Below, one piece after another: positions 1 to 64,000 of a stretch of 64,000 bases of DNA. The translations under genes were made by a program, and so were the position numbers. The stretch covers positions 1,129,742 through 1,193,741 of the forward strand of contig NZ_HG315690.1 of assembly GCF_000455345.1 (NCBI RefSeq), given 5' to 3'. Position 1 is the stretch's first letter. Each line of letters starts with the position of its first letter. Below the pieces are notes generated by a model. The model ran no database searches. It saw only the letters and a list, made by a program, of their open reading frames with translations, and was not told the origin of the DNA. Source of the DNA: Halopiger goleimassiliensis. GTDB lineage: Archaea > Halobacteriota > Halobacteria > Halobacteriales > Natrialbaceae.

Positions 1-694
1 CGGAGTAGGCGCTGACGGTGCCGAACGTGATGCCGATCACCGCCACGATGGTGGTCGTGATGAAGGCGATCTGCATGCTGATGGTCATCCCGTGAACGAT
101 CCCGGCGAAGACGCCTTCCCCGGCGCGGGTCGTCCCCAGCGGGTACTCCCAGGTGCCGTAACACCTGCCGTTGGCCATCTCACCGAGACACTGCGAGACG
201 TACACCGAGTCGACCGAGGCGAACACCGGCGGCTGGAAGCCGGCCAGGATGTCCTGTTCCGGGGCGCTGATGAAGAACGGTCCGAGCAGTCCGCCCACGA
301 AGATGATCCCGAGCCACACCAGGCTCACGACCGCGGGCCGGTTGCGCTTGAACTCGGACCAGTAGTACTTCGTCATCCGCGGGTTCTGGTACAGCGGCAA
401 CACCAGGTACAGGAAGAACAACAGCAGCGTGAAGAGGAACAGGTAGTCGACGGACGACAGATCCTGATTGAGTCCGACCGTCTCGAACAGCCACGAGAGG
501 TTGAGATCCTGTCCCAGTTCTTCGAAGGTCGCTTTCCGCTCGCCGACGAATCGCCAGTCGTAGAACGCGAGCGCGAGCAACGGAATCGTCGCCGCGAGCA
601 TCAACTTCGAATTGATCGAGAGCGAGATCCCCCTCGAGTCGGCGAATTCCTCCCAATCGACGCGATCGAACCGATCCGGTTGTTCCGTTGCCAT
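1..694 (-). CDS. Dipeptide/oligopeptide ABC transporter permease, DppC-like (partial)
   Basis: This is the first 231 or so residues of an inner-membrane permease; the rest lies beyond the left edge. The protein starts MATEQPDRF at the ATG on positions 692-694, two bases after the stop of the DppB-like gene, which fits one operon. It shows two early hydrophobic segments (around residues 30-45 and 75-95), a third after a charged stretch ending FKRNRP, and then an extracytoplasmic loop with a pair of Cys. The visible part ends in a membrane segment just before the region where the EAA loop would lie. The N-terminal extension before the usual DppC start is longer than in bacterial DppC. Substrate is unknown; a peptide is likely from the family. 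Confidence 0.85.
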   Translation of the reverse strand, partial: MATEQPDRFDRVDWEEFADSRGISLSINSKLMLAATIPLLALAFYDWRFVGERKATFEELGQDLNLSWLFETVGLNQDLSSVDYLFLFTLLLFFLYLVLPLYQNPRMTKYYWSEFKRNRPAVVSLVWLGIIFVGGLLGPFFISAPEQDILAGFQPPVFASVDSVYVSQCLGEMANGRCYGTWEYPLGTTRAGEGVFAGIVHGMTISMQIAFITTTIVAVIGITFGTVSAYS

Positions 695-696
695 AG

Positions 697-1671
697 TTAT
701 CTATCGTCGTAGCTGATCCGCGGATCCATGATGGTGAATACGAGGTCCTCGAGCAGGTTGCCGACGACTGCGATGAAGGTAAACACCAGCGTCGACCCGA
801 CCACGAGGTTCGTGTCCTGTGCGACCACCGCGTCGAAGGTCAGCCGGCCGAGGCCGGGTATACTGAAGACCACCTCGACCAGCAGCGACGAGCCGAGGAA
901 GACGAACAGCAGTTGCCCGACCAGCGTCGTCGATAGCGGTACCATCGTCGGCCGCATGACGTGGTAGGCGTATGCGCGCAAGGGCGAGACGCCCTTCGCC
1001 TTGGCCGTCTTCATGAAGTCCGCGTTCAGGAACTCCGCCGATTCGTTCCGCGAGACGCGCATCAGCCCGCCTATCGACCCCGTCACGAGGACGAACACGG
1101 GCAAGACCAACTGTCTCGCGTTCTCGAGGCTGAATACGGGGACGTTCGGATCGAACGATACCGGAACCCAACCTGCCCAGATCCCGAAGATCAACAGCAG
1201 GATGATCCCGAAGAAGAAGTTCGGGATCGCGTAGCCGAAGAACGCGAAACCGGTCGCGACGTGGTCCTTCCAGCTGTACATGTTCACGGCGGAGTAGACC
1301 CCGACGAACGGACCGATCAGCACCGTGAGGATCGTCCACGGGACCGAGTACTGTGCCGTGACGTACAGCGCCTCGAGGAGTGCCTGCGTCACCGGCTGGC
1401 TCCGGTAGTCCGACCAGCCCCAGTCGAAGGTGTAGACGCTGGTGACGTAGTCGACGTACCTGACGTGGAGCGGTTGGTTGAGGCCGCGTAACTCGCGTTC
1501 TCGTTGCATGGCCTCGGCCGGATCGCCGCCCTGGAGCGCCGCTTGCGTCGCCGCCTCCTGGACGTTCGGATCCGGCGACAGCGCCAGCAACACGAACGTA
1601 ATCGAGACGATAATAAACGATACGAACGCCGCCCACGCTACGCGTAAACTAATGTATCGTGCTAGACCCAT
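697..1671 (-). CDS. Dipeptide/oligopeptide ABC transporter permease, DppB-like
   Basis: A 324-residue membrane permease of the binding-protein-dependent transport (BPD_transp_1) class. An N-terminal TM segment (residues 9-31) is followed by a periplasmic-type loop carrying RGLNQPLHVRYVDYV, the usual DppB pattern of 'lGL..p...rY..y'. The EAA-type cytoplasmic loop is visible near residues 215-240 (FMKTAKAKGVSPLRAYAYH), and the C-terminus ends in the family hallmark DPRISYDDR. It forms the transmembrane channel with the neighbouring DppC-like protein. The gene lies 104 bases after the binding-protein gene on the same strand. No ATPase genes of this operon are visible; they may lie to the left of the window. 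Confidence 0.92.
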   Translation of the reverse strand: MGLARYISLRVAWAAFVSFIIVSITFVLLALSPDPNVQEAATQAALQGGDPAEAMQRERELRGLNQPLHVRYVDYVTSVYTFDWGWSDYRSQPVTQALLEALYVTAQYSVPWTILTVLIGPFVGVYSAVNMYSWKDHVATGFAFFGYAIPNFFFGIILLLIFGIWAGWVPVSFDPNVPVFSLENARQLVLPVFVLVTGSIGGLMRVSRNESAEFLNADFMKTAKAKGVSPLRAYAYHVMRPTMVPLSTTLVGQLLFVFLGSSLLVEVVFSIPGLGRLTFDAVVAQDTNLVVGSTLVFTFIAVVGNLLEDLVFTIMDPRISYDDR

Positions 1672-1775
1672 ATCTGTACCGTGTCTGCGTCAGTTCTCAG
1701 ATTCATATCAGCTCCGCCGAATGCATTTGTCTTCCCCAGATCTAGTGGTCCTCGTCGAGAGATTCGACTACGGAC

Positions 1776-3677
1776 CTACTCGTCGAAGTGCCACGCGGCG
1801 AAGTCCCATTCGTTGGAGAAGTTCTCGATCGGTCCACGCAGGTCCGCGTTGTAGCCTATCAGGTCGTCAGCGAACACCAACATGATGTAGGGCTGTTCCT
1901 CCGCGATGTTGCGGAAGATTTCCTGGAACGTGTCGGTCAACTCCTCCCGCGACTCGGCCGCGCGGGCCTGATCGAACAGTCCTTGGGCGTCGAACTCGGG
2001 GTAGTAGCCGACCGGGTTGTACGTCGTGTTGGCACCGTCGAAGAAGGCCTCGTTCGTGATCGGGTTCCGCGGGTAGGTGTTCAGCCCGAACACGATCGAC
2101 ATGTCCCACGGCTCGTTCGAGGTGACCGAGCGGGGACCGGGGTTCTGCGGCGTCGGGTTGTCCCACTCGACGCCGATCTCGGGGTCTTCACCGCCCTCGG
2201 GATCGCCGGTCCAGTACTCGTTGTTGAACCGCGTGCCGTCGATCGCTTCGACCACGACCTCGATGCCCAGGTTCTCGTCCAGCTCCTGGGAGATGAACTC
2301 TGCCATGAGTTCGGAGGTGTTCGCCCCGGCGCTGTAGTAGATGTCGAGCACCACCTGATCCCCTTCAGGCGTGACCAGGTCGCCGCCGTCGTAGTGGTAG
2401 TCGTAGTCGGACTGGTCGAGGGCGGACTCGACGAGCGAACGTGCAACCTCGGAACCGTACTGGTCGCCGGTACCGAACGTCGGCATCTCGTCCTCGTCGG
2501 GGTAGAAGTTCGAGAAGCGGGGCTGCCACGTGTAGTGGGTCTCCGCCAGCCCGTTGTAGACGCCCTCGATGAGTTCCTCCTTGTCGATCGCGGCGGCGAG
2601 TCCCTGACGGAACTCGACGTACCGGAACAGGTTCCCCGGCCCGGCAGTCCAGCCGTTGTCGCGCATGTTGAGCGAGATGATCCGGTTGTAGGGCTGGGGA
2701 ACCTGATTGACGGAGACGTCCGAATTGTTCACGAACTCCTGGTAGCGCTCCGGCGGGAGTTCGACCTCGTCGGCCTCCCCGGTCTGGAGGGCTCCGAGTC
2801 GCGCGGACTGTTCCTGCATGACGCTGATCGAGGCCCCCTCAAAGTACGGCGCGCCTTCGAACAGGTCGGGCCCTTCGTCGATGTCCTGGATGTAGTAGTC
2901 GTCGTTGCGCGTGTAGGTGATCCCCGAACCGCGGTTCCACTCCTCGAGTTCGTACGCACCGAGGTTCCCGGTGAACTGGAGTTCCAGCAGTTCCTCGTCC
3001 TGCTGGAGGCCGTCGACGTCCTCCTCGTCGACGTACGGTTCGACCAGATCCCGCGGGATCGGATACTCGAGCGGGGCGAACGTCTCGGGCCACAGCAGTT
3101 CCGGGTCCTCGAGTTCGGCCTGGAACTCGTACGTGCTGTTTTGCTCGACGTGGACCCCGTCCCAGTCGACCGCGTTGGCGGTGTTGGCCCAGTCGGCCTG
3201 GTGGAGTTCCTGGATCTGGTAGACGAACGATTCGGCGGTGACCTCGCCGTACGGGTCGCTGAACTCGAGTCCCTCGCGAACGTCGAACACCCAGACCTCG
3301 CCGTTGTCGGTGTCCATGTCGTACAACAGCGGGAAGTAGTCCTGATTCGCGTCGAAGGTGTACCCCATGTCGAGGGCGTACCCAATCGCCACTCCGGCAC
3401 CGTTCTCGGTGTTGTACAGCGGGTTCAGGGTCGTAAAGGTATTCCCCGACACGGCGTCGTACGTGCCGCTGACTTCGGGCAGTTCGTCGACGTCGTCGAT
3501 GTCGCTCTCGTTGTCACCGAAGTCGTCGCTCGTGCCGTTTCCGTCCCCATTGCCGTCGCCGTTGCCGTTCCCCTCGTCGCCGCCGGCACAGCCAGCGAGA
3601 CCGACCGCAGATCCCACGCCGAGGAGGGCGAGCATCTCCCGTCGTGACTTGCCATACCGTTCACGTGAGTGTGACAT
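1776..3677 (-). CDS. ABC transporter substrate-binding lipoprotein, SBP_bac_5 family (normal domain order)
   Basis: A 633-residue secreted peptide-type binding protein. The chosen start gives MSHSRERYGKSRREMLALLG, a twin-arginine (Tat) signal, followed by a lipobox LAGC and a low-complexity Gly/Asn/Asp linker typical of haloarchaeal lipoproteins. A longer reading begins nine codons upstream but would put the start inside the promoter-to-start spacer. The mature part opens with FTTLNPLYNTENG (domain I start) and ends with the standard C-terminal pattern DTFQEIFRNIAEEQPYIMLV, so the domain order is normal, unlike the second binding protein in this window. It is the first gene of the leftward operon with DppB- and DppC-like permeases. 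A TATA-like box lies about 26-34 bases upstream. Confidence 0.93.
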   Translation of the reverse strand: MSHSRERYGKSRREMLALLGVGSAVGLAGCAGGDEGNGNGDGNGDGNGTSDDFGDNESDIDDVDELPEVSGTYDAVSGNTFTTLNPLYNTENGAGVAIGYALDMGYTFDANQDYFPLLYDMDTDNGEVWVFDVREGLEFSDPYGEVTAESFVYQIQELHQADWANTANAVDWDGVHVEQNSTYEFQAELEDPELLWPETFAPLEYPIPRDLVEPYVDEEDVDGLQQDEELLELQFTGNLGAYELEEWNRGSGITYTRNDDYYIQDIDEGPDLFEGAPYFEGASISVMQEQSARLGALQTGEADEVELPPERYQEFVNNSDVSVNQVPQPYNRIISLNMRDNGWTAGPGNLFRYVEFRQGLAAAIDKEELIEGVYNGLAETHYTWQPRFSNFYPDEDEMPTFGTGDQYGSEVARSLVESALDQSDYDYHYDGGDLVTPEGDQVVLDIYYSAGANTSELMAEFISQELDENLGIEVVVEAIDGTRFNNEYWTGDPEGGEDPEIGVEWDNPTPQNPGPRSVTSNEPWDMSIVFGLNTYPRNPITNEAFFDGANTTYNPVGYYPEFDAQGLFDQARAAESREELTDTFQEIFRNIAEEQPYIMLVFADDLIGYNADLRGPIENFSNEWDFAAWHFDE

Positions 3678-3702
3678 ACTGTTCCATGTTGGATAACAGC
3701 AC

Positions 3703-3711
3703 ATTATAAAA
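3703..3711 (-). promoter_or_regulatory. TATA-like promoter of the leftward peptide transporter
   Basis: The minus strand reads ttttataat about 26-34 bases before the ATG at 3677. This is the spacing expected for an archaeal TATA box driving a leaderless transcript, and it supports the chosen start. Confidence 0.6.
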
Positions 3712-4212
3712 CTAACGATTGTCTTGCAAAAGGAGTAGATGTGCGTTTACTGGCCACCACGTTTGGCGTACAAACAACGGAATGACGAGCAAATGCGCGC
3801 ATGAATCGAATATTTTTACACCCGCGCTCAAACGGCCTAACAGGCCGAATTACGTCCAGTTCGTTATCATATTCCGGGGTGGAATAGCATCGTCGTTTCT
3901 GAACGTTCGTCGTAAATGATCACATTCCACGGCCAAGACGTCAGCCGTCGGATCGGAGTCCTCGACAGAGAGACGACGCGGTCGCTTCGAAGCCGCGTAC
4001 GAACGGAAATCCGGGTCGATAGCGCCACAAGTTCGCCATCCCGGGTACGATAGAACTGCCGAGTTTCCGAGAGAAGTCGCTGACGGGTGAACGACGAGCG
4101 AATGCGTCCAGTGATCGGTGCGGGGGCGACTCCCTCCCACAGACCGGATGGAAGCCCGTTACACCACAGATCCATTGTTTAAATGATTTTTACTCCTATA
4201 TCGCCACTGTCG
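3712..4212. other. Intergenic region between divergent transporter operons, no supported gene
   Basis: About 500 bases between the two divergently transcribed transporter operons. Short reading frames exist on the minus strand (up to about 100 codons), but they are rich in Arg/Ser, have no recognisable motif and lack the acidic composition of the flanking genes. I see no convincing gene. The region probably holds control sequences for both operons. Confidence 0.6.
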
Positions 4213-4293
4213 CACATGTTTGTCCACTAACTACCAGAATAGGTTGAGGTGTTCCTCCCGGTATATGGCGACAACTTTATATCACATGTTTGT
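4213..4293 (+). repeat. Pair of 11-bp direct repeats flanking the promoter of the rightward transporter operon
   Basis: The sequence cacatgtttgt occurs exactly at 4213-4223 and again at 4283-4293, 70 bases apart. The second copy begins at the downstream edge of a TATA-like box and ends 13 bases before the start codon, a position typical of an operator. No regulator gene lies next to it. Confidence 0.55.
4276..4282 (+). promoter_or_regulatory. TATA-like promoter of the rightward peptide transporter
   Basis: The motif tttatat lies 25-31 bases before the ATG at 4307. This fits a leaderless archaeal transcript and favours the 4307 start over an upstream in-frame ATG at 4220. Confidence 0.6.
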
Positions 4294-4306
4294 GCTAGGC
4301 ACTGCT

Positions 4307-6157
4307 ATGCCGGATGCTAAGGAACGGCAGGACGTAGATCAGACACGACGAACGATGCTCGCGGTTCTGGGGGGAAGCGCAACGGTCGGACTCGCCGGAT
4401 GTTCCGCACTCATCGACGACGGGAACGGCGAGGACGGCAACGGTGACGGCAACGGTGACGGCTGGGAGGACCTGGAAACCAGCGAGAACGCCGACAAGGC
4501 CCAGGCTGCCTGGGAACGAGTCCTCGAGAACACCGCCCCCGAAGAGGAGGACGTCCGCAACGAGGCCTACATAGAGATCGAGGAGGCCGTCAGGGACGAC
4601 ATGGTCATCCTCCCCCTCTATCACGAACTCGAGGAGATCTTCTCCTACGACTACGTCGACGCCCCCGAAACGGGGTCGCTCGGCTTCTGGATGCAGCAGC
4701 ACAACCGGACGGAGCTGACCAACGGCGACGACGAACTCACGCTGTTGAACTCCAGCTTCGACGAACTCGACCCGATCATGTCCACCGACACCGCCTCGGG
4801 TCGGGTCATCAACCAGATCTACGAGAAGCTGACCCACTACACCAACGGGACGGACGAAGTCGAGAACCAACTCCTCGAGGACTTCACTCTCTCGGACGAC
4901 GGTCTGACCTACACCTTCGAGATCAAGGAGGGCGTCCAGTTCCACGACGGCCGCGAGCTGACCGCCGACGACATCAAGTACTCGTGGCGGCGGATGGCCG
5001 AATCCGAGTACAGCGAGCGACAGACGTTCATGATCGCGACGCCGAACGGGCTCGGCATCGAGTACGAGGAGTCCGACGACGGCGGCATCGAACCGGACTC
5101 CATCGCGGTCGACGTGATCGACGACTACACGTTCGAGGTCACGCTCCGCGAACCCAACCCGAAAACGATCGAAATCCTCACGTACTCGGCGTTCGCCGCC
5201 ATTCCGGAAGGTCTCGTCGGCGACATCGAGGGCTACGACGGCGAAATCGACCACGGGGAGTTCCAGACGGACACCGCAATCGGAACGGGTCCGTTCCAGT
5301 ACGAGGAGTTCAACCCCGGCGAGGACATGGTCGTCAGCCGGTTCGACGACTACCACGGCGAAACGGCCAGCGTCGAGACGATCCGCTGGCTCGAGATCGA
5401 GGACGCGGAAGCCCAGTGGACGAACATCGTCGAAGGGAACCTCGACATCTTCGACATCCCGACGCCGCAGTACGACCCCGACCTGATCGACGCCGAGGAA
5501 GACGAGGCGGGCAACCGCTCGGGCGAGTACGGCCCGATCGAGAACGACGAGGTGCTCAACTACAGCGCAGCGCCCCAGACGAGCATCTACTACTTCGGCT
5601 TCAACGTCACGAACGTTCCCCGGCCGGTCCGACGTGCTATCGCGTACGTCACCGACCACGAGGAACTCATCGAAGAGGTTTTCTCGGAACGCGGCTCCCC
5701 GGCGTACAGCTTCACGCCGCCGGGCCTCTGGCCCACGGGTGAGGAAGGGTACGAACAGTGGGTCGACGAGTGGCCCTACGGCGTCAACGAGACCGACACC
5801 GAAAGCGCCGCCGACGAACTCGAGGAGGCCGGCTTCACCGAGGACGACCCGTTCGAGCTGACCGCCAACACGTACGCCAGCGCGCCGGAGTACGCCGACC
5901 TGGCCGACCTGATCCGCCAGAAGCTCTCCGGTCTCGGCGTCGAGATCCAGATCGAAGAGACGCAGTTCTCCACGCTGCAGGACCGCGGTGAGGACGGCGA
6001 CCTCGAGATGTACTCGCTCGGCTGGACCTGGAGCTGGGTCGACCCCGCGTACGGTCACTACGGGTTCGAACCCAAACTCACCAACACGTCCGAGATGCCC
6101 GAAAACGGGGGCAGCTACTACCTCGACTGGCACACCAACCTCGACGAAGAGGCCTGA
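4307..6157 (+). CDS. ABC transporter substrate-binding lipoprotein, SBP_bac_5 family, apparently circularly permuted
   Basis: A 616-residue Tat lipoprotein. The signal has QTRRTMLAVLGG and a lipobox LAGC with Cys32, then a Gly/Asp/Asn linker. Residues about 57-128 (NEAYIEIEEAVRDDMVILPL, then YHELEEIFSYDYVDAP) match what is normally the C-terminal end of this family (the pattern 'r..y.eiq.ii.ed.p.ipLy'). The usual N-terminal start of domain I (LTLLNSSFDELDPIMS) follows only at about residue 143. The protein then runs colinearly through GVQFHDGRELTADDIKYSWR and WSWVDPAYGHYGFEP, and stops at YYLDWHTNLDEEA, where normal members continue into the segment found here at the front. It heads a five-gene operon with DppB, DppC and two ATPases. 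The family binds peptides or similar oligomers; the ligand here is unknown. Confidence 0.9.
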   Translation: MPDAKERQDVDQTRRTMLAVLGGSATVGLAGCSALIDDGNGEDGNGDGNGDGWEDLETSENADKAQAAWERVLENTAPEEEDVRNEAYIEIEEAVRDDMVILPLYHELEEIFSYDYVDAPETGSLGFWMQQHNRTELTNGDDELTLLNSSFDELDPIMSTDTASGRVINQIYEKLTHYTNGTDEVENQLLEDFTLSDDGLTYTFEIKEGVQFHDGRELTADDIKYSWRRMAESEYSERQTFMIATPNGLGIEYEESDDGGIEPDSIAVDVIDDYTFEVTLREPNPKTIEILTYSAFAAIPEGLVGDIEGYDGEIDHGEFQTDTAIGTGPFQYEEFNPGEDMVVSRFDDYHGETASVETIRWLEIEDAEAQWTNIVEGNLDIFDIPTPQYDPDLIDAEEDEAGNRSGEYGPIENDEVLNYSAAPQTSIYYFGFNVTNVPRPVRRAIAYVTDHEELIEEVFSERGSPAYSFTPPGLWPTGEEGYEQWVDEWPYGVNETDTESAADELEEAGFTEDDPFELTANTYASAPEYADLADLIRQKLSGLGVEIQIEETQFSTLQDRGEDGDLEMYSLGWTWSWVDPAYGHYGFEPKLTNTSEMPENGGSYYLDWHTNLDEEA

Positions 6158-6300
6158 TCGACCCCCCTCTACCTACGTTCGGTCCCCGATCCCGGGGAGA
6201 GGGAGAAACATAATGCTTAGTTACCCGCGGAAGTGACGACTAATTGGACAAGTATGCAACGGTATACGAATAGAAATCTCAACATTCCAAGTGATATACG

Positions 6301-7362
6301 ATGAGTCGCTGGACGTACTTCTTGAAGCGGCTCCTCCTGTCGGTCCCAGTCCTGTTTCTAGCACTGACGCTGATCTTCGTGCTGTTACGGATGGGACCGA
6401 TCGACCCGGTCGCTGCAAGACTCGGACCCGAAGCGTCCGGAGCCGACGCTGCACTGATGCGTGAACGTCTCGGCCTCAACGATCCGCTCTGGGAGCAGTA
6501 CGTGAACTTCGCCTGGGACTTCCTGACGTTCGACCTCGGCCAGTCGTGGGTCGTCTACGCGGACATGGAGGTAGTCGACGTCCTGTCCTGGACTGCTCCG
6601 CCCACGCTCTGGCTGGGCTTCTGGGCCATCCTGCTGCCTCTGTTTATCGGCATCCCGCTCGGCTTCTACGCCGGCCTCCGGCCCAATACGGCCAGTGACT
6701 ACCTGGCCTCCATCGGCGGGATCCTCTGGCAGGCGATGCCGAACTTCTGGCTGTCGATCATGTTCCTGGCGGTCCTCCGGCAGACCCAGGGTTCCGACTG
6801 GTTCGACTGGTACGAGATCGGTCCCGATCTCAACAGCGTCACCGGCACGCCGGATCTCGGGTTCGCCGCCATGAACTGGATCGACGCCGGCATCGTTTCG
6901 ATCCCGTACCCGACCGGCATCGACTGGGGACTGCTCGCACACGACATCAAACTCATCCTCCCGCCGGCCATCGTCCTCGGCTCGGCGTCGATGGCCGCCG
7001 AGTTGCGCATCGGTCGGACGGCGATCCTCGAGACGATCAACTCCAACTACGTCGTCACGGCCAAAGCGAAGGGGGTGAAAGACCGGGTCATCATCTGGAA
7101 ACACGTCTTCAGGAACGCGTTGATCCCACTGGTCCCGGTCATCACCAACGAGGCATTCCTGCTGATCGGCGGTTCCGTGATCGTCGAGCAGATCTTCAAC
7201 ATCAACGGCCTCGGGCGTACCTTCTTCCGTGCGATGGTCCAGGGTGACTTGCCGCTTGCGGGAGCGTTGCTGTTCATCTTCACACTGATCATCATCCTGC
7301 TGAATATCCTGCAGGACTTCCTCTACACCATCATCGATCCACGAGTGGGGTACGACCAATGA
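6301..7362 (+). CDS. Dipeptide/oligopeptide ABC transporter permease, DppB-like
   Basis: A 353-residue permease with an N-terminal TM segment (FLKRLLLSVPVLFLALTLIF), the DppB-type loop RERLGLNDPLWEQYVNFA, and an EAA-type loop near residues 245-275 (YVVTAKAKGVKDRVIIWKHV). It ends DPRVGYDQ, the family C-terminal signature. Its last codon overlaps the next gene's start by the ATGA arrangement, so the two are translationally coupled. It pairs with the DppC-like protein to form the channel. It is a distant paralog of the permease at 697-1671. Confidence 0.93.
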   Translation: MSRWTYFLKRLLLSVPVLFLALTLIFVLLRMGPIDPVAARLGPEASGADAALMRERLGLNDPLWEQYVNFAWDFLTFDLGQSWVVYADMEVVDVLSWTAPPTLWLGFWAILLPLFIGIPLGFYAGLRPNTASDYLASIGGILWQAMPNFWLSIMFLAVLRQTQGSDWFDWYEIGPDLNSVTGTPDLGFAAMNWIDAGIVSIPYPTGIDWGLLAHDIKLILPPAIVLGSASMAAELRIGRTAILETINSNYVVTAKAKGVKDRVIIWKHVFRNALIPLVPVITNEAFLLIGGSVIVEQIFNINGLGRTFFRAMVQGDLPLAGALLFIFTLIIILLNILQDFLYTIIDPRVGYDQ

Positions 7363-9089
7363 GAACTACGGACACAGCCGAAACGACCGGTCCGGACGCC
7401 GAAGAAACGCTACTTCGCGAGCGCATCGCGGACAATCCCCGCCCGGCGCTGCTCTGGCTCCTCGGGGCCGGAGTGCTCGTCGCCCTCGAGTTCGGACGTA
7501 TCATGGGCGGCGTGCTCCAGCTCGGGTCGGCGGCGTCGTTCGTCCTCGGTGGCCTCGCCAAGATTCCCGGCTGGCTCGGCGGCAACGTCGGCGACGCGAC
7601 GCTTCCGATCCTGGAATACGTCGTCAGCGACGCCGTGACCCTGGTGCTGCTGTTCGCCGGGGCAGTGCTGCTCACCAACGTCCTCCCGTGGTCGATCGCC
7701 GACGTCGTCGACGCCGACGTGAGTCGCCGGAAGCTGGTCTACCTCGAGCGGATCGTTCTGACGGGGGTCCTCGCCGGGATCACTTTCCTGGTGATGCTCA
7801 CGCCCGTCGGATCGATCGCCAGGGGAGTGTTGGCCGCCCCGTTCGAGACCCTCTCGTCGGTTCCGACCATCACCAGCCACGAGGTAATCTCGAATCAGGG
7901 CCACAGATTGCCCGACGGCGGCTGGGAAGGGACCTTCCTCGGTCTCTCGCCCGCTATCGCGTGGGCGATCCGTGTCCTCCTGGTCTACGCCTACGCGTTC
8001 GCAGTGATCGCGTGGATCTGGAAGGGCTACAACGTCTACCGGGAGCACTACCGGCAGGCCGACTGGACGCCCCGCGACGACACGCTCCGTCGGCTTCGAA
8101 ACCACTACTGGGGCCTGTTCGGGATGTTCGTCGTGTTGCTGTTCGTGGTCACGGCGCTGTGGGCTCCTGCCGTCAGTCCCACGACGGCAGAACAGAACAT
8201 CTACTCGCCGTATCAACACGAGGTCGAATACCTCAACGACGACGGCGAGGTCGAATCGATTCTCGTCGGACAGGCGAACCTCGACACGCAATCCGATAAT
8301 CAAAACACCGTCGGGCCGTTGAGTTACGACCAGTACGACCGCTGGAAGCCCCTCGGAACGACGCCGAACGGGCAAGACATGATGACACATCTCGCCTATG
8401 GTGCCCAGACGTCGCTCCTGATCGGGCTGCTGGCGATCGGTCTCGGTGGCCTGATCGCCGTCTCGCTGTCGCTGGTGACCGCCTACTACAAGGGCGTGAT
8501 CGACGTCGTCACGGTGGTTACCAGCGACACGATCATCTCCATCCCCGCGTTCCTGCTCGTGATGATGATCTCGGTGCTGTTCAACGAGGGGAACCACTAC
8601 CTCGCCCAACCCATGGACGGCGCGCTGTTGCTCGGCCTGGTCTTCGCGTTCATCTACTGGCCGGGAATGTGGCGCTCCATCCGCGGCCCCTCGTTACAGG
8701 TCGCCGAAGAGGAATGGGTCGACGCAGCGAAGAGTTACGGACAGACTCCAGGAAACACGATGCGCAAACACATGGCACCGTACATCGCGGGCTACATCAT
8801 GATCTACGGCTCGCTCCTGCTGGGTGGCGTCATCATCTTCACCGCCGCCCTCTCGTTCCTCGGCCTCGGCATCAACGCGCCGACGCCGGAGTGGGGCCGG
8901 CTCGTCAGCGACGGCCAGTACTTCGTCTCGACGTCCTCCTGGCACGTCGCGACCATCCCTGGCCTGATGATCGTCCTCGTCGTGACCGCGTTCAACGCCC
9001 TCGGCGACGGGCTCCGTGACGCGATCGATCCGGAGGCCGACGTCAGTGCCGACGATGCAGGTGCCGCAGCAGCCGGAGGTGGTGGCTAA
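7359..9089 (+). CDS. ABC transporter permease, DppC-like with long N-terminal membrane extension
   Basis: A 576-residue permease, nearly twice the usual DppC length of about 300. The conserved permease core is in the last 300 residues: the segment LGTTPNGQDMMTHLAYGAQTS, the EAA loop around residues 445-475 (VAEEEWVDAAKSYGQTPGN), LSFLGLGINAPTPEWGRL, and the C-terminal NALGDGLRDAIDP. The first 250 residues add about four extra hydrophobic segments with loops (for instance YVVSDAVTLVLLFAGAVLL). It ends in an Ala/Gly-rich tail. The gene overlaps dppB by four bases and the ATPase gene by one base (TAATG). The extension has no function I can assign. Confidence 0.9.
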   Translation: MRTTDTAETTGPDAEETLLRERIADNPRPALLWLLGAGVLVALEFGRIMGGVLQLGSAASFVLGGLAKIPGWLGGNVGDATLPILEYVVSDAVTLVLLFAGAVLLTNVLPWSIADVVDADVSRRKLVYLERIVLTGVLAGITFLVMLTPVGSIARGVLAAPFETLSSVPTITSHEVISNQGHRLPDGGWEGTFLGLSPAIAWAIRVLLVYAYAFAVIAWIWKGYNVYREHYRQADWTPRDDTLRRLRNHYWGLFGMFVVLLFVVTALWAPAVSPTTAEQNIYSPYQHEVEYLNDDGEVESILVGQANLDTQSDNQNTVGPLSYDQYDRWKPLGTTPNGQDMMTHLAYGAQTSLLIGLLAIGLGGLIAVSLSLVTAYYKGVIDVVTVVTSDTIISIPAFLLVMMISVLFNEGNHYLAQPMDGALLLGLVFAFIYWPGMWRSIRGPSLQVAEEEWVDAAKSYGQTPGNTMRKHMAPYIAGYIMIYGSLLLGGVIIFTAALSFLGLGINAPTPEWGRLVSDGQYFVSTSSWHVATIPGLMIVLVVTAFNALGDGLRDAIDPEADVSADDAGAAAAGGGG

Positions 9090-10444
9090 TGTCTCTGCAG
9101 GAAACCCCCGACCGAACGACCGCTCGAGACGCACCGATCATCGAGGTCCGGAACCTCCAGACGGCCTTCTTCACCGAGAAGGAGACCATCCGGGCCGTCG
9201 ACGGCGTATCGTTCGACATCCGAACCGGCGAAACCGTCGGTATCGTCGGCGAGAGCGGATCAGGCAAGAGCGTCACCGCGCGCTCGATCATGCGCCTCGT
9301 CGACTCCCCCGGACGGATCCTCGAGGGCAGTAGCGTCCGCTTCAACGACCTCGATACCGTCCGCGAGTACGCGTCGACGTTCTCGGGTCGGACGGTCGAC
9401 GTTCAGCGCCTGGAAAAACAGTACGATACTGCGGACCTGTTCGCCCGGGACGACGTCACCGTCTCGCCGGCCGCCCTCGGCTACGAGGACCCGGCCGACG
9501 TCCCCCTCGCGGACTTCCTCGCGGCCGGCTACGGCGACGGCCTCGGCATCGTCGACGAGGACGACTGCGTCTTCGTCACGGACGGCAATCCCGACTCGCC
9601 CGAGGACATCGTCGACGGGTTCGTCGAGATCACCCGCGTCAGTGGTGAGGCCCAGCGGCTCCTGCGCGGCGGCCGCATCGCGATGGTGTTCCAGGACCCG
9701 CTCACGAGCCTCAACCCCGTCTACACCGTCGGCAACCAGATCAAGGAGGCCCTGCGGCTCCACCAGGGGCTGCGCGGCGAGGAAGCGACCCAGGAGGCCG
9801 CCGAGTTGCTCGAGGCAGTGGGCATCCCCGACGCACGACGCCGCGTCGACGAGTATCCACACCAGTTCTCCGGCGGCATGCGCCAGCGGGCCGTCATCGC
9901 GATGGCGCTGGCCTGCGATCCGGAGGTGCTGATCTGTGACGAACCGACGACGGCACTGGACGTGACGATCCAGGCCCAGATCCTCGATTTGCTCGAGGAA
10001 CTCCAGGAGGAACGGGACCTCGCGATGATGTTCATCACCCACGACATGGGCGTCATCGCGGAGGTGTCCGACCGGGTCAACGTCATGTACGCAGGCGAGG
10101 TCGTCGAGACCGCCGACGTCGAGACGCTGTTCGCCGATCCGGCCCACCCCTACACCCAGGGACTGCTCCGGTCGATCCCGGGCCAGCAGACCGGCGACCG
10201 ACTCGAGACCATCGAGGGCAACGTCCCAACGCCGAACGAACCGGCGACCCACTGTCGGTTCGCGCCGCGGTGTCCGGAGGCGTTCGACGCCTGCAACGCG
10301 GTCCACCCGGAATCGGTTCCGGTCGACGAAAGCGACAGTGGCCACACGGCGGCCTGTCTCCTCTGTCCGAGGCACCGCTCGACCAAGGAAGCGGTCGAAA
10401 TACATCGGCGACGGAACGCCGATCAGGGAGGTGATCGCCAATGA
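9089..10444 (+). CDS. ABC transporter ATP-binding protein, DppD-like with internal insertion
   Basis: A 451-residue cytoplasmic ATPase that energises the transporter. Walker A is GESGSGKS at residues 54-61, the Q-loop is MVFQDP at 199-204, the signature is FSGGMRQR at 259-266, and Walker B is [12 protein letters not shown] at 280-291. The C-terminal oligopeptide/dipeptide domain has the Cys-rich [14 protein letters not shown]. Walker A to Q-loop is about 140 residues here against roughly 50 in ordinary DppD, so some 90 acidic residues (about 95-187) are inserted in the early ABC core. The gene overlaps both neighbours, as in a tight operon. Confidence 0.93.
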
Positions 10445-11781
10445 GCCAGGACGTTACGGGAACCCGGCCGGTAGCATCGAGCGACGCCGACGACGACGTG
10501 ATGATCGAGGTCGAGGGACTGAAGACCTACTACGACGACAGCGGCCTCTTCAGCAAGACGCCCGTCAAGGCAGTCGACGGCGTCTCCTTCGAGATTAATC
10601 GGGGCGAAACGCTCGGTCTCGTCGGCGAATCAGGCTGCGGGAAGACGACCCTCGGTCGCACCCTCCTCCGGCTCGAGGACGCGACCGCCGGCGAGATCCG
10701 CTTCGACGGGACGGACATCACGGAGCTCGATGGAACGGAACTCCAGCACTGGCGTCGGAACGCCCAGATGGTGTTCCAGGACCCCGACTCGAGTCTCAAC
10801 GATCGGATGACGATCGGCGAGATCATCCGGGAGCCGCTCGACGTCCACGACTGGAAGACGCCGCGCGAACGACGCCAGCGGGTCAAGGAGCTGCTGGCGA
10901 CGGTCGGGCTCCAGCGCGAACACTACTATCGGTATCCCCACCAGTTCTCCGGCGGCCAGCGCCAGCGCATCAGCATCGCCCGCACCCTCGCGCTCGAGCC
11001 GGACTTCGTCGTGCTCGACGAACCCGTCTCGGCGCTCGACGTCTCCGTCCAGGCCGAGATCATCAACCTGCTCGAGGACCTTCAGGAGGAGTTCGGGCTG
11101 ACCTACCTGTTCATCGCTCACGACCTCTCGGTCGTCCGGTACCTGTGCGACCGGGTCGCGGTGATGTACCTCGGAAACATCATGGAGATCGGTCCGACGG
11201 AGGAGCTGTTCGAGAAGCCGGCGAACCCGTATACGCACGCGCTGCTCTCCGCGATTCCGGAGCCGGACCCGACCGTCGAACGCGATCGGATCACGCTCCA
11301 CGGGACGCCGCCGAACCCGCGGTATCCGCCGACGGGCTGTCCGTTCAGCACGCGCTGTCCGGTCCGGATCCGGCCCGAGGAGTACCGCGACCTCGACGAC
11401 GAACTCTGGACGCGGCTCGTCACCCTCCGGGACCTGATCAACGAGCGCAAGCGGGCTGAGCTGTCGATCCGCGAACGGGTCAGATCGAAACTCGGCAAGG
11501 ACATCCGGTTCGGAGCGATCGACGAGACCTTCGAGGAACTGTTCGGCGACCTCGACGTCCCGTCGAAGGTCCAGTCCGTGCTCGACGAGATCGAGGCACA
11601 CCTGCACGATCAGAACGAGGAGGCCGCACTGTCGCTCTTCAACGAGGAGTTCGCTAGCGTCTGCGATCGCGAGCCGCCCGAGTACTACGAGGTCTCCAAC
11701 TCCGGCCGGGAGAGCTTCTGTCACCGCCACTCGGTCGACTACGAGTCGCCCGACACCGTCTTCGATCGACGCAATCAGTGA
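10441..11781 (+). CDS. ABC transporter ATP-binding protein, DppF-like with C-terminal insertion
   Basis: A 446-residue ATPase, the partner of the preceding DppD-like subunit. Walker A is GESGCGKTT (62-70), the Q-loop is [11 protein letters not shown], the signature is FSGGQRQR (169-176), and Walker B is [11 protein letters not shown] (190-200). The C-terminal oligo_HPY domain begins normally with [10 protein letters not shown] (around 298-307). It is then interrupted by about 100 residues of acidic, predicted helical sequence before the remaining Cys/His elements (CDREPP and CHRHSVDY). The start overlaps the previous stop by four bases. The insertion is unusual for DppF and its role is unknown. 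Confidence 0.92.
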
Positions 11782-12233
11782 CGATGCGAGGAGCGTCCGG
11801 GGACCGGGTGCGCGTGGTCGCCCGGGTCGCCGCAGACGCGGTGACGTACGCGCTCGCCACGACCGTCTGCGCCATCGTCGCGGCGATCGTCGTCGCCATC
11901 GCGACCGGCGGCACGCTCGTTCGAGCCAACTACCTGCTGTTCTTCGCCGGCTGGCTGCTCATGGCCTACGCGACGATCCGGCTCTGGCCGCGCTCACCCG
12001 CGGACCTCGAGACGGACCCGAACCAACGACGCGACGGGGAATCGATCCCCGAAGCGGCCGACCGAACGCGGTTCCAGCGGTTCGTCCGCCGCCTTCCGCC
12101 TCGACGATGGGTCCGGACGCCACGGCCGCGTCGCCGACTCACGACCGCCGGAAAACTCTTCCTGAGTGCGGTGTTGATCCTCCTGGCGTCGCTGCTGCTC
12201 GAGGTCGTCTTCGGCGTCGGCTCAGCCGGTTGA
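11778..12233 (+). CDS. Uncharacterised haloarchaeal membrane protein
   Basis: A 149-151 residue protein with two N-terminal hydrophobic segments ([21 protein letters not shown] and [20 protein letters not shown]), an Arg-rich middle containing [19 protein letters not shown], and a C-terminal TM segment ([20 protein letters not shown]). A GTG at 11778 overlaps the stop of the ATPase gene, and an ATG at 11784 is equally possible. It resembles a small haloarchaeal family that I recall being labelled DUF7555; that label is from memory. Its location at the end of the transporter operon may be coincidental. Confidence 0.75.
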
Positions 12234-12340
12234 TCCCGGCCCCGACCGACCGTCGGACCGTTGGCGAACCGCCGTCGGAACCTGACCGATCGGATCGCCG
12301 GTTCGAAAAGCCTACCCCGCTTCCCTGTCGACGGTGGGAC

Positions 12341-12844
12341 ATGAGCGACGACATCGAGACCGACGAGCCGGACTCCCCCGTGACGACAGCCTGGAAACGG
12401 ACGCTCGAGGAGATGGACGTGATCGCCGAGGACCGCCGAGACGACGGCTGGTCGGTGTTGACGGTCATCGCGGCCCACACCGACACCGTCGGTCGGGAGA
12501 TGGGCGACGACGACAGGTTCGGGCTCGTTCACGTCATTCCCGGTAACTACGCCGAGGAGCTCCGTGACACCTACGACGAGGACGCGTTCACCGAATACCT
12601 CGCGTACGGGCGCGACGTCGGCAACTCCATGTTCGTCGTCACCGAGTTCATCGACCCGGACGACCGGCGTTCGATCCTCGTCGCCAGCCGGTACGACATG
12701 GGCAACCCCAGCGCCCAGAAGATGATCTCCTCGGCCCACGAGGCCGGCGCGTTGCGCACGTACTTCAAGAAGATCGACGGAACGATCCTCGGCAAGTACG
12801 AACACGAGGAGTACGAACCGCTGATCACCAGGCCGAGTACGTAA
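12341..12844 (+). CDS. Conserved haloarchaeal protein, DUF7529-like
   Basis: A 167-residue soluble acidic protein starting MSDDIETDEP. Visible conserved-looking stretches are WKRTLEEMDVIAEDRRDDGW, FGLVHVIPGNYAEEL, FVVTEFIDPDDRRSILVAS and KIDGTILGKYEHEEYEPL. The pattern matches a haloarchaeal family I recall as DUF7529, of unknown function; the label is from memory. An upstream in-frame ATG at 12107 would add 78 Arg/Pro-rich residues lying mostly over the previous gene, and is rejected. The gene lies 107 bases after the membrane protein on the same strand. Confidence 0.8.
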   Translation: MSDDIETDEPDSPVTTAWKRTLEEMDVIAEDRRDDGWSVLTVIAAHTDTVGREMGDDDRFGLVHVIPGNYAEELRDTYDEDAFTEYLAYGRDVGNSMFVVTEFIDPDDRRSILVASRYDMGNPSAQKMISSAHEAGALRTYFKKIDGTILGKYEHEEYEPLITRPST

Positions 12845-12910
12845 CCGGCTCGGCCGAATCCACCGGTGGGGAGGCGCTCGAGGGGTTCGTTCTCGTCACC
12901 GCTCGACGTA

Positions 12911-13202
12911 ATTCCAGTTGCTGTTCACGTGTTGATCGCAGTAAAATGATAGCGGGAGGGAGATTCGAACTACGTCAACTTCGGTCGCTTCGCTCCCTCG
13001 TTGTCTACTTCAAATCTACTCGGCTCCATTTGCTGCTCACGTGTTGTTCGCAGCAAAATGATAGCGGGAGGTAGATTTGAACCACGTGAAGACCGCTCGC
13101 TGCGCTCGCGGTCTTCTCTCGTTCAAATCTACTCGGCGTATTTTGACGAATTCCGGACTCACTCCTCGCTATGCTCGTCGTTCGTCGGTGAATTCGTCAA
13201 AA
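12911..13202 (-). repeat. Tandem array of tRNA T-arm copies and hairpins downstream of initiator tRNA-Met
   Basis: In + strand coordinates, direct copies of the tRNA 3' region (agcgggaggtagatttgaac and variants) lie at about 12951-12970, 13063-13082 and in the tRNA itself at 13205-13224. Inverted copies (ttcaaatctac) lie at 13009-13019 and 13122-13132. The first two units are spaced 112 bases apart. Between copies are separate hairpins: ttttgacgaattc with its complement (13141-13153/13190-13202) and gaagaccgc with its complement (13088-13096/13108-13116). The whole array is downstream of the tRNA in its transcription direction. It is not coding. Confidence 0.85.
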
Positions 13203-13203
13203 G

Positions 13204-13278
13204 TAGCGGGAGGTAGATTTGAACTACCGATCTGCGGGTTATGAGCCCGCCGGAATCTCCTGGCTATCCCATCCCGCT
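13204..13278 (-). tRNA. Initiator tRNA-Met (anticodon CAT)
   Basis: Read on the minus strand, the 75-base gene starts AGCGGGATGGG and ends in TCCCGCTA. The seven-base-pair acceptor stem is AGCGGGA/TCCCGCT and the discriminator base is A. The anticodon stem-loop is GCGGGCTCATAACCCGC with anticodon CAT, and the T-arm is GGTAGTTCAAATCTACC. The A1-T72 start pair and the run of G-C pairs in the anticodon stem fit the haloarchaeal initiator rather than the elongator. CCA is not encoded. No intron is seen. Confidence 0.95.
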
Positions 13279-13344
13279 ACTTCTCAGTAACCGAGTGGAC
13301 TAGTTAAGGATTGTGATTCGGATACCGTATGGGGATTTCTCCCG

Positions 13345-13791
13345 CTAGTCACGGTGGACCTTCCAGGTGACGAGGCTCTCGCAGGTGTAGTTGACGACGA
13401 AGCCGACGCCGATCCCGATCACGTTCGCGAGCAGGTACCAGACGCCCGCGAACTCGATCAGCGCCGTGAATATAGCCAGCGTGACCAGGAAGCCGGCGAA
13501 CCGAACCAGATACGAGCGACCGAGGCGAGCGAGCACCCCCCGGACGCTCGTCGCGCCGTACGTCGAGAACGTCCACGCCTCGTTGATGCCGAAGATGACG
13601 CCGATCGCGATCACCCAGGCGACGACCTTCGCGGGGAGAAACGGCACGTCGCCGAGTTCGACCAGGGCGACCAGAACGCCGTTGTCCACCGTCGCCCCCA
13701 CGAAACCGACGCCCGCGAACATCCCGAACCTGATCGGTGCGTAGAGCGCCTCGAGGCGGGATCGAACCGGCTCCGGGAGCAGGTCACTCAT
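13345..13791 (-). CDS. GtrA family membrane protein
   Basis: A 148-residue protein with four hydrophobic segments, of the GtrA (flippase-like) family. Visible motifs are FGMFAGVGFVGATVDNGVLV in the first TM, FGINEAWTFS after the second, LVRFAGFLVTLAIFTALIEF in the third, and a C-terminal VVNYTCESLVTWKV that matches the typical 'f..nr.wvF' end. Family members help move lipid-linked sugars or support surface glycan assembly. Its start overlaps the stop of the glycosyltransferase gene, a common pairing in archaea. A longer frame running into the glycosyltransferase is rejected as out-of-frame readthrough. Confidence 0.88.
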   Translation of the reverse strand: MSDLLPEPVRSRLEALYAPIRFGMFAGVGFVGATVDNGVLVALVELGDVPFLPAKVVAWVIAIGVIFGINEAWTFSTYGATSVRGVLARLGRSYLVRFAGFLVTLAIFTALIEFAGVWYLLANVIGIGVGFVVNYTCESLVTWKVHRD

Positions 13792-14581
13792 CATTGTATC
13801 GTCGATCGGCGTCGGTCTCGAGTCGCTCGAGCAACGGCGTCGCCGAGGGAACGTGGCGGCCGATCCGTTCGTGCCAGGGGTCGCCCCGGAGTCGTCGCGC
13901 CCGGTGGTGGGCCTCGAGCAGCCCGCCGGCGAGTTCGAGCGTGGTTCCGATCGACGACACCGTCGAGTCGGGGCCGTCGGCCCAGGTGACGGGCACCTCG
14001 GCGACGTCGTAGCCGAGCGCGTCCACGAGCGCGACGAGTTCGACGTCCCAGGCAAAGCCCGGTTCCTGAAGGTGGGACCGAACCGCCGCCCAGGCCTCGC
14101 GGTCGATCGCCTTCGCGCCACACTGGAAATCCGACGCCGGGACGGCGAGCACCCGGCGAGCTAGCCACGCGAAGCAGTCGCCCAGCCGTTCGCGACCTGA
14201 CGACTGGGACCGCCGAACGGCGGCCGCCGGATGGCGACGCGAGCCGATCGCCAGGTCGGTCCGTCGATCGCGGACCCGGGCGACGATCTCAGCCACCGAC
14301 GCGACGGCCGTCGCCCCGTCGGCGTCGACGAACGCCCGGACGTCCGTCTCGAGCGCGTTGAAACCGGCGGTGATCGCCGCGCCTTTGCCGCGACGAACGG
14401 GTGACACGTTGACGGTCCCAGGCACGCCCTCGAGCGCCTCGAGTGTTTCGACCCGCGGATCGTCGAGTTCGATCAGGAGCCGTTCGGGCTCGAGAGTATC
14501 GACCAGATCGCACACGTACGCGGACAGGAGGTCCGGATTCGGGCGAAACGCTGGAATCACGAGGCCGACCGTCCGCTGCAT
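13784..14581 (-). CDS. Family 2-type glycosyltransferase (dolichyl-phosphate sugar synthase-like)
   Basis: A 265-residue glycosyltransferase. It begins MQRTVGLVIPAFRPNPDLL (nucleotide-binding beta strand), then SPVRRGKGAAITAGFNALE (the 'GKG.A...G' motif of dolichyl-phosphate mannose/glucose synthases), FVDADGATAVA (the D-x-D-like motif), FQCGAKAIDREAW, and a late FAWDVELVALVDALGYDVAEVPVTW that matches this class. It likely transfers an activated sugar to a polyprenyl phosphate or similar acceptor, working with the overlapping GtrA protein. The sequence 5' of the chosen start is Arg/Ser-rich and not coding-like. Confidence 0.88.
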   Translation of the reverse strand: MQRTVGLVIPAFRPNPDLLSAYVCDLVDTLEPERLLIELDDPRVETLEALEGVPGTVNVSPVRRGKGAAITAGFNALETDVRAFVDADGATAVASVAEIVARVRDRRTDLAIGSRRHPAAAVRRSQSSGRERLGDCFAWLARRVLAVPASDFQCGAKAIDREAWAAVRSHLQEPGFAWDVELVALVDALGYDVAEVPVTWADGPDSTVSSIGTTLELAGGLLEAHHRARRLRGDPWHERIGRHVPSATPLLERLETDADRRYNDE

Positions 14582-14802
14582 TCGATCGAACTGACCTACT
14601 GCCGTAGCAAAAGCGTGTTGATACGGGGAGTTCCGGACCACGGACGCCATCCAGCGGTCACACCCGGTGGTGGACGTTCGACTCGAGACGGCGGCGGGAA
14701 CGAGGACCGAGTACTCGAGCGGGACGAGACCGATGAACGGGAAGGGAGATAGCGACAGGAACGAAACGAGAAATCGGCGAAAGCGTGGACTCGAGGGAAG
14801 CC

Positions 14803-15069
14803 TTAGACGGCGAGATCGCCCGTCTCGCGGACGACGTCGACCTCCTCGGCGTCCGCGCGGTCGACGTCGAGGAAGTGGGGGATGAAGTTCCGGCGCTCGT
14901 AATCTTCGTACTCGGATTCGTCGCCGACGGTACACCACAGCTGAACCGCTTCGGGGCCGTGCCACTCGCCGTTGCGGTTGATTCCGAAGCAGACGAGTTC
15001 CTCACCCTCGTGTTCGATGATGGCTCCCTTGCGGATCCCGGGATCGCCGTGGATGATGAGTTGCTTCAT
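14803..15069 (-). CDS. Conserved small haloarchaeal protein, HAH_0734-like
   Basis: An 88-residue acidic protein starting MKQLIIHGDPGIRKGAIIEH, with GEELVCFGINRNGEWHGPE, VQLWCTVGDESEYEDYE and a C-terminal IPHFLDVDRADAEEVDVV. It resembles a small haloarchaea-only family that I recall as 'HAH_0734 family', of unknown function; this label is from memory. It is transcribed divergently from rpl44e, with 170 bases between starts. A longer frame starting at 15252 would read across the rpl44e promoter and is rejected. Confidence 0.82.
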   Translation of the reverse strand: MKQLIIHGDPGIRKGAIIEHEGEELVCFGINRNGEWHGPEAVQLWCTVGDESEYEDYERRNFIPHFLDVDRADAEEVDVVRETGDLAV

Positions 15070-15239
15070 ACCCTGGCGTTTTCGCGAGACCGGATTAAAC
15101 GCTTCGAAGGAATCGATCCGTTCCGGCGTTCGGACGTGCGGGCACCACAGGACCCTGAGAGGGGATCCCGAATCGGGGCGACGACGAACCAAACGGGTTT
15201 TAAACGGGGCTGCCGTAGCCCTCGGCAAGTGAGATAACG

Positions 15240-15524
15240 ATGCAGATGCCACGCCGATTCAATACGTATTGCCCGCACTGCCACGAACACCACGAACACG
15301 AAGTCGAGAAGGTCCGAACGGGCGCCTCGACCGGGATGAAGAAGGTCGCCGACCGCCAGCGCAAGCGCCAGACCTCGAGCATCGGTAACTCCGGGAAGTT
15401 CTCGAAGGTCCCCAGCGGCGAGAAGCCCACGAAGAAGACGGACCTGAAGTACCGCTGCACCGAGTGTGGCAAGGCCCACCTCCGCGAAGGGTGGCGAACC
15501 GGCCGGCTCGAGTTCCAGGAGTGA
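15240..15524 (+). CDS. rpl44e: 50S ribosomal protein L44e
   Basis: A 94-residue zinc-ribbon ribosomal protein. It begins [20 protein letters not shown] and carries the paired CPHC (residues 11-14) and CTEC (about 72-75) motifs that bind zinc. The basic middle ([14 protein letters not shown] and [10 protein letters not shown]) contrasts with the acidic proteome and fits RNA binding. It sits in the E-site region of the large subunit in archaea and eukaryotes. It is first in the conserved operon L44e-S27e-aIF2alpha-Nop10. A TATA-like gttttaaac lies about 35 bases upstream. Confidence 0.96.
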
Positions 15525-15529
15525 TCGCC

Positions 15530-15703
15530 ATGCCAGGGAACTTCTACTCGGTCCGCTGCGGTGACTGCGAGAACGAACAGGTCGTCTTCGGCAAGGCCTC
15601 GACCGAGGTCGCCTGTGCCGTCTGTGGCACGACGCTCGCGCGGCCGACCGGCGGGAAGGCCGAGATCGACCACGAGATAATCGACACCGTCGAGTCACGA
15701 TGA
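15530..15703 (+). CDS. rps27e: 30S ribosomal protein S27e
   Basis: A 57-residue zinc-binding small-subunit protein starting [20 protein letters not shown]. It has two CxxC pairs (Cys10/13 and Cys29/32, CAVCG). It lies five bases after rpl44e and overlaps the aIF2-alpha start by four bases, so it is part of the same transcript. The chosen ATG gives the standard family length; an upstream in-frame start lies inside rpl44e. Confidence 0.96.
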
Positions 15704-16497
15704 AATACAGCGGCTGGCCCGACTCCGGCGAACTCGTCGTCGGCAAGATCGACGAGATCGAGGACTTCGGCGTCTTCGTCGATCTCGAGGAGTACGAGGA
15801 CAAGCGCGGCCTGATCCACATCTCCGAAGTCGCGAGCGGCTGGATCAAGAACGTCCGCGACCACGTCCGCGAGGGCCAGATCGTCGTCTGCAAGGTGCTC
15901 GACGTCGACACCGACTCCCAGCAGATCGACCTCTCGCTGAAGGACGTCAACGACCACCAGCGCTCGGAGAAGATCCAGCAGTGGAAAAACGAGCAGAAGG
16001 CCGACAACTGGATGGAACTGGCCTTCGAGGACATCGACGACGAGCGTTACACCGCCATCGCCAACGAACTGATCGCCGCCCAGGGAAGCCTCTACGACGG
16101 CTTCAAACAGGCCGCGATCCACGGCGAGGAGGCCCTCGAGGAGACCGGCCTCGACGCCGACGAGATCGACGCCATCGTCGACACCGCCCGCGAGAACGTC
16201 TCGGTGCCGTACGTCAACGTCACCGGCTACGTCGACCTCGAAAACCCCTCGCCATCCGGCGTCGACGGCATCCGGGAGGCCCTCGAAGCCGCCGAGGGCA
16301 ACGGCGAAGTCCCCGAGGAGGTCGACCTCGAGGTCAGCTACGTCGGCGCGCCCGAGTACCGCATCGAGGTGCAGGCACCTAACTACAAGACCGCCGAGTC
16401 CGAACTCGAGGAGAGCGCCGAACGCGCCATCGCCGCCATCGAAGCCGAGGGCGGCGAGGGCGAGTACCACCGCGAACGTCGCACCGACGACGAGTAA
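15700..16497 (+). CDS. eif2a: Translation initiation factor aIF2 subunit alpha
   Basis: A 265-residue protein with an N-terminal S1 domain (about residues 5-83: [20 protein letters not shown], then [20 protein letters not shown]). A helical middle and a C-terminal alpha/beta domain (about 175-255, [20 protein letters not shown]) follow. It is the alpha part of the heterotrimeric factor that brings initiator tRNA to the ribosome. It overlaps rps27e by four bases and is followed by nop10 with a TAATG overlap. Length and domain order are normal. Confidence 0.97.
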
Positions 16498-16676
16498 TGA
16501 AATCCGACATCCGGGTGTGTTCGGCGTGGCGCGAGCGTCACGACCGCCCGGTGTACTCCCTCTCCGATAGCTGTCCCGACTGTGGCGCGCCGACGGAAAA
16601 CAGCGCGCCCGCTCCTTTCGATCCCGAAGACCCCTACGGCGAGTACCGACGGTCTCTTAAACGTCGCCGCCGCTGA
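16497..16676 (+). CDS. nop10: Nop10, H/ACA ribonucleoprotein component
   Basis: A 59-residue protein starting [20 protein letters not shown], containing the zinc-type motif DSCPDCGAPT and the conserved tail FDPEDPYGEYRRSLKRRRR. It binds Cbf5 and is required for RNA-guided pseudouridylation in archaea. The ATG shares its A with the stop of the aIF2-alpha gene. A frame that runs from 16582 into the next gene hides part of it, but the short protein has every Nop10 landmark and the operon position is conserved. Confidence 0.95.
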   Translation: MKSDIRVCSAWRERHDRPVYSLSDSCPDCGAPTENSAPAPFDPEDPYGEYRRSLKRRRR

Positions 16677-16683
16677 TACGGGT

Positions 16684-17454
16684 ATGGACGAACTCGAGAT
16701 CGACGCGGTCGCCGAGGCCGACCTCGACGAGCCGGTACTGGTCGAAGGGTTGCCCGGCGTCGGCCACGTCGGAAAGCTCGCCGTCGACCACCTTCTGGAG
16801 GAACTCGAGGGCGAGAGCACCCTCGTTCGTCGCATCTACTCGCGGGAGTTCCCGCCGCAGGTCAGCGTCGAAGACGGCGTCGCCGACCTCACCTGCGCCG
16901 AGATCTATGCCGTCTCACCGCCCGACGGGCGGGACTTGCTGTTGTTGACGGGGGATCACCAGGCCCAGACCAACGCGGGCCACTACGTACTGACGAGCGC
17001 CTTCCTCGACGTCGCCGAGGAGTTCGGCGCGAGCGAAGTCTACGCGCTCGGCGGCGTACCGACGGGCGAACTCATCGAGGAGTACGCCGTCGTCGGCGCG
17101 GTCAGCGAGGCGTCGCTGCGGGAGCCACTCGAGGACGCGGGCGTCGAGTTCCGCGAGAACGAGCCCGCGGGCGGCATCGTCGGCGTCTCCGGCCTGCTGC
17201 TCGGTCTCGGCGAGCGACGCGGCTTCGAGGCCGCCTGCCTGATGGGCGAGACCAGCGGCTACCTCGTCGATCCCAAGAGCGCACGCGCCGTCCTCGAGGT
17301 GCTCGAGACGACCCTCGCGTTCGAGCTCGACTACGAGTCGCTCGACGAGCGCGCCGACGAGATGGAGGACGTCATCGGCAAGATCCAGGAGATGGAACAG
17401 CAACAGCAGGGGATGGACGTTCCGACCGACGACGACCTGCGGTACATCGGCTGA
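16684..17454 (+). CDS. PAC2 family protein (proteasome assembly chaperone-like)
   Basis: A 256-residue protein of the PAC2 family. It shows LVEGLPGVGHVGKLAVDHLL near the start, FPPQVSVEDGVADL, LLLLTGDHQAQTNAGHYVLT, EVYALGGVPTGELIEEYAVV and GIVGVSGLLLGLGERRGFEA. Archaeal members are related to the proteasome assembly chaperone fold, but their own role is not settled. The C-terminal 30 residues are Gln/Met-rich and probably helical. It lies seven bases after nop10. The upstream in-frame start at 16582 is inside nop10 and is rejected. Confidence 0.9.
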   Translation: MDELEIDAVAEADLDEPVLVEGLPGVGHVGKLAVDHLLEELEGESTLVRRIYSREFPPQVSVEDGVADLTCAEIYAVSPPDGRDLLLLTGDHQAQTNAGHYVLTSAFLDVAEEFGASEVYALGGVPTGELIEEYAVVGAVSEASLREPLEDAGVEFRENEPAGGIVGVSGLLLGLGERRGFEAACLMGETSGYLVDPKSARAVLEVLETTLAFELDYESLDERADEMEDVIGKIQEMEQQQQGMDVPTDDDLRYIG

Positions 17455-17474
17455 CGCCCTGATTCGCTCGGTTC

Positions 17475-18542
17475 TCAGAACGCGCGTAGCTCCTCGAGAA
17501 CCGCCGCTGCGCTGCCGTCCGCGAGCACCTCGCGTGCGGTCTCGAGCCCGTCCTCGAGCGAGTCGGCGTCGCCGCGGGCGTAGATCCGGAACGCCCCGTT
17601 GAGAGCGATGGCGTCGGCGAACTGATCCTCCCGTTCGCCCGCGAGCACCGCCTCGGTGATCGCCGCGGAGTCGGCCGCGACGTCGTCGACCGCCAGGTCC
17701 TCGCTCTCGAAGTCCATCCCGTACGCGGCGGTTTCGATCTCGTAATCCGCGAGTTCCTCGCCCCCGGACCACTCGGCGACTTTGGTGTAGCCGGGGCGAA
17801 TGTCGTCGTAGCCTTCCATCCCCTGGAAGAAGATCGCCCGGGAGTACTCGAGGCGCTCGCTCGCGGCGATGAGGTCGGTCAACTTCTTCGCGAACGCGAG
17901 GTGGTAGAACGAGCCGAGGTGCACGTCGGCGTTGGCGGGATTGGCGACCGTCTCGATCGTGTTGAGGAAGGTGCGCACGCCCATCTCGTCGCGCCGTTCC
18001 CAGAGGTCGTCGATCGCCGGGTTGAACGCGGGCTGGTAGTAGAAGCCGAAGCCGGTCTCGTCGACCATGTCGGCGCTCTCGGCCGGCTCGAGGTCGGTGC
18101 GGACGCCGAGTTCGTCGAGGACGTGTTTGTAGGCGGTCTCCTTCTGGGTGGGGATCCGGTCGCCGGAGTGGACGACCACGGGCGTGCCCGCCGCCGCGGC
18201 GACGAGACCGGCCCCGACGCCCAGCAGGGCGGAGGTGTGTTTGCCGTCGTAGTTGGCACCGCAGTCGACCGGATCGGCGTCGGGTTCGGCGGTCACGACC
18301 GACTCCTCGCGCATGACGTCGGTGTAGGCGGCCAGTTCCTCGGGCGTGTTTCGCTTCCAGCGGTTCGCGAGCCAGAACGCGCCGAGCGTCGTCTCGTCCG
18401 GTTCGCCGGCGAAGATCCGCCGGAGCGCCTCGCGGGCCTGCTCGCGGGACATGTCCTCGGCCGACTTCGGCCCGGAGCCGACGACCTCCGTCATGAGCCG
18501 TCGGAGCGGCCACTCGCCGTCCTCCTGGGTCCGTTGGGTCAT
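17475..18542 (-). CDS. Anthranilate phosphoribosyltransferase-like protein (TrpD2 type)
   Basis: A 355-residue member of glycosyltransferase family 3 / TrpD-like proteins. The N-terminal helical domain has MTEVVGSGPKSAEDMSREQA and LRRIFAGEPDETTLGAFWLA. The catalytic part has DCGANYDGKHTSALLGVGAG in place of the strict 'D.vGTGGdg' phosphoribosyl loop, then AAAAGTPVVVHSGDR and VRTFLNTIETVANPA. Because the TrpD glycine-rich loop is altered and the neighbours are not trp genes, it is probably not the tryptophan enzyme. The start is set at MTQRTQEDGEW. It is convergent with the PAC2 gene. Confidence 0.82.
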   Translation of the reverse strand: MTQRTQEDGEWPLRRLMTEVVGSGPKSAEDMSREQAREALRRIFAGEPDETTLGAFWLANRWKRNTPEELAAYTDVMREESVVTAEPDADPVDCGANYDGKHTSALLGVGAGLVAAAAGTPVVVHSGDRIPTQKETAYKHVLDELGVRTDLEPAESADMVDETGFGFYYQPAFNPAIDDLWERRDEMGVRTFLNTIETVANPANADVHLGSFYHLAFAKKLTDLIAASERLEYSRAIFFQGMEGYDDIRPGYTKVAEWSGGEELADYEIETAAYGMDFESEDLAVDDVAADSAAITEAVLAGEREDQFADAIALNGAFRIYARGDADSLEDGLETAREVLADGSAAAVLEELRAF

Positions 18543-18663
18543 GCTCGAGCGTGCGACCGGCCGGCGCAAAAGCCTCCCGTTACCGGCAGTTGTCCGTGGC
18601 GTTGATCCTCGACCGATCGACGCGGGCCTCCGAACCGACCTCGAGGCGGGCGAACGGAACCGA

Positions 18664-19425
18664 CTACAGTTCGAGCGCCATCATCACCTCGTCGATCGAC
18701 TCGTCGTCGAGTCGGTAGTGATCTTCGCGGACGGCTTCGATCGCCCACCCGCGGGCCTCGAAAAACTCGATCGCGTCCTCGTTGGTCGCCGGGACGCTCT
18801 GGTAGACCTTCTCGAGGCCGTGCTCCTCGACCCACTCGATCGCGCGGTCCAGCAACCCGGTCCCGATGCCCATCCCGCGGTACTCCTCCAGGACGCCCAC
18901 GGTCAGTTCGGCGGTGTGGGAGAGTTTCTCGAGCGACGGCACGTGGAGGTGCGCCCAGCCGACGACTTCGTCGTCGACGGTCGCGACGAAGAACATCCGG
19001 GACTCGAACTCGTTGTGCCGCAGGAGGACGTCCTCGTGGTCGAGTTCGTCCGCGACCGTCTCGGCCTCGATGTAGGTCATCTCCTCGGCGACCCGGCGGA
19101 TCGCACCGACGATGCCCGAGAGGTCCTCCTGGCGGGCTACCCGAATCGTCACCGACACGTCGTCGGTCGTCACTTCCGCGCGCCGGTCGTCGGTCTCGAG
19201 CGCGATCCGGAGCCGTCCGTCCTCGCCCTCCTCGACGTAGCCGTCGCGTTTGAGGATCGCGAGGTCGTGACGGAACGCCCGCGAGTACTGGGGTTCCCCC
19301 GGCGGATCGGCGGGATAGAGGTCGGCTCGCGCCTGCTCCTTGTCGACGGCACCCCTGGCCTCGACGTACTCGTACAGGCGCGCACGGTCGTCGCCTTCGA
19401 TCGAGATCGGTTCGGTCAATTCCAT
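18664..19425 (-). CDS. GNAT acetyltransferase with N-terminal winged-helix-like domain
   Basis: A 253-residue two-domain protein. Residues 1-80 look like a winged helix (RARLYEYVEARGAVDKEQA, then YSRAFRHDLAILKRDGYVEE). Residues about 88-253 are a GNAT domain with the acetyl-CoA loop VGVLEEYRGMGIGTGLLDRA and the late YQSVPATNEDAIEFFEARGW, a protein-acetyltransferase-like pattern. It likely acetylates a protein or small amine; the target cannot be read from sequence. The start at MELTEPISIE follows a short spacer; a TTG start nine codons upstream is less likely. Confidence 0.88.
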   Translation of the reverse strand: MELTEPISIEGDDRARLYEYVEARGAVDKEQARADLYPADPPGEPQYSRAFRHDLAILKRDGYVEEGEDGRLRIALETDDRRAEVTTDDVSVTIRVARQEDLSGIVGAIRRVAEEMTYIEAETVADELDHEDVLLRHNEFESRMFFVATVDDEVVGWAHLHVPSLEKLSHTAELTVGVLEEYRGMGIGTGLLDRAIEWVEEHGLEKVYQSVPATNEDAIEFFEARGWAIEAVREDHYRLDDESIDEVMMALEL

Positions 19426-19674
19426 GGTGGTTGCTAACGACACCCACAACAATAATCGTTACAGTCGTCGGAGGCTCGAGTCGCCGCCGGCGAGGACGCG
19501 CGCCACGACCGGCTATCTCCGGTGGCCACGCGTGGACGCCATCCGATCGTTCGTCTCGCACCCGCCTCCGAAAGGCACCGCTCCAGCGGCCTCCATCGCC
19601 ATCGGTTCCGTTCGTGATTCGGGTTTCAGCCCCCCTCGGCACTGATTTGTGGCGTGCACACACGCATCACTCAG

Positions 19675-19682
19675 TTTTATAT
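19675..19682 (+). promoter_or_regulatory. TATA-like promoter of the small-ORF/HTH pair
   Basis: The motif ttttatat lies 27-34 bases before the ATG pair at 19709/19712, the spacing of a leaderless archaeal promoter. It is the main evidence that the short reading frame beginning there is expressed. Confidence 0.55.
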
Positions 19683-19708
19683 CCCGGTTTGTGGCCCTGA
19701 CCCATGTA

Positions 19709-19927
19709 ATGATGTCCACGAGCGAACAGCGATCGGCAGTGTCTGGCGGGTCGATTTCGTCGGCGGCGAAACCCGTGTCTCTCTCCATCGAAGCGCTCGA
19801 GGGCGCAGCCGCGTCCGAACGCCGAAAGCGACGCGGTCGGTCGAAACGCTCGTCGTTGTCCAGTCTCACCTCGCTCGCGGCGACCGACCTCGTCCAGCAA
19901 ACGGAGGGAGGGTATGTCACCTGGTGA
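19709..19927 (+). CDS. Small uncharacterised protein translationally coupled to the downstream HTH gene
   Basis: A 72-residue reading frame starting MMSTSEQRSAVSGG, with a basic centre (SERRKRRGRSKRSSLSSLTS) and ending EGGYVTW. No family is recognised. Support comes from the well-placed TATA-like box and from the 14-base overlap with the next gene, which suggests coupled translation. The basic, Ser-rich composition differs from typical acidic haloarchaeal proteins, so a leader or regulatory peptide, or a non-coding 5' region, are alternatives. Confidence 0.5.
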   Translation: MMSTSEQRSAVSGGSISSAAKPVSLSIEALEGAAASERRKRRGRSKRSSLSSLTSLAATDLVQQTEGGYVTW

Positions 19928-20516
19928 ACCGACGCCGGTCGTTCCCGGTGACACCGACGTCGATTCGGCGGACGACCTTCGCGTCGACTGTTACGTTCGG
20001 CCGGCGGTGCCAGCGGTGATCACGGACGCCGTCACCGGCGTAATCGATCGCCTCCAGCATCTCGACGAACGGGACGAGATCGGCGACTATCGCGTCGACC
20101 GCTGGCCGCCGGAACGTCACGCCGTCGATGACGCGACCGAGGCGGCGACACGGGAGGACCTCGTCGCCGCGTTCGAGTGCTGGGCGAGCGACCACGGCCG
20201 CTCGCTCGAGCCGGCTTTCCGACGCCGCGAGGTGCCGACCTCGCCGCTGGGGCTCGAGGACTCGAACTCCCGCGAACGGGTTCGGGTCCCGATCGTCGCA
20301 CTGGCGCTGTACGAGGACGACGGTCGAGAGCCCGCGTCGAGAACGGACGCGTCGTCGCTCCGTTGGGTCGTTCCCCACACCGACGGGAAACGACCGACCG
20401 AAGACCGAACCTATACCGTCACCGACTGGCTGGCCGCTGTGGAGGCGACCGGAAGTGGCTCGCCCGCAGCGGCCGCACGAACGGACGACCGGTGGGTATC
20501 GCTCGGATCCAGATAA
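19914..20516 (+). CDS. Haloarchaeal HTH-associated domain protein
   Basis: A 200-residue acidic protein. Residues 20-70 (LRVDCYVRPAVPAVITDAVT, then VIDRLQHLDERDEIGDYRVD) and the later pattern LEPAFRRREVPTSPLGLE, then IVALALYEDDGREPASRTDA and YTVTDWLAAVEA, match a common haloarchaeal protein family annotated as 'HTH domain-containing'. No experimental role is known to me. It starts inside the 3' end of the small frame before it and ends 28 bases before the convergent oxidoreductase gene. Confidence 0.78.
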   Translation: MSPGEPTPVVPGDTDVDSADDLRVDCYVRPAVPAVITDAVTGVIDRLQHLDERDEIGDYRVDRWPPERHAVDDATEAATREDLVAAFECWASDHGRSLEPAFRRREVPTSPLGLEDSNSRERVRVPIVALALYEDDGREPASRTDASSLRWVVPHTDGKRPTEDRTYTVTDWLAAVEATGSGSPAAAARTDDRWVSLGSR

Positions 20517-20544
20517 TCCGTGGTGTCAGACCGAGTTGTCGACG

Positions 20545-23500
20545 CTAGTCGAGGGCCTCGGCCAGCGCTTCGACCGGCGTCGGCGGCTCCTCGGTCGCAC
20601 CGGGTCGATCGCCGAGTTGGGCGCGACAGGACGCGCCGGGGGCGACCACGCGGTCGCCGTCGCTCTCGTCGACCTGCTCGTAGAGGATCGACCCGATGGC
20701 CTTGCTCATCGAGTAGTGTTCGGCCTCGTAGCCGAAGGAGCCGGCCATCCCGCAGCAGGTGGAGTCGAGCGGGTCGACGGCGTAGCCGGCCCGGCGGAGG
20801 ACGCCGACGGCGTGGTGGTCCTTCGCGTGGGCCTTCTGGTGGCAGTGGCCGTGGTAGGTGAGCGACTCCGTCGGCGCGTCGAATCCGATTTCACGGTCCA
20901 GGTCGAACCGGTCGAGGTACTCGCAGACTCCGTAGGTGTTCGCCGCGACGCGTTCGGCGGCGTCGTCGGCGAACATGTCGAGGTAATCCGACTGGATCAT
21001 GACGGCGTCGGAGGGCTCGAGCAACACGAGGTCCCAGCCGTCGGCGACGCGCGGTTCGAAGGTCTCGACGGTGTCGCGGGCCTTCTCGGCGGCCTTGTCG
21101 AGCATCCCCTTCGAGAACGCCGGTCGGCCGACGTCCCTCGGGTCGGCCACCTCGACGTGGACGCCCGCGGCCTCGAGGACCGCGAGGGCGGCCTCGCCGG
21201 CCTCCGGATACTCGTGGTTGGTGTAGACGTCGGGGACGAAGATCGCGCGACGCGTCGCCTCCTCGGCCGGGACGGCGGGGTCTCGGTCGGCGACGCGTTT
21301 CGCGAACGTCCGGCGCTTGAACGTGGGCAGGTCCCGCCGTGCCGAGATACCGAGCAGTTTCTCGGCGAGCAGTCCCGACCCCGGCATCGACGCCAGCCAG
21401 TTCGAGAGCGGCGCGGTCGCGGAGCCGAGTTTCGCGAGGCGGTCGAAGTTCGCGAACAGTCGGTCGCGCAGCGAGGTGCCGTGGCGCTTGTGGTGTTCGT
21501 AGGTGACTTCGGCCTTGAGTTTGGCCATGTCGACGCCGCTGGGGCAGTCGTGTTTGCAGCCCTTGCAGCCGATACAGAGGTCGAGCACCTCCTGGACGAA
21601 CTCGTCGTCGGTGACGTCGTCGGGGAGGTCGCCGCTCATCGACTGACGGAGCATGTTCGCCCGGCCCCGGGTCGAGAGGATCTCCTCGTCCTCGGCGCGG
21701 AAGGTCGGACACATCACGCCGCCCGTCGTGGACTGTTCGCCGCGACAGCCGCCACAGCCGTGACAGAGTTCGGTCATTCCCTGGAATCCCTGCTCGGTGT
21801 GCCACTCGAGGACGGGGTCGAAGCCGGCCTCGAACGCGTAGTCGGGGCCGAACCGGTGGTGTTCTTTCATGTCCGTCGGCTCGTCGTCGCGGAAGACGAC
21901 CTGACCCGGATTCAGGAGCCAGTCGGGGTCGAAGGCCGTCTTGAGGTCCTTGAACGTCTCCCAGAGCTCGTCGCCGTACAGTTTCCGGTTCCACTGGGTC
22001 CGAGCGCGGCCGTCCCCGTGTTCGCCGGACACCGAGCCGTCGTACTCGAGGACGAGGTCGGTGACGTCGTCCATGATCGACTCCATGTTCTCCAGCCCCG
22101 CCTCGGTCTTCGTGTTCACGAGCGGGCGGACGTGGAGCACGCCGGGACCGGCGTGGGCGTAGAAACTGGCGTAGGTGTCGTGGTCCTCGAGGACGGCCTG
22201 GAAGTCGGCGACGAACGCCCGGAGGTTTTCCGGCGGGACGGCGGTGTCCTCGACGAAGGCGACGTGTTTCTCGTCGGTCGTCCGCGAGAGCAGGATCGGG
22301 AGCCCGGACTTGCGGAGTTTCCAGATGTTCTCCCGGCTCTCCTCGTCGTAGGCCTCCATGGCGTCGAACGCCACGATTTCCTCGTCGGTGACGACGTGAT
22401 CGTCGTCGGGATCGCCCGCGGGGTCGACGCTCGGACACCGGTCCGCGAGCAGGTTCGCGACCTTCCGTTTGCCGTCGTCGACGTCCTCGGCGTAGAACTC
22501 GACGATCAGCACCGCCGTCGTTCCGTCGGGGAGTCGCTCCGTCACGGGGCCGAACTCCGGCGTCTCACGCGCGAGGTCGATCAACACGTCGTCGATCACC
22601 TCGACGGCGGCCGGATCGTGTTCGACGATCGCTGCGACGTCGGCCATCGCGTCCAACATGGTGTCGTAGGCCAGCAACACCATGCTCTTCTCGTTCGGAA
22701 CCGGCTCGAGCGCGACCGTCGCCTCGGTGACGATCGCGAGCGTCCCCTCGCTCCCACAGAGGAACTTCGCGAGGTTGACCGTCCCGCCCGCGGCGTCGGG
22801 TTCGCCGACGCCGCGGTCGGCCCCGCGGGCGTCCTCGACCAGCCAGTCGAGGTTGTAGCCGGAGACGTTGCGTTTGAGGTCGGGGTAGACCGCCTCGATC
22901 AGGTCCCCCCGTTCGTCGAGTACGCGGGCGATCTCGGCGTAAATCTGGGACTCGAGGTCGTCGCCGTCTGCCAGTTCCGGCAGGTCCTCGACGTCGACCT
23001 CGCCGAAGGTCGTGACGGTGCCGTCGGCGAGGACGACCTCGCACTCCTCGACGTAGGCGTCGGTCTTGCCGTACTGCAGGGAGTGAGCACCCGTCGAGTT
23101 GTTGCCGATCGCACCCCCTAGCGCGCTCTTGTCGCCCCAAGAAGGGTCGGGCGCGAACTTCAGGTCGTGAGACGCGAGCGCCTCGTTCAGCGTCTCGAGG
23201 TAGATGCCGACCTCCGCCGTCGCCCGGCGTTCGTCGGGGTCGACCGAGACGATGCCGTCCATGTACGTCGTGAAGTCGAGGACGACGGCTTCGTTGACCG
23301 TCTGGCCGGCGAGACTGGTGCCCCCGCCGCGGGGCAAGACCGGAATGTCGCGTTCGGCGCAGTATTCGACGACGGCGGCGACGTCCTCGGTCGAGGTGGG
23401 GAAGACGACGCCGATGGGCGTCACCTCGTAGATGCTCGCGTCGGTCGCGTACAGTTCCCGGGAGTAGCTGTCGAACCGGACTTCACCGTCGACGAGACGC

Positions 23501-23607
23501 TCGAGGTCGTCCACGAGCGCCGGACGGTCGACGTCGTCGCTGCGATAGTCGTAGCTCGCTACTGGGTCGGCTGCTGGATCGGATCGATCCGGGTGAGTGC
23601 TCGTCAT
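20545..23607 (-). CDS. FAD-linked oxidase / Fe-S fusion protein (D-lactate or glycolate dehydrogenase-like)
   Basis: A 1020-residue fusion. The N-terminal half is an FAD_binding_4 plus FAD-oxidase C domain (IPVLPRGGGTSLAGQTVNEA near residues 90-110, ALGGAIGNNSTGAHSLQYGK, SGEHGDGRARTQW). The C-terminal half is a GlcF-like iron-sulfur region with CHGCGGCRGEQ, a 4Fe-4S motif CIGCKGCKHDCPSG, and two Cys-rich CCG motifs (YHGHCHQKAHAK and CCGMAGSFGYE). It probably oxidises a 2-hydroxy acid such as D-lactate and passes electrons to the membrane chain. The ATG at 23607 begins a normal acidic N-terminus; the open frame extends 174 codons further upstream but that part is not coding-like. Confidence 0.92.
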   Translation of the reverse strand: MTSTHPDRSDPAADPVASYDYRSDDVDRPALVDDLERLVDGEVRFDSYSRELYATDASIYEVTPIGVVFPTSTEDVAAVVEYCAERDIPVLPRGGGTSLAGQTVNEAVVLDFTTYMDGIVSVDPDERRATAEVGIYLETLNEALASHDLKFAPDPSWGDKSALGGAIGNNSTGAHSLQYGKTDAYVEECEVVLADGTVTTFGEVDVEDLPELADGDDLESQIYAEIARVLDERGDLIEAVYPDLKRNVSGYNLDWLVEDARGADRGVGEPDAAGGTVNLAKFLCGSEGTLAIVTEATVALEPVPNEKSMVLLAYDTMLDAMADVAAIVEHDPAAVEVIDDVLIDLARETPEFGPVTERLPDGTTAVLIVEFYAEDVDDGKRKVANLLADRCPSVDPAGDPDDDHVVTDEEIVAFDAMEAYDEESRENIWKLRKSGLPILLSRTTDEKHVAFVEDTAVPPENLRAFVADFQAVLEDHDTYASFYAHAGPGVLHVRPLVNTKTEAGLENMESIMDDVTDLVLEYDGSVSGEHGDGRARTQWNRKLYGDELWETFKDLKTAFDPDWLLNPGQVVFRDDEPTDMKEHHRFGPDYAFEAGFDPVLEWHTEQGFQGMTELCHGCGGCRGEQSTTGGVMCPTFRAEDEEILSTRGRANMLRQSMSGDLPDDVTDDEFVQEVLDLCIGCKGCKHDCPSGVDMAKLKAEVTYEHHKRHGTSLRDRLFANFDRLAKLGSATAPLSNWLASMPGSGLLAEKLLGISARRDLPTFKRRTFAKRVADRDPAVPAEEATRRAIFVPDVYTNHEYPEAGEAALAVLEAAGVHVEVADPRDVGRPAFSKGMLDKAAEKARDTVETFEPRVADGWDLVLLEPSDAVMIQSDYLDMFADDAAERVAANTYGVCEYLDRFDLDREIGFDAPTESLTYHGHCHQKAHAKDHHAVGVLRRAGYAVDPLDSTCCGMAGSFGYEAEHYSMSKAIGSILYEQVDESDGDRVVAPGASCRAQLGDRPGATEEPPTPVEALAEALD

Positions 23608-24170
23608 TGCTGCTCGTTCGAAGTCGTTGGAGTGGATTCGAACTGGGAACGGGTGAATGTGTGGGAAGCAGTCACCCGCCATTCGCGCGAACGAAACTCC
23701 GTCGAGCGATCGCTCCAGGTAGCTGTCACGACGCAGGGATCTGCGACGACCTCGATTCGGTCGCGTCCGACCCCGACTGGAGTCGGCCAGTGGTACCGAC
23801 GGGCCGCTCACCGGCCATCGTCCGAGACACGACCGGCGGCGTAGGCTGCTCGAGGGACGACCCCTCCGCTTCCGTCCACCGAGCGTCTGGTGAGGTCCGA
23901 TCGCTCTGATAGTAGATACCAGTTTTACTAGGTGAACAGAGAGAATACTGTTCCACAACAACCATTCTAACTTCCGATATTTAGTTATACATAACGGAGT
24001 TATACCCCAGTATCGATTGTAAATACTGCTGTTTTCTCCCCGACTGAGACACAATCGGGAGATCAGAAGGAAAAAGTTCGCTAGAGAAGAAGTACCTCTT
24101 TCGAGAGAGTAATCGCGTCCTATTATCATTCTGAGATTTCAGCCTCGAGCGACTGGTGCAGCGAGGAACG
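23608..24170. other. Intergenic region with AT-rich 3' portion, no supported gene
   Basis: About 560 bases between divergent genes. The left part (23608-23900) has normal GC but no frame with recognisable features. From about 23900 to 24130 the sequence is clearly AT-rich, with several TATA-like stretches. It probably carries promoters for the oxidoreductase and the thiolase; no repeat or RNA gene was recognised. Confidence 0.55.
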
Positions 24171-24208
24171 GAGCTACTTTACATCCTTAGGTCGTGTGAC
24201 GGGATAGC

Positions 24209-25351
24209 ATGAGCGATCGACAGCCAGTCGTGGTCGCAGCAGTCCGAACGCCACAGGGAAAACAGGGCGGCGTCTTCGCCGAGACCGGGAGCGAAGAGCT
24301 CTCGGTGCCGCTCGTCGACGCGATGCTCGAGGAGACCGGGCTCTCGGGCGAGGCAGTCGACGACGTTCGCTGGGGGTGTGCGAAGCAGGTCGACGAGCAG
24401 AGCAACAACATCGCCAGGGTCATCGCCCTCCTCTCGGAGCTGGGCGAAGGCGTCCCTGGAACCACGATCGACCGGCTCTGTGCCTCCTCGGCCGAGGCGA
24501 TTGCCAGCGCCAGCAACGCAATTCGGGCCGGGCAGCGCGACGTGGTCGTCGCCGGCGGCGTCGAGAACATGACCCGTAACGAGCGCCGGAAGGGGATCGG
24601 CTCCTACGACGGCATCGCCGAACAGTACGACGTCGCGGGCCTGCAGATGGGCAAGACCGCCGAGAAAGTCGCCCGCGAGTACGACATCCCCCGCGAGCGC
24701 CAGGACGCCTACGGAGCCCGCAGCCAGCAGCGTGCCTGCGAGGCCACCGAGGCGGGGACGTTCGACGACGAGATCGTCCCGATCGAAACCGATGAGGGGG
24801 TCATCGAGGAGGACGAGGGCCTCCGGCCCGGTACCACGGCGGAGAAAATCGCCGACTTACCGCCGGCCTTCGAGGAGGATGGCACCGTCACCGCCGCGAA
24901 CGCATCGCAGATCTCCGACGGTGCCGCGGGCGTTCTCATCACCAGCCGCGAGTTCGCCGAGGAGAACGACCTCGAGATCAGGGCCGAGATCGAGGACCAC
25001 AACGTCGCGGGCGTCGATCCGACGGTGATGGGGATCGGACCCGTCCCCGCCGTCCGCGGACTGTGGGAACGCAACGGCCGCGACGCGGACGACTACGACC
25101 TCGTGGAACTCAACGAAGCGTTCGCCAGCCAGACGCTGTACTGCAAGGACGAACTCGGCTTCGACGACGAGCGCTTCAACGTCAACGGCGGCGCGATCGC
25201 CATCGGTCACCCGCTCGGAGCCTCCGGCGCACGGTTACCCGTGACGTTGATCCACGAACTCGAGCGACGGGGCGGCGGCCTGGGGCTTTCGACGATGTGT
25301 GTCGGATACGGGCAAGGGATGGCGATCGAGTTCCGGGTACCCGAACAGTAG
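24209..25351 (+). CDS. Acetyl-CoA C-acyltransferase (thiolase)
   Basis: A 380-residue thiolase. The nucleophilic Cys91 is in [16 protein letters not shown]. The catalytic His is in [19 protein letters not shown], and the second catalytic Cys is in [14 protein letters not shown]. The middle has [18 protein letters not shown] and the conserved [10 protein letters not shown]. It cleaves 3-ketoacyl-CoA to acetyl-CoA and a shortened acyl-CoA, or works in reverse. A TATA-like ctttacatc sits about 30 bases upstream. It lies convergent with an acyl-CoA dehydrogenase gene in a block of acyl-CoA metabolism genes. Confidence 0.96.
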
Positions 25352-25500
25352 CGACGGTCGCGACGACGGAGTTCATTTCTCGGTTCGAGAACGCGAGGTC
25401 CAGGGCTGCGGACGGGAAAGACGGCTCGAGTCCGACAACGGCGGCTGTAGAACGCGCCGATAGCACGAAAATCCGATGGTGTCGATACGCCGCGACCGGA

Positions 25501-26640
25501 TTACAGGATCTGGTCGGCGATGATGTTCTTCTGGATCTCGCTGGTGCCCTCGTAGATCTTCGTGATGCGGGCGTCGCGGTAGTAGCGCTCTGCGGGGTAG
25601 TCCGTGACGTAGCCCGAGCCGCCGTGGACCTGAATGCCTTCGTCGGCGACCTCGACCGAGATTTCGGAGGCGAACAGCTTCGCCATGCTCGAGTACTGCG
25701 CGGCGATGTCCTGGTTCTCCTCTTCGACCTGGGCCGCCGCGCGGTAGGTCAGCGAGCGGGCGGCCTCGACCTTCGTCGCCATCTCGGCGAGTTTGTGTTC
25801 GATGGCCTGGAACTCCTTGATCGGCTGGCCGAACTGTTCGCGCTCGTTCGCGTACTCGACGGCGGCGTCGAGCGCGCCCTGGGCGGCACCGACGGCCTGC
25901 GCGGCGACGTTGGTACGGCCGGCGGCGAAGAACTCCATCAGCTGGTAGAAGCCCTGGTCGACCTCACCGATGACGTTCTCCTCGGGGACGCGAACGTCGT
26001 CAAGGATGACTTCCGCGAGGTCCGACGCGCGGATGCCGAGCTTGTTGTCGATCTTCTCGGTCGTGATGCCGTCCCAGTCCATCTCGACGAGGAAGGCGGT
26101 GATGCCGCGGTGGCCCTCGCCGGGGCTCGTTTTGGCCATGAGAACGCCGACGTCGGCGACGGTCCCGTTGGTGATCCACATCTTGTTCCCGTTGACGACG
26201 TACTCGTCGCCGTCCTTCTCGGCGGTCGTCTCCATCCCGGCGACGTTCGACCCGTGGGCAGGCTCGGAGATCATCGAGACGGACGCGACCTCGCCGTTGG
26301 CGATCTTTGGGAGCCACTCCTCTTTCATCCACTCGTCGCCGAACTCGATGATCATGTTCGAGCCGAACCCGGCGCTCCCGATCGCGGAGCCGATCCCCGG
26401 ATCCGCACGCCAGAGTTCCTCGGTGACGATGGTGCTCGCGATCTTGTCCATCCCGGCACCGCCGTACTCGAGCGGGATGCTCGGCGCGACGAAGTCGTAC
26501 TCGGCGGCTTTCTTGCGGAGGTCCTCGGGATACTTCCCTTCCTGGTCGTGCTCCTCGGCAACGGGCTTGATCTCGTTTTCGCCGAACTCGCGGACGGCCT
26601 CGCGAATCGCTTTCTGCTCGTCCGATAGCCTGAATGCCAT
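25501..26640 (-). CDS. Acyl-CoA dehydrogenase
   Basis: A 379-residue flavoprotein of the acyl-CoA dehydrogenase family. The N-terminal helical domain (MAFRLSDEQKAIREAVREFG) is followed by a beta domain with SMISEPAHGSNVAGMETTAE and YVVNGNKMWITNGTVADVGV. The C-terminal helical domain has AAGRTNVAAQAVGAAQGALD, AVEYANEREQFGQPIKEFQ and the late IYEGTSEIQKNIIADQIL. It likely introduces the first double bond in an acyl-CoA and passes electrons to ETF. It is the last gene of a leftward set with the ligase and TRAP transporter. The start 23 codons upstream is rejected in favour of MAFRLSDEQ. Confidence 0.95.
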   Translation of the reverse strand: MAFRLSDEQKAIREAVREFGENEIKPVAEEHDQEGKYPEDLRKKAAEYDFVAPSIPLEYGGAGMDKIASTIVTEELWRADPGIGSAIGSAGFGSNMIIEFGDEWMKEEWLPKIANGEVASVSMISEPAHGSNVAGMETTAEKDGDEYVVNGNKMWITNGTVADVGVLMAKTSPGEGHRGITAFLVEMDWDGITTEKIDNKLGIRASDLAEVILDDVRVPEENVIGEVDQGFYQLMEFFAAGRTNVAAQAVGAAQGALDAAVEYANEREQFGQPIKEFQAIEHKLAEMATKVEAARSLTYRAAAQVEEENQDIAAQYSSMAKLFASEISVEVADEGIQVHGGSGYVTDYPAERYYRDARITKIYEGTSEIQKNIIADQIL

Positions 26641-26782
26641 ACCTAACGATTGTATGGCGAATACAAAATAGCTTCGGATGGTTCCGAACGTTGCAAACAG
26701 TACTCCCACTCTAGTAAACGTTGTAAAGTAATACAGGAGTGTAGGTTACCGATAGAATAACAGAGAGCGGGCGGCCGTCGGG

Positions 26783-28342
26783 TTACTGCTCCTCGTCGCG
26801 AATCTTGAACTTCTGGACCTTGCCCGTCGTCGTCCGAGGCAGTTCCTGGACGAACTCGACTTCGCGGGGGTGTTTGTACTCCGCGAGGTTCTCGAGACAG
26901 TACTCCCGGATGTCCTCGGGCGTCGCCTCGGCGTCGGGCGTCGGCACGATGAATGCCTTGACGGTCTCGCCGCGGCGCGCGTCGGGGACGCCGACGACGG
27001 CGGCGTCGGCGACGTCCTCGTGTTCGAACAGGAGTTCCTCGACCTCGCGCGGATAGACGTTGTAGCCGCCGGTGACGATCATGTGCTTCTCGCGGTCGAC
27101 GACGTAGAAGAAGTCGTCCTCGTCCCAGTAACAGACGTCGCCGGTGTGGAACCAGCGGGTACCGTCCTCTTCGGTAAAGGCCTCCTCGTTAGCCTCCGGG
27201 AGGCCGTAGTAGCCTTTCATCACGTTCGGTCCCGAGACGACCAGTTCGCCGGTGATCTCGTGGAGGTTTGCTTCCTCCTCGTCGATCGGTCCCTCCTCGA
27301 CCCGGGGGACCTCCTCGAACTCCTCGGTGACGACCTTCGCGTCGACGCCCTCGAGCGGCTTCCCGATGCTTCCCTTCCGGCGCGCCTCGCCGCGGTTGGC
27401 GTGGGTTACCGGGCTGGTCTCGGTGAGCCCGTATCCCTCGTAGAGTTCGACGCCGTAGAGGTCCTCGAACCGTTCGAGGACCTCGAGTGGGAGACTCGAC
27501 CCGCCGGAGTTGACGAACCGCAGTGCCTCGAACTCGTACTCGTCGGCGTCGGGGTGGTTGATCATGTCGTTGAACATCGCGGGGACGCCGAACATGATGG
27601 TGATGTCGGCCTCCTCGAGCAGGTCCATCACTTCGGTGGCGTCCCACTCGGGGACTGGGTAGTAGGTGCCGCCGCTGTACATCGCGCCGTTCATCACGAC
27701 GGACATCCCGTAGATGTGAAAGAGCGGGAGGGTCCCGACCAGTCGATCCGACGCCTGAAATCCACCGTGGGGAACCTCGGCGTTGGCGTGGGTGGTCCAG
27801 CGGATGTTTTCGTGGGTCAGCAACACCCCTTTCGGCGTGCCGGTCGTTCCGGACGTGTACGGCTGGACGGCGACGTCGTCGTCCGCGCGCTCGACCGTCT
27901 CGAGGGGCTCGTCGGCGAGGAACGCGTCGAACTCGGTCGCACCGTCGGCGTCGGCACCCACGCTGATTACGTGTTCGACGTCGGTGTCCTCGAGAACCTC
28001 GTTGACCTGCGAGACGTTGTCCGCAAGCGAGACGACGGCTTTCGCGCCGCTATCGCCGAGCAGGTGGCCGATTTCGCGGGCCTTGTACTGGGGGTTCATC
28101 GGGACGATGATGCCGCCGGCACGGAGCGTGCCGTAGAAGGCCGTCACGAACTGTGGAAGGTTCGGTAGGTAGATGCCGACCCGGTCACCCTCACCGATCC
28201 CGCGGTCGTGTAACGCCCGAGCGAATCGGCCGGCACGGTTCCAGAACTGTTCGTAGGTCAGTTCCACGTCGTCGCCGATAATCGCAGCGGATTCGGGGTA
28301 CTCATCGACCGTCTCCGCGACGTTGGCTGCGAGATTCGACAT
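26783..28342 (-). CDS. AMP-forming acyl-CoA synthetase (CoA ligase)
   Basis: A 519-residue ANL-superfamily ligase. The P-loop-like A3 motif is YTSGTTGTPKGVLLTHEN (about residues 163-180). The A5 motif is LYEGYGLTETSPVTHANRG, and the A7/A8 region has RWFHTGDVCYWDEDDFFYVV then REKHMIVTGGYNVYPREVEE. The catalytic Lys is near the end in PRTTTGKVQKFKIRDEE. It activates a carboxylic acid with ATP and CoA. It lies 54 bases after the TRAP permease gene on the same strand, which suggests it activates the acid brought in by that transporter. Chain length preference cannot be read. Confidence 0.95.
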   Translation of the reverse strand: MSNLAANVAETVDEYPESAAIIGDDVELTYEQFWNRAGRFARALHDRGIGEGDRVGIYLPNLPQFVTAFYGTLRAGGIIVPMNPQYKAREIGHLLGDSGAKAVVSLADNVSQVNEVLEDTDVEHVISVGADADGATEFDAFLADEPLETVERADDDVAVQPYTSGTTGTPKGVLLTHENIRWTTHANAEVPHGGFQASDRLVGTLPLFHIYGMSVVMNGAMYSGGTYYPVPEWDATEVMDLLEEADITIMFGVPAMFNDMINHPDADEYEFEALRFVNSGGSSLPLEVLERFEDLYGVELYEGYGLTETSPVTHANRGEARRKGSIGKPLEGVDAKVVTEEFEEVPRVEEGPIDEEEANLHEITGELVVSGPNVMKGYYGLPEANEEAFTEEDGTRWFHTGDVCYWDEDDFFYVVDREKHMIVTGGYNVYPREVEELLFEHEDVADAAVVGVPDARRGETVKAFIVPTPDAEATPEDIREYCLENLAEYKHPREVEFVQELPRTTTGKVQKFKIRDEEQ

Positions 28343-28396
28343 TCGTTTTCCGTGTCGTCTTAGCCTCTCAAAAGGATTGGTATCCCGGAGCGACGG

Positions 28397-30787
28397 TTAC
28401 TCCGCCGATGCGTCGACCGACGTGCTCGAGTGCTCGAGGTCGTAACCGACGAGATACCGTGCTCGCACCAACAGCGCGATGATTGCCACCGCGGCGACGG
28501 CCTGGACGACCATTCCGGCGGTGCCACCGGCAAGCGATCCGAACATCGCCGCGAAGCCGGCACCGACATAGAAGAGTCGCATCGGCGCGGAGAGCGTTCG
28601 GGCACCGTCAAACCCGACCGTCGCGACGATGAGGCCGATCGTTCCCGCGAGGACGACCGGGAATGCGAACAGCGTCATCGTCGACCACTCGATGAGGCTG
28701 TTGTTCGCGACGAACGCGAACGGGATGACGAAACCGGGCGCACCGATACGAAGCGCCTGCACGCAGGCACTCATAAAGCTCGTCCCGGCGATCCGTGAGC
28801 CGACCGCCACGGAGATAGCAACCGGGGGCGTGATCGCCGAGAGCATCGCGAAGTAGAAGACGAACATGTGGGTCGTGATCTGCGGAACGGCCAGTTCGAT
28901 CACCGGCTCGGCGACCAGGAACGCGACCAGAATGTACGCCGCGGGCGTCGGCATTCCGAGACCGAACGCAATGCTGGTGATCATCGCGAGCACCAACACG
29001 AGCGCCAGTCCGCCGGTGAACCCGAAGATCGTGACGTCCGCGAAGCCGATGATCCGCGCTCCGAGGCGACCGGTCAGTCCGCTCGTCTCGAGCAGTTCGA
29101 CGATCAGTCCCATCGCGGCGAGGACGCCCACGAGCGGCGCCATCTCGAGGCCGCCTTGTTTGAGCCCCTCGGCAGTTTCACCCGTCGTTCGTCGGACGGA
29201 TCGGACGGACGACCTCCCGACCCGTTTGACCGTCGCAGCGCTCGTAAGGCTCCAAACGAACGTCCGAATGGCGGAGAGAACGACGCGGACGGCAGCCACG
29301 ATCAGACGGGGGATTGCCCGAATCACGTCGACGAGTGTCGGTCGGTCGAAGTCGCGATCCAGCGTCCGCTGCACCCGTCGATCCGCGTCGAATACGTCGA
29401 CGAGGAGATTCCGGGCGAAGATGACGAAGACGATCGTGAAAATCGTGTACAACCCCGCCGACAGCGGCGTCCACCGCAGAACGATGAGGGTGTAGAGCAA
29501 CACTGCCAGCGGAATCATGAAGTGAACGCCGCCGAGCAGCACCCGCCAGTCGAACGACGAGAGGTCGTCGGTCGTCCATCCGAATTTGAGGATGGTGAAA
29601 TGTACTGCCACGAAGACGCTCAAGTAGAACAACGTCGCCGGGATGACGCCCGCCTGGACGATCTCGAGGTATGGGACGCCGACGATGTCGGCCATGAGGA
29701 ACGCGGCGACGCCCATGACCGGCGGCAACATCTGCCCGCCGGCGGAGGCGACGGCTTCGATCGACGCCGCGAAGTCGTCGCGCACGCCCTGGTCTTTGAT
29801 CATCGGGATCGTGAAGCTCCCGGTGGTCGCGGTGTTTGCCGCCGCGCTCCCGGTGATCGATCCCATAATCATACTCGAGATGACCGCGATCTGAACGACG
29901 CCAGTCCGGAGCGTACTGCCCAGTTCTGTCCCCACCCGTCGGACGAACTCCATGAGGCCGTAGGCCTTGGCGATCCCGGCGAACATGATGAAGATGGCGA
30001 CCCACGTCGCGCCGATCCCCATTATCGTACTGTCGTAGACTCCCGAGTGAACCCCAAGTGCTGCTTCTTCGATGATTCCGGTGAGGTCTTCACCCGTCCA
30101 GGCCAGCAGATCCGGTAAAAATCCCAGCGTACTCACCGATTCGTGGGAGTAGACGATCGCGAACACCGCTACCGAGGCGATGATCCAGCCGAACGCACGG
30201 CGGGTCGCGTCTGTCACGAGGACGATCAACGCCGCTCCGACGACGTGATCCATCGACGAGAAGCCAAGGATGTGAGCATCGCCCTCGAGCCTGCCGAACT
30301 CGGCCGTAACGTAGGCCATCGTCGCGAGCGAGAGGACGGCGAGTCCGATCGCGAGGTACGGATCGACCCGGCCGTACGCACGCTCGAGCCTGTCGAGACC
30401 GTCCGGCAGTCGTCCGCCGAATCCCCGGCCTTTCCCGACTTTCGTCTCCTCGGAAGCCTCCGAAAGCGTCTCCGGGTCGGACGCTCCCGACGCGTCCGTC
30501 TCGTCGGCCACGTCATGTCGGTTCGCGAACGCACGACGGGCGTAATCCAGGTAGTAGACAGCGAGTCCCCACCCGGTGAAGATGACGACGTACTCGGCCT
30601 GTTCCGCGAACACGAGCTCCGAGGGGACGTAGGGCCTGAACGAGACGCCGGCGAAGCTCAGGTTCGTCAGGATGAAGACTGCGTAGTAGACCGTAAAGAG
30701 GGTCAAAAGCGCCGCCATGACGGACGTCGTTCCGGCTAACAACCGGTACGGCGTCAGTCGTCCGATACGAGAGCGCGAGAGAGACAT
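28397..30787 (-). CDS. TRAP transporter fused permease, TAXI type (DctQM-like)
   Basis: A 796-residue membrane protein that joins the small and large TRAP permease subunits. N-terminal TM segments (GTTSVMAALLTLFTVYYAVF) precede the 12-TM DctM-like core. Typical core motifs are SSMIMGSITGSAAANTATTG, PMIKDQGVRDDFAASIEAVA, SAGGQMLPPVMGVAAFLMA, and the second repeat GLGMPTPAAYILVAFLVAEP with AMLSAITPPVAISVAVGSRI. A cytoplasmic basic loop (about residues 475-540) lies between the two halves. It imports an organic acid using an ion gradient, with the TAXI binding protein encoded six bases upstream. Confidence 0.94.
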   Translation of the reverse strand: MSLSRSRIGRLTPYRLLAGTTSVMAALLTLFTVYYAVFILTNLSFAGVSFRPYVPSELVFAEQAEYVVIFTGWGLAVYYLDYARRAFANRHDVADETDASGASDPETLSEASEETKVGKGRGFGGRLPDGLDRLERAYGRVDPYLAIGLAVLSLATMAYVTAEFGRLEGDAHILGFSSMDHVVGAALIVLVTDATRRAFGWIIASVAVFAIVYSHESVSTLGFLPDLLAWTGEDLTGIIEEAALGVHSGVYDSTIMGIGATWVAIFIMFAGIAKAYGLMEFVRRVGTELGSTLRTGVVQIAVISSMIMGSITGSAAANTATTGSFTIPMIKDQGVRDDFAASIEAVASAGGQMLPPVMGVAAFLMADIVGVPYLEIVQAGVIPATLFYLSVFVAVHFTILKFGWTTDDLSSFDWRVLLGGVHFMIPLAVLLYTLIVLRWTPLSAGLYTIFTIVFVIFARNLLVDVFDADRRVQRTLDRDFDRPTLVDVIRAIPRLIVAAVRVVLSAIRTFVWSLTSAATVKRVGRSSVRSVRRTTGETAEGLKQGGLEMAPLVGVLAAMGLIVELLETSGLTGRLGARIIGFADVTIFGFTGGLALVLVLAMITSIAFGLGMPTPAAYILVAFLVAEPVIELAVPQITTHMFVFYFAMLSAITPPVAISVAVGSRIAGTSFMSACVQALRIGAPGFVIPFAFVANNSLIEWSTMTLFAFPVVLAGTIGLIVATVGFDGARTLSAPMRLFYVGAGFAAMFGSLAGGTAGMVVQAVAAVAIIALLVRARYLVGYDLEHSSTSVDASAE

Positions 30788-30793
30788 CGGTCG

Positions 30794-31891
30794 TTACCCG
30801 TCAAGTGCGTGTTCGAGTGCGTGCTCGAGGCCGGGAGCGGTACCGGAGCCGCTCGGAGTCGGCGATACGGTCATTCCTTCCTCGATGTCCGAGATCGTCT
30901 CGAGATCCATGTTGTTGGTAATGAAGAACCACGGCAGGTCGTAGTAGTGGAACACCTGCGCCATCTCGAAATCGATCTCGTCGAACGGTTCGACGTCGTC
31001 GCGGTACTCGCGAGCCGTCCAGTTCTGGAGGTAGCCCATCTCGATGTCCTCGGAGGCGATGTCCCCGATGTTCTCCTCGGTTCCGTTGCTCGTCTGGGCC
31101 TCGATGGAAAACTCGTCGAGGTGGTCGTTCATGACGGCCGCGAGCGCCTCGTTGGCGGCGTGACCAGTCGTTCCCGACTCGGAGGTCTTCATCCGGATTA
31201 CGTCCGATTCGATCGGGTCGTCGGGTTCGTCGGCCCGTTCGAAGTCGTCGCTCCAGACGCCGAGTTCCTCCTCGTAGAAATCGGCAGCGGCGGGGTGGAA
31301 CGGGATCCCCTCGTAGGCGTTCTGGACCCAGAACTCCGGATTATCGTGGAACGCGAAGATGCCGAACTCGTCGGCCAGATCTTGGCGGAGGTCCCACATC
31401 GTCTCGAGGTAGGTGTAGACGAGATCGTAGTCGAGTTCCGCCCGCGTTACGAAGTTGTACGCGAACGTCGGACAGGGAAGCTCTCCGGGGACGTCGACGT
31501 GGTCGTTGTCGGCACCCTCGAGGTCGTTCGTATCAAGGTCCTGAATGAGCAGCATGTCGTCGTCCCGCCAGGCTTCCGCGGTCTCGTCGGCGACGTCGAG
31601 GATCCGGAACTCGTCGACGGATGCGATGGCCTCCTGGACCCAGCCCGGCGTTATCGAGAAGTTCATCATCGTCCCGACGCCGACGTCGAGTCGACCTTCG
31701 TTCAGGGCACCCCCCTGTTCAGTGAAACTCTCGCTGACGCGTTCGTAGCTGGCTGACCCTTCCGTACCACCGTTTCCGTCGGCGGCGTTCTCTCCGTTAC
31801 CACCGTCGAGACAGCCCGCTAACGCGGCGGTCGTTCCGATACCTGCGGCTGCGAGAACTGATCGGCGTGTATGGAGGTCTCTCTGTTCCAT
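30794..31891 (-). CDS. TAXI-type TRAP transporter solute-binding lipoprotein, apparently circularly permuted
   Basis: A 365-residue Tat lipoprotein (TRRSVLAAAGIGTTAALAGC, Cys27). Residues 49-219 match the second half of normal TAXI proteins: ALNEGRLDVGVGTMMNFSIT ('aL.dG.iDa'), then FAYNFVTRAELDYDLVYTYL and near residues 196-208 GIPFHPAAADFYEE, the 'piPlHpGA..yy.e' end motif. Residues 229-365 match the first half: IRMKTSESGTTGHAANEALA ('tg..Ggty..g..la'), QTSNGTEENIGDIASEDIEM ('Ts.GS.eNi') and the late TVSPTPSGSGTAPGLEHALE, which normally sits mid-protein. The order is therefore swapped, with the natural ends joined by a short acidic linker near 219-229. It probably binds the acid taken up by the adjacent permease. 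Confidence 0.9.
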   Translation of the reverse strand: MEQRDLHTRRSVLAAAGIGTTAALAGCLDGGNGENAADGNGGTEGSASYERVSESFTEQGGALNEGRLDVGVGTMMNFSITPGWVQEAIASVDEFRILDVADETAEAWRDDDMLLIQDLDTNDLEGADNDHVDVPGELPCPTFAYNFVTRAELDYDLVYTYLETMWDLRQDLADEFGIFAFHDNPEFWVQNAYEGIPFHPAAADFYEEELGVWSDDFERADEPDDPIESDVIRMKTSESGTTGHAANEALAAVMNDHLDEFSIEAQTSNGTEENIGDIASEDIEMGYLQNWTAREYRDDVEPFDEIDFEMAQVFHYYDLPWFFITNNMDLETISDIEEGMTVSPTPSGSGTAPGLEHALEHALDG

Positions 31892-31916
31892 ATCCCATTG
31901 GTACAAACTGATATGG

Positions 31917-31923
31917 TATAATA
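31917..31923 (-). promoter_or_regulatory. TATA-like promoter of the TRAP/ligase/dehydrogenase operon
   Basis: The minus strand reads tattata 26-32 bases before the ATG at 31891, a fit for a leaderless archaeal transcript. It supports the start at MEQRDLHTRR over the in-frame ATG five codons upstream. Confidence 0.6.
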
Positions 31924-32074
31924 GTTCTGTCGGGTTACCGGAGGTGTATGGGCCACCCGATAAGATTCTCGAGCGGCGTAGGTCGGTCGTTCAGCGACGT
32001 ATACGTGAAATTTCGATCCCCGGAGCGAGAACCGGTACCGCAATGCCTATTGCCCGGTTGGCATACTAGCACGT

Positions 32075-33238
32075 ATGCTCGATTACGTCCAACTCGAGGA
32101 GGACCTCGGCCAGGAAGAGCGGATGATCCGGGATACGGCCCGGGAGTTCGTCGAGGAACACGTCAAACCCGACATCGGCGAACACTTCGAGGAGGGGACG
32201 TTCCCGACCGACCTGATCCCCGAGATGGGAGAACTCGGCTTTTACGCCCCGAATCTCGAGGGCTATGGCTCGCCGAACGTCTCCGAGACGGCCTACGGCC
32301 TGTTGATGCAGGAACTCGAGGCCGGAGACTCGGGACTGCGTTCGATGGCATCGGTCCAGGGCGCGCTCGTCATGTATCCCATTCACGCGTACGGGAGCGA
32401 GGAACAGAAAGAGGAGTGGCTCCCGGCGCTGGGCAAGGGCGAGGCCGTCGGTTGTTTCGGCCTGACCGAACCCGAGCACGGCTCGAACCCCTCGGCGATG
32501 GAGACCCACGCGGAGGCCGACGGCGACGGCTACGTGCTCAACGGTTCGAAGACCTGGATCACGAACTCGCCGATCGCCGACGTCGCGGTCGTCTGGGCGC
32601 GTGATCGCTCCGATCCCGACGAGCCCGTCCGCGGGTTCCTCGTCGAGACCGATCGGGACGGCGTCACGACCAACAAGATCACCGAGAAACTCTCGCTGCG
32701 CGCGTCGATCACCGGCGAGATCGGTCTCAACGACGTCTACGTCCCCGAGGAGAACGTCCTGCCCGGCGTCGAGGGAATGAAGGGACCGCTGTCCTGTCTC
32801 ACGCAGGCCCGCTACGGCATCGCCTGGGGCGCAGTCGGCGCTGCCCGCGACTGCTTCGAGGAGGCTCGACAGTACGCCCAGGACCGCGAACAGTTCGGCG
32901 GTCCGATCGGTCGCTTCCAGTTGCAACAGGAGAAACTGGCGGAGATGGCCACCCAGATCACGCTCGGCCAACTGCTGGTCTACCGGATCGCCGACCTGAA
33001 AGAACGCGGCGACCTCCGGCCCCAGCACATCTCGCTGGCGAAACGGAACAACGTCCGGATGGCCCGCGAACAGGCCCGCGTGGCACGGGAGATGCTCGGC
33101 GGAAACGGCATCACGACTGACTATTCGCCCATGCGCCACCTCGCGAACATGGAGACAGTCTACACGTACGAGGGAACCCACGACATCCACACACTCATCC
33201 TCGGCGAGGACCTGACCGGGATCCCGGCCTACGAGTAA
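32075..33238 (+). CDS. gcdH: Glutaryl-CoA dehydrogenase-like acyl-CoA dehydrogenase
   Basis: A 387-residue acyl-CoA dehydrogenase closest in pattern to glutaryl-CoA dehydrogenase: DSGLRSMASVQGALVMYPIH, AVGCFGLTEPEHGSNPSAME, GSKTWITNSPIADVAVVWAR, LSLRASITGEIGLNDVYVPE, CLTQARYGIAWGAVGAARDC and the C-terminal TVYTYEGTHDIHTLILGEDL carrying the catalytic Glu of YEGT. The family oxidises and decarboxylates glutaryl-CoA to crotonyl-CoA in lysine/aromatic breakdown. It is divergent from the TAXI operon and directly upstream of an IclR regulator, which suggests a shared pathway. Decarboxylating versus non-decarboxylating activity cannot be decided here. Confidence 0.9.
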   Translation: MLDYVQLEEDLGQEERMIRDTAREFVEEHVKPDIGEHFEEGTFPTDLIPEMGELGFYAPNLEGYGSPNVSETAYGLLMQELEAGDSGLRSMASVQGALVMYPIHAYGSEEQKEEWLPALGKGEAVGCFGLTEPEHGSNPSAMETHAEADGDGYVLNGSKTWITNSPIADVAVVWARDRSDPDEPVRGFLVETDRDGVTTNKITEKLSLRASITGEIGLNDVYVPEENVLPGVEGMKGPLSCLTQARYGIAWGAVGAARDCFEEARQYAQDREQFGGPIGRFQLQQEKLAEMATQITLGQLLVYRIADLKERGDLRPQHISLAKRNNVRMAREQARVAREMLGGNGITTDYSPMRHLANMETVYTYEGTHDIHTLILGEDLTGIPAYE

Positions 33239-33384
33239 TCCACTCGCGACCAACCCCACAACGAATTCCGTATATCGAAACAGCTAGCTAGGGAGAGACG
33301 CCAGTCGGCCCGTAGTTCCACATAATAAAGCGTCCGTTTTACTCTCCGGAACATTGATTGTAGTACCGTCAGTCAGTATCGTCT

Positions 33385-34143
33385 ATGGCGACGGACGACG
33401 AGCAGGGGGATGGGGTGTCGACCACCCGGAAGACGTTCGCGATCCTCGAGACGATCAGCGAGGAGGAAGGGATCTCGCTGACGGAACTCACGCGCCGGAC
33501 CGGGATGACGAAAAGTACCGTCTACCGGCACGTCTCGACGCTGACCGATCTGGGCTATCTGATCGAACGCGATGGGGGGTACTACATCGGCCTGCGCTTT
33601 CTGCAACTGAGCGAGACGGCCCGGACGCGAAAGACCGGGTACACCGCCGCGAAGCGGAAAGTGTTCGAACTCGGCCAGGAGACCGACGAGCGGGCCGTCT
33701 TCATCGTCGAGGAGGACTACGAAGCGGTCTACGTCCACCGATACGGCAGTCTGACAGACACGATGATCGGCCGGCGGCGACCGCTCCACTCGCTGGCGTC
33801 GGGCAAGGTCATCCTCGCCGAGTGGGACCGCGAGGCCGTCGACCGGTTCCTCGAGGCTCGTGGCCTCGAGCGGATGACGGCGAACACGATCACGGACCGC
33901 GATGCCCTCCTCGCGGAACTGGAGACGATCCGGGAGCGGGGGTACGCGATCAACGACGAAGAACACATGGACGGATTACGCGGGGTCGCCGTTCCCGTAT
34001 ATACGCCCGACGACGAGTTACTGGGGGCACTGGGCGTGTTCGGTCCGACGAGTCGATTCAAAGACGAGTACGTCCACGACGAGCTACCGACGCTGCTCCG
34101 GGACAAGGCCGGTGAGATCAGAGTGACGCTCGCGTACGGCTGA
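33385..34143 (+). CDS. IclR family transcriptional regulator
   Basis: A 252-residue regulator. Residues about 10-70 are a winged HTH (TTRKTFAILETISEEEGISL, then GMTKSTVYRHVSTLTDLGYL). Residues about 85-250 are the IclR effector domain (VEEDYEAVYVHRYGSLTDTM, RPLHSLASGKVILAEWDREA and a late MDGLRGVAVPVYTPDDELLG). Family members respond to small organic acids. Its position beside gcdH and the TRAP/ligase operon makes it the probable local regulator of that block. Confidence 0.93.
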   Translation: MATDDEQGDGVSTTRKTFAILETISEEEGISLTELTRRTGMTKSTVYRHVSTLTDLGYLIERDGGYYIGLRFLQLSETARTRKTGYTAAKRKVFELGQETDERAVFIVEEDYEAVYVHRYGSLTDTMIGRRRPLHSLASGKVILAEWDREAVDRFLEARGLERMTANTITDRDALLAELETIRERGYAINDEEHMDGLRGVAVPVYTPDDELLGALGVFGPTSRFKDEYVHDELPTLLRDKAGEIRVTLAYG

Positions 34144-34407
34144 CGGCTCGAGCGGAAGTGTCACCCCTACGTCGATCGATCGCACGCCGAAGAGCACCGC
34201 GTTCGCCCCGATTCGAAAACTCGTTTCGTTTCCCGGAACGGAAGTCGGTGTGTCCGTTGTCGGTGACTGTTTCCGAGATTGACGTTCCATGTGTCGAATT
34301 ACGGCGTCCAAAACGGCTCCCATGACTCACCAGTGTCTCAACTATGATGGCTTCAAGGAGCTGTAGCGTGAGTTCTTCTGTTAGCAGTTCCGCCGAAAAG
34401 CGACCCC

Positions 34408-36384
34408 TCAGATCTCGGTGATACGATCGTGCTCCTCGTCGATCGCGGCGGCGTCTTCGGGCAACAGCGCGACCACGAGGAAGTCCGTGTAGGACTCGAA
34501 GTACTCGACGAGCGCGGCGATCCGATTCGAGTCGAGCGCCTCGAGGGAGTCCAGCAGCATGAACGGAACTTCGTCGTAGACCTCGTGGACGAGATAGCCC
34601 GCGAGCGCGAAGATGAGCCCCGTCACTTCGCGTTCGCTCTCGCTCAAGTGGTCGATCGTGTCCTCGTAGGTGCTCCCGTCCTCGGTACTGCGGACGATGT
34701 GGAGATCGAACGCAGTTCGTTCGACCTTCCGACGCCCCTCGCGGGCGGTCGTCCCGACGCGCTCGATCCAGATGCGCTCGATGTTCTCGTACTCGAGGAC
34801 CTCGAGTACGGCGTCCATGTGCTCGTTGAACGACTCGACGGCCTCGCGTTCGATCCGGTCGATCCGCGTGCGTAGCTCTTCGAGGTCCTCGCGAATCGCC
34901 TCGCGGCGGGCCTCGAGTTCGTCCCGCTCCGCGAGCGCAGACTCGATCTCCTCGATCTCGTCGGTGGTCGTCTCCAGTTCCCGTTCGAGGCGACCGAGCG
35001 AGAACTCGAGTTCGTTGGCCCGGCGGTTGAGTTCGAGCAGGCTCTCCTCGTCGTCCTCGTCGTCGGAGTCGGCCGAGGCCTCGAGTTCGGCCGCCTCCGC
35101 TTCGAGCTGGTCGATCTCCGACTCGAGTTCCGTCTGCCGATCCGAGAGCGTCTCGAGTCGATCCTCGCGACGATCGATCTCCTCGGTGACGTCCGCGAGG
35201 CGGCTCTGGGCACGCTCTCGCCGGTTGCGGGCCTGGTCGAGTTCCCGGCGATCGGATCGCAGCGACTGGATCCGGTCCTCGAGTTCGTCGCGCTCGGCCC
35301 GTTTTTCCTCCTGCAGGGAGCGTAGCCGATCGATCGTCTCCTCGATCTCGGAGCGTTGGACCTGACTGCCGCAGGTCCAGCACTGCACCGTCTCCTCGTC
35401 CTCGAGCAACTGATCCGTGACGGCACCGCCGGTATCGCCGTCGCCGTCGTCGGACAGAAGCTCCCGTATTTCGGGATGTGCGCCCTCGAGCATCTCCTCG
35501 TTGAACTGGACGATGCTCTGTAACTGGCTGACGACGTTGTCGATGGACTGGGATCGGCGCTGGAGGCGGTCGATCTCGGAGTCGATCTCCGAGCGGTCGA
35601 GCGACTCCGGATCGGGGAGTTCCTCGAGTTCCGCCTCGAGTTCCTCGCGTTCCTCGCGAAGCGCGCTCAGACTCTCGCGTTCTGTCTCGAGGTCGAAGCG
35701 CACGTCCTCCAGCGACGAACGCTTCTCGCGAAGCGTCGCCAGTTTCTCGTCGAGTTCGTCGCGCTCGTCGGGGTCCTCCTCGGCTTCCTCGGTCGCTTCG
35801 ATCGCGGCCTTGACCTCCTCGAGTTCGGCCCGTTTCTCCTCGATCTCGGTTTCGAGGTCGGTTCGTTGCTGTTCGAGGCCCGGAAGCTGGGACTGGAGCG
35901 ACTCGAGGCGGTCGAGTTCGTCCGAGAGCTGTTCTTTCTCGGCCGTCAATCGCGTGATCTCCGCTTCGATCTCGTCAGTATCGACGGGACGGAGAATGAT
36001 CTCACGCAGGTCGTCGTCCGTCGTCACGGCCCGTCGGGCCGGATTCGACTCGAGCAGAAAGGCGAACAGTTCCGCGAGTTCAGGATCGGAGAGGAAGGGT
36101 TCGCCACCCATTACGACGGTGCCGCCGCTGCGTTGCAGCGTCCGACGGTACGTGTCGTCCCCGATCTCGAGTTCCGCCCATCCCTCCTCGGCGTCGGCCT
36201 TCAGGGAGGCGGACTCGCCGCCGAGTGCGGCCATAAACGCCTGCAGTAGCGACGTTCGATTGGTCGCGTTTCGCCCGGCGAGGACGGTGATGCCCGACTC
36301 GAGTTCGACGGTGGTCTCCTCGATACCGCCGACGTTACGGGCCTGCAATCGCGCCTCCTGGGCGATCGGTTGCTGCGTAGCCAT
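34408..36384 (-). CDS. Archaeal SMC-related coiled-coil protein (Sph-like)
   Basis: A 658-residue SMC/Rad50-like protein. The N-terminal head has ESGITVLAGRNATNRTSLLQ, where residues 37-45 (GRNATNRTS) replace the canonical Walker A and lack its Lys. Long acidic coiled coils (about 135-300 and 345-555) flank a central hook with CWTC at 335-338, like the Rad50 zinc hook. The C-terminal head has SESEREVTGLIFALAGYLVH (signature-like) and VPFMLLDSLEALDSNRIAAL, a Walker B-like strand with DS in place of DE. Family relatives in haloarchaea (Sph) are linked to DNA organisation and cell shape. ATPase activity is doubtful from the motifs. No rdfA-like gene is adjacent. Confidence 0.85.
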   Translation of the reverse strand: MATQQPIAQEARLQARNVGGIEETTVELESGITVLAGRNATNRTSLLQAFMAALGGESASLKADAEEGWAELEIGDDTYRRTLQRSGGTVVMGGEPFLSDPELAELFAFLLESNPARRAVTTDDDLREIILRPVDTDEIEAEITRLTAEKEQLSDELDRLESLQSQLPGLEQQRTDLETEIEEKRAELEEVKAAIEATEEAEEDPDERDELDEKLATLREKRSSLEDVRFDLETERESLSALREEREELEAELEELPDPESLDRSEIDSEIDRLQRRSQSIDNVVSQLQSIVQFNEEMLEGAHPEIRELLSDDGDGDTGGAVTDQLLEDEETVQCWTCGSQVQRSEIEETIDRLRSLQEEKRAERDELEDRIQSLRSDRRELDQARNRRERAQSRLADVTEEIDRREDRLETLSDRQTELESEIDQLEAEAAELEASADSDDEDDEESLLELNRRANELEFSLGRLERELETTTDEIEEIESALAERDELEARREAIREDLEELRTRIDRIEREAVESFNEHMDAVLEVLEYENIERIWIERVGTTAREGRRKVERTAFDLHIVRSTEDGSTYEDTIDHLSESEREVTGLIFALAGYLVHEVYDEVPFMLLDSLEALDSNRIAALVEYFESYTDFLVVALLPEDAAAIDEEHDRITEI

Positions 36385-36572
36385 CGTTGGAAGTATTCCC
36401 TACACACGTGATAAACCTTTGGAGGTCACCAGCCGCCAAACGTCCACGACGGCGGCCGGGCCGGCCGGAAACGACCGATCCGGTGACGGTCACGGGTCGT
36501 CGGTTTGGACGTAGCGTGATGGCATGCCATCGCACGCACCCAGTTCCGACTCGAGTGCCCGTTTCAGACATC

Positions 36573-36888
36573 CTACCGGAACGTGAGCGGGATCGGATCG
36601 ATCGTCTCGCGGAACGTCTGCAGGCGGGTGGGCTGGTACTCCTCGTGCTGCAGTCGCCCCGTCGGCCAGGCGATGCCCACAGCCTCGTGAAGGACGCGTC
36701 ACCGACATCGGTGGGCCGATGCCATCCCTGCCCGTGACTTGCTGCAGTAGCGTCTCCTCGTCCGTGATCGTTTCGTCGGTCACGCTCTCGAGCGGTTTCT
36801 CCGCGAGATCCTCGTCGGTTCTATCGCGTGGTACCTCCGCGAGAATCTCGCTGGGTTCGTGCGGGACGTAAATATCATCCCTGGACAA
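36573..36888 (-). pseudogene. Frameshifted remnant of an unrecognised gene
   Basis: On the minus strand an acidic frame (DDIYVPHEPSEILAEVPRDR, then ESVTDETITDEETLLQQVTG and GIGPPMSVT) stops looking coding near 36685. A different frame then reads VLHEAVGIAWPTGRLQHEEY followed by QPTRLQTFRETIDPIPLTFR and a stop at 36573. Joined through a one-base change after MSVT, the two give a smooth acidic protein of about 100 residues or more. The first frame stays open upstream to 36961 without an ATG; a TTG at 36888 is the nearest start. I do not recognise the family. Confidence 0.5.
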
Positions 36889-36899
36889 CCACCAATCCG

Positions 36900-37480
36900 C
36901 AGTTACTTTTTCCCGATGTTTTGTGTTAGATAACCGACCCCAATTCTGTACGACGACTAGTCAAATCAGTGCACCCAGCCCATACCCATGATTTCGAGGG
37001 ATCGTGCGGACATCTGCAAGCTATCGTTTCGATGTCCGGGCTACGGTTCAGTGGTACGGAACTGATAGATAGGGTCGCATTCTAATTCCACATTCATTAT
37101 ATATCCATCTCCTCAATCGCTTTGCGGTGAGGTTGAGCTGTGCTTTCCGACAACCCTCTCTTCGGACTACTTTCGAGGTACCGGCCCCGTTACGTCCTCA
37201 TCTGTTCCGGAGTCTTTGAGACCAGAGGAACACCAGTCATTACGATCGTACGACTGTAATCCATATCCACAGTCGAGAACTCGGATTTACGAAAACCCAC
37301 ACGTTATTCGTTGAACCAGAGGGAGAGTTTGGTTCAACCCTACACGTTCGAGTGCGAGGGAACGTGGACAGATCCCACTCCGCTCCGAACTCGTACACCT
37401 CGACGCGTCACCAAAATAATACCAAAGTTCGGACACTACTACCCTATACCCAAAACGGCGATATAAAACCATCCGAAGGC
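36900..37480. other. Intergenic region, no supported gene
   Basis: About 580 bases with lower GC than the flanks. It contains a small hairpin (cctcaatcgctttgcggtgagg near 37113-37134) and scattered AT-rich stretches. Short frames on the minus strand (to about 60 codons) show no motif or acidic bias. It could be the remains of an inserted element, but I see no transposase motif or terminal repeats. Confidence 0.5.
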
Positions 37481-37484
37481 GACC

Positions 37485-37492
37485 GTTTAAAT
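37485..37492 (+). promoter_or_regulatory. TATA-like promoter of the DUF3006-like gene
   Basis: The motif gtttaaat lies 24-31 bases before the ATG at 37516, consistent with a leaderless transcript. Confidence 0.5.
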
Positions 37493-37515
37493 CGGATCAC
37501 TCGGCCAAGGAGGGT

Positions 37516-37842
37516 ATGTCGGATCGATACGATTCGTCACGACGACGCGTCTGCCAGGTACTCGGATCGCTCCTCGCCGCCGTGCCCGCGACGTCCACGG
37601 CGGGTGCTCGAGAACCCGATACCGATTCGTGTAACGTCGAGCCGTACGTCGCGGTCGTCGATCGCATCGTCGACGGCGACCACGTCGTTCTGTTACTCGA
37701 GGACGAAACCGGACTGGTCGATCAACTGGTCGTCCCCGTCACGGCGTTCGACGACGTCGCCGAACGCGATATTCTGTTCGTCGTGATTCGTGACGACGCG
37801 CTCCTCGCGTATCGACACCTCGACGACCATCCCTACAGGTGA
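37516..37842 (+). CDS. DUF3006-like secreted protein
   Basis: A 108-residue protein. The N-terminus (MSDRYDSSRRRVCQVLGSLL, then AAVPATSTAGARE) looks like a Tat signal peptide with an AXA-type cleavage region. The mature part (VAVVDRIVDGDHVVLLLEDE, then LVVPVTAFDDVAERDILFVV) matches the small beta-rich DUF3006 pattern, in which a short protein begins 'aviDriegd.avll'. Function is unknown. It stands alone between two gaps. Confidence 0.75.
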   Translation: MSDRYDSSRRRVCQVLGSLLAAVPATSTAGAREPDTDSCNVEPYVAVVDRIVDGDHVVLLLEDETGLVDQLVVPVTAFDDVAERDILFVVIRDDALLAYRHLDDHPYR

Positions 37843-37962
37843 CCGACGCGGGCTGACCGGAGCCCTAACTGGATCGAGACGACCCGACGTTCTTACCAGT
37901 GTTCGCTCGACGAGGCCGGTCACCGAACAGAACACGCGTCCGCTCGGACAACGATGAACGAA

Positions 37963-37967
37963 TTTAT
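37963..37967 (+). promoter_or_regulatory. TATA-like promoter of the SDR gene
   Basis: The motif tttat sits 26-30 bases before the ATG at 37993. It supports that start rather than the ATG at 37954, which would place the promoter inside the coding region. Confidence 0.5.
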
Positions 37968-37992
37968 GTGGGCACTCCACGAGGACGGACGT

Positions 37993-38754
37993 ATGCGACT
38001 CGAAGGCAAGACGGTCGTCATCACGGGAGCGGCATCGGGAATCGGACGAGAGACCGCCGAACGCTGCGCCGAGGAGGGGGCGTTCGTCGTGGTCACGGAC
38101 GTCGACAGCGACGGCGGCGAGGAAGTCGTCGACGACATCGAAGACGCCGGCGGGGAAGCGACGTTCTACGACCTCGACGTCACCGATAGCGACCGGTTCC
38201 ACGAGGTCGTCGACGACGTCGCGGAGGCGCACGGACTGGACGTAATGGTCAACAACGCCGGCACCGGTCACCCCGGCGGTTCGCTCGAGGACATCGACGA
38301 CTCGGTGCGCGACTTCGTGATCGACGTCAACATCAACGGCGTCTGGAACGGCTGTCACGCCGCCTTGCCCCACATGAAAGAACAGGGCCACGGCTCGATC
38401 GTCAACGTCGGGTCGCTGGCCTCGATTCTCGGGCTCCCCAAACAGGCCGCCTACTCGACGACGAAAGCGGCGGTGTTGAACCTCACCCGAACCATCGCCG
38501 CCGAGGCCGGCCCCTACGGCGTCCGGGCCAACGCCGTCTGTCCCGGCTTCACGGAGACTCAGCTACTCGATCGGTACCTCGAGGGGCAGGACGATCCGGA
38601 AGCAGCACGCGAGGCGATGTCCGAGGAGTACCCGCTGAAGCGCCTGGGCAAGCCCGAGGAGATCGCCGACGCGATCCTCTTCCTCGCCAGCGACGAATCC
38701 TCCTTCGTCACCGGCCACGGGCTGGTCGTCGACGGCGGCTTCTCGACCTGCTGA
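37993..38754 (+). CDS. Short-chain dehydrogenase/reductase (SDR, FabG-like)
   Basis: A 253-residue classical SDR. The cofactor loop is VITGAASGIGRETAERCAEE, the NNAG motif is VMVNNAGTGHPGG, the catalytic Ser is in GSIVNVGSLASILGL, the Tyr/Lys pair is in AAYSTTKAAVLNLTRTIAAE, and the C-terminus has FLASDESSFVTGHGLVVDGG. DVDSD after the second strand suggests a preference for NAD. It reduces or oxidises an alcohol/ketone, substrate unknown. It is not closely linked to a neighbouring operon. Confidence 0.94.
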   Translation: MRLEGKTVVITGAASGIGRETAERCAEEGAFVVVTDVDSDGGEEVVDDIEDAGGEATFYDLDVTDSDRFHEVVDDVAEAHGLDVMVNNAGTGHPGGSLEDIDDSVRDFVIDVNINGVWNGCHAALPHMKEQGHGSIVNVGSLASILGLPKQAAYSTTKAAVLNLTRTIAAEAGPYGVRANAVCPGFTETQLLDRYLEGQDDPEAAREAMSEEYPLKRLGKPEEIADAILFLASDESSFVTGHGLVVDGGFSTC

Positions 38755-39720
38755 TCACCGCACGAACGCGAGGAGACGAAGTTCTTCGCAGTCGATTCGC
38801 CTCGCCGCGTTCGTCAATCGACGCTCACACCGGTATCCGCTCGGTTCGGAGACCGATCCCGTTCTACTTCGCCAATTTGTCTCTCGCAGTGTCATAATTG
38901 CCAGCTGATGATTGTGGAGACGAGTACCGCCACGTCGGTTCGACAGCCGTTCGAACACTCGAGGATTCCCCGTCGGGTCCGGCGGATTGTATGGTCCGCT
39001 CGAGCGCCAAAACCGACAGACAGCGTCCGTGGAACGCTCGATTCAACGGAGAGTGAGCCTCGTGACACCCTGGGAAACGGGCCGCCGCGAGACCACCGGA
39101 TACCATCGGCGGAGACGCCAGATGGGGTCGTCGTCACGAGAGACTCAGCCGTCCGGGGCGTTGTGAAGCGCCAGCAGGACGTACTGGCGACGCCAGCCGA
39201 CGTGAGGGTCTACGTGAGGCCTCGCGAATCGAGCCACGGAGAGTGTGGTAGCACTCGACGGAGTCTCGTCGGATGACAGCCAAATATATCTAATAGTACA
39301 CTATAACTAGCTTCCATCATATAATCGTTTTATTGTACTGGGATTCTTCAGCAGGAGTACCGTCGGTTGGCCGTCGGTCCGAGACCCCACACTGTCGCAA
39401 GCAGCGGGTGTACCTCTTCGATGCGGTGTTGGATCGCAGCATTGGTAGTCACTTGGCCAGAGTTACAGCGTCGGGTCTAGCACCTATCGATCCCAAATAT
39501 ACACAGGGCGTCTGAGACGACAGCTAGAACACTCGAACGGTGATAGATTGTACGATATATCACAATCGAAACTCCTTTGCTATACTCCTTCCGGTAACAC
39601 TCGAGAGCAGCCGAATAGGTCTGTTCAATAACTGTAGACGGAGACTGGTTTTCCCACTCGAAAGTTCAAACCGCAATTTGTACCACTTACACAACTGAAT
39701 AAGGTCTAAAGATGTACATC
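38755..39720. other. Long intergenic region, AT-rich in its right half, no supported gene
   Basis: Nearly 1 kb. The left half (38755-39270) has frames of up to 120 codons on the plus strand, but they are Arg/Ser/Pro-rich with no family pattern. From about 39275 the sequence becomes AT-rich. A minus-strand stretch near 39545-39650 reads TVIEQTYSAALECYRKEYSK, which is coding-like but short and interrupted; it might be a relic. I could not recognise an insertion sequence. Confidence 0.5.
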
Positions 39721-39767
39721 TGTCCGAATTTTTATGACCAGTGCCATGGTAGATATTCGCTGCCACT

Positions 39768-40793
39768 ATGGTGCGAACAGAGCCACGAGTGACGACGGAC
39801 AGACGTACCGTACTGAAGGGGATCGGGGCTGCGTCGGCCGTCGGTCTCGCCGGCGTCGGTTCGGTACACGGTCAAGCGGAGTATCCGAGCGACGACATCC
39901 GGTACATCATCCCCTTCGGTGAAGGGGGTGGAACCGACGTCTACGGCCGCCAGATGATCCCGCTGGTCGACGAACACGAGAACTTCAGCGGCGTGAACAT
40001 CGCGATCGAGAACCTCGAGGGGGCGGCGTCGCTCCGGGGCACCGGCGAGATGATGTTCGCCGAACCGGACGGCTACACGGTGGCCGCGTTCAACCCGCCG
40101 TCGACCCCCGTCTCGGAGATGGTCAACCCACAACCGTTCGACCTCGAAGACGTGACCGGGCTCTGTGGCTACGCGACCACGCAGTTCATCATCGTCGCCA
40201 ACCCGGCCTACGAAATCGAGGGCTACGAGGACCTGATGGACCGCTACGAGGACGGCGAACTCGAGATCTTCAGCGGCAAGGAACGCGGCGGCGTCGATCA
40301 CGTGATGGCGCTACTGATGCAGGAACTGCACGGATTCGGGTGGGACAGGTACGTCGGCTACCCCGGCTCCGGGCCGGCCGTCCAGGCGACGATCGCTAAC
40401 GAGGTCCCTGCCGCTATCAGCACCGACACGGCGGCCGAGGCAGCCGTCGAGGGGGGCGACGTCGACCCCGTCGTCAGCCTGGTCGGCGACGGGAGCGCGG
40501 TGTTCCCGGACCTCGAGACGGTCACCGACCTCGGCTACGAAAACATCGACTTCATCAGCGAACTTACCCGCGGTATCTTCGCGCCGCCGGGGACCCCCGA
40601 TCAGGTGGAAGAGGTGTGGTCCGAGGCCGTCGAGGACGTGCTCCAGACCGACGAGATGCAGGAGTGGTCCGAGGAGACGGGCAACCCGATCGACTTCAAG
40701 ACCGGCGACGAAGTAGAAGCAGCGGTCGTCGACTCCTACGAGATCATCCCGGAGAACGTCGACCTCGAGATGATCCGCGGCGAGGCTACCTGA
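39768..40793 (+). CDS. Tripartite tricarboxylate transporter substrate-binding protein (TctC-like), orphan
   Basis: A 341-residue secreted binding protein. The N-terminus has a Tat signal (TTDRRTVLKGIGAASAVGLA) ending SVHGQAEYP, without a lipobox Cys, so it is probably released by ordinary signal peptidase. The mature part shows the TctC order YPSDDIRYIIPFGEGGGTDV, VNIAIENLEGAASLRGTGEM, EPDGYTVAAFNPPS and a late GIFAPPGTPDQVEEVWSEAV. Domain order is normal. No TctA or TctB membrane gene is nearby, so its partner must be elsewhere or it has another role. A TATA-like tttat lies about 35 bases upstream. Confidence 0.92.
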   Translation: MVRTEPRVTTDRRTVLKGIGAASAVGLAGVGSVHGQAEYPSDDIRYIIPFGEGGGTDVYGRQMIPLVDEHENFSGVNIAIENLEGAASLRGTGEMMFAEPDGYTVAAFNPPSTPVSEMVNPQPFDLEDVTGLCGYATTQFIIVANPAYEIEGYEDLMDRYEDGELEIFSGKERGGVDHVMALLMQELHGFGWDRYVGYPGSGPAVQATIANEVPAAISTDTAAEAAVEGGDVDPVVSLVGDGSAVFPDLETVTDLGYENIDFISELTRGIFAPPGTPDQVEEVWSEAVEDVLQTDEMQEWSEETGNPIDFKTGDEVEAAVVDSYEIIPENVDLEMIRGEAT

Positions 40794-40942
40794 CGCACTC
40801 TCCGGATTTTTCGCGTTTCAGCGGTCGCCGTACCTCCCCCGAGCCGTCACTGCCGGGGGCGTCCAGTTGAGGCGGTGATAGCTCCCGGAAACCGAAATCG
40901 ATTTGAGCCGATCGACCGTCTCGACCGACGATTACGCCCGTG

Positions 40943-41437
40943 ATGCTCCCCGCGACGCTCCTCGAGGTCGGCACGACGATCGAGTCCGCCTCCGGCCTCG
41001 GACGGTACGTCCTCGTGTTCCTGCTCGCGATGATACCAGCGATCGAACCGTTCATCGTGATTCCGATCGCGATCGGACTCGGCCTCGATCCCGTCGGGAC
41101 CGGCACAGCGGCGTTCGCCGGGAGCGTAACCGCCGTCGCCGCGATCGTCTACTGTCAGCAACGGCTGGCCGCCTGGTGGTCGCGACGACGCGACCCCGAC
41201 GAGGACTCGAGCGATCGCTACGGACGGGCCCGTCGCGTCTGGCGGAAGTACGGGATGGCCGGCCTCGCGTTCGCAGGCCCGATACTCGCGGGGATCCACC
41301 TCACGGCGCTGCTGGCCGCAGTCACTGGCCGGGACGCCCGCGTCACGGTCGCCTGGCTCAGCGTGGGACTGCTGGCCTGGACGGTCGCGCTGGTGGCCGG
41401 GACGACGGCAGGTATCTCGGTGCTCGGACTCGCGTAA
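40943..41437 (+). CDS. Small multidrug export-like membrane protein
   Basis: A 164-residue protein with four or five hydrophobic segments: YVLVFLLAMIPAIEPFIVIP and IAIGLGLDPVGTGTAAFAGS at the front, a cytoplasmic basic/acidic loop RRRDPDEDSSDRYGRARRVW, then YGMAGLAFAGPILAGIHLTA and the C-terminal VAWLSVGLLAWTVALVAGTT. The 'IPaiEp...iPi.iglG' and 'GP...G.h..all' patterns fit the Sm_multidrug_ex family, for which transport activity is assumed rather than shown. A GTG three bases upstream is an alternative start. Confidence 0.78.
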   Translation: MLPATLLEVGTTIESASGLGRYVLVFLLAMIPAIEPFIVIPIAIGLGLDPVGTGTAAFAGSVTAVAAIVYCQQRLAAWWSRRRDPDEDSSDRYGRARRVWRKYGMAGLAFAGPILAGIHLTALLAAVTGRDARVTVAWLSVGLLAWTVALVAGTTAGISVLGLA

Positions 41438-41449
41438 GCGGTTCCCGAG

Positions 41450-42421
41450 TCAGTCCTCGCGAACCAGGGCGACGCTCGCGAGTTGGTCGCCGGCGGCGAC
41501 CGTCGACTCCTGGGTCAGCGCGTACAACACGCCGTCGCGGTCGGCGGTCGCCTCCTGAACGGGTTCGTACGTCTGGGGATTGTACACCGTCCCGAGCCAG
41601 TCCCTCTCGGCGACGCGTTGCCCGACCGCGAGCGACGGATCCGGGCGGAACAGGCCGGACTCGTCGGCCGTGACCTGTCCGAGATGGTTTCGGGCTACGA
41701 TCTGCTCGCGCTCGGGCACCGCTCCCGGGAGCATGCCGAGATACCGACACACCTCGAGCAGGCCGTCGACGCCGGTTTCGACGGCGTCCTCGAGGATCTG
41801 CTTGTTGTGGGCGAGTTCGGGCGTGATCGAGGGGATCCCCTCGCGGGCGGCGGCGACGCGGAGTTTGCCGGCGAAGCCGCGACGGTGCCACTCCTCGGAG
41901 GCGTCCTCGTCGGCCTCCTCGGAGAGCAGGAGGTCGGTGCCGAAGGCCGTCGCGAGGCGGCGCGCCTCGTCGTCGCCCTCGCGGTAGACGACGTGGGGGA
42001 GCATATCCGGACTGCCGGTGTGCAGGTCGACGATGGCGTCGGCACCTTCGATCTCCTCCCAAAGGCGGGCGGCCATCCGCTGGTGGAGCGTCCCGTCCGC
42101 ATCGCCCGGCCAGACGCGGTTCATGTTGGGGTTGACGCTGTCGAACTCCTCGGGGGTGACGTAGGAGACGCGATCGAACGTCAGCGGGTTCGCCACGGGT
42201 ACCGCGACGATCGTCCCCGACAGCTCCTCGAGGGACACGGCGTCGTGAAACCGCCGGAGCACCTCCGTCCCGTTGATCTCGCGGCCGTGCTGGGCGGCCT
42301 GGACGTACAGCGTCGGCCCGTCCGCTGCGCCGCGGTACCGGTGGACCGTCGTCGAGAGTTCGACGCCGGAGGGCAACCGCTCGAGCGTCACCGTCTCGGC
42401 CGTGTGCGTCCCGGCACTCAT
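41450..42421 (-). CDS. Succinylglutamate desuccinylase/aspartoacylase family zinc hydrolase
   Basis: A 323-residue protein of the AstE/AspA (M14-like) family. Zinc ligands are visible in YVQAAQHGREINGTEVLRRF (His and Glu) and IVDLHTGSPDMLPHVVYRE (His). NPLTFDRVSYVTPEEFDSVN then PNMNRVWPGD matches the family, and SITPELAHNK carries the probable catalytic Glu. The C-terminal 80 residues (LGQVTADESGLFRPDPSLAV) form the usual beta-barrel-like domain. It probably deacylates an N-acyl amino acid or related amide; substrate unknown. It is convergent with the preceding membrane gene. Start chosen at MSAGTHTAET. Confidence 0.9.
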   Translation of the reverse strand: MSAGTHTAETVTLERLPSGVELSTTVHRYRGAADGPTLYVQAAQHGREINGTEVLRRFHDAVSLEELSGTIVAVPVANPLTFDRVSYVTPEEFDSVNPNMNRVWPGDADGTLHQRMAARLWEEIEGADAIVDLHTGSPDMLPHVVYREGDDEARRLATAFGTDLLLSEEADEDASEEWHRRGFAGKLRVAAAREGIPSITPELAHNKQILEDAVETGVDGLLEVCRYLGMLPGAVPEREQIVARNHLGQVTADESGLFRPDPSLAVGQRVAERDWLGTVYNPQTYEPVQEATADRDGVLYALTQESTVAAGDQLASVALVRED

Positions 42422-42652
42422 ACGTCTCCGTTTCACCTCCGGCGGTATGTAGTTGCGGCCGCCCGTTGCCGGCGTCCTTCGGTACCGTGGACGGACAGAA
42501 CGGCGAGGAGACGGGCTGGTGATCGAAGAACCGTCGCGTCAGGTACCTCATCACGCACCGGTATCGGCACGTCGAACGCGGCGACGCAACGCGAAAGGGC
42601 GGACGAAACCGAGACCACTACCGTTTTCCGTCGGCTCACCGTCCCGAGGGAT

Positions 42653-43171
42653 ATGGGAGACCTAACCGCAACCCTCCACACGAGCGAGGGCGACATCGAC
42701 GTCGAACTGTACGACGAGCGAGCCCCCCGAACCGTCGAAAACTTCGTCGGCCTGGCGACGGGCGAGCGCACCTGGACCGATCCCGAAACCGGCGAGGAAA
42801 TCGAGGGTGAACCGCTGTACGACGATGTGCTCTTTCACCGGGTCATCGACGACTTCATGATCCAGACCGGCGACCCGACCGGGACGGGCCGGGGCGGTCC
42901 CGGCTACCAGTTCGACGACGAGTTCCACCCCGAACTCCGTCACGACGACGAGGGCATCCTCTCGATGGCCAACTCCGGCCCCGACACGAACGGGTCGCAG
43001 TTCTTCATCACGCTCGACGCCCAGCCCCACCTCGACGACCGCCACGCCGTCTTCGGCAAAGTCACGGACGGCATGGACGTCGTCCGCGAGATCGGTTCCG
43101 TCGAAACCGACGCCAACGACCGTCCGAACGAGGACGTGCTCCTCGAGTCGGTCACCGTCCACGACGAGTAA
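42653..43171 (+). CDS. Cyclophilin-type peptidyl-prolyl isomerase
   Basis: A 172-residue cyclophilin starting MGDLTATLHTSEGDIDVELY. It shows APRTVENFVGLATGERTW, LFHRVIDDFMIQTGDPTGTG with the catalytic Arg, SMANSGPDTNGSQFFITLDA and HLDDRHAVFGKVTDGMDVVR. It speeds proline isomerisation during folding in the cytoplasm. The reading frame stays open far upstream, over the antisense of the hydrolase gene, but the family start is clear. Confidence 0.96.
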   Translation: MGDLTATLHTSEGDIDVELYDERAPRTVENFVGLATGERTWTDPETGEEIEGEPLYDDVLFHRVIDDFMIQTGDPTGTGRGGPGYQFDDEFHPELRHDDEGILSMANSGPDTNGSQFFITLDAQPHLDDRHAVFGKVTDGMDVVREIGSVETDANDRPNEDVLLESVTVHDE

Positions 43172-43291
43172 TCCCGATCCGCGAGATCGGTTACACGTCG
43201 GCGTTGGCCGGTCGGTCCCGATCGGAGACCGTTGCGTTCGGCGAGAACGCGACCAAGACGTTTTACGCTGTCCGCTGCTGTATACCGGTGA

Positions 43292-46200
43292 ATGGGATCG
43301 TCGTCCACCGACTCGGATCATCGAGCGCAGCTCCGCCGGCAGGAGGTACTGACCGACCTCAGCCAGGGGGCACTCGAGACGGGGGACCTCGACGAACTCC
43401 TGGGGGACGCGGCGACGGCCGTCGCGGAGACGCTCGAGGTCGACTACTGTACCGTGTTCGAACGACAGCCGGACGAGCCGACGGCCGTGCTCCGGGAGGC
43501 GGCCGGTCTCTCGGCGGACCGGGCCGATACCCAGTCCGTGCCTGCGGATTCCGCCTCGCCGGTGTACCGTGCGCTCCACGCCGATCGTCCGATCGTCACC
43601 GACGGTTTCGGCGACGGGTCCGACCCAGTCGCACCGAAACCGATCGCTGCCCGGGGCGCGGCCAGTGGCATCACGGCCCGAATCGAGACCGACGACGGCA
43701 CGTGGGGCGTGCTGGGTGCGTACGCGATCGACCAGCGCGCGTTCACCGACGCGGACGTCGACTTCGTCTCGCGGGTCGCCGACGTGCTCGCCTCGGCCAT
43801 CGAGAACGTGCGGACCCGACGCGACCTCGAGCGGACGGAACGACGGTTCGAGGCGATCTTCGAGGATCCGAACATCCTCGTCGGATTGCTCGATCCGGAT
43901 GGCACGGTCCGGGACATCAACGGGACGGCGATGGAGTACGTCGACGCCGACCTCGACGACGTCACCGGCGAACCGTTCTGGGAGACGCCGTGGTGGGGCG
44001 AGGGCGACGGCGTCCAGGACGACGTACGAGAGTGGACCGAACGGGCCGCGGCCGGCGAGTACGTGACCTTCACCGCCGACCTGACGCGACCGGACGGCGA
44101 GGAGTACACCCTCGAGGGCGCGTTCCGGCCCGTCACGAACGACGCGGGCGAGGTCACCTCGGTCATCGTCTCAGACCGGGACGTCACCGAGCGCGAGGAA
44201 CACGAACGCCAGCTGTCGACGCTGATGGACAACGTGCCCGGCATGGTCTATCGCTGCCGGAACGAGCGGGGCTGGCCGATGGAGTTCGTCAGCGAGGCCT
44301 GCGAGGACCTGACCGGCTACGATCCCGGGGCCCTAGAGCGGGGCGACGTCGGGTGGGGCGAGGACGTGATGGTGCAGGAAGACCGGCAGAAGCTGTGGGA
44401 GACGGTACAGCAGGAGACGGACGACAGCGACACCTTCTCCGAAACCTACCGCATCGAGACCGCCGACGGGGAACGGAGGTGGGTCAGAGACTACGGCCGC
44501 GGCGTCTTCGACGACGACGGGAGCCTCGTCGCCGTCGAAGGCATCATCTCCGACGTCACGGAGCGCAAACGGCTGGAGTCCGAACTCGAGGCGTCCGAAC
44601 GGCGTTACCGGACCCTCGTCGACAACTTCCCCAATGGCGCGGTCGCGCTCGTCGACGAGGACCTCACCTATCGAACCGTCGGCGGGAGTCCGACTGACAC
44701 GGCCGGGGCCACGGTCGACGAGGTCGAGGGACAATCGGTCTCGGAGGCCGTGCCGTCGCCACTGGCCGAGAAGCTGGTCCCGCGGTACGAAGCCGCCCTC
44801 GAGGGCGAGTCCAGCGCGTTCGAGGCGACCATCGACGGTCGCGTCTTCGAGTTCCGGATCGTCCCGGTTCGCGACGACGAGGGCGACCCGTTCGCCGCGC
44901 TCGGGATGTCCCAGGACGTCACCGAGCGCCACGAGTACGAACGGGAACTCGAAGACGCCAAGTCGCGCTTCGAGGCAGCGACCGAGGCCGGGGCCGTCGG
45001 CACCTGGGAGTGGTACCCCCGGGAAGACCGGATGGTCGTCGGCGAGACGTTCGCCGAGACGTTCGGCGTCGATCCCGAGTCGGCCCGCGAGGGCGTCTCC
45101 CTCGAGCAGTTCCTCGCGGCGATCCACGAGGACGACCGCGAGCGGGTCGAACGGGAGATCGAAGCCGCGCTCGACGCCTGTGGCGGGTACGAAGCCGAGT
45201 ACCGCGTTCGAAACGCCGACGGCGAGATCCGGTGGGTCGTCGCGCGCGGCCGCGTCGAGTGCGACGAGAACGGTGACCCGGCCCGGTTCCCCGGCGCGGT
45301 TACCGACATCACGGAACGAAAACGGGTGCAACTGCAACTCGAGCGGACGAACGACCAACTCGAGACCCTGTTCGAGGTCCTCCCCGTCGGGGTCGTCGTC
45401 GCAGACTCGAAGGGACGGATAGTCCAGGCCAACGACACCGCCAAGGAGATCTGGGGCGGCGACGTCTTCGACACCGACTCCGTCGACGAGTACGAGAAGT
45501 ATCCGGTCTGGTGTGCTGAGACGGGCGAGCGGATCGAACCCGAGGAGATGACCCTCGCCCGCGTCCTCGAGGGCGAAGAGGTGACCGATCCCGACGTCTA
45601 CGAGATCGAGGCCGCCGACGGCCAGCGCCGGATCATCAGGGTCGAAGGGATGCCGATCCGGAACGGGCGGGGCGAGGTGAGTCGTGCCGTCGCGGCGTTT
45701 ACCGACATCACCGAGCGACGGGAGTACCAGCGCCAACTCGAGGAATCCGAACAGCGCTACCGAACGCTGGTCGACAACTTCCCCAACGGCGCGGTGGCGC
45801 TGTTCGACGAGGATCTCCGGTATCAGATCGTCGGCGGCACGGCGTTCGACGACCTCGAGGACTCCTCGGAGACGATCGTCGGTAAGACCGTCCGGGACCG
45901 ATATCCGCCCGATCTGGCCGAGCGACTGGAGGCGAAGTTCGAAGCCGCACTCGAGGGCGAGTCCAGCGCCTTCGAGATCGAGTTCCACGACCGGGACTGG
46001 ATGGCCTACACGGTCCCCGTCAGGGACGACGACGGCGACATCTTCGGCGGGATGATCATGGTCCAGGAGATCACCGAACGGAAGGAACGCGAGCAGAAAC
46101 TCCGCGAGCGCGAGCGCAGCCTCGAGCGCTACAAGGAGTACACCGACGAGATTCTCGACGCGATCGACGACGTCTTCTACGTCGTCGACGAGGACGGCGA

Positions 46201-48271
46201 CCTCCAGCGGTGGAACAGAAGCGTCGTCGAGGTGACCGGCTACGCGGACGCGGAGATCGAGTCGATGCGTCCCGCCAACCTGATCGCGGACGAGGATCTG
46301 GACGCCCTCGCCGAGGCCATCCGGGCCGGGTTCGAGACGGGATCGACCAGCGCGGAACTGGGGGTCGAGACCAAAAACGGCGAGGTCGTCCCCTACGAGT
46401 TCAACGCCTCGCGGCTCGAAGATCCGTGGGGGAACACCGTCCTCGCGGGCATCGGTCGCGACATCACCGATCGGCTCGAGCGCCAGCGCCGCCTCGAGGA
46501 ATCCGAACGGCGCTACCGGACGCTCGCCCAGCACTTCCCGAACGGTGCCGTCGGCGTCTACGACCACGACCTCGAGTACACCCTCGCCGAGGGGAAGGCA
46601 CTCGGTGAGACGCTTCCATCGGCGGAGCAACTCGAGGGTACCCGGATGTCCGATCTCTTCCCCGACCACACGGTCGCGGACCTCGAACCGCTGTTCCGGG
46701 CGGCCGTCGAGGCGGGCGAGACCGGCAGCGTCCAGACCGAGTTCGGCGGCCGCCACTGGCGCGTGTGGGCGACGCCCCTGCGGGACGCAGACGGCGAGAT
46801 TTTCGCCGGACTGAGCTTCGCACAGGACGTCACCGAGCGGGTCGAGCGCGAGAAACACCTCGAGCGCTACGAGACCATCGTCGAAGTCGTCGACGACGGC
46901 GTCTACGTGGTCGACGCGGACGGTTACTTCACGATGGTCAACGAGACATACGCCGAAATGCTCGGCTACGAACCCGACGACCTCGAGGGCGAACACGTCT
47001 CTATGCTGGTCGACGACGACGTCCTCGAGCGGGTCGCCGAACTGGAAGCGACCACGGCGAGCGGCGACGAGTGGCCGACGCTGGAAGCGCAACTTCGGAC
47101 GGCCGACGGCGACCGCATCCCCGTCGAGGCCAACTTCGCGCTGTTGCCCGAAAACGACAGCGACTGGCACCGGGTGGGCGTCGCCCGCGACGTTAGCGAA
47201 CGGAAGGAACGGGAACGGCAACTCGAGGAGTCCGAACGCCGCTACCGGACGCTCGTCGAGCACTTCCCCAACGGCGCAGTCGGGCTATTCGACGAGAACC
47301 TCGAGTACGCGGTCGTCGGCGGCCAGCTCCTCGAAGAGATCGGCGTTCCGTCCACCGATCGGATCGGCAACAGCGTCTACGACATCTATCCCGACGACGT
47401 CCTCGAGGAGATCGAACCCCACTTCCACGCCGCGCTCGAGGGCGAGTCGAACACCTTCGAGATCGAACTTCACGATCGGTACCTCTACGCCAATACCCTG
47501 CCAGTCAGGAACGCGGCCGGCGAAATCTTCGCCGGGATGATCGTCGCTCAGGACGTCACCGAACGCCGCGAGTACGAGCGGAAACTCGAGGAGTCCAACG
47601 AGCGCTTAGAGCGGTTCGCCTACGCCGCCAGCCACGACCTCCAGGAGCCGCTGCGAATGGTCACGAGCTACCTCACGCTGCTGGAGAACCGGTACGGAGA
47701 CGCCTTCGACGAGGACGGCCGGGAGTTCCTCGCGTTCGCCGTCGACGGGGCCGAGCGGATGCGCGAGATGATCGACGGCCTGCTCGAGTACTCCCGCGTC
47801 GAGACGCGGGGCGATCCGTTCGAGCCGACGGACCTGAACGACGTCGCCGAGGACGTGCTCGCCGACCTCCAGTTCCGGATCGAGGAGAGCGACGCGGCGA
47901 TCACGGTCGAGGATCTCCCGGAGGTCGCGGGGGACGCCAGCCAACTGCGGCAGGTGTTCCAGAACCTGCTATCGAACGCGATTACCTACAGCGGCGACGA
48001 CCCACCACGGGTGCGCGTCGACGCCCGTCGGCGCGGCGACGAGTGGGAGATTTCGGTCGAAGACGAGGGGATCGGCATCGATCCCGAGGACCAGGAACGC
48101 GTATTCTCCATCTTCGATCGGCTTCACAGCCGCGAGGAGTACGAGGGCACCGGCATCGGACTCGCCCTCTGTGAGCGGATCGTCGAGCGCCACGGCGGCG
48201 ACATCTGGGTTGACTCCGAACCGGGCGAGGGAGCGACGTTTACCTTCACGCTTCCCGTCTCCCGGAACTGA
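43292..48271 (+). CDS. Giant sensor histidine kinase: GAF, ten PAS domains, HisKA and HATPase
   Basis: A 1659-residue soluble kinase with no TM segment seen. A GAF-like domain occupies about 15-170. Ten PAS units start near residues 185, 309, 437, 558, 692, 822, 954, 1073, 1195 and 1317. Four of them (437, 822, 1073, 1317) share the same opening, RYRTLV.nFPNGAV, and look like duplicates. HisKA follows with the phosphoacceptor His1448 in FAYAASHDLQEPLRM, and HATPase_c with the N-box FQNLLSNAITYS and G-boxes DEGIGIDPED and GTGIGLALCERIVERHGG. It probably senses several cytoplasmic signals. No response regulator is adjacent. A TATA-like gttttac lies about 26-32 bases upstream. Confidence 0.96.
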   Translation: MGSSSTDSDHRAQLRRQEVLTDLSQGALETGDLDELLGDAATAVAETLEVDYCTVFERQPDEPTAVLREAAGLSADRADTQSVPADSASPVYRALHADRPIVTDGFGDGSDPVAPKPIAARGAASGITARIETDDGTWGVLGAYAIDQRAFTDADVDFVSRVADVLASAIENVRTRRDLERTERRFEAIFEDPNILVGLLDPDGTVRDINGTAMEYVDADLDDVTGEPFWETPWWGEGDGVQDDVREWTERAAAGEYVTFTADLTRPDGEEYTLEGAFRPVTNDAGEVTSVIVSDRDVTEREEHERQLSTLMDNVPGMVYRCRNERGWPMEFVSEACEDLTGYDPGALERGDVGWGEDVMVQEDRQKLWETVQQETDDSDTFSETYRIETADGERRWVRDYGRGVFDDDGSLVAVEGIISDVTERKRLESELEASERRYRTLVDNFPNGAVALVDEDLTYRTVGGSPTDTAGATVDEVEGQSVSEAVPSPLAEKLVPRYEAALEGESSAFEATIDGRVFEFRIVPVRDDEGDPFAALGMSQDVTERHEYERELEDAKSRFEAATEAGAVGTWEWYPREDRMVVGETFAETFGVDPESAREGVSLEQFLAAIHEDDRERVEREIEAALDACGGYEAEYRVRNADGEIRWVVARGRVECDENGDPARFPGAVTDITERKRVQLQLERTNDQLETLFEVLPVGVVVADSKGRIVQANDTAKEIWGGDVFDTDSVDEYEKYPVWCAETGERIEPEEMTLARVLEGEEVTDPDVYEIEAADGQRRIIRVEGMPIRNGRGEVSRAVAAFTDITERREYQRQLEESEQRYRTLVDNFPNGAVALFDEDLRYQIVGGTAFDDLEDSSETIVGKTVRDRYPPDLAERLEAKFEAALEGESSAFEIEFHDRDWMAYTVPVRDDDGDIFGGMIMVQEITERKEREQKLRERERSLERYKEYTDEILDAIDDVFYVVDEDGDLQRWNRSVVEVTGYADAEIESMRPANLIADEDLDALAEAIRAGFETGSTSAELGVETKNGEVVPYEFNASRLEDPWGNTVLAGIGRDITDRLERQRRLEESERRYRTLAQHFPNGAVGVYDHDLEYTLAEGKALGETLPSAEQLEGTRMSDLFPDHTVADLEPLFRAAVEAGETGSVQTEFGGRHWRVWATPLRDADGEIFAGLSFAQDVTERVEREKHLERYETIVEVVDDGVYVVDADGYFTMVNETYAEMLGYEPDDLEGEHVSMLVDDDVLERVAELEATTASGDEWPTLEAQLRTADGDRIPVEANFALLPENDSDWHRVGVARDVSERKERERQLEESERRYRTLVEHFPNGAVGLFDENLEYAVVGGQLLEEIGVPSTDRIGNSVYDIYPDDVLEEIEPHFHAALEGESNTFEIELHDRYLYANTLPVRNAAGEIFAGMIVAQDVTERREYERKLEESNERLERFAYAASHDLQEPLRMVTSYLTLLENRYGDAFDEDGREFLAFAVDGAERMREMIDGLLEYSRVETRGDPFEPTDLNDVAEDVLADLQFRIEESDAAITVEDLPEVAGDASQLRQVFQNLLSNAITYSGDDPPRVRVDARRRGDEWEISVEDEGIGIDPEDQERVFSIFDRLHSREEYEGTGIGLALCERIVERHGGDIWVDSEPGEGATFTFTLPVSRN

Positions 48272-48354
48272 TCGCGGCGTCGACCGCTCACCGAGGCCGC
48301 CGGTCCCAGCGCCGTCGGGTCCCGAAGGCGGCGAATGAAACGGGTTATCACAGC

Positions 48355-48362
48355 GATTTTAG
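48355..48362 (+). promoter_or_regulatory. TATA-like promoter of the second SDR gene
   Basis: The motif gattttag lies about 24-31 bases before the ATG at 48386, favouring this start over the in-frame ATG at 48335. Confidence 0.45.
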
Positions 48363-48385
48363 CCGCCTCGTCCCGTACGAACGGT

Positions 48386-49348
48386 ATGGGCTGGACCGCC
48401 GACGACGTTCCCGACCAGACCGGTCGGACGGTCGTCGTTACCGGCGCGAACAGCGGCATCGGTCTCGAGACGACCCGCGAACTCGCGCGCAACGGCGCGT
48501 CGGTGATCATGGCCGTCCGGAGCGTCGACCGCGGCGAGGACGCCGCCGACGACCTCCGCGAGGACGTTCCCGACGCCGACCTCCGGGTCGAAGCCTGTGA
48601 CCTCGCTTCCCTCGAGTCCGTCCGCTCGTTCGCTGACCGAATTGCAGACGCTGACCTCGACGTCCTGATCAACAACGCCGGCGTGATGGCGATCCCGCGC
48701 TCGGAGACCGAGGACGGCTTCGAGACGCAGTTCGGCGTCAACCACCTCGGCCACTTCACACTGACGGGCCTGTTGCTCGAGTCCCTCCTCGAGCGCTCGG
48801 ACGACGACCCGCCCGCCCGGATCGTCACCGTCTCGAGCGGCCTCCACGAGCGCGGCGAGATCGACTTCGACGACCTCCACGGCGAGGACGAGTACGATCC
48901 CTGGGACGCCTACGCCCAGTCGAAACTGGCGAACGTCCTGTTCGCCTACGAACTCGAGCGACGACTGCTGACGGCCGACGCGAACGCCCAGAGCATGGCC
49001 GTCCACCCGGGGTACGCCGACACCAGGTTGCAGTATCGCGGCCCCGAGCAACGCGGCAGCCGACTCCGCGTGGCGCTCAACAGGGTCACGAACGCCGTGC
49101 TGGCCCAGTCGGCCGACGCCGGCGCGCTACCGACGCTGTACGCCGCGACCGCGCTCGACGCCGAGGGTGGGGCGTACTACGGCCCCGGCGGGTTCATGAA
49201 CATGCGCGGCGCGCCCGAGCGGCAGGCTTCCGCGGATCGTTCCTACGACGAGGAGACGGCCCGGCAGCTATGGCGGGTCTCGCGTGAATCGACCGGCGTG
49301 AGCTACGACCTTCCGCGACCCGCGGCGGACGTCGATGCGACGATCTGA
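48386..49348 (+). CDS. Short-chain dehydrogenase/reductase (retinol dehydrogenase-like)
   Basis: A 320-residue SDR. The cofactor loop is VVVTGANSGIGLETTRELAR, followed by IMAVRSVDRGEDAADDLRED, which suggests an NADP preference. NNAGVMAIPRSETEDGFETQ and FGVNHLGHFTLTGLLLESLL are hallmarks of the retinol dehydrogenase/WW-oxidoreductase-like branch. The catalytic Ser is in VTVSSGLHERGEIDF, and the Tyr/Lys pair in DAYAQSKLANVLFAYELERR. Its physiological substrate is not known. It is longer than classical SDRs because of a C-terminal extension. Confidence 0.94.
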   Translation: MGWTADDVPDQTGRTVVVTGANSGIGLETTRELARNGASVIMAVRSVDRGEDAADDLREDVPDADLRVEACDLASLESVRSFADRIADADLDVLINNAGVMAIPRSETEDGFETQFGVNHLGHFTLTGLLLESLLERSDDDPPARIVTVSSGLHERGEIDFDDLHGEDEYDPWDAYAQSKLANVLFAYELERRLLTADANAQSMAVHPGYADTRLQYRGPEQRGSRLRVALNRVTNAVLAQSADAGALPTLYAATALDAEGGAYYGPGGFMNMRGAPERQASADRSYDEETARQLWRVSRESTGVSYDLPRPAADVDATI

Positions 49349-49411
49349 TCCGGACTCGCGGGAATTGACCCGATCGTAACGGGAAAGACGGCGCGGACCG
49401 ATGCCCCGCCA

Positions 49412-49753
49412 ATGAGCGACGAGGACGGCATCCAGCGCCCGAGCGACGTCGGCCCGGACGACGCCCCGCCGGTCGAGGAGAAACCGTACAAGATCGTCTT
49501 CGAGGCGAACAGGTGTTTCGGCGCGGGCAAGTGCGCCGAGGTCAGCGACAACTGGGAGCTCTCGATCACCTCCGGCGTCGCCGCCCCGAAAACGTACTTC
49601 TTCGGCGACGACGACCTCGAGCACAACGTCCGCGCCGCCGAGGTCTGTCCGGCGAAGAAAGACGACGGCTGCATCCACGTCGTCGACCGCCGCACGGACG
49701 AGGAAATCGCCCCGGACCCCCACGGCGACGGCACGCTGAGCGTCGACTGGTGA
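49412..49753 (+). CDS. Ferredoxin-like protein
   Basis: A 113-residue acidic protein with the Fe-S ligand set Cys35, Cys41, Cys79 and Cys87 (NRCFGAGKCAEV and AAEVCPAKKDDGCIHV), which resembles the small 3Fe-4S/4Fe-4S ferredoxin type, where an oxidised cluster is held by spaced single Cys residues. The N-terminal 25 residues are disordered-looking and rich in Asp/Pro. It probably passes electrons to an oxidoreductase; the partner is not obvious. It is 62 bases after the SDR on the same strand. Confidence 0.85.
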   Translation: MSDEDGIQRPSDVGPDDAPPVEEKPYKIVFEANRCFGAGKCAEVSDNWELSITSGVAAPKTYFFGDDDLEHNVRAAEVCPAKKDDGCIHVVDRRTDEEIAPDPHGDGTLSVDW

Positions 49754-49817
49754 GGCCACCGGGTCCGGAATATCGAAACGCACATCCCGGCCGGGGAACA
49801 ACGACCGACTGCTTCCT

Positions 49818-49901
49818 GCGAGGGTAGCCAAGCAGGCCAACGGCGGTGGGCTTAAGACCCGCTCCCGTAGGGGTCCTTGGGTTCAAATCCCAACCCTCGC
49901 A
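49818..49901 (+). tRNA. tRNA-Leu (anticodon TAA)
   Basis: An 84-base class II tRNA. The acceptor stem GCGAGGG (49818-49824) pairs with CCCTCGC (49894-49900), with discriminator A at 49901. The anticodon loop is CTTAAGA with anticodon TAA. A long variable arm (ctcccgtagggg) marks it as Leu/Ser type, and the T-arm is TTGGGTTCAAATCCCAA. CCA is not encoded and no intron is seen. Confidence 0.95.
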
Positions 49902-50006
49902 TGTCGCCGCGAACAATTCGTGAGCGGCGACTGTGTTCTTGGGATTTGAACGGGAGCAGTCACAGCGCGAACGGAGTGAGCGACCGTCTTCTCGGGAGTT
50001 GAATCC
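49881..50006 (+). repeat. Inverted and degenerate copies of the tRNA-Leu T-arm downstream of the tRNA
   Basis: The T-arm sequence gttcaaatcccaa (49881-49893) has an exact 13-bp inverted copy, ttgggatttgaac, at 49939-49951. An eight-bp hairpin (gtcgccgc 49903-49910, gcggcgac 49924-49931) lies between them. A degraded direct copy, gggagttgaatcc, follows at 49994-50006. The layout parallels the array next to the initiator tRNA. Confidence 0.8.
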
Positions 50007-50118
50007 ACTCGACGAACAGACGGAGGAAACGAATGCGTAGCGCCGTCGGTCGCAGCAGGCGGTCGCAGGTGCAAGCGTTTCGGGACCGAGGCGTCGAGCG
50101 ACACGTAGCTGATCTACC

Positions 50119-50361
50119 GTGGGAGGCACCGATGCCGAGGGATCGCGGCTCGCCGACAACCGGATGGCCGCAGCCATCGTCGTCGCCTCGCTGGTCGGCA
50201 TCGTCGCGCTCGCGGCGCTGTACTGGAGCGGCTTCCTCACAGTCCTCCGGCCGCCGGGCGGTCCGGCCGCTGACGCCGTCCCGCTGTACGTTCTGCTGGG
50301 CGTTGTCGGCGTGGGACTCGTCCTCTGGGGGTGGAAACGCGTACTCTCGATGCTCGAGTAG
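50119..50361 (+). CDS. Small two-TM membrane protein, uncharacterised
   Basis: An 80-residue protein with a hydrophilic N-terminus and two hydrophobic segments (AAAIVVASLVGIVALAALYW and VPLYVLLGVVGVGLVLWGWK) separated by a Gly/Pro loop. The GTG at 50119 is used; an ATG at 50164 would give a 65-residue form that keeps both segments. No family is recognised. It is convergent with the next membrane protein gene. Confidence 0.65.
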   Translation: MGGTDAEGSRLADNRMAAAIVVASLVGIVALAALYWSGFLTVLRPPGGPAADAVPLYVLLGVVGVGLVLWGWKRVLSMLE

Positions 50362-50483
50362 TGAGCAGGCGGCCGCGCCCGGAACGGGCCGCCGAACGTC
50401 CCGTTCGACTCGTCGGTGATCGGCGGGTCGTCGACCTGTACCGTCCTCGCACCGACCCGGTCGATTCCGTCGTCGCCACCGGT

Positions 50484-50921
50484 TCAACGGGGAACCCGCG
50501 CGTTCGGGAGCGCGAATCCGGCGACGAGATAGACGGCGACGGCCACGGCAAGCGCCGCCGGCAGCCCGACGACGATCTCGAGTTCGGCAAAGCCCGTGGC
50601 GAGCAACACCAGTCCCGCAGCGGAGAGAGCAAACCCCGCCGCAAGCCGGTGGAACGCCCGCAGCGGTGCGCCGTCGCCAGCCGACGCCAACTCCTCGAAG
50701 GAGCCGTCTCCGTCGGCGTGTACGAACAGGGGGAGGAAACAGAAGACGCCGATCCCGACCAGAAGTCCCGCGATCCCGCCGATCGCGACGTCGTCCAGCG
50801 CCAGGTGTCCGACCGCGGCGAAGACGACGACGTCCATCACGGCTGCCGCTGCGCCGAGTCGCGTCGGCGTTATCGGACTCTCCTCGAACGAATCCGTCTC
50901 GTGCTCTCGCGTCGATCCCAT
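50484..50921 (-). CDS. Four-TM membrane protein, uncharacterised
   Basis: A 145-residue protein with a short acidic N-terminus (MGSTREHETDSFEE) and four hydrophobic stretches: AAAAVMDVVVFAAVGHLAL, IGGIAGLLVGIGVFCFLPLF, FALSAAGLVLLATGFAEL and VGLPAALAVAVAVYLVAGFA. No family is recognised. A TATA-like box sits 25-33 bases upstream, which supports this start rather than the ATG 30 codons earlier. Confidence 0.72.
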   Translation of the reverse strand: MGSTREHETDSFEESPITPTRLGAAAAVMDVVVFAAVGHLALDDVAIGGIAGLLVGIGVFCFLPLFVHADGDGSFEELASAGDGAPLRAFHRLAAGFALSAAGLVLLATGFAELEIVVGLPAALAVAVAVYLVAGFALPNARVPR

Positions 50922-50945
50922 ACGAGACCTGTAATCACGTTCGAC

Positions 50946-50954
50946 TTTATATCT
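50946..50954 (-). promoter_or_regulatory. TATA-like promoter of the four-TM protein gene
   Basis: The minus strand reads agatataaa at 25-33 bases before the ATG at 50921, the usual leaderless archaeal spacing. Confidence 0.55.
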
Positions 50955-51050
50955 AGCCACATACTCCGGCAGAAAATGACTCCCGACGCTACGGACGACA
51001 GCTGCCATCATCGAGACGCGACGAGACTCGAGCCGTCGCCGGTTCCCACC

Positions 51051-51722
51051 TCATCGATCGGTCCCGCTCGAGGGGACCGCGAGGTACGTCGGGGGAACCG
51101 CCGCGGTCGTGTACGTCTCCCGGCCGCGTTTCGCGATCCGGTGCCCGTCCGCGAGCATCGCCGCGGCGTCGACGACGAGCACGATGGGGTCGGCCGCGTG
51201 ACGCGATCCCACCTCGACGGCCGCCTCGCGCGTCCCCGAGAGGTGGACGTGCTGGCGGGCCATCGGCTGCAGCCCCGCCTCGCGGATCGACGGCAGGTTC
51301 TCGGGGGCCGTCCCGTGGTACAGTTCGTCCGGAACCGGCCCGTCGGTCGGCTCGAGGTCGACGTCCACGGAGTGCCCGTACGCGGCGCGAACGCGGCCAC
51401 CCTCACCGTCCCCGCCGCCGGTCCGCTCGAACCGTCCCTTCGGGTCCGTCGCGATCACTGCGGCGAGGTGGCGCGGTTCGGCCCAGTCGTACTTCCGCCT
51501 GGCCGCGTCGACGAGAGCCTCGTAGTCGGTCCAGCCGCGGTCGTCCACCTCGAGGCCGACGTCGTCGGGGAAGTGACGCAGCGCGCCGCTGACGAACTTC
51601 GAGAGTCGTCGACGCCGGTCTCGCGACAGGAACCTCGCGCCGCGAGCGTCACAGACTGGACAGCGTCCGTCGTCGGCCGCGAACGGGCCGTGATCCGCGC
51701 AGGTTCGAATCGGCTCGGTCAC
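51051..51722 (-). CDS. kptA: RNA 2'-phosphotransferase (Tpt1/KptA)
   Basis: A 223-residue KptA-type enzyme with a GTG start. An N-terminal zinc-ribbon-like piece (CADHGPFAADDGRCPVCDAR, residues 8-27) precedes the core: SKFVSGALRHFPDDVGLEVD, GWTDYEALVDAARRKY, RVRAAYGHSVDVDLEPTDGP, ELYHGTAPENLPSIREAGLQ and RQHVHLSGTREAAVEVGSRH. The family removes a 2'-phosphate from RNA using NAD; in archaea the natural substrate is uncertain. Lies 51 bases downstream of nadC on the same strand, and as an NAD-using enzyme it may share a transcript with it. Confidence 0.92.
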   Translation of the reverse strand: MTEPIRTCADHGPFAADDGRCPVCDARGARFLSRDRRRRLSKFVSGALRHFPDDVGLEVDDRGWTDYEALVDAARRKYDWAEPRHLAAVIATDPKGRFERTGGGDGEGGRVRAAYGHSVDVDLEPTDGPVPDELYHGTAPENLPSIREAGLQPMARQHVHLSGTREAAVEVGSRHAADPIVLVVDAAAMLADGHRIAKRGRETYTTAAVPPTYLAVPSSGTDR

Positions 51723-51773
51723 GGTCGGACGTGGGCGCTCGAGGGGAAAAGGTCGCTCGGTGCCAGCGGTCCG

Positions 51774-52589
51774 TCAGTCGCCGGTGCGAAACGACAGGTC
51801 CAGCGTCGGCGCGGAGTGGGTCAGCGAGCCCATCGAGATGACGTCGACGCCCGTCGCGGCGTAGTCGGCGACGGTCTCGAGCGTGATACCGCCGCTGGCC
51901 TCCGCGAGCACTCCTTCGTAGTCGGCGAGCGCTTCGACAGCCTGCCGCGTCTCTGCGGGGCTCATGTTGTCCAGCAGGACGACGTCAGCGCCGGCCTCGG
52001 CCGCTCGCGGCGCGTCGTCCACGGACTCGACCTCGACGTCAAGTTTCGTCGCGAACGACGTCCGCTCCCGGAACTGTTCGACGGCACCCTCGAGCCCCAT
52101 CTCGGCGATATGGTTGTCCTTGACCATGACCATGTGCGAGAGGTCCAGGCGGTGGGTGTCGCCGCCGCCGGCGACGACCGCGCGTTTCTCGAGGCCGCGC
52201 AGTCCGGGCGTCGTCTTCCGGGTCGCGGCGATACGGACGGCCTCGCTCTCGGTTCGTGCGCGCTCGACGGCCGCGTTCGTTCGCGTCGCGATGCCCGACG
52301 CGTGTCCGGCGAGGTTGACCGCGACGCGCTCGCCGCGGAGCACCTCCCGGGCGGGACCATAGACGCGGAGCAGTTCGTCGCCGGGCTCGACGGCTGTACC
52401 CTCCGCGAGCCGATCGCGGACGGCGACGTCGAGGTAGTCGAAGACGGCCGTCGCGGCCTCGAGGCCGGCGACCACGCCCGACTCCTTCGCGACGAGGCGG
52501 CCGCTCGTCTCGCCCGGCACCTGGTTGGTGACGTCGTGGTGGCCGACGTCCTCGCGGAGCCAGCGTTCGACCTGTGCGTCGGTGATCAT
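51774..52589 (-). CDS. nadC: Nicotinate-nucleotide pyrophosphorylase (quinolinate phosphoribosyltransferase)
   Basis: A 271-residue NadC. Characteristic motifs are LREDVGHHDVTNQVPGE near the start, GHASGIATRTNAAVERA, IAATRKTTPGLRGLEKRAVV, GGGDTHRLDLSHMVMVKDNH, DVEVESVDDAPRAAEAGADV, LLDNMSPAETRQAVEAL and EASGGITLETVADYAATGVD. It turns quinolinate and PRPP into nicotinate mononucleotide, the third step of the aspartate route to NAD. It is on the same strand as nadA and nadB but separated from nadB by about 2 kb of other material. Confidence 0.96.
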   Translation of the reverse strand: MITDAQVERWLREDVGHHDVTNQVPGETSGRLVAKESGVVAGLEAATAVFDYLDVAVRDRLAEGTAVEPGDELLRVYGPAREVLRGERVAVNLAGHASGIATRTNAAVERARTESEAVRIAATRKTTPGLRGLEKRAVVAGGGDTHRLDLSHMVMVKDNHIAEMGLEGAVEQFRERTSFATKLDVEVESVDDAPRAAEAGADVVLLDNMSPAETRQAVEALADYEGVLAEASGGITLETVADYAATGVDVISMGSLTHSAPTLDLSFRTGD

Positions 52590-52659
52590 GTACGCGAGGT
52601 GTTGGCGCGACGCGAATAAACGACCGGTTTTCGCCCGTTCGCCTCAGCGCAACGGACCG

Positions 52660-53142
52660 TCACTCGAGTTCGTCGACCGACTTCAGCACCTCCACGTAGT
52701 CGAGCGGGCTCGTGTGTTCGGCCCGGATGAGGTTCTCGTCGTTGATCTCGAGGTTCAGGTCGTCGAGCCGTTCGGCGATGGTGGTGATGTCCTCGTCCTG
52801 TGCGCCGACCGCCTTGATGTGGAGGTTCTCCTGTCCCGTCATCAGCTCGGTCACCTCGAGCACCTGGGGGAACGCCATCGCCTCGGCCGCGACGTCCGAG
52901 CGAGCGCTGATCCGGGTCGTGCAACTGAAGTGAAAGTAGAGGCGGAGACCGGTCCGATCGTGATCGACGGACGTCGTGTAGCCGGTGATGACGCCGGCTT
53001 CCTCCAGCCGCGCCATCCGATTGTGGACGGTGTTGTCGGAGACGCCAATCGCCTCCGCGAGTTCGATCGCCTTGTACCGGGCGTTCTCCTGGAGCAAATT
53101 GAGCAGTTGCCTGTCGACGTCGTCGAGCTGGTACGTCGTCAC
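52660..53142 (-). CDS. Lrp/AsnC family transcriptional regulator
   Basis: A 160-residue regulator with a GTG start. The HTH is at residues 1-60 (LDDVDRQLLNLLQENARYKA, then GVSDNTVHNRMARLEEAGVI), and the ligand-binding RAM-type domain follows (YTTSVDHDRTGLRLYFHFSC, VLEVTELMTGQENLHIKAVG). It probably senses an amino acid or related metabolite. It lies between nadC and nadB on the same strand, where its effect on NAD genes is possible but unproven. Confidence 0.93.
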   Translation of the reverse strand: MTTYQLDDVDRQLLNLLQENARYKAIELAEAIGVSDNTVHNRMARLEEAGVITGYTTSVDHDRTGLRLYFHFSCTTRISARSDVAAEAMAFPQVLEVTELMTGQENLHIKAVGAQDEDITTIAERLDDLNLEINDENLIRAEHTSPLDYVEVLKSVDELE

Positions 53143-53372
53143 GGGTCGGTTTCACGGCCGATCCCCTTCCGTCTATCGATACTCCACGATTATTGCTACA
53201 GGGCTTCGAAAAATCCTCGAGATAGGTCGCGTGGTGTAATTGTCGAATCCCACCCGAAGTCACGTTTACGCGAGAAGGGGGATAGATGGAGATATCTACT
53301 CGGATTCGACTTTTGGTTCGATCCTCCACGGACATCGAACGTCTTCGAGGATTCTCGAATATCTGACCGAGG

Positions 53373-53380
53373 GTTTTTAC
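53373..53380 (+). promoter_or_regulatory. TATA-like promoter of the HalOD1 gene
   Basis: The motif gtttttac lies 23-30 bases before the GTG at 53403, which fits leaderless transcription. Confidence 0.5.
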
Positions 53381-53402
53381 GTATCGGTGGCGTCGTCCTG
53401 CT

Positions 53403-53675
53403 GTGAACAACGCACTACAGACGACGATTCCGGAGACCGAACTGTCCGACCCCGATAGCGTCGTCGAGGCGATCGTCGGTACCGTCGCCGACGCGGAGGG
53501 GAAGTCGCCGCTGGAAATCCAGCCGCTGGCCACAGTGACCGATCCGGACGCCCTGTGTGCACTCGTTCGACACGGAAACTGCGAGACGACCATCGAATTC
53601 TCCTACTGTGGCTATCGAGTACGCGTGGTAAGCGGCGACCGGACCGTCCACGTCGAACTCTCGACCGACGACTAA
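53403..53675 (+). CDS. HalOD1 output-domain protein
   Basis: A 90-residue protein with a GTG start. The sequence SVVEAIVGTVADAEGKSPLE, then IQPLATVTDPDALCALVRH and TTIEFSYCGYRVRVVSGDR, matches the stand-alone HalOD1 domain common in haloarchaea ('..Iv.ava...g.dp.eL.pL...iD.daL..l'). The domain is thought to be an output module of signalling proteins; its target is unknown. It is convergent with the degenerate segment to its right. Confidence 0.88.
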   Translation: MNNALQTTIPETELSDPDSVVEAIVGTVADAEGKSPLEIQPLATVTDPDALCALVRHGNCETTIEFSYCGYRVRVVSGDRTVHVELSTDD

Positions 53676-53755
53676 TCGAGCATGCCACCCGCCGCTACGG
53701 GCAGTTTCCGGCCGGGGACCACTCGACGTCACGCCCGACGAGACGACACGGTCGG

Positions 53756-53841
53756 TCATCGGGGGAGAAACCGTCGAGTCGCTCGAGCGATCAGCAGCGC
53801 GACGACGCTCGCGTTCCGCAGTTCGTAGAGCGGTCGAGCCG
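53756..53841 (-). pseudogene. Relic of the 3' end of nadB
   Basis: On the minus strand, ARPLYELRNASVVALLIARA followed by TRRFLPR and a stop reproduces the NadB C-terminal stretch ARALYELRNASVVALLIARA of the intact gene about 0.9 kb away. The DNA match is 59 of 61 bases (53781-53841 against 54664-54724), after which similarity stops abruptly on both sides. The fragment has no start and is not a functional gene. Confidence 0.9.
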
Positions 53842-53853
53842 ATCGATCCGACG

Positions 53854-54173
53854 TCACCGCAACAGCAATCCGACGACGACGACGCTGAGCACCAGATTGA
53901 GCCGGACTGGTCGAGCAATCCGCGCGGCCACCAGCGCGGCCAGACCGGACGCTCGAGCCCCGACGTTCAGGAGGAACACGACGCCGAAAATCGGACGAAG
54001 TATCCCATCGCCAGCGAGACGTCCGGACTCACGTCGGCCTCGAGAGTCGCGTTCGTGAACGCACACGTCGCGAGTAGCATCGCGTACAGCGCGCTGTATC
54101 CCACCGCTTCGTTGTACTCGACGATCCGCCGCGATTCCGCGTCCGATTCGTGATCGTGAGTTTCTGTCGCCAT
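53854..54173 (-). pseudogene. Frameshifted small membrane protein gene A
   Basis: From the ATG at 54173 the frame reads MATETHDHESDAESRRIVEY, ALYAMLLATCAFTNATLEAD and SLAMGYFVR. The coding pattern then continues in another frame as RPIFGVVFLLNVGARASGLA and ends VVVGLLLR with a stop at 53854. One missing base near 54000 restores a protein of about 106 residues with two or three hydrophobic segments. It is either a recent pseudogene or a sequencing error. Family not recognised. Confidence 0.75.
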
Positions 54174-54200
54174 ATCTACGCGATAGACGGAGTCGGCGTC

Positions 54201-54496
54201 TCAACCGGGCAAGAAGAGCCAGCTAATCAGGAAGCCGAGCGTGAGCATCACGACGCCTCCCACCTGCGCGCCGAACCGCTCGCCCGGGCCGACCTCAGAC
54301 GACGTGATGAGGTTCACGTCACGAGCGCCCTGCAGTCGTGGGTTCAGCAGCGTCGTCATGCCCATCGCTATCGTGAGGTCCCGATGATCATCCCGAACGT
54401 GTTTCCCCGCTCGAAGTAGCCGGCGTATTCGAGTGCGGCGAAGCCGACCGACGAGAGCACCATCACGACGTGGATCAGCCGACTGGTCGAGACCAT
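54201..54496 (-). pseudogene. Frameshifted small membrane protein gene B
   Basis: From the ATG at 54496 the frame reads MVSTSRLIHVVMVLSSVGFA, then ALEYAGYFERGNTFGMIIGT and a stop. The coding pattern resumes in another frame as LTIAMGMTTLLNPRLQGARD, then VNLITSSEVGPGERFGAQVG and VVMLTLGFLISWLFLPG with a stop at 54201. One missing base near 54380 restores a protein of about 98 residues with three hydrophobic segments. It lies 27 bases upstream of gene A on the same strand, so the two probably formed one unit. Family not recognised. Confidence 0.75.
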
Positions 54497-54587
54497 GTGT
54501 TACTCGAGACAGTCCACCCAGTGACAGTGAAAGTATCGATCCGTCGGACGTCCGCGTCGATCGAAGCTCCCGACGAACGGCGGCCGA

Positions 54588-56168
54588 TTACTGCCCGGCC
54601 GTGCCCGCTGGATTGGCTTCGGGGACGTAGTGACAGCCCGTCGATTCCGTGTTCTCGCTCGCTGCTCGAGCGATCAACAGCGCGACGACGCTCGCGTTCC
54701 GCAGTTCGTAGAGCGCTCGAGCCGTCCGGGTGCGGGTGTACGCGTCGACCTCGCCCTTGAGCCGCCGGAAGACGGCACTGGCGCGGGCGATCTCGTCGGG
54801 GTCCCGCTCGAGGCCGAGGTACTCGTCCATCGTCCGCTGCAGACGGGTGAACTTCTCCGCGGCGAAGCGCTCGGGGAGTTCGGGGTCGCTGTCGCGGAGT
54901 TCGGGCGCTTCGACGACCGCGGGCTCGAAGCCGGTTGCATCGCTGCCCGCTCGCAGCCCCCAGACCAGCCCCTCGAGCAGGCTCGTGCTCGCGAGTCGGT
55001 TCGCGCCGTGGACGCCGGTGCGGGCGCACTCGCCGACGGCGTAGAGCCGGTCGAGCGACGTCCGGCCACGGTCGTCGACCGCGATGCCGCCACAGAGGAA
55101 GTGCTCGCAGGGTGCGACGGGAATCTCGTCGCCCTCGATACCCCGATCGCGGCACTTCTCGGCGACGTTCGGGAACGCCGCTTCGAACTCGCCCTCGAGT
55201 GTACTCACGTCCAACACGACCTCGCCCGTTTCCTCTCGCTCCGTCTCGACCGCGCGGGCGACGACGTCCCGCGGCGCGAGTTCGGCGTCGGGATGGTAGT
55301 CGCCCATGAAGCGCTCCCCGTCGCCGTTGCGGAGCACTGCCCCCTCGCCGCGAAGGGCTTCCGAGAGCAGGAACGTTTCGTCCTGCTCTGGGTCTTCGTC
55401 GCTTCGCTTCGAGATGCGTCCCGCCTCGCTGCCCGCGTACGCCGTCGGGTGGAACTGCACGTACTCGAGGTCTTCGACGTCGGCCCCGGCGAGGGCGGCC
55501 ATGGCGATGCCGTCGCCGGTCGCGTCGTCGGGGTTGGTCGAACGGCCGTAGAGGGCACCGATGCCGCCGGTCGCGAGGATCGTCGCGCCGGCGTAGATCG
55601 GGTGGCCCTCGGGCGCTTCGTCACTGACTACCCCGTGAACGCGTCCTTCGGCGGTGATCAACGCGAGCGCGGCGGTGTCCTGGCGGACCTCGATGCGCTC
55701 GTGGTCGTCGACGTAGTTCAGGAACGGCCGCAGGATGTGGGTACCCGTCGCGGCGTCGACGTGCAGAATACGCCGTTCGGAGTGGGCCGCCTCGCGCGTA
55801 TAATCGAACTCGCCGTCCTCGGTCTCGTCGAAGTCGATCTCGAGAGTGTCGACCAGCACGTCCTCGACGGCGTCGTCGGCGTTTTCGACGAGCGTGTCGA
55901 CCGCGTCGGGGTCGGCAGTACCGTCGCTCGCCTCGAGGATGTCTTCCTTGAGCGACTCGGGGTTGCCGCGAGTGGTCGAGATGCCGCCCTGCGCCCAGTC
56001 GGTGCTTGCGTCGTCGGGTTTGCTCGCCTTGGTCAGCAGGAGGACGTCGCTCCCCTCCCGGGCGGCCGAGAGCGCGGCCGCACAGCCCGCGATACCGCTG
56101 CCGACGACGAGGACGTCGGTCGTCTCGCCGTCGGTCGTCGTCGCCTCGCTGGTGTCGGTCCCGGCCAT
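54588..56168 (-). CDS. nadB: L-aspartate oxidase
   Basis: A 526-residue flavoprotein. The FAD-binding motif is DVLVVGSGIAGCAAALSAAR (about residues 18-37). ASTDWAQGGISTTRGNPESL, THILRPFLNYVDDHERIEV, LATGGIGALYGRSTNPDDAT, LLSEALRGEGAVLRNGDGER and LYAVGECARTGVHGANRLAS follow the family order. It ends with the helical C-terminal domain. It oxidises aspartate to iminoaspartate for quinolinate synthesis. The start at 56168 lies two bases after nadA's stop. The open frame extends upstream over nadA antisense and is not part of the protein. Confidence 0.96.
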   Translation of the reverse strand: MAGTDTSEATTTDGETTDVLVVGSGIAGCAAALSAAREGSDVLLLTKASKPDDASTDWAQGGISTTRGNPESLKEDILEASDGTADPDAVDTLVENADDAVEDVLVDTLEIDFDETEDGEFDYTREAAHSERRILHVDAATGTHILRPFLNYVDDHERIEVRQDTAALALITAEGRVHGVVSDEAPEGHPIYAGATILATGGIGALYGRSTNPDDATGDGIAMAALAGADVEDLEYVQFHPTAYAGSEAGRISKRSDEDPEQDETFLLSEALRGEGAVLRNGDGERFMGDYHPDAELAPRDVVARAVETEREETGEVVLDVSTLEGEFEAAFPNVAEKCRDRGIEGDEIPVAPCEHFLCGGIAVDDRGRTSLDRLYAVGECARTGVHGANRLASTSLLEGLVWGLRAGSDATGFEPAVVEAPELRDSDPELPERFAAEKFTRLQRTMDEYLGLERDPDEIARASAVFRRLKGEVDAYTRTRTARALYELRNASVVALLIARAASENTESTGCHYVPEANPAGTAGQ

Positions 56169-56170
56169 GG

Positions 56171-57304
56171 TTAGATCTCGAGCATGCGGTCGAGCGCCAC
56201 TTCCGCGAGTTCCTTCTCCTCGGGGGCGACCTCGATCACGTTGCGTTCGCGACCCTCGACGAGTTCCTCGAGGACCCACGCGAGGTAGTTGGGGTCGATC
56301 TGGCGCATCGCGTTGCAGTCCATGCAGGCCTCGCCACACAGCGGTAGCACCTCGACCTCGGGGTGCCAGCGCTGGAGGTGATTGGTGAGGTGGATCTCGG
56401 TGCCGATCGCCCATTTCTCGCCGGGATCGGCGTTCGCGACGGTCTCGCAGATGGTGCTGGTCGAACCGACGACGTCGGCCGCCTCGACGACCTCGCGGCG
56501 ACACTCGGGGTGGACGACGACGTTCGCGTCCGGATGCTCGTCGCGAATCTCCTCGATGTGGTCCTCGCGGAACCGCTCGTGGACCTGGCAGTAGCCGTCC
56601 CAGAGGACGATGTCGCTCTCGGCGACCTCCTCGGCGTCTTTCCCCTCGGGGTCCCACGGGTCCCACTCGGCGATATCGTCCTCCATGCCGAGTCGGTAGG
56701 CCGTGTTCTCCCCGAGGTGCTTGTCCGGCAGGAACAGCACCTTGTCGCCCTTCTCGAAGGCGTACTCGAACGCCTCGTGCGCGTTCGAAGACGTGCAGAC
56801 GAGCCCGCCCTGACTCGCACAGAACGCCTTCAGGTCCGCGTAGGAGTTCATGTACGTGATCGGGATGATCTCCGAGTCAGGCGCGGCCGCCGTGATCTCG
56901 GCCCACGCCGCGTCGACCTGCAGCGCCTCGGCCATCCCGGCCATCGGACACGAGGCCTCCATCGACGGGAGGATCACCGTCTGGTCGTCGTCGGTGATGA
57001 TGTCCGCGCTCTCGGCCATGAACGTGACGCCGCCGAAGATCACGTACTCGGCGTCGGCCTCGGCGGCCTCCTTCGACAACTGGTAGGAGTCGCCGACGAA
57101 GTCGGCGTGCTCGACGATCTCCCGGCGCTGGTAGTTGTGCCCGAGAATCACGGCGTCGTCCCCGAGTTCCTCGAGCGCCGCCTCGATGCGTTCGGTGCGT
57201 TCGGCCTCGTCTAACTCGCGGTATTGGGGCGGGAGCTGTTCGAGATTGTCGTATTTGAACAGACTCAAATCGGTATCCAGCTCCGCGGTTTCCATTTTGA
57301 CCAT
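56171..57304 (-). CDS. nadA: Quinolinate synthase
   Basis: A 377-residue NadA. It has AVILGHNYQRREIVEHADFV, VTFMAESADIITDDDQTVIL and MEASCPMAGMAEALQVDAAW. The 4Fe-4S cluster Cys residues are likely in ADLKAFCASQGGLVCTSSNA, VVHPECRREVVEAADVVGST and the C-terminal PLCGEACMDCNAMRQI, which contains the characteristic Cys trio. It condenses iminoaspartate with dihydroxyacetone phosphate. It is first in the nadA-nadB unit; an ATG three codons in (57295) is an alternative start. Confidence 0.96.
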   Translation of the reverse strand: MVKMETAELDTDLSLFKYDNLEQLPPQYRELDEAERTERIEAALEELGDDAVILGHNYQRREIVEHADFVGDSYQLSKEAAEADAEYVIFGGVTFMAESADIITDDDQTVILPSMEASCPMAGMAEALQVDAAWAEITAAAPDSEIIPITYMNSYADLKAFCASQGGLVCTSSNAHEAFEYAFEKGDKVLFLPDKHLGENTAYRLGMEDDIAEWDPWDPEGKDAEEVAESDIVLWDGYCQVHERFREDHIEEIRDEHPDANVVVHPECRREVVEAADVVGSTSTICETVANADPGEKWAIGTEIHLTNHLQRWHPEVEVLPLCGEACMDCNAMRQIDPNYLAWVLEELVEGRERNVIEVAPEEKELAEVALDRMLEI

Positions 57305-57508
57305 TCTACGTCACCTGTGGTTACTCTCACCTCACACCCCGCTATTGAATAATTTTTTCCTTCGGTACTGGAGACCGGGGAGATACCACCCCGTGATACG
57401 ACGGCCGAAAACGAATCGTCGGTTGTTCAGGCGAACGAACGTGTTCACGCCGTCGACAGTCAGCCCGTCGTGAACTGGGACCTTTGGCGTGCGGTCCCTA
57501 GTGTGGTT

Positions 57509-58582
57509 ATGGCACTCGAGGACGCCTTCGCCGGATTCAGGCGGCGGGACTGGGAGCGGACGACCCCGGATGGAACGGTACGGGTGGCCGTCGTCGGCGT
57601 CGGCGGCTTCGCGCGCAATCGTGCGTTGCCGGCCATCGCCGCCGGCGACTACTGCGAGACGACCGCGCTGGTGACGGGGTCACCCGACCGGGCGCGGGCG
57701 CTGGCCAGCGAGTTCGACGTGAATCACGTGGTCGACTACGAGGGCTTTCTCGCGGGCAATCACGTCGCCGTCTACGACGCCGTCTACGTCGCGACGCCCA
57801 ACGCGACCCACGCCGAGTACGCGATCGCGGCGGCCGACCACGGCAAACACGTCCTCTGCGAGAAACCGCTTACCACCTCGGTCGAGCGCGCTCGCGACGT
57901 CGTCGACGCCTGCGATCGGGCGGACGTCACCCTCATGACGGCGTATCGCTTGCAGACCGAGTCGACGGTCCGGCGGACCCGGGACCTCGTCCGCGACGGC
58001 GTCGTCGGCGACGTCGTCCAGATCCACGGGAGCTTCTCCCACCCGATCCTCGAGCACGCCGGCCCCGATACCTGGCGGCTCGATCCCGAGATGGCCGGCG
58101 GCGGCGCGCTCGTGGACCTCGGCATCTATCCGCTGAACACGACCCGTTACCTGCTCGAGTGCGATCCCGACGGCGTCTACGCGACGACCCACTCGAGCGG
58201 CGAGCCGTTCGAGCAGGTGGACGAACACGTCGCCTTCCAGCTGGCGTTCCCAAGCGGCGCGACGGCCTCCTGTACGGCGAGTTTCGACGCCCACGCGAGC
58301 AGCCGACTCGAGTTGATCGGGAGCGACGGCCGGATCGCGATCAGTTCGCCGTTCGGCGGCGTCGTCCCACAGGAGATGGTCGTCGAGAGCGGCGACCTGC
58401 GCATGGAGTACACCGGCCCCCCGGTCGACGAGGTCCGCGAGGAGTTCGACTACTTCGGCTACTGCGTGCTGACCGACACCGACCCCGAACCGGACGGGGC
58501 CGACGGGGTCGCGGACCTGCGGGCGATCGAGGCCGCCTACGAGTCCGCCGAGTCGGGACGGCGGATCGAGGTCGAGTGCTGA
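57509..58582 (+). CDS. gfo6: Gfo/Idh/MocA oxidoreductase, D-xylose 1-dehydrogenase (Gfo6)-like
   Basis: A 357-residue dehydrogenase. The Rossmann start is VRVAVVGVGGFARNRALPAI, the sugar-dehydrogenase motif is KHVLCEKPLTTSVERARDVV (with the catalytic Lys of EKP), and GGGALVDLGIYPLNTTRYLL and EVREEFDYFGYCVLTDTDPE follow. These stretches closely resemble haloarchaeal Gfo6, which oxidises D-xylose in the first step of pentose breakdown; that match is from memory of the family. No other xylose pathway gene is adjacent. An upstream in-frame ATG at 57470 would add 13 residues and is less likely. Confidence 0.87.
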   Translation: MALEDAFAGFRRRDWERTTPDGTVRVAVVGVGGFARNRALPAIAAGDYCETTALVTGSPDRARALASEFDVNHVVDYEGFLAGNHVAVYDAVYVATPNATHAEYAIAAADHGKHVLCEKPLTTSVERARDVVDACDRADVTLMTAYRLQTESTVRRTRDLVRDGVVGDVVQIHGSFSHPILEHAGPDTWRLDPEMAGGGALVDLGIYPLNTTRYLLECDPDGVYATTHSSGEPFEQVDEHVAFQLAFPSGATASCTASFDAHASSRLELIGSDGRIAISSPFGGVVPQEMVVESGDLRMEYTGPPVDEVREEFDYFGYCVLTDTDPEPDGADGVADLRAIEAAYESAESGRRIEVEC

Positions 58583-58711
58583 TCGACCGCTCCCGAGCCC
58601 TGCGCGCGGGTACCGGGTACCGCGTCGTCACCCTTCGAAAACGGAGGGGCGCGTAAACGAACCGCCATCGAGGTGTGGCGAAAACGACGGTATCCAAACG
58701 TCAGCGCCGCC

Positions 58712-59185
58712 TCAATCCTGTCGTTGCTGTTCCCACGGCTTCGTCTCCGCGTCGACGAGTTCGAACATCTCCCCGAACTCCTCCGGGAGCTGCTCCTCGA
58801 CGTTGGCCATCTGGCCGCCGGGGACCGTCTCGCTCAACAGCGCCGTCACCGCCTTGATCCGGAAGACGGTGTCGGCCTCGTCGACGCCGGAGGGTTTCCC
58901 GTAGCCGGTCTCGAGGTCGAGGTCCTCGTAGTTAAGCCGGTCGTGGACTCGCCCGACGAACTCGTCGAAGTCGAACTGCTGGCCGTGATCGGCCTCGAGC
59001 AGGTAGCGATCGACCTCCATCGGGAGCGGGCTGGCGATGTCGGTCGCGCCGCCCTCGTCGACGCGCTCGCCGATCGTCTCGAGCACCGCACGGGTCGTCC
59101 GCACGGCTTCGGCCTGCCGGCCGGCTTCGATGCGATGCTGTACTTCGCCGATGAAATCCGTGTAGTTCGTCTTGTCGTCGGACAT
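58712..59185 (-). CDS. DUF2267 domain protein
   Basis: A 157-residue acidic protein of the DUF2267 family. It has two similar halves, YTDFIGEVQHRIEAGRQAEA with VRTTRAVLETIGERVDEGGA, then FDFDEFVGRVHDRLNYEDLD with VFRIKAVTALLSETVPGGQM and EEQLPEEFGEMFEL. Function is unknown. It stands between two leftward genes and is 119 bases after the F420-type gene's end. Confidence 0.9.
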   Translation of the reverse strand: MSDDKTNYTDFIGEVQHRIEAGRQAEAVRTTRAVLETIGERVDEGGATDIASPLPMEVDRYLLEADHGQQFDFDEFVGRVHDRLNYEDLDLETGYGKPSGVDEADTVFRIKAVTALLSETVPGGQMANVEEQLPEEFGEMFELVDAETKPWEQQRQD

Positions 59186-59304
59186 GGGGAATCAGAGGAC
59201 GGCTCCTCGGTCCCCACTGTCGGGCGGTCGCTCCAAAAACGTCATACCGGGATTGGCAAGGCCTCGAGGCGGTTCTCGAGGGGCTCGCGTACACGCTCGG
59301 ACGG

Positions 59305-60291
59305 TCACGCGGGGGCCAGCGCCTCGATCGTCGTCTCCCAGACCGACTCGTCGGCCGGATCGGGAACCACGACGATCGGGTGATCGATGCCCGTCTCGGC
59401 GACCAGCGTCTCGAGTCGATCGCGGGCGTTCTCCGGCGTCGCCGCGACCCCCAGGTCCTCGACCATCGCCTCGGTTACCGCCTCCGTTGCACCGCGTTTG
59501 TCGCCGCCCCGCCAGGCGTCGGCCACGCGCTGGGCGGCTTCGGGGTAGGCCATCGCGACCGCGTTCCGGTACCCCTCGCCACTACCGACGTAGTAGGCGA
59601 CGTGCCGGCGTACCAGCTCGCGAGCCTCGTCGGGATCCTCGCTGACGGCCGCGGGGACGTACGGTGCGATCGTGATATCGTCGGGTTCCCGCTCGCGTTT
59701 GCGGGCCGCAGCCGCGACCTCCTCGAAGGCGTCCTCAAGCCGCGAGAAGGGGATGTTGTGCGGGATCCAGCCGTCACAGAGCCGGCCGACCACGCGGCGG
59801 TTGGCGGGGCCGAGTCCGGCGTGATAGATCGGGACGGGCGACTCGAGCGCCGGGAAATCCGCGGCCGAGAGCAGTTCCCCGTCGTAGTCGACCGGCTCGC
59901 CTGAGTCGGTCGTCTCCCCGGTGAACGCCCGAACGAGTTCGATCGTCTCGTGGGCGCGACGGACCGGCCGGTCGAACGACAGCCCGTGCAGGTCCTCGAC
60001 GGCCTTCGGCGTGCTCGTGCCCAGGCCGAGCGTGAACCGGCCGCTCGAGGCGCGCTGGAGCGACGCCGCCGTCATCGCGAGGACGGCCGGCGACCGCGAG
60101 TAGACGTTCAGGATGGCGCTGCCGAGGGCGAGGTCGTCGGTCCGGGTCGCCATCTCGGCCAGCTGCACGACGCTGCTCTCGCCCCAGAGTTCGCCGACCC
60201 ACACCGCGTCGTAGCCCAGGTTCTCGGCCCGTACGGCCGTCGTCGCGGGGTCGGCGTCGCTCCCTGCTGCCGTCATGAGTCCGACGTCCAT
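59305..60291 (-). CDS. F420-dependent LLM-class oxidoreductase
   Basis: A 328-residue luciferase-like (LLM) protein. It begins MDVGLMTAAGSDADPATTAV and has AENLGYDAVWVGELWGESSV, ALGSAILNVYSRSPAVLAMT, SSGRFTLGLGTSTPKAVEDL and RPVRRAHETIELVRAFTGET, the usual order for F420-dependent members. PIYHAGLGPANRRVVGRLCD precedes the C-terminal helical part. It likely reduces or oxidises a small molecule using F420; substrate unknown. The frame extends upstream over the next gene's antisense, and the family start is chosen. Confidence 0.9.
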   Translation of the reverse strand: MDVGLMTAAGSDADPATTAVRAENLGYDAVWVGELWGESSVVQLAEMATRTDDLALGSAILNVYSRSPAVLAMTAASLQRASSGRFTLGLGTSTPKAVEDLHGLSFDRPVRRAHETIELVRAFTGETTDSGEPVDYDGELLSAADFPALESPVPIYHAGLGPANRRVVGRLCDGWIPHNIPFSRLEDAFEEVAAAARKREREPDDITIAPYVPAAVSEDPDEARELVRRHVAYYVGSGEGYRNAVAMAYPEAAQRVADAWRGGDKRGATEAVTEAMVEDLGVAATPENARDRLETLVAETGIDHPIVVVPDPADESVWETTIEALAPA

Positions 60292-60343
60292 AGCCGTGGC
60301 GTGGACGGCCAGCGACAAAAACCGGCGGGGCGACCGGCGACGA

Positions 60344-61090
60344 CTACAGGACCGAGACGACCCCGAACGCGAGCAGCGCCAGCCCGAACCCGAACCAGAC
60401 GAGCCCCCGGCGGGCCAGCAGCCTGGCGGCACCGTCCTGACACGTATCCGCGACGACGAAGACCGGCGACTCGGGGCCGTCCTCGACGACGGCGCTGATA
60501 TCGCGCATCGTCTCCCGAGCCTCGACGTCGTAGGTCGTCTGGCCGAGGACGTACACCTCCCCGCCCGGATCCAGCCGCCGTTCGTAGTAGCGCCGGTCGT
60601 TGCCCGTCGCGATCTCGACCACGGCGAGGTCGAGCGACCGGTTCTCCGACTCGAGGTCGGATTCCGTCTCGAGGAACCGCCGAACCGGTTCCGGCTCGGG
60701 TTCACCGCCGTCGACGTCGATCCGTTCGTCGGTCGTCAGCGCGAAGTCCGCACCCGCCGGCTCGACCCGGACGCTCGCCGTCTCGTCCTCGAGGCGAAAC
60801 GGGACGGCCGCGCTCCCGGAGTCGACGGTGTTCCACGAGGAGTTCTTGCCGCTGGACTGGTGCTCTTCGACTTCGTACTCGTAAGCGAGACACGGCGTTC
60901 CGGTCAGCGGAGCCTCGACCGTCCCCGCGAGTTCGGTCGCGGTTCCCTCGAGTTCGACGGGGCCGTCGACCCGTTCGACCGACACGACGTCGTCGGTCTC
61001 CCCGCGGTAGACGTGGTACGCAGGCCGGAGGTTCCACGCGCCGTAGGCGAGACAGGCGATCCCGCCGACTGCGAGCAGCGCGCCGATCAT
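60344..61090 (-). CDS. GIDE-domain membrane protein (MULAN-like)
   Basis: A 248-residue protein with an N-terminal TM segment (GALLAVGGIACLAYGAWNLR), a long extramembrane GIDE-like domain (PLTGTPCLAYEYEVEEHQSS, RYYERRLDPGGEVYVLGQTT) and a C-terminal TM segment (LVWFGFGLALLAFGVVSVL). GIDE domains occur in eukaryotic mitochondrial E3 ligases; archaeal members lack the RING and their role is unknown. A truncated paralog lies just upstream on the same strand. Confidence 0.85.
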   Translation of the reverse strand: MIGALLAVGGIACLAYGAWNLRPAYHVYRGETDDVVSVERVDGPVELEGTATELAGTVEAPLTGTPCLAYEYEVEEHQSSGKNSSWNTVDSGSAAVPFRLEDETASVRVEPAGADFALTTDERIDVDGGEPEPEPVRRFLETESDLESENRSLDLAVVEIATGNDRRYYERRLDPGGEVYVLGQTTYDVEARETMRDISAVVEDGPESPVFVVADTCQDGAARLLARRGLVWFGFGLALLAFGVVSVL

Positions 61091-61163
61091 CGACGGTACT
61101 GCTCAACGTGTTCACATAACCGTACCGGTTCCGTCGATGCCACAGCGCGGAAAAGCGACTCCG

Positions 61164-61355
61164 TTACCCCCAGAGGCGAATGGCGACACCGAGTGCGACC
61201 GCCAGGAGTCCGCCCCCGACGCGGCCGACCCACTGCGTCGCGAGCCGTCTGGCGGTTCCGTCCTGGCAGGTGTCGGAGACGACGAACTCCGGCGTCTCCG
61301 GCCCGTCCGCGACGACGGCGCTGACGGCGTGTCTCGCCTGGCGTGCGTCGATATC
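61164..61355 (-). pseudogene. C-terminal fragment of a second GIDE-like gene
   Basis: The minus-strand frame reads DIDARQARHAVSAVVADGPE, then TPEFVVSDTCQDGTARRLAT and a final TM segment ending VALGVAIRLWG. This matches the intact neighbour's YDVEARETMRDISAVVEDGP, VFVVADTCQDGAARLLA and C-terminal TM segment. Only about 64 residues remain; upstream of 61355 the similarity stops. It is a tandem duplicate reduced to its 3' end. Confidence 0.8.
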
Positions 61356-61428
61356 GATCCGAACGGGACGTGATCGGATCGCCGCTCCACACCGTTCGGC
61401 CGGACAGCGTGCCGGCGATATCCGACCC

Positions 61429-61767
61429 TTACTCGAGTTCGCGTGTGACGCTGCCGGCAGCGGTCTCACAGTCACACTCGTACACCCGAACGCAGCCCTC
61501 GCCCGAGACGACGATCAGCCACTCGGCGACGGGGATCTCGACGGCTACCGGTGCCAGGCCCTCGTCTTTGGCGTTCGCGTGAGCGAAGAACCGGTCGAGC
61601 GCTTCGACGTCGATCGACTCGTACAGCGGAGCGAACTCGACCGAGGGGCGGCCCGAGACGGCCTCGAGCGCACGGACGATCGTTCGCGACGGCTGGGCGG
61701 GTGCGGCGGGATCGAAGAAGTTCTCGTGGATCGGCGACCCATCGTGCTCGAGGACGGCGACGTTCAT
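61429..61767 (-). CDS. HalOD1 output-domain protein
   Basis: A 112-residue acidic protein. RTIVRALEAVSGRPSVEFAP, then LYESIDVEALDRFFAHANAK matches the HalOD1 pattern. The C-terminal part has LIVVSGEGCVRVYECDCETA with a CDC pair. This is a second HalOD1 protein in the window. It lies two genes from a Bat-type regulator, but no shared operon is evident. Its output target is unknown. Confidence 0.82.
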   Translation of the reverse strand: MNVAVLEHDGSPIHENFFDPAAPAQPSRTIVRALEAVSGRPSVEFAPLYESIDVEALDRFFAHANAKDEGLAPVAVEIPVAEWLIVVSGEGCVRVYECDCETAAGSVTRELE

Positions 61768-61889
61768 TACTCTCAGTAGGGCTACCAGCCGGTTGAATCG
61801 GCGGACGGCATATTCCTCGTTTTATAACTCCCGAGAGACGTGGCGTCGGTCCAGCCGAGAACGGGTTCGTTCGACCGCACTCGCTCGGC

Positions 61890-62543
61890 TCACCGGACGA
61901 GGGTGTTCTCGACAAGCCGGCCGAGCCCGCGACGGAGACGACCGCTGACCGCCGAAGAGGAGACGCCGAGATCGTCCGCGAGGTCCTCGACCGACGCACC
62001 TCGGGGATTCTCGAAGTAGCCGTGCTCGTAGGCGGTGACGAGCGTCCGCGCCTGGACGGGCGTCAGGCCGTACTCCTCGCCGGCGGACTCCTCGTCCGCG
62101 TGAAAGAGTCGGTCGACGGTGAACGAGACGTCGAGGTCGGTACAGAGCCGTCGAAACTCGCGCAGGGCCTCGCGTTCGGGGATCTCGAGCGTCGCGATCC
62201 AGCCGCCACGGCCGCTCTCGGCCCGGAGGACGCGGATGCCGAGGTCGGCGGCTTTGGGCAGGACCAGTCGCTCTGACGAGGTGAGTCGCATCCGATACAC
62301 CCGGAACTCGTCGCCGTCGACGATGACGACCGGGTCCGAGACCGTCGGATCGGTCGCGACGGCGCGATCGAACCGATCGAAGTCGCCGCCGTGAGCCTGG
62401 AAGAAGAGGTAGTACTCCCCTGGAGCGGCGATCGTCTGATACTCGAGTTCGGTCGTCACCTCCGGGACCGCCTCGATCGTCGGGGTGAGCACCAGTTCGG
62501 GATGGACGAGCGTGATCTCGGCGATAACCCTCGGGCCGGCCAT
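61890..62543 (-). CDS. Bat-type helix-turn-helix regulator (HTH_10)
   Basis: A 217-residue haloarchaeal regulator. The N-terminal part (MAGPRVIAEITLVHPELVLT) is the typical Bat-like sensory/linker region. The C-terminal HTH_10 is at about 165-217: YGLTPVQARTLVTAYEHGYF, ENPRGASVEDLADDLGVSSS and AVSGRLRRGLGRLVENTLV. Members act as activators or repressors of metabolic genes, usually in response to a small ligand. It is not clearly linked to the amidohydrolase gene beside it. Confidence 0.92.
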   Translation of the reverse strand: MAGPRVIAEITLVHPELVLTPTIEAVPEVTTELEYQTIAAPGEYYLFFQAHGGDFDRFDRAVATDPTVSDPVVIVDGDEFRVYRMRLTSSERLVLPKAADLGIRVLRAESGRGGWIATLEIPEREALREFRRLCTDLDVSFTVDRLFHADEESAGEEYGLTPVQARTLVTAYEHGYFENPRGASVEDLADDLGVSSSAVSGRLRRGLGRLVENTLVR

Positions 62544-62630
62544 ACGCGCGGCTTCACCGTCGACGGCTATGAATCCCACACCTGTGTGGCGGCTCCCGTT
62601 CCGAACCCGGCGATTCGCCGGTGAGAGGTG

Positions 62631-64000
62631 CTATTCGCCACGACCGTCGAAGACCACCGTCCCGTCGACGACGGTCATCGCCACGTCGATGTCGTCGATC
62701 CGATCCGGTCGTTCCCAGGGGGAGTCCTCGAGTACGACCAGATCTGCACACGTCCCGGGCTCGAGCGTCCCCAGGCGGTCCTCGTCGAAGCCCGCGTAGG
62801 CGGCACCGCGGGTGTAGGCCTCGATCGCCTCGGTGACGGTGAGCCGCTGGGCCTCGGTCGGCGCGTTCACGGCGTAGTGGATTCCCAACAGCGGATCCAG
62901 CGGCATGCAGTCGGAGCCGAACGCCAGCGGGACGTCGGCCTCGAGGACGTCTCGGAAGCGGTTCGAGTTGCGTCGGCGTTCGTCGCCGAGTCGCCGATCG
63001 TAGAGACCACCCTCGTCGGCCCAGCGGTGGAAGTTCGGCTGCATCGAGGCGACGATCCCCGCCTCGGCCATCCGCTCGAGGTGGTCGTCGGTCGCCAGTT
63101 CTACGTGTTCGATCCGGTGGCGCGAACCGGCGGGATCCGGGGTCGACTCGAGCGTCGCGAGCGTCTCCTCGATGGCCTCGTCGCCGATGGCGTGGACACA
63201 GACCTGGAACTCCTCCGCGGTCGCTCGCTCGACCAGCGACGCGAGGTCGTCGGGGTCGACGACCCACTGGCCGCGCTCGTCCTCGGGTCCGTCGTCCGCG
63301 TCCTGTGCCTCGGCGTCGGCGTAGGGCTCCGAGAGCTTCGCCGTCCGGCTTCCGAGACTGCCGTCGGAGAAGGACTTGATCGCTCCCGTCCGGACGAAGC
63401 CGTCGCCGTCGTTCGTTCCGAGTCCGACCTCCGTCAGCGCCTCGAGGTGGTCGCTCCAGTAGTCGATCCGAACCCGGAGCGGGAGGTCGCCGTCGGCGGC
63501 CAGGTCGCGGTAGACCCGCGGCGCGACGGAGTCTCTGACCTTGTCGTGGACGCAGGTGACCCCGAGTTCGACCGCGCGGGTCGTCGCCGCCTCGAGGACC
63601 TCCCGCATCTCGTCGCGATCGGCCGTGATCGTCCGCCGGACGGCCTCCGCGGCGTCCTCGACGGCGATTCCCGTCGGCTCACCGCCCTCGTACAGCAGGT
63701 CCTCCTCGGGTAATTCGTCGCGCAGACGCTCGAGGGCGACGGAGTTCAACGAGATCGTGTGCAGATCGACCCGCAGGGCAGCGACCGGTCGGTTCTCGCT
63801 GACCCCGTCGAGTTCGTCCCGCGTGAGTCGCTCGGCGTCGGCCCCCCACTCGCTCTCGTCGTACCCGAAGCCGAGCACCCATTCGCGGTCGGGGTCGCGC
63901 TCGGCCTGGTCGGCGAGCAGTTCCAGACACGCCTCGCGGCTCTCGGCGCTCGAGAGGTCCGCGTGGACCAGGTGCTGGCCGAGTTGCTCCATGTGCGTGT
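62631..64000 (-). CDS. Amidohydrolase family protein (YtcJ-like), 5' end outside window
   Basis: At least 456 residues of a metal-dependent amidohydrolase (YtcJ/Amidohydro_3 type). The frame runs off the right edge: the codons before MEQLGQHLV at 63992 read THM, matching the family's metal-site 'DAHTH' near the N-terminus, so the true start lies beyond 64000. Further motifs are GVTCVHDKVRDSVAPRVYRD, IKSFSDGSLGSRTAKLSEPY, FQVCVHAIGDEAIEETLATL, RIEHVELATDDHLERMAEAG, LAFGSDCMPLDPLLGIHYAV and LEPGTCADLVVLEDSPWE. It hydrolyses an amide or cyclic C-N bond; substrate unknown. Confidence 0.9.
   Translation of the reverse strand, partial: THMEQLGQHLVHADLSSAESREACLELLADQAERDPDREWVLGFGYDESEWGADAERLTRDELDGVSENRPVAALRVDLHTISLNSVALERLRDELPEEDLLYEGGEPTGIAVEDAAEAVRRTITADRDEMREVLEAATTRAVELGVTCVHDKVRDSVAPRVYRDLAADGDLPLRVRIDYWSDHLEALTEVGLGTNDGDGFVRTGAIKSFSDGSLGSRTAKLSEPYADAEAQDADDGPEDERGQWVVDPDDLASLVERATAEEFQVCVHAIGDEAIEETLATLESTPDPAGSRHRIEHVELATDDHLERMAEAGIVASMQPNFHRWADEGGLYDRRLGDERRRNSNRFRDVLEADVPLAFGSDCMPLDPLLGIHYAVNAPTEAQRLTVTEAIEAYTRGAAYAGFDEDRLGTLEPGTCADLVVLEDSPWERPDRIDDIDVAMTVVDGTVVFDGRGE

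Follow-up and report, generated by a model that had tools for sequence, protein, structure and literature searches.

A gene on the minus strand of the window (the whole 64,000-nucleotide stretch of Halopiger goleimassiliensis DNA analyzed) very probably encodes a TAXI-type TRAP solute-binding protein (SBP) that has undergone natural circular permutation and that, judged from its sequence, would work with the fused permease encoded 6 nt downstream. The start codon (ATG) lies at 31889-31891 and the stop codon at 30794-30796. We split the unpermuted protein into three segments, A (ending in WFFIT), B1 (DLETLSDI...SGSGT...LEHAL), and B2 (from YERVS up to the C terminus), and represented each by one HMM. 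The parts of the gene are as follows.

30794..31891, minus strand: putative permuted TAXI-type TRAP solute-binding lipoprotein gene, 365 aa plus stop, in the order signal-B2-A-B1
31748..31891, minus strand: residues 1-48, twin-arginine signal (HTRRSVLAAAGIG), lipobox (LAGC27), and spacer, now joined to B2 (sequence read directly; relatives share the layout)
31223..31747, minus strand: residues 49-223, segment B2 (YERVS...PFHPAAADFYEE...FERADEP), profile positions 148-288 (segment HMM)
31199..31222, minus strand: residues 224-231 (about), linker DDPIESDV, bridging the canonical C terminus and the mature N terminus of the canonical protein (junction comparison with relatives)
30908..31198, minus strand: residues 232-328, segment A (IRMKTSESGTTG...TSNGTEEN...LQNW...WFFITNNM), profile positions 3-131 (segment HMM)
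30797..30907, minus strand: residues 329-365, segment B1 (DLETISD...SGSGTAPGLEHALEHALDG), now the C terminus (segment HMM)

Segment A is the canonical N-terminal half (the first part of lobe 1 and the first hinge strand), B1 is the first strand-helix unit of lobe 2, and B2 is the canonical C-terminal half, which comprises the remainder of lobe 2, the second hinge strand, and the C-terminal part of lobe 1. The twin-arginine signal and the lipobox (HTRRSVLAAAGIGTTAALAGC) together predict, under established rules, a Tat-exported lipoprotein.

A preliminary description of this DNA had proposed, from a series of quoted motifs, that the two halves are swapped relative to TAXI proteins and that the natural ends are joined by a linker at residues 219-229. 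All of the motifs are present in the order it gave. NMT1_3 (PF16868) matches the protein in two parts that come in the opposite order to that of the profile. A protein search aligned residues 236-353 with profile positions 3-125, and a six-frame search placed profile positions 3-131 downstream (3′) of positions 148-288 within the same single open frame. When the sequence was reordered in silico (residues 232-365 followed by 49-223), a single NMT1_3 match covered positions 3-288 of the 289 in the profile, and the score rose from 53.5 bits in the natural order to 64.2 bits (Pfam cut-off, 27 bits). The swap is thus borne out. The linker is also there, although its limits were a few residues off and are refined to about 224-231. 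Two outcomes named in advance as refuting the swap, a colinear full-length alignment and an assembly error, were checked: the profile does not align colinearly with the sequence in its natural order, and independent assemblies (below) have the identical order.

The score against TIGR02122 was 66.5 bits for the reordered sequence versus 61.7 bits for the natural order, both below the curated cut-off of 84.35 bits. Since the unpermuted sister sequence, L016, also falls below this cut-off at only 67.6 bits, the low score reflects haloarchaeal divergence rather than permutation alone. A profile of the reordered family matched solved TAXI SBPs over the full length (9ibp, 1.3e-14; 1us4, 5.5e-14; 8s4j [VcGluP], 5.7e-10); a phmmer search of the PDB with the window protein in its natural order gave no match. 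Profile searches found no homology to Type I sugar-binding proteins, the only match being NMT1_3/TRAP_TAXI. The segments are rotated, the old termini are joined, and the new termini are adjacent in unpermuted relatives, which meets the criterion for a circular permutant, and the protein fails the criterion of canonical A-B1-B2 order. From its order, B2-A-B1, we conclude on sequence grounds that the window SBP is a circular permutant of a TAXI SBP and not an ordinary member.

The segment HMMs were unambiguous for every subfamily SBP among the fetched loci except one broken gene. In that case (L074, genome G197, about 613-1695, minus strand), an unpermuted SBP runs across two frames with segment B2 broken, probably as a result of a frameshift in the gene or a sequencing error. 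Three segment orders were found: A-B1-B2 in unpermuted proteins, B2-A-B1 in type A (that of the window), and B1-B2-A in type B. Type A occurs in five genomes, namely, that of the window, Natronorubrum texcoconense (L004/L007), L035, L008, and Natrarchaeobaculum sulfurireducens (L006). The type A junction is clean: the protein ends at ...ALEHALDG and starts, past the lipoprotein spacer, at YERVS, two sites that lie next to each other in unpermuted relatives. Type B, with a different break, is found in 10 related genomes of two genera, and its junction is likewise clean (ending at ...WFFIADGGN and starting at LETLSDI). One genome of another family, L045, has the type A order with the same break as the window; a search of its family for further relatives of this lineage found only unpermuted ones. 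Unpermuted orthologues reach 66% identity to the window SBP. When a permuted-order profile was run against 393 genomes of the phylum, the window's genome and three of the type B genomes were the only ones with a match spanning the junction; the remaining TAXI proteins listed were matched as separate halves. One scan of genome contigs returned Natronorubrum texcoconense alone.

These relatives bear on whether the swap is merely an assembly or sequencing error in an ordinary gene. No support for such an error was found beyond the fact that the exact sequence is known from one genome only, whereas the proteins of the other four type A genomes, at 77 to 80% identity, have the identical order. In Natrarchaeobaculum sulfurireducens, two strains that come from different lakes each have the gene on a plasmid, where it is annotated as one intact CDS. 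The window gene itself is one open frame with a clean linker and is under purifying selection (below). We give an error essentially no credence, and it is ruled out by the independent assemblies with the same order.

The gene lies in a conserved cluster, the other members of which are as follows.

28397..30787, minus strand: TRAP transporter fused permease (TIGR02123, 385 bits), starting 6 nt past the SBP stop codon
26783..28342, minus strand: AMP-binding acyl-CoA ligase of the same conserved cluster (profile match and neighborhood comparison)
25501..26709, minus strand: acyl-CoA dehydrogenase of the same conserved cluster (profile match and neighborhood comparison)
32075..33238, plus strand: divergent acyl-CoA dehydrogenase, a conserved neighbor (NCBIfam matches, including glutaryl-CoA dehydrogenase, all under the cut-off)
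33385..34143, plus strand: IclR-type regulator, a conserved neighbor (profile match and neighborhood comparison)

The arrangement of IclR and divergent acyl-CoA dehydrogenase genes pointing away from SBP, fused permease, AMP-binding ligase, and acyl-CoA dehydrogenase genes is common to type A, type B, and unpermuted genomes. The divergent dehydrogenase gene is missing from L048, a type A genome, and in the unpermuted L076 the cluster is visible as far as the ligase gene in the stretch fetched. In L045, a permease frame directly follows the SBP gene and the flanking genes differ from those of the cluster. Unpermuted orthologues fill the same operon slot in relatives, the distance from the SBP stop codon to the permease start is 6 to 8 nt in types A and B, and nearly all permuted genomes of the family have no second SBP of the subfamily at the threshold used. 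From these three features, the swap appears to have happened in place, within a working operon.

Several features of individual loci were also observed. The window permease has about 20 to 30 extra residues in the linker from FARNLL to GLKQGG compared with other type A permeases, and this linker is longer in type A permeases than in those of type B and most unpermuted genomes. On the Natrarchaeobaculum sulfurireducens AArc-Mg plasmid (L088), an IS6-family transposase gene (4209-4805) lies upstream of the permuted SBP cluster, which is without the divergent acyl-CoA dehydrogenase gene seen in other genomes. L073 (G128) has two divergent unpermuted SBP-permease units in tandem, which shows that duplication of this transporter occurs.

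A rearranged gene for which there are no functional data could be a decaying or nonfunctional relic. However, dN/dS ratios were 0.05 to 0.21 for permuted pairs, near the 0.04 to 0.11 of unpermuted pairs and indicative of purifying selection; the signal and lipobox are intact; the close spacing ahead of the permease frame has been kept in both types; and, at the threshold used, the permuted protein is the sole SBP of its subfamily in nearly all genomes that have it. A relic is therefore highly improbable, and we rejected the pseudogene reading on the basis of selection, the intact signal and lipobox, and the retained permease coupling. Purifying selection, conserved binding positions (below), and close coupling to the permease indicate working transporters, in the absence of expression or binding data.

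Permutation by duplication is the standard model for such proteins and fission followed by fusion is the other of two accepted models (PMC3320104). Under the former, the SBP gene would have been duplicated in tandem, the C terminus of the first copy would have been fused to the mature N terminus of the second, and the product would have been trimmed to a single unit that kept the signal peptide of the first copy. The linkers fit this sequence of duplication, fusion, and trimming, because they are similar to the spacer found after the lipobox in unpermuted orthologues: GGSGETTVRMRTS is common to the linkers of the permuted type B proteins L036 and L009 and to canonical L039, VDTIRMKTS is common to permuted type A L004 and canonical L016, and the resemblance holds at the DNA level too. 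No duplicated or partly trimmed intermediate was found among the loci examined, and a search beside the permuted genes for leftovers of the parts they lack returned nothing better than chance matches (best E value, 0.05). The duplication route thus rests on the linker evidence, and fission-fusion, in which two separately encoded halves would have been rejoined in the other order, is not excluded. Clean breaks between segments, with nothing lost or repeated, would suit that second accepted model; against it, no separately encoded halves were seen among the loci examined, and the linkers have the appearance of a lipoprotein spacer from another complete copy. We regard fission-fusion as unlikely, though still worth keeping in mind, beside the duplication route.

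The number of origins was assessed with trees built on sequences all set to canonical order. Type A grouped with unpermuted L016, type B grouped with a different unpermuted group, and L045 formed its own branch. AU tests rejected clades joining A and B (p = 1.8e-75), A and L045 (6.6e-8), B and L045 (2.2e-5), and all permuted sequences (5.1e-6); the clades tested were chosen after the trees had been seen. The A-plus-B and A-plus-L045 clades were also rejected with segment A alone and with B2 alone. A single ancestral permutation would require that the three groups be related, with lateral transfer and recombination, drift of the termini, or reversion elsewhere accounting for the present pattern. 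Such a history is suggested by the break that type A and L045 share, and type A receives moderate support as a clade separate from L016, its canonical sister (79/74 in one tree and 99/77 in the other). Yet the trees place every permuted group beside or within canonical sequences, every joint clade tested at full length was rejected, and reversion requires a second permutation back. Furthermore, L045 is 74 to 75% identical to its best canonical match but only 54 to 64% identical to type A, and this holds in every segment. We therefore consider single ancestry improbable. The pattern is most simply read as three separate events of natural circular permutation in one subfamily, the third origin being represented by one genome, L045.

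We mapped the breaks with published domain limits for VcGluP (PMC11574862). By alignment, type A proteins are broken within domain 2, at about VcGluP residue 174/175, whereas the break of type B proteins falls at about 135/136, just past the first hinge strand. VcGluP contacts its ligand through S75, Q93, and G156, with Q93 the strongest binding determinant (8s4j; PMC11574862), and these residues align with T271, Q289, and G350 of the window SBP. The position of VcGluP Y45/Y46 corresponds to His244 (window positions 31160-31162); the usual binding-pocket Tyr is replaced by His (TTAY to TTGH) in both the window SBP and unpermuted L016, possibly reflecting a change of substrate that predates the permutation. 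AlphaFold2 run on the window protein and L004 (two sequences only) gave a mean pLDDT of 27.5. The full-length matches of the reordered profile to solved TAXI chains lead us to infer that the permuted chain would fold as the ordinary two-lobe clamp. With the aligned binding positions and the purifying selection, we further expect that it would bind a carboxylate and pass this on to the permease in the manner of ordinary TAXI proteins. The CoA ligase and acyl-CoA dehydrogenases (weakly glutaryl-CoA dehydrogenase-like) encoded nearby suggest an organic acid degraded as a CoA ester, but the substrate is not established.

The lipid anchor, in contrast, would hold the permuted SBP by lobe 2 and not by lobe 1, and alignment places this inferred move of the anchor in all three permuted lineages. 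It is possible, but no more than a tentative proposal, that at least three independent permutations, each with its break in lobe 2 or its first residues and each moving the anchor from lobe 1 to lobe 2, recurred through selection on the way the TRAP permease is presented with its anchored SBP.

The window SBP shares every segment with TAXI-type TRAP SBPs (TIGR02122/NMT1_3 PF16868; VcGluP, 8s4j; TtGluBP, 1us4/1us5), as well as most key binding positions, the lipoprotein signal, and a neighboring fused permease. It differs in having the order B2-A-B1 instead of A-B1-B2, in its inferred anchor on lobe 2, and in scoring under the TIGR02122 cut-off in either order. Its unpermuted haloarchaeal orthologues (L016; Natronorubrum aibiense, NZ_CP045489.1; Halalkalicoccus jeotgali, NC_014298.1) also adjoin a fused permease gene, and L016 has the flanking IclR and acyl-CoA dehydrogenase genes in common with the window, but all have the canonical A-B1-B2 order. 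The TAXI-GltS system of Bordetella (BP0403; PMC12344293) likewise includes a TAXI SBP of unusual architecture; there, however, extra domains have been added, and the text mentions no permutation (PMC12344293).

We found no report of a permuted TRAP/TAXI SBP in the literature searched, which was limited to open papers, and this absence is not proof. The nearest precedent in that literature is MglB-2, a permuted ABC sugar-binding protein (PMC4990184). TpMglB-2 (Tp0684) of Treponema pallidum is a permuted glucose-binding lipoprotein of an ABC transporter, termed "Type Ic" (PMC4990184). It too is a natural permutation of a two-lobe, lipid-anchored binding protein, and it retains ligand binding; it belongs to an unrelated SBP class, serves an ABC importer, and has its break in the N lobe (PMC4990184). 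Its permuted part is poorly conserved, so its authors could not exclude an origin from another gene (PMC4990184). The haloarchaeal case, in contrast, has close unpermuted orthologues and, apparently, several origins.

The permuted SBP of Natrarchaeobaculum is annotated as "substrate-binding domain-containing protein," whereas several unpermuted ones are annotated as TAXI; order-dependent annotation may thus miss permuted proteins. Close unpermuted orthologues in the same slot let cause and effect be separated, since the permease family and neighbors are constant while the chain order and anchor point differ. If the three origins in one subfamily hold true, these proteins would be well suited to testing why permutations arise and how the anchoring of the SBP and its lobe order influence docking and release in TRAP transporters. 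The family would thereby offer a natural experiment on SBP folding, membrane anchoring, and transporter docking.
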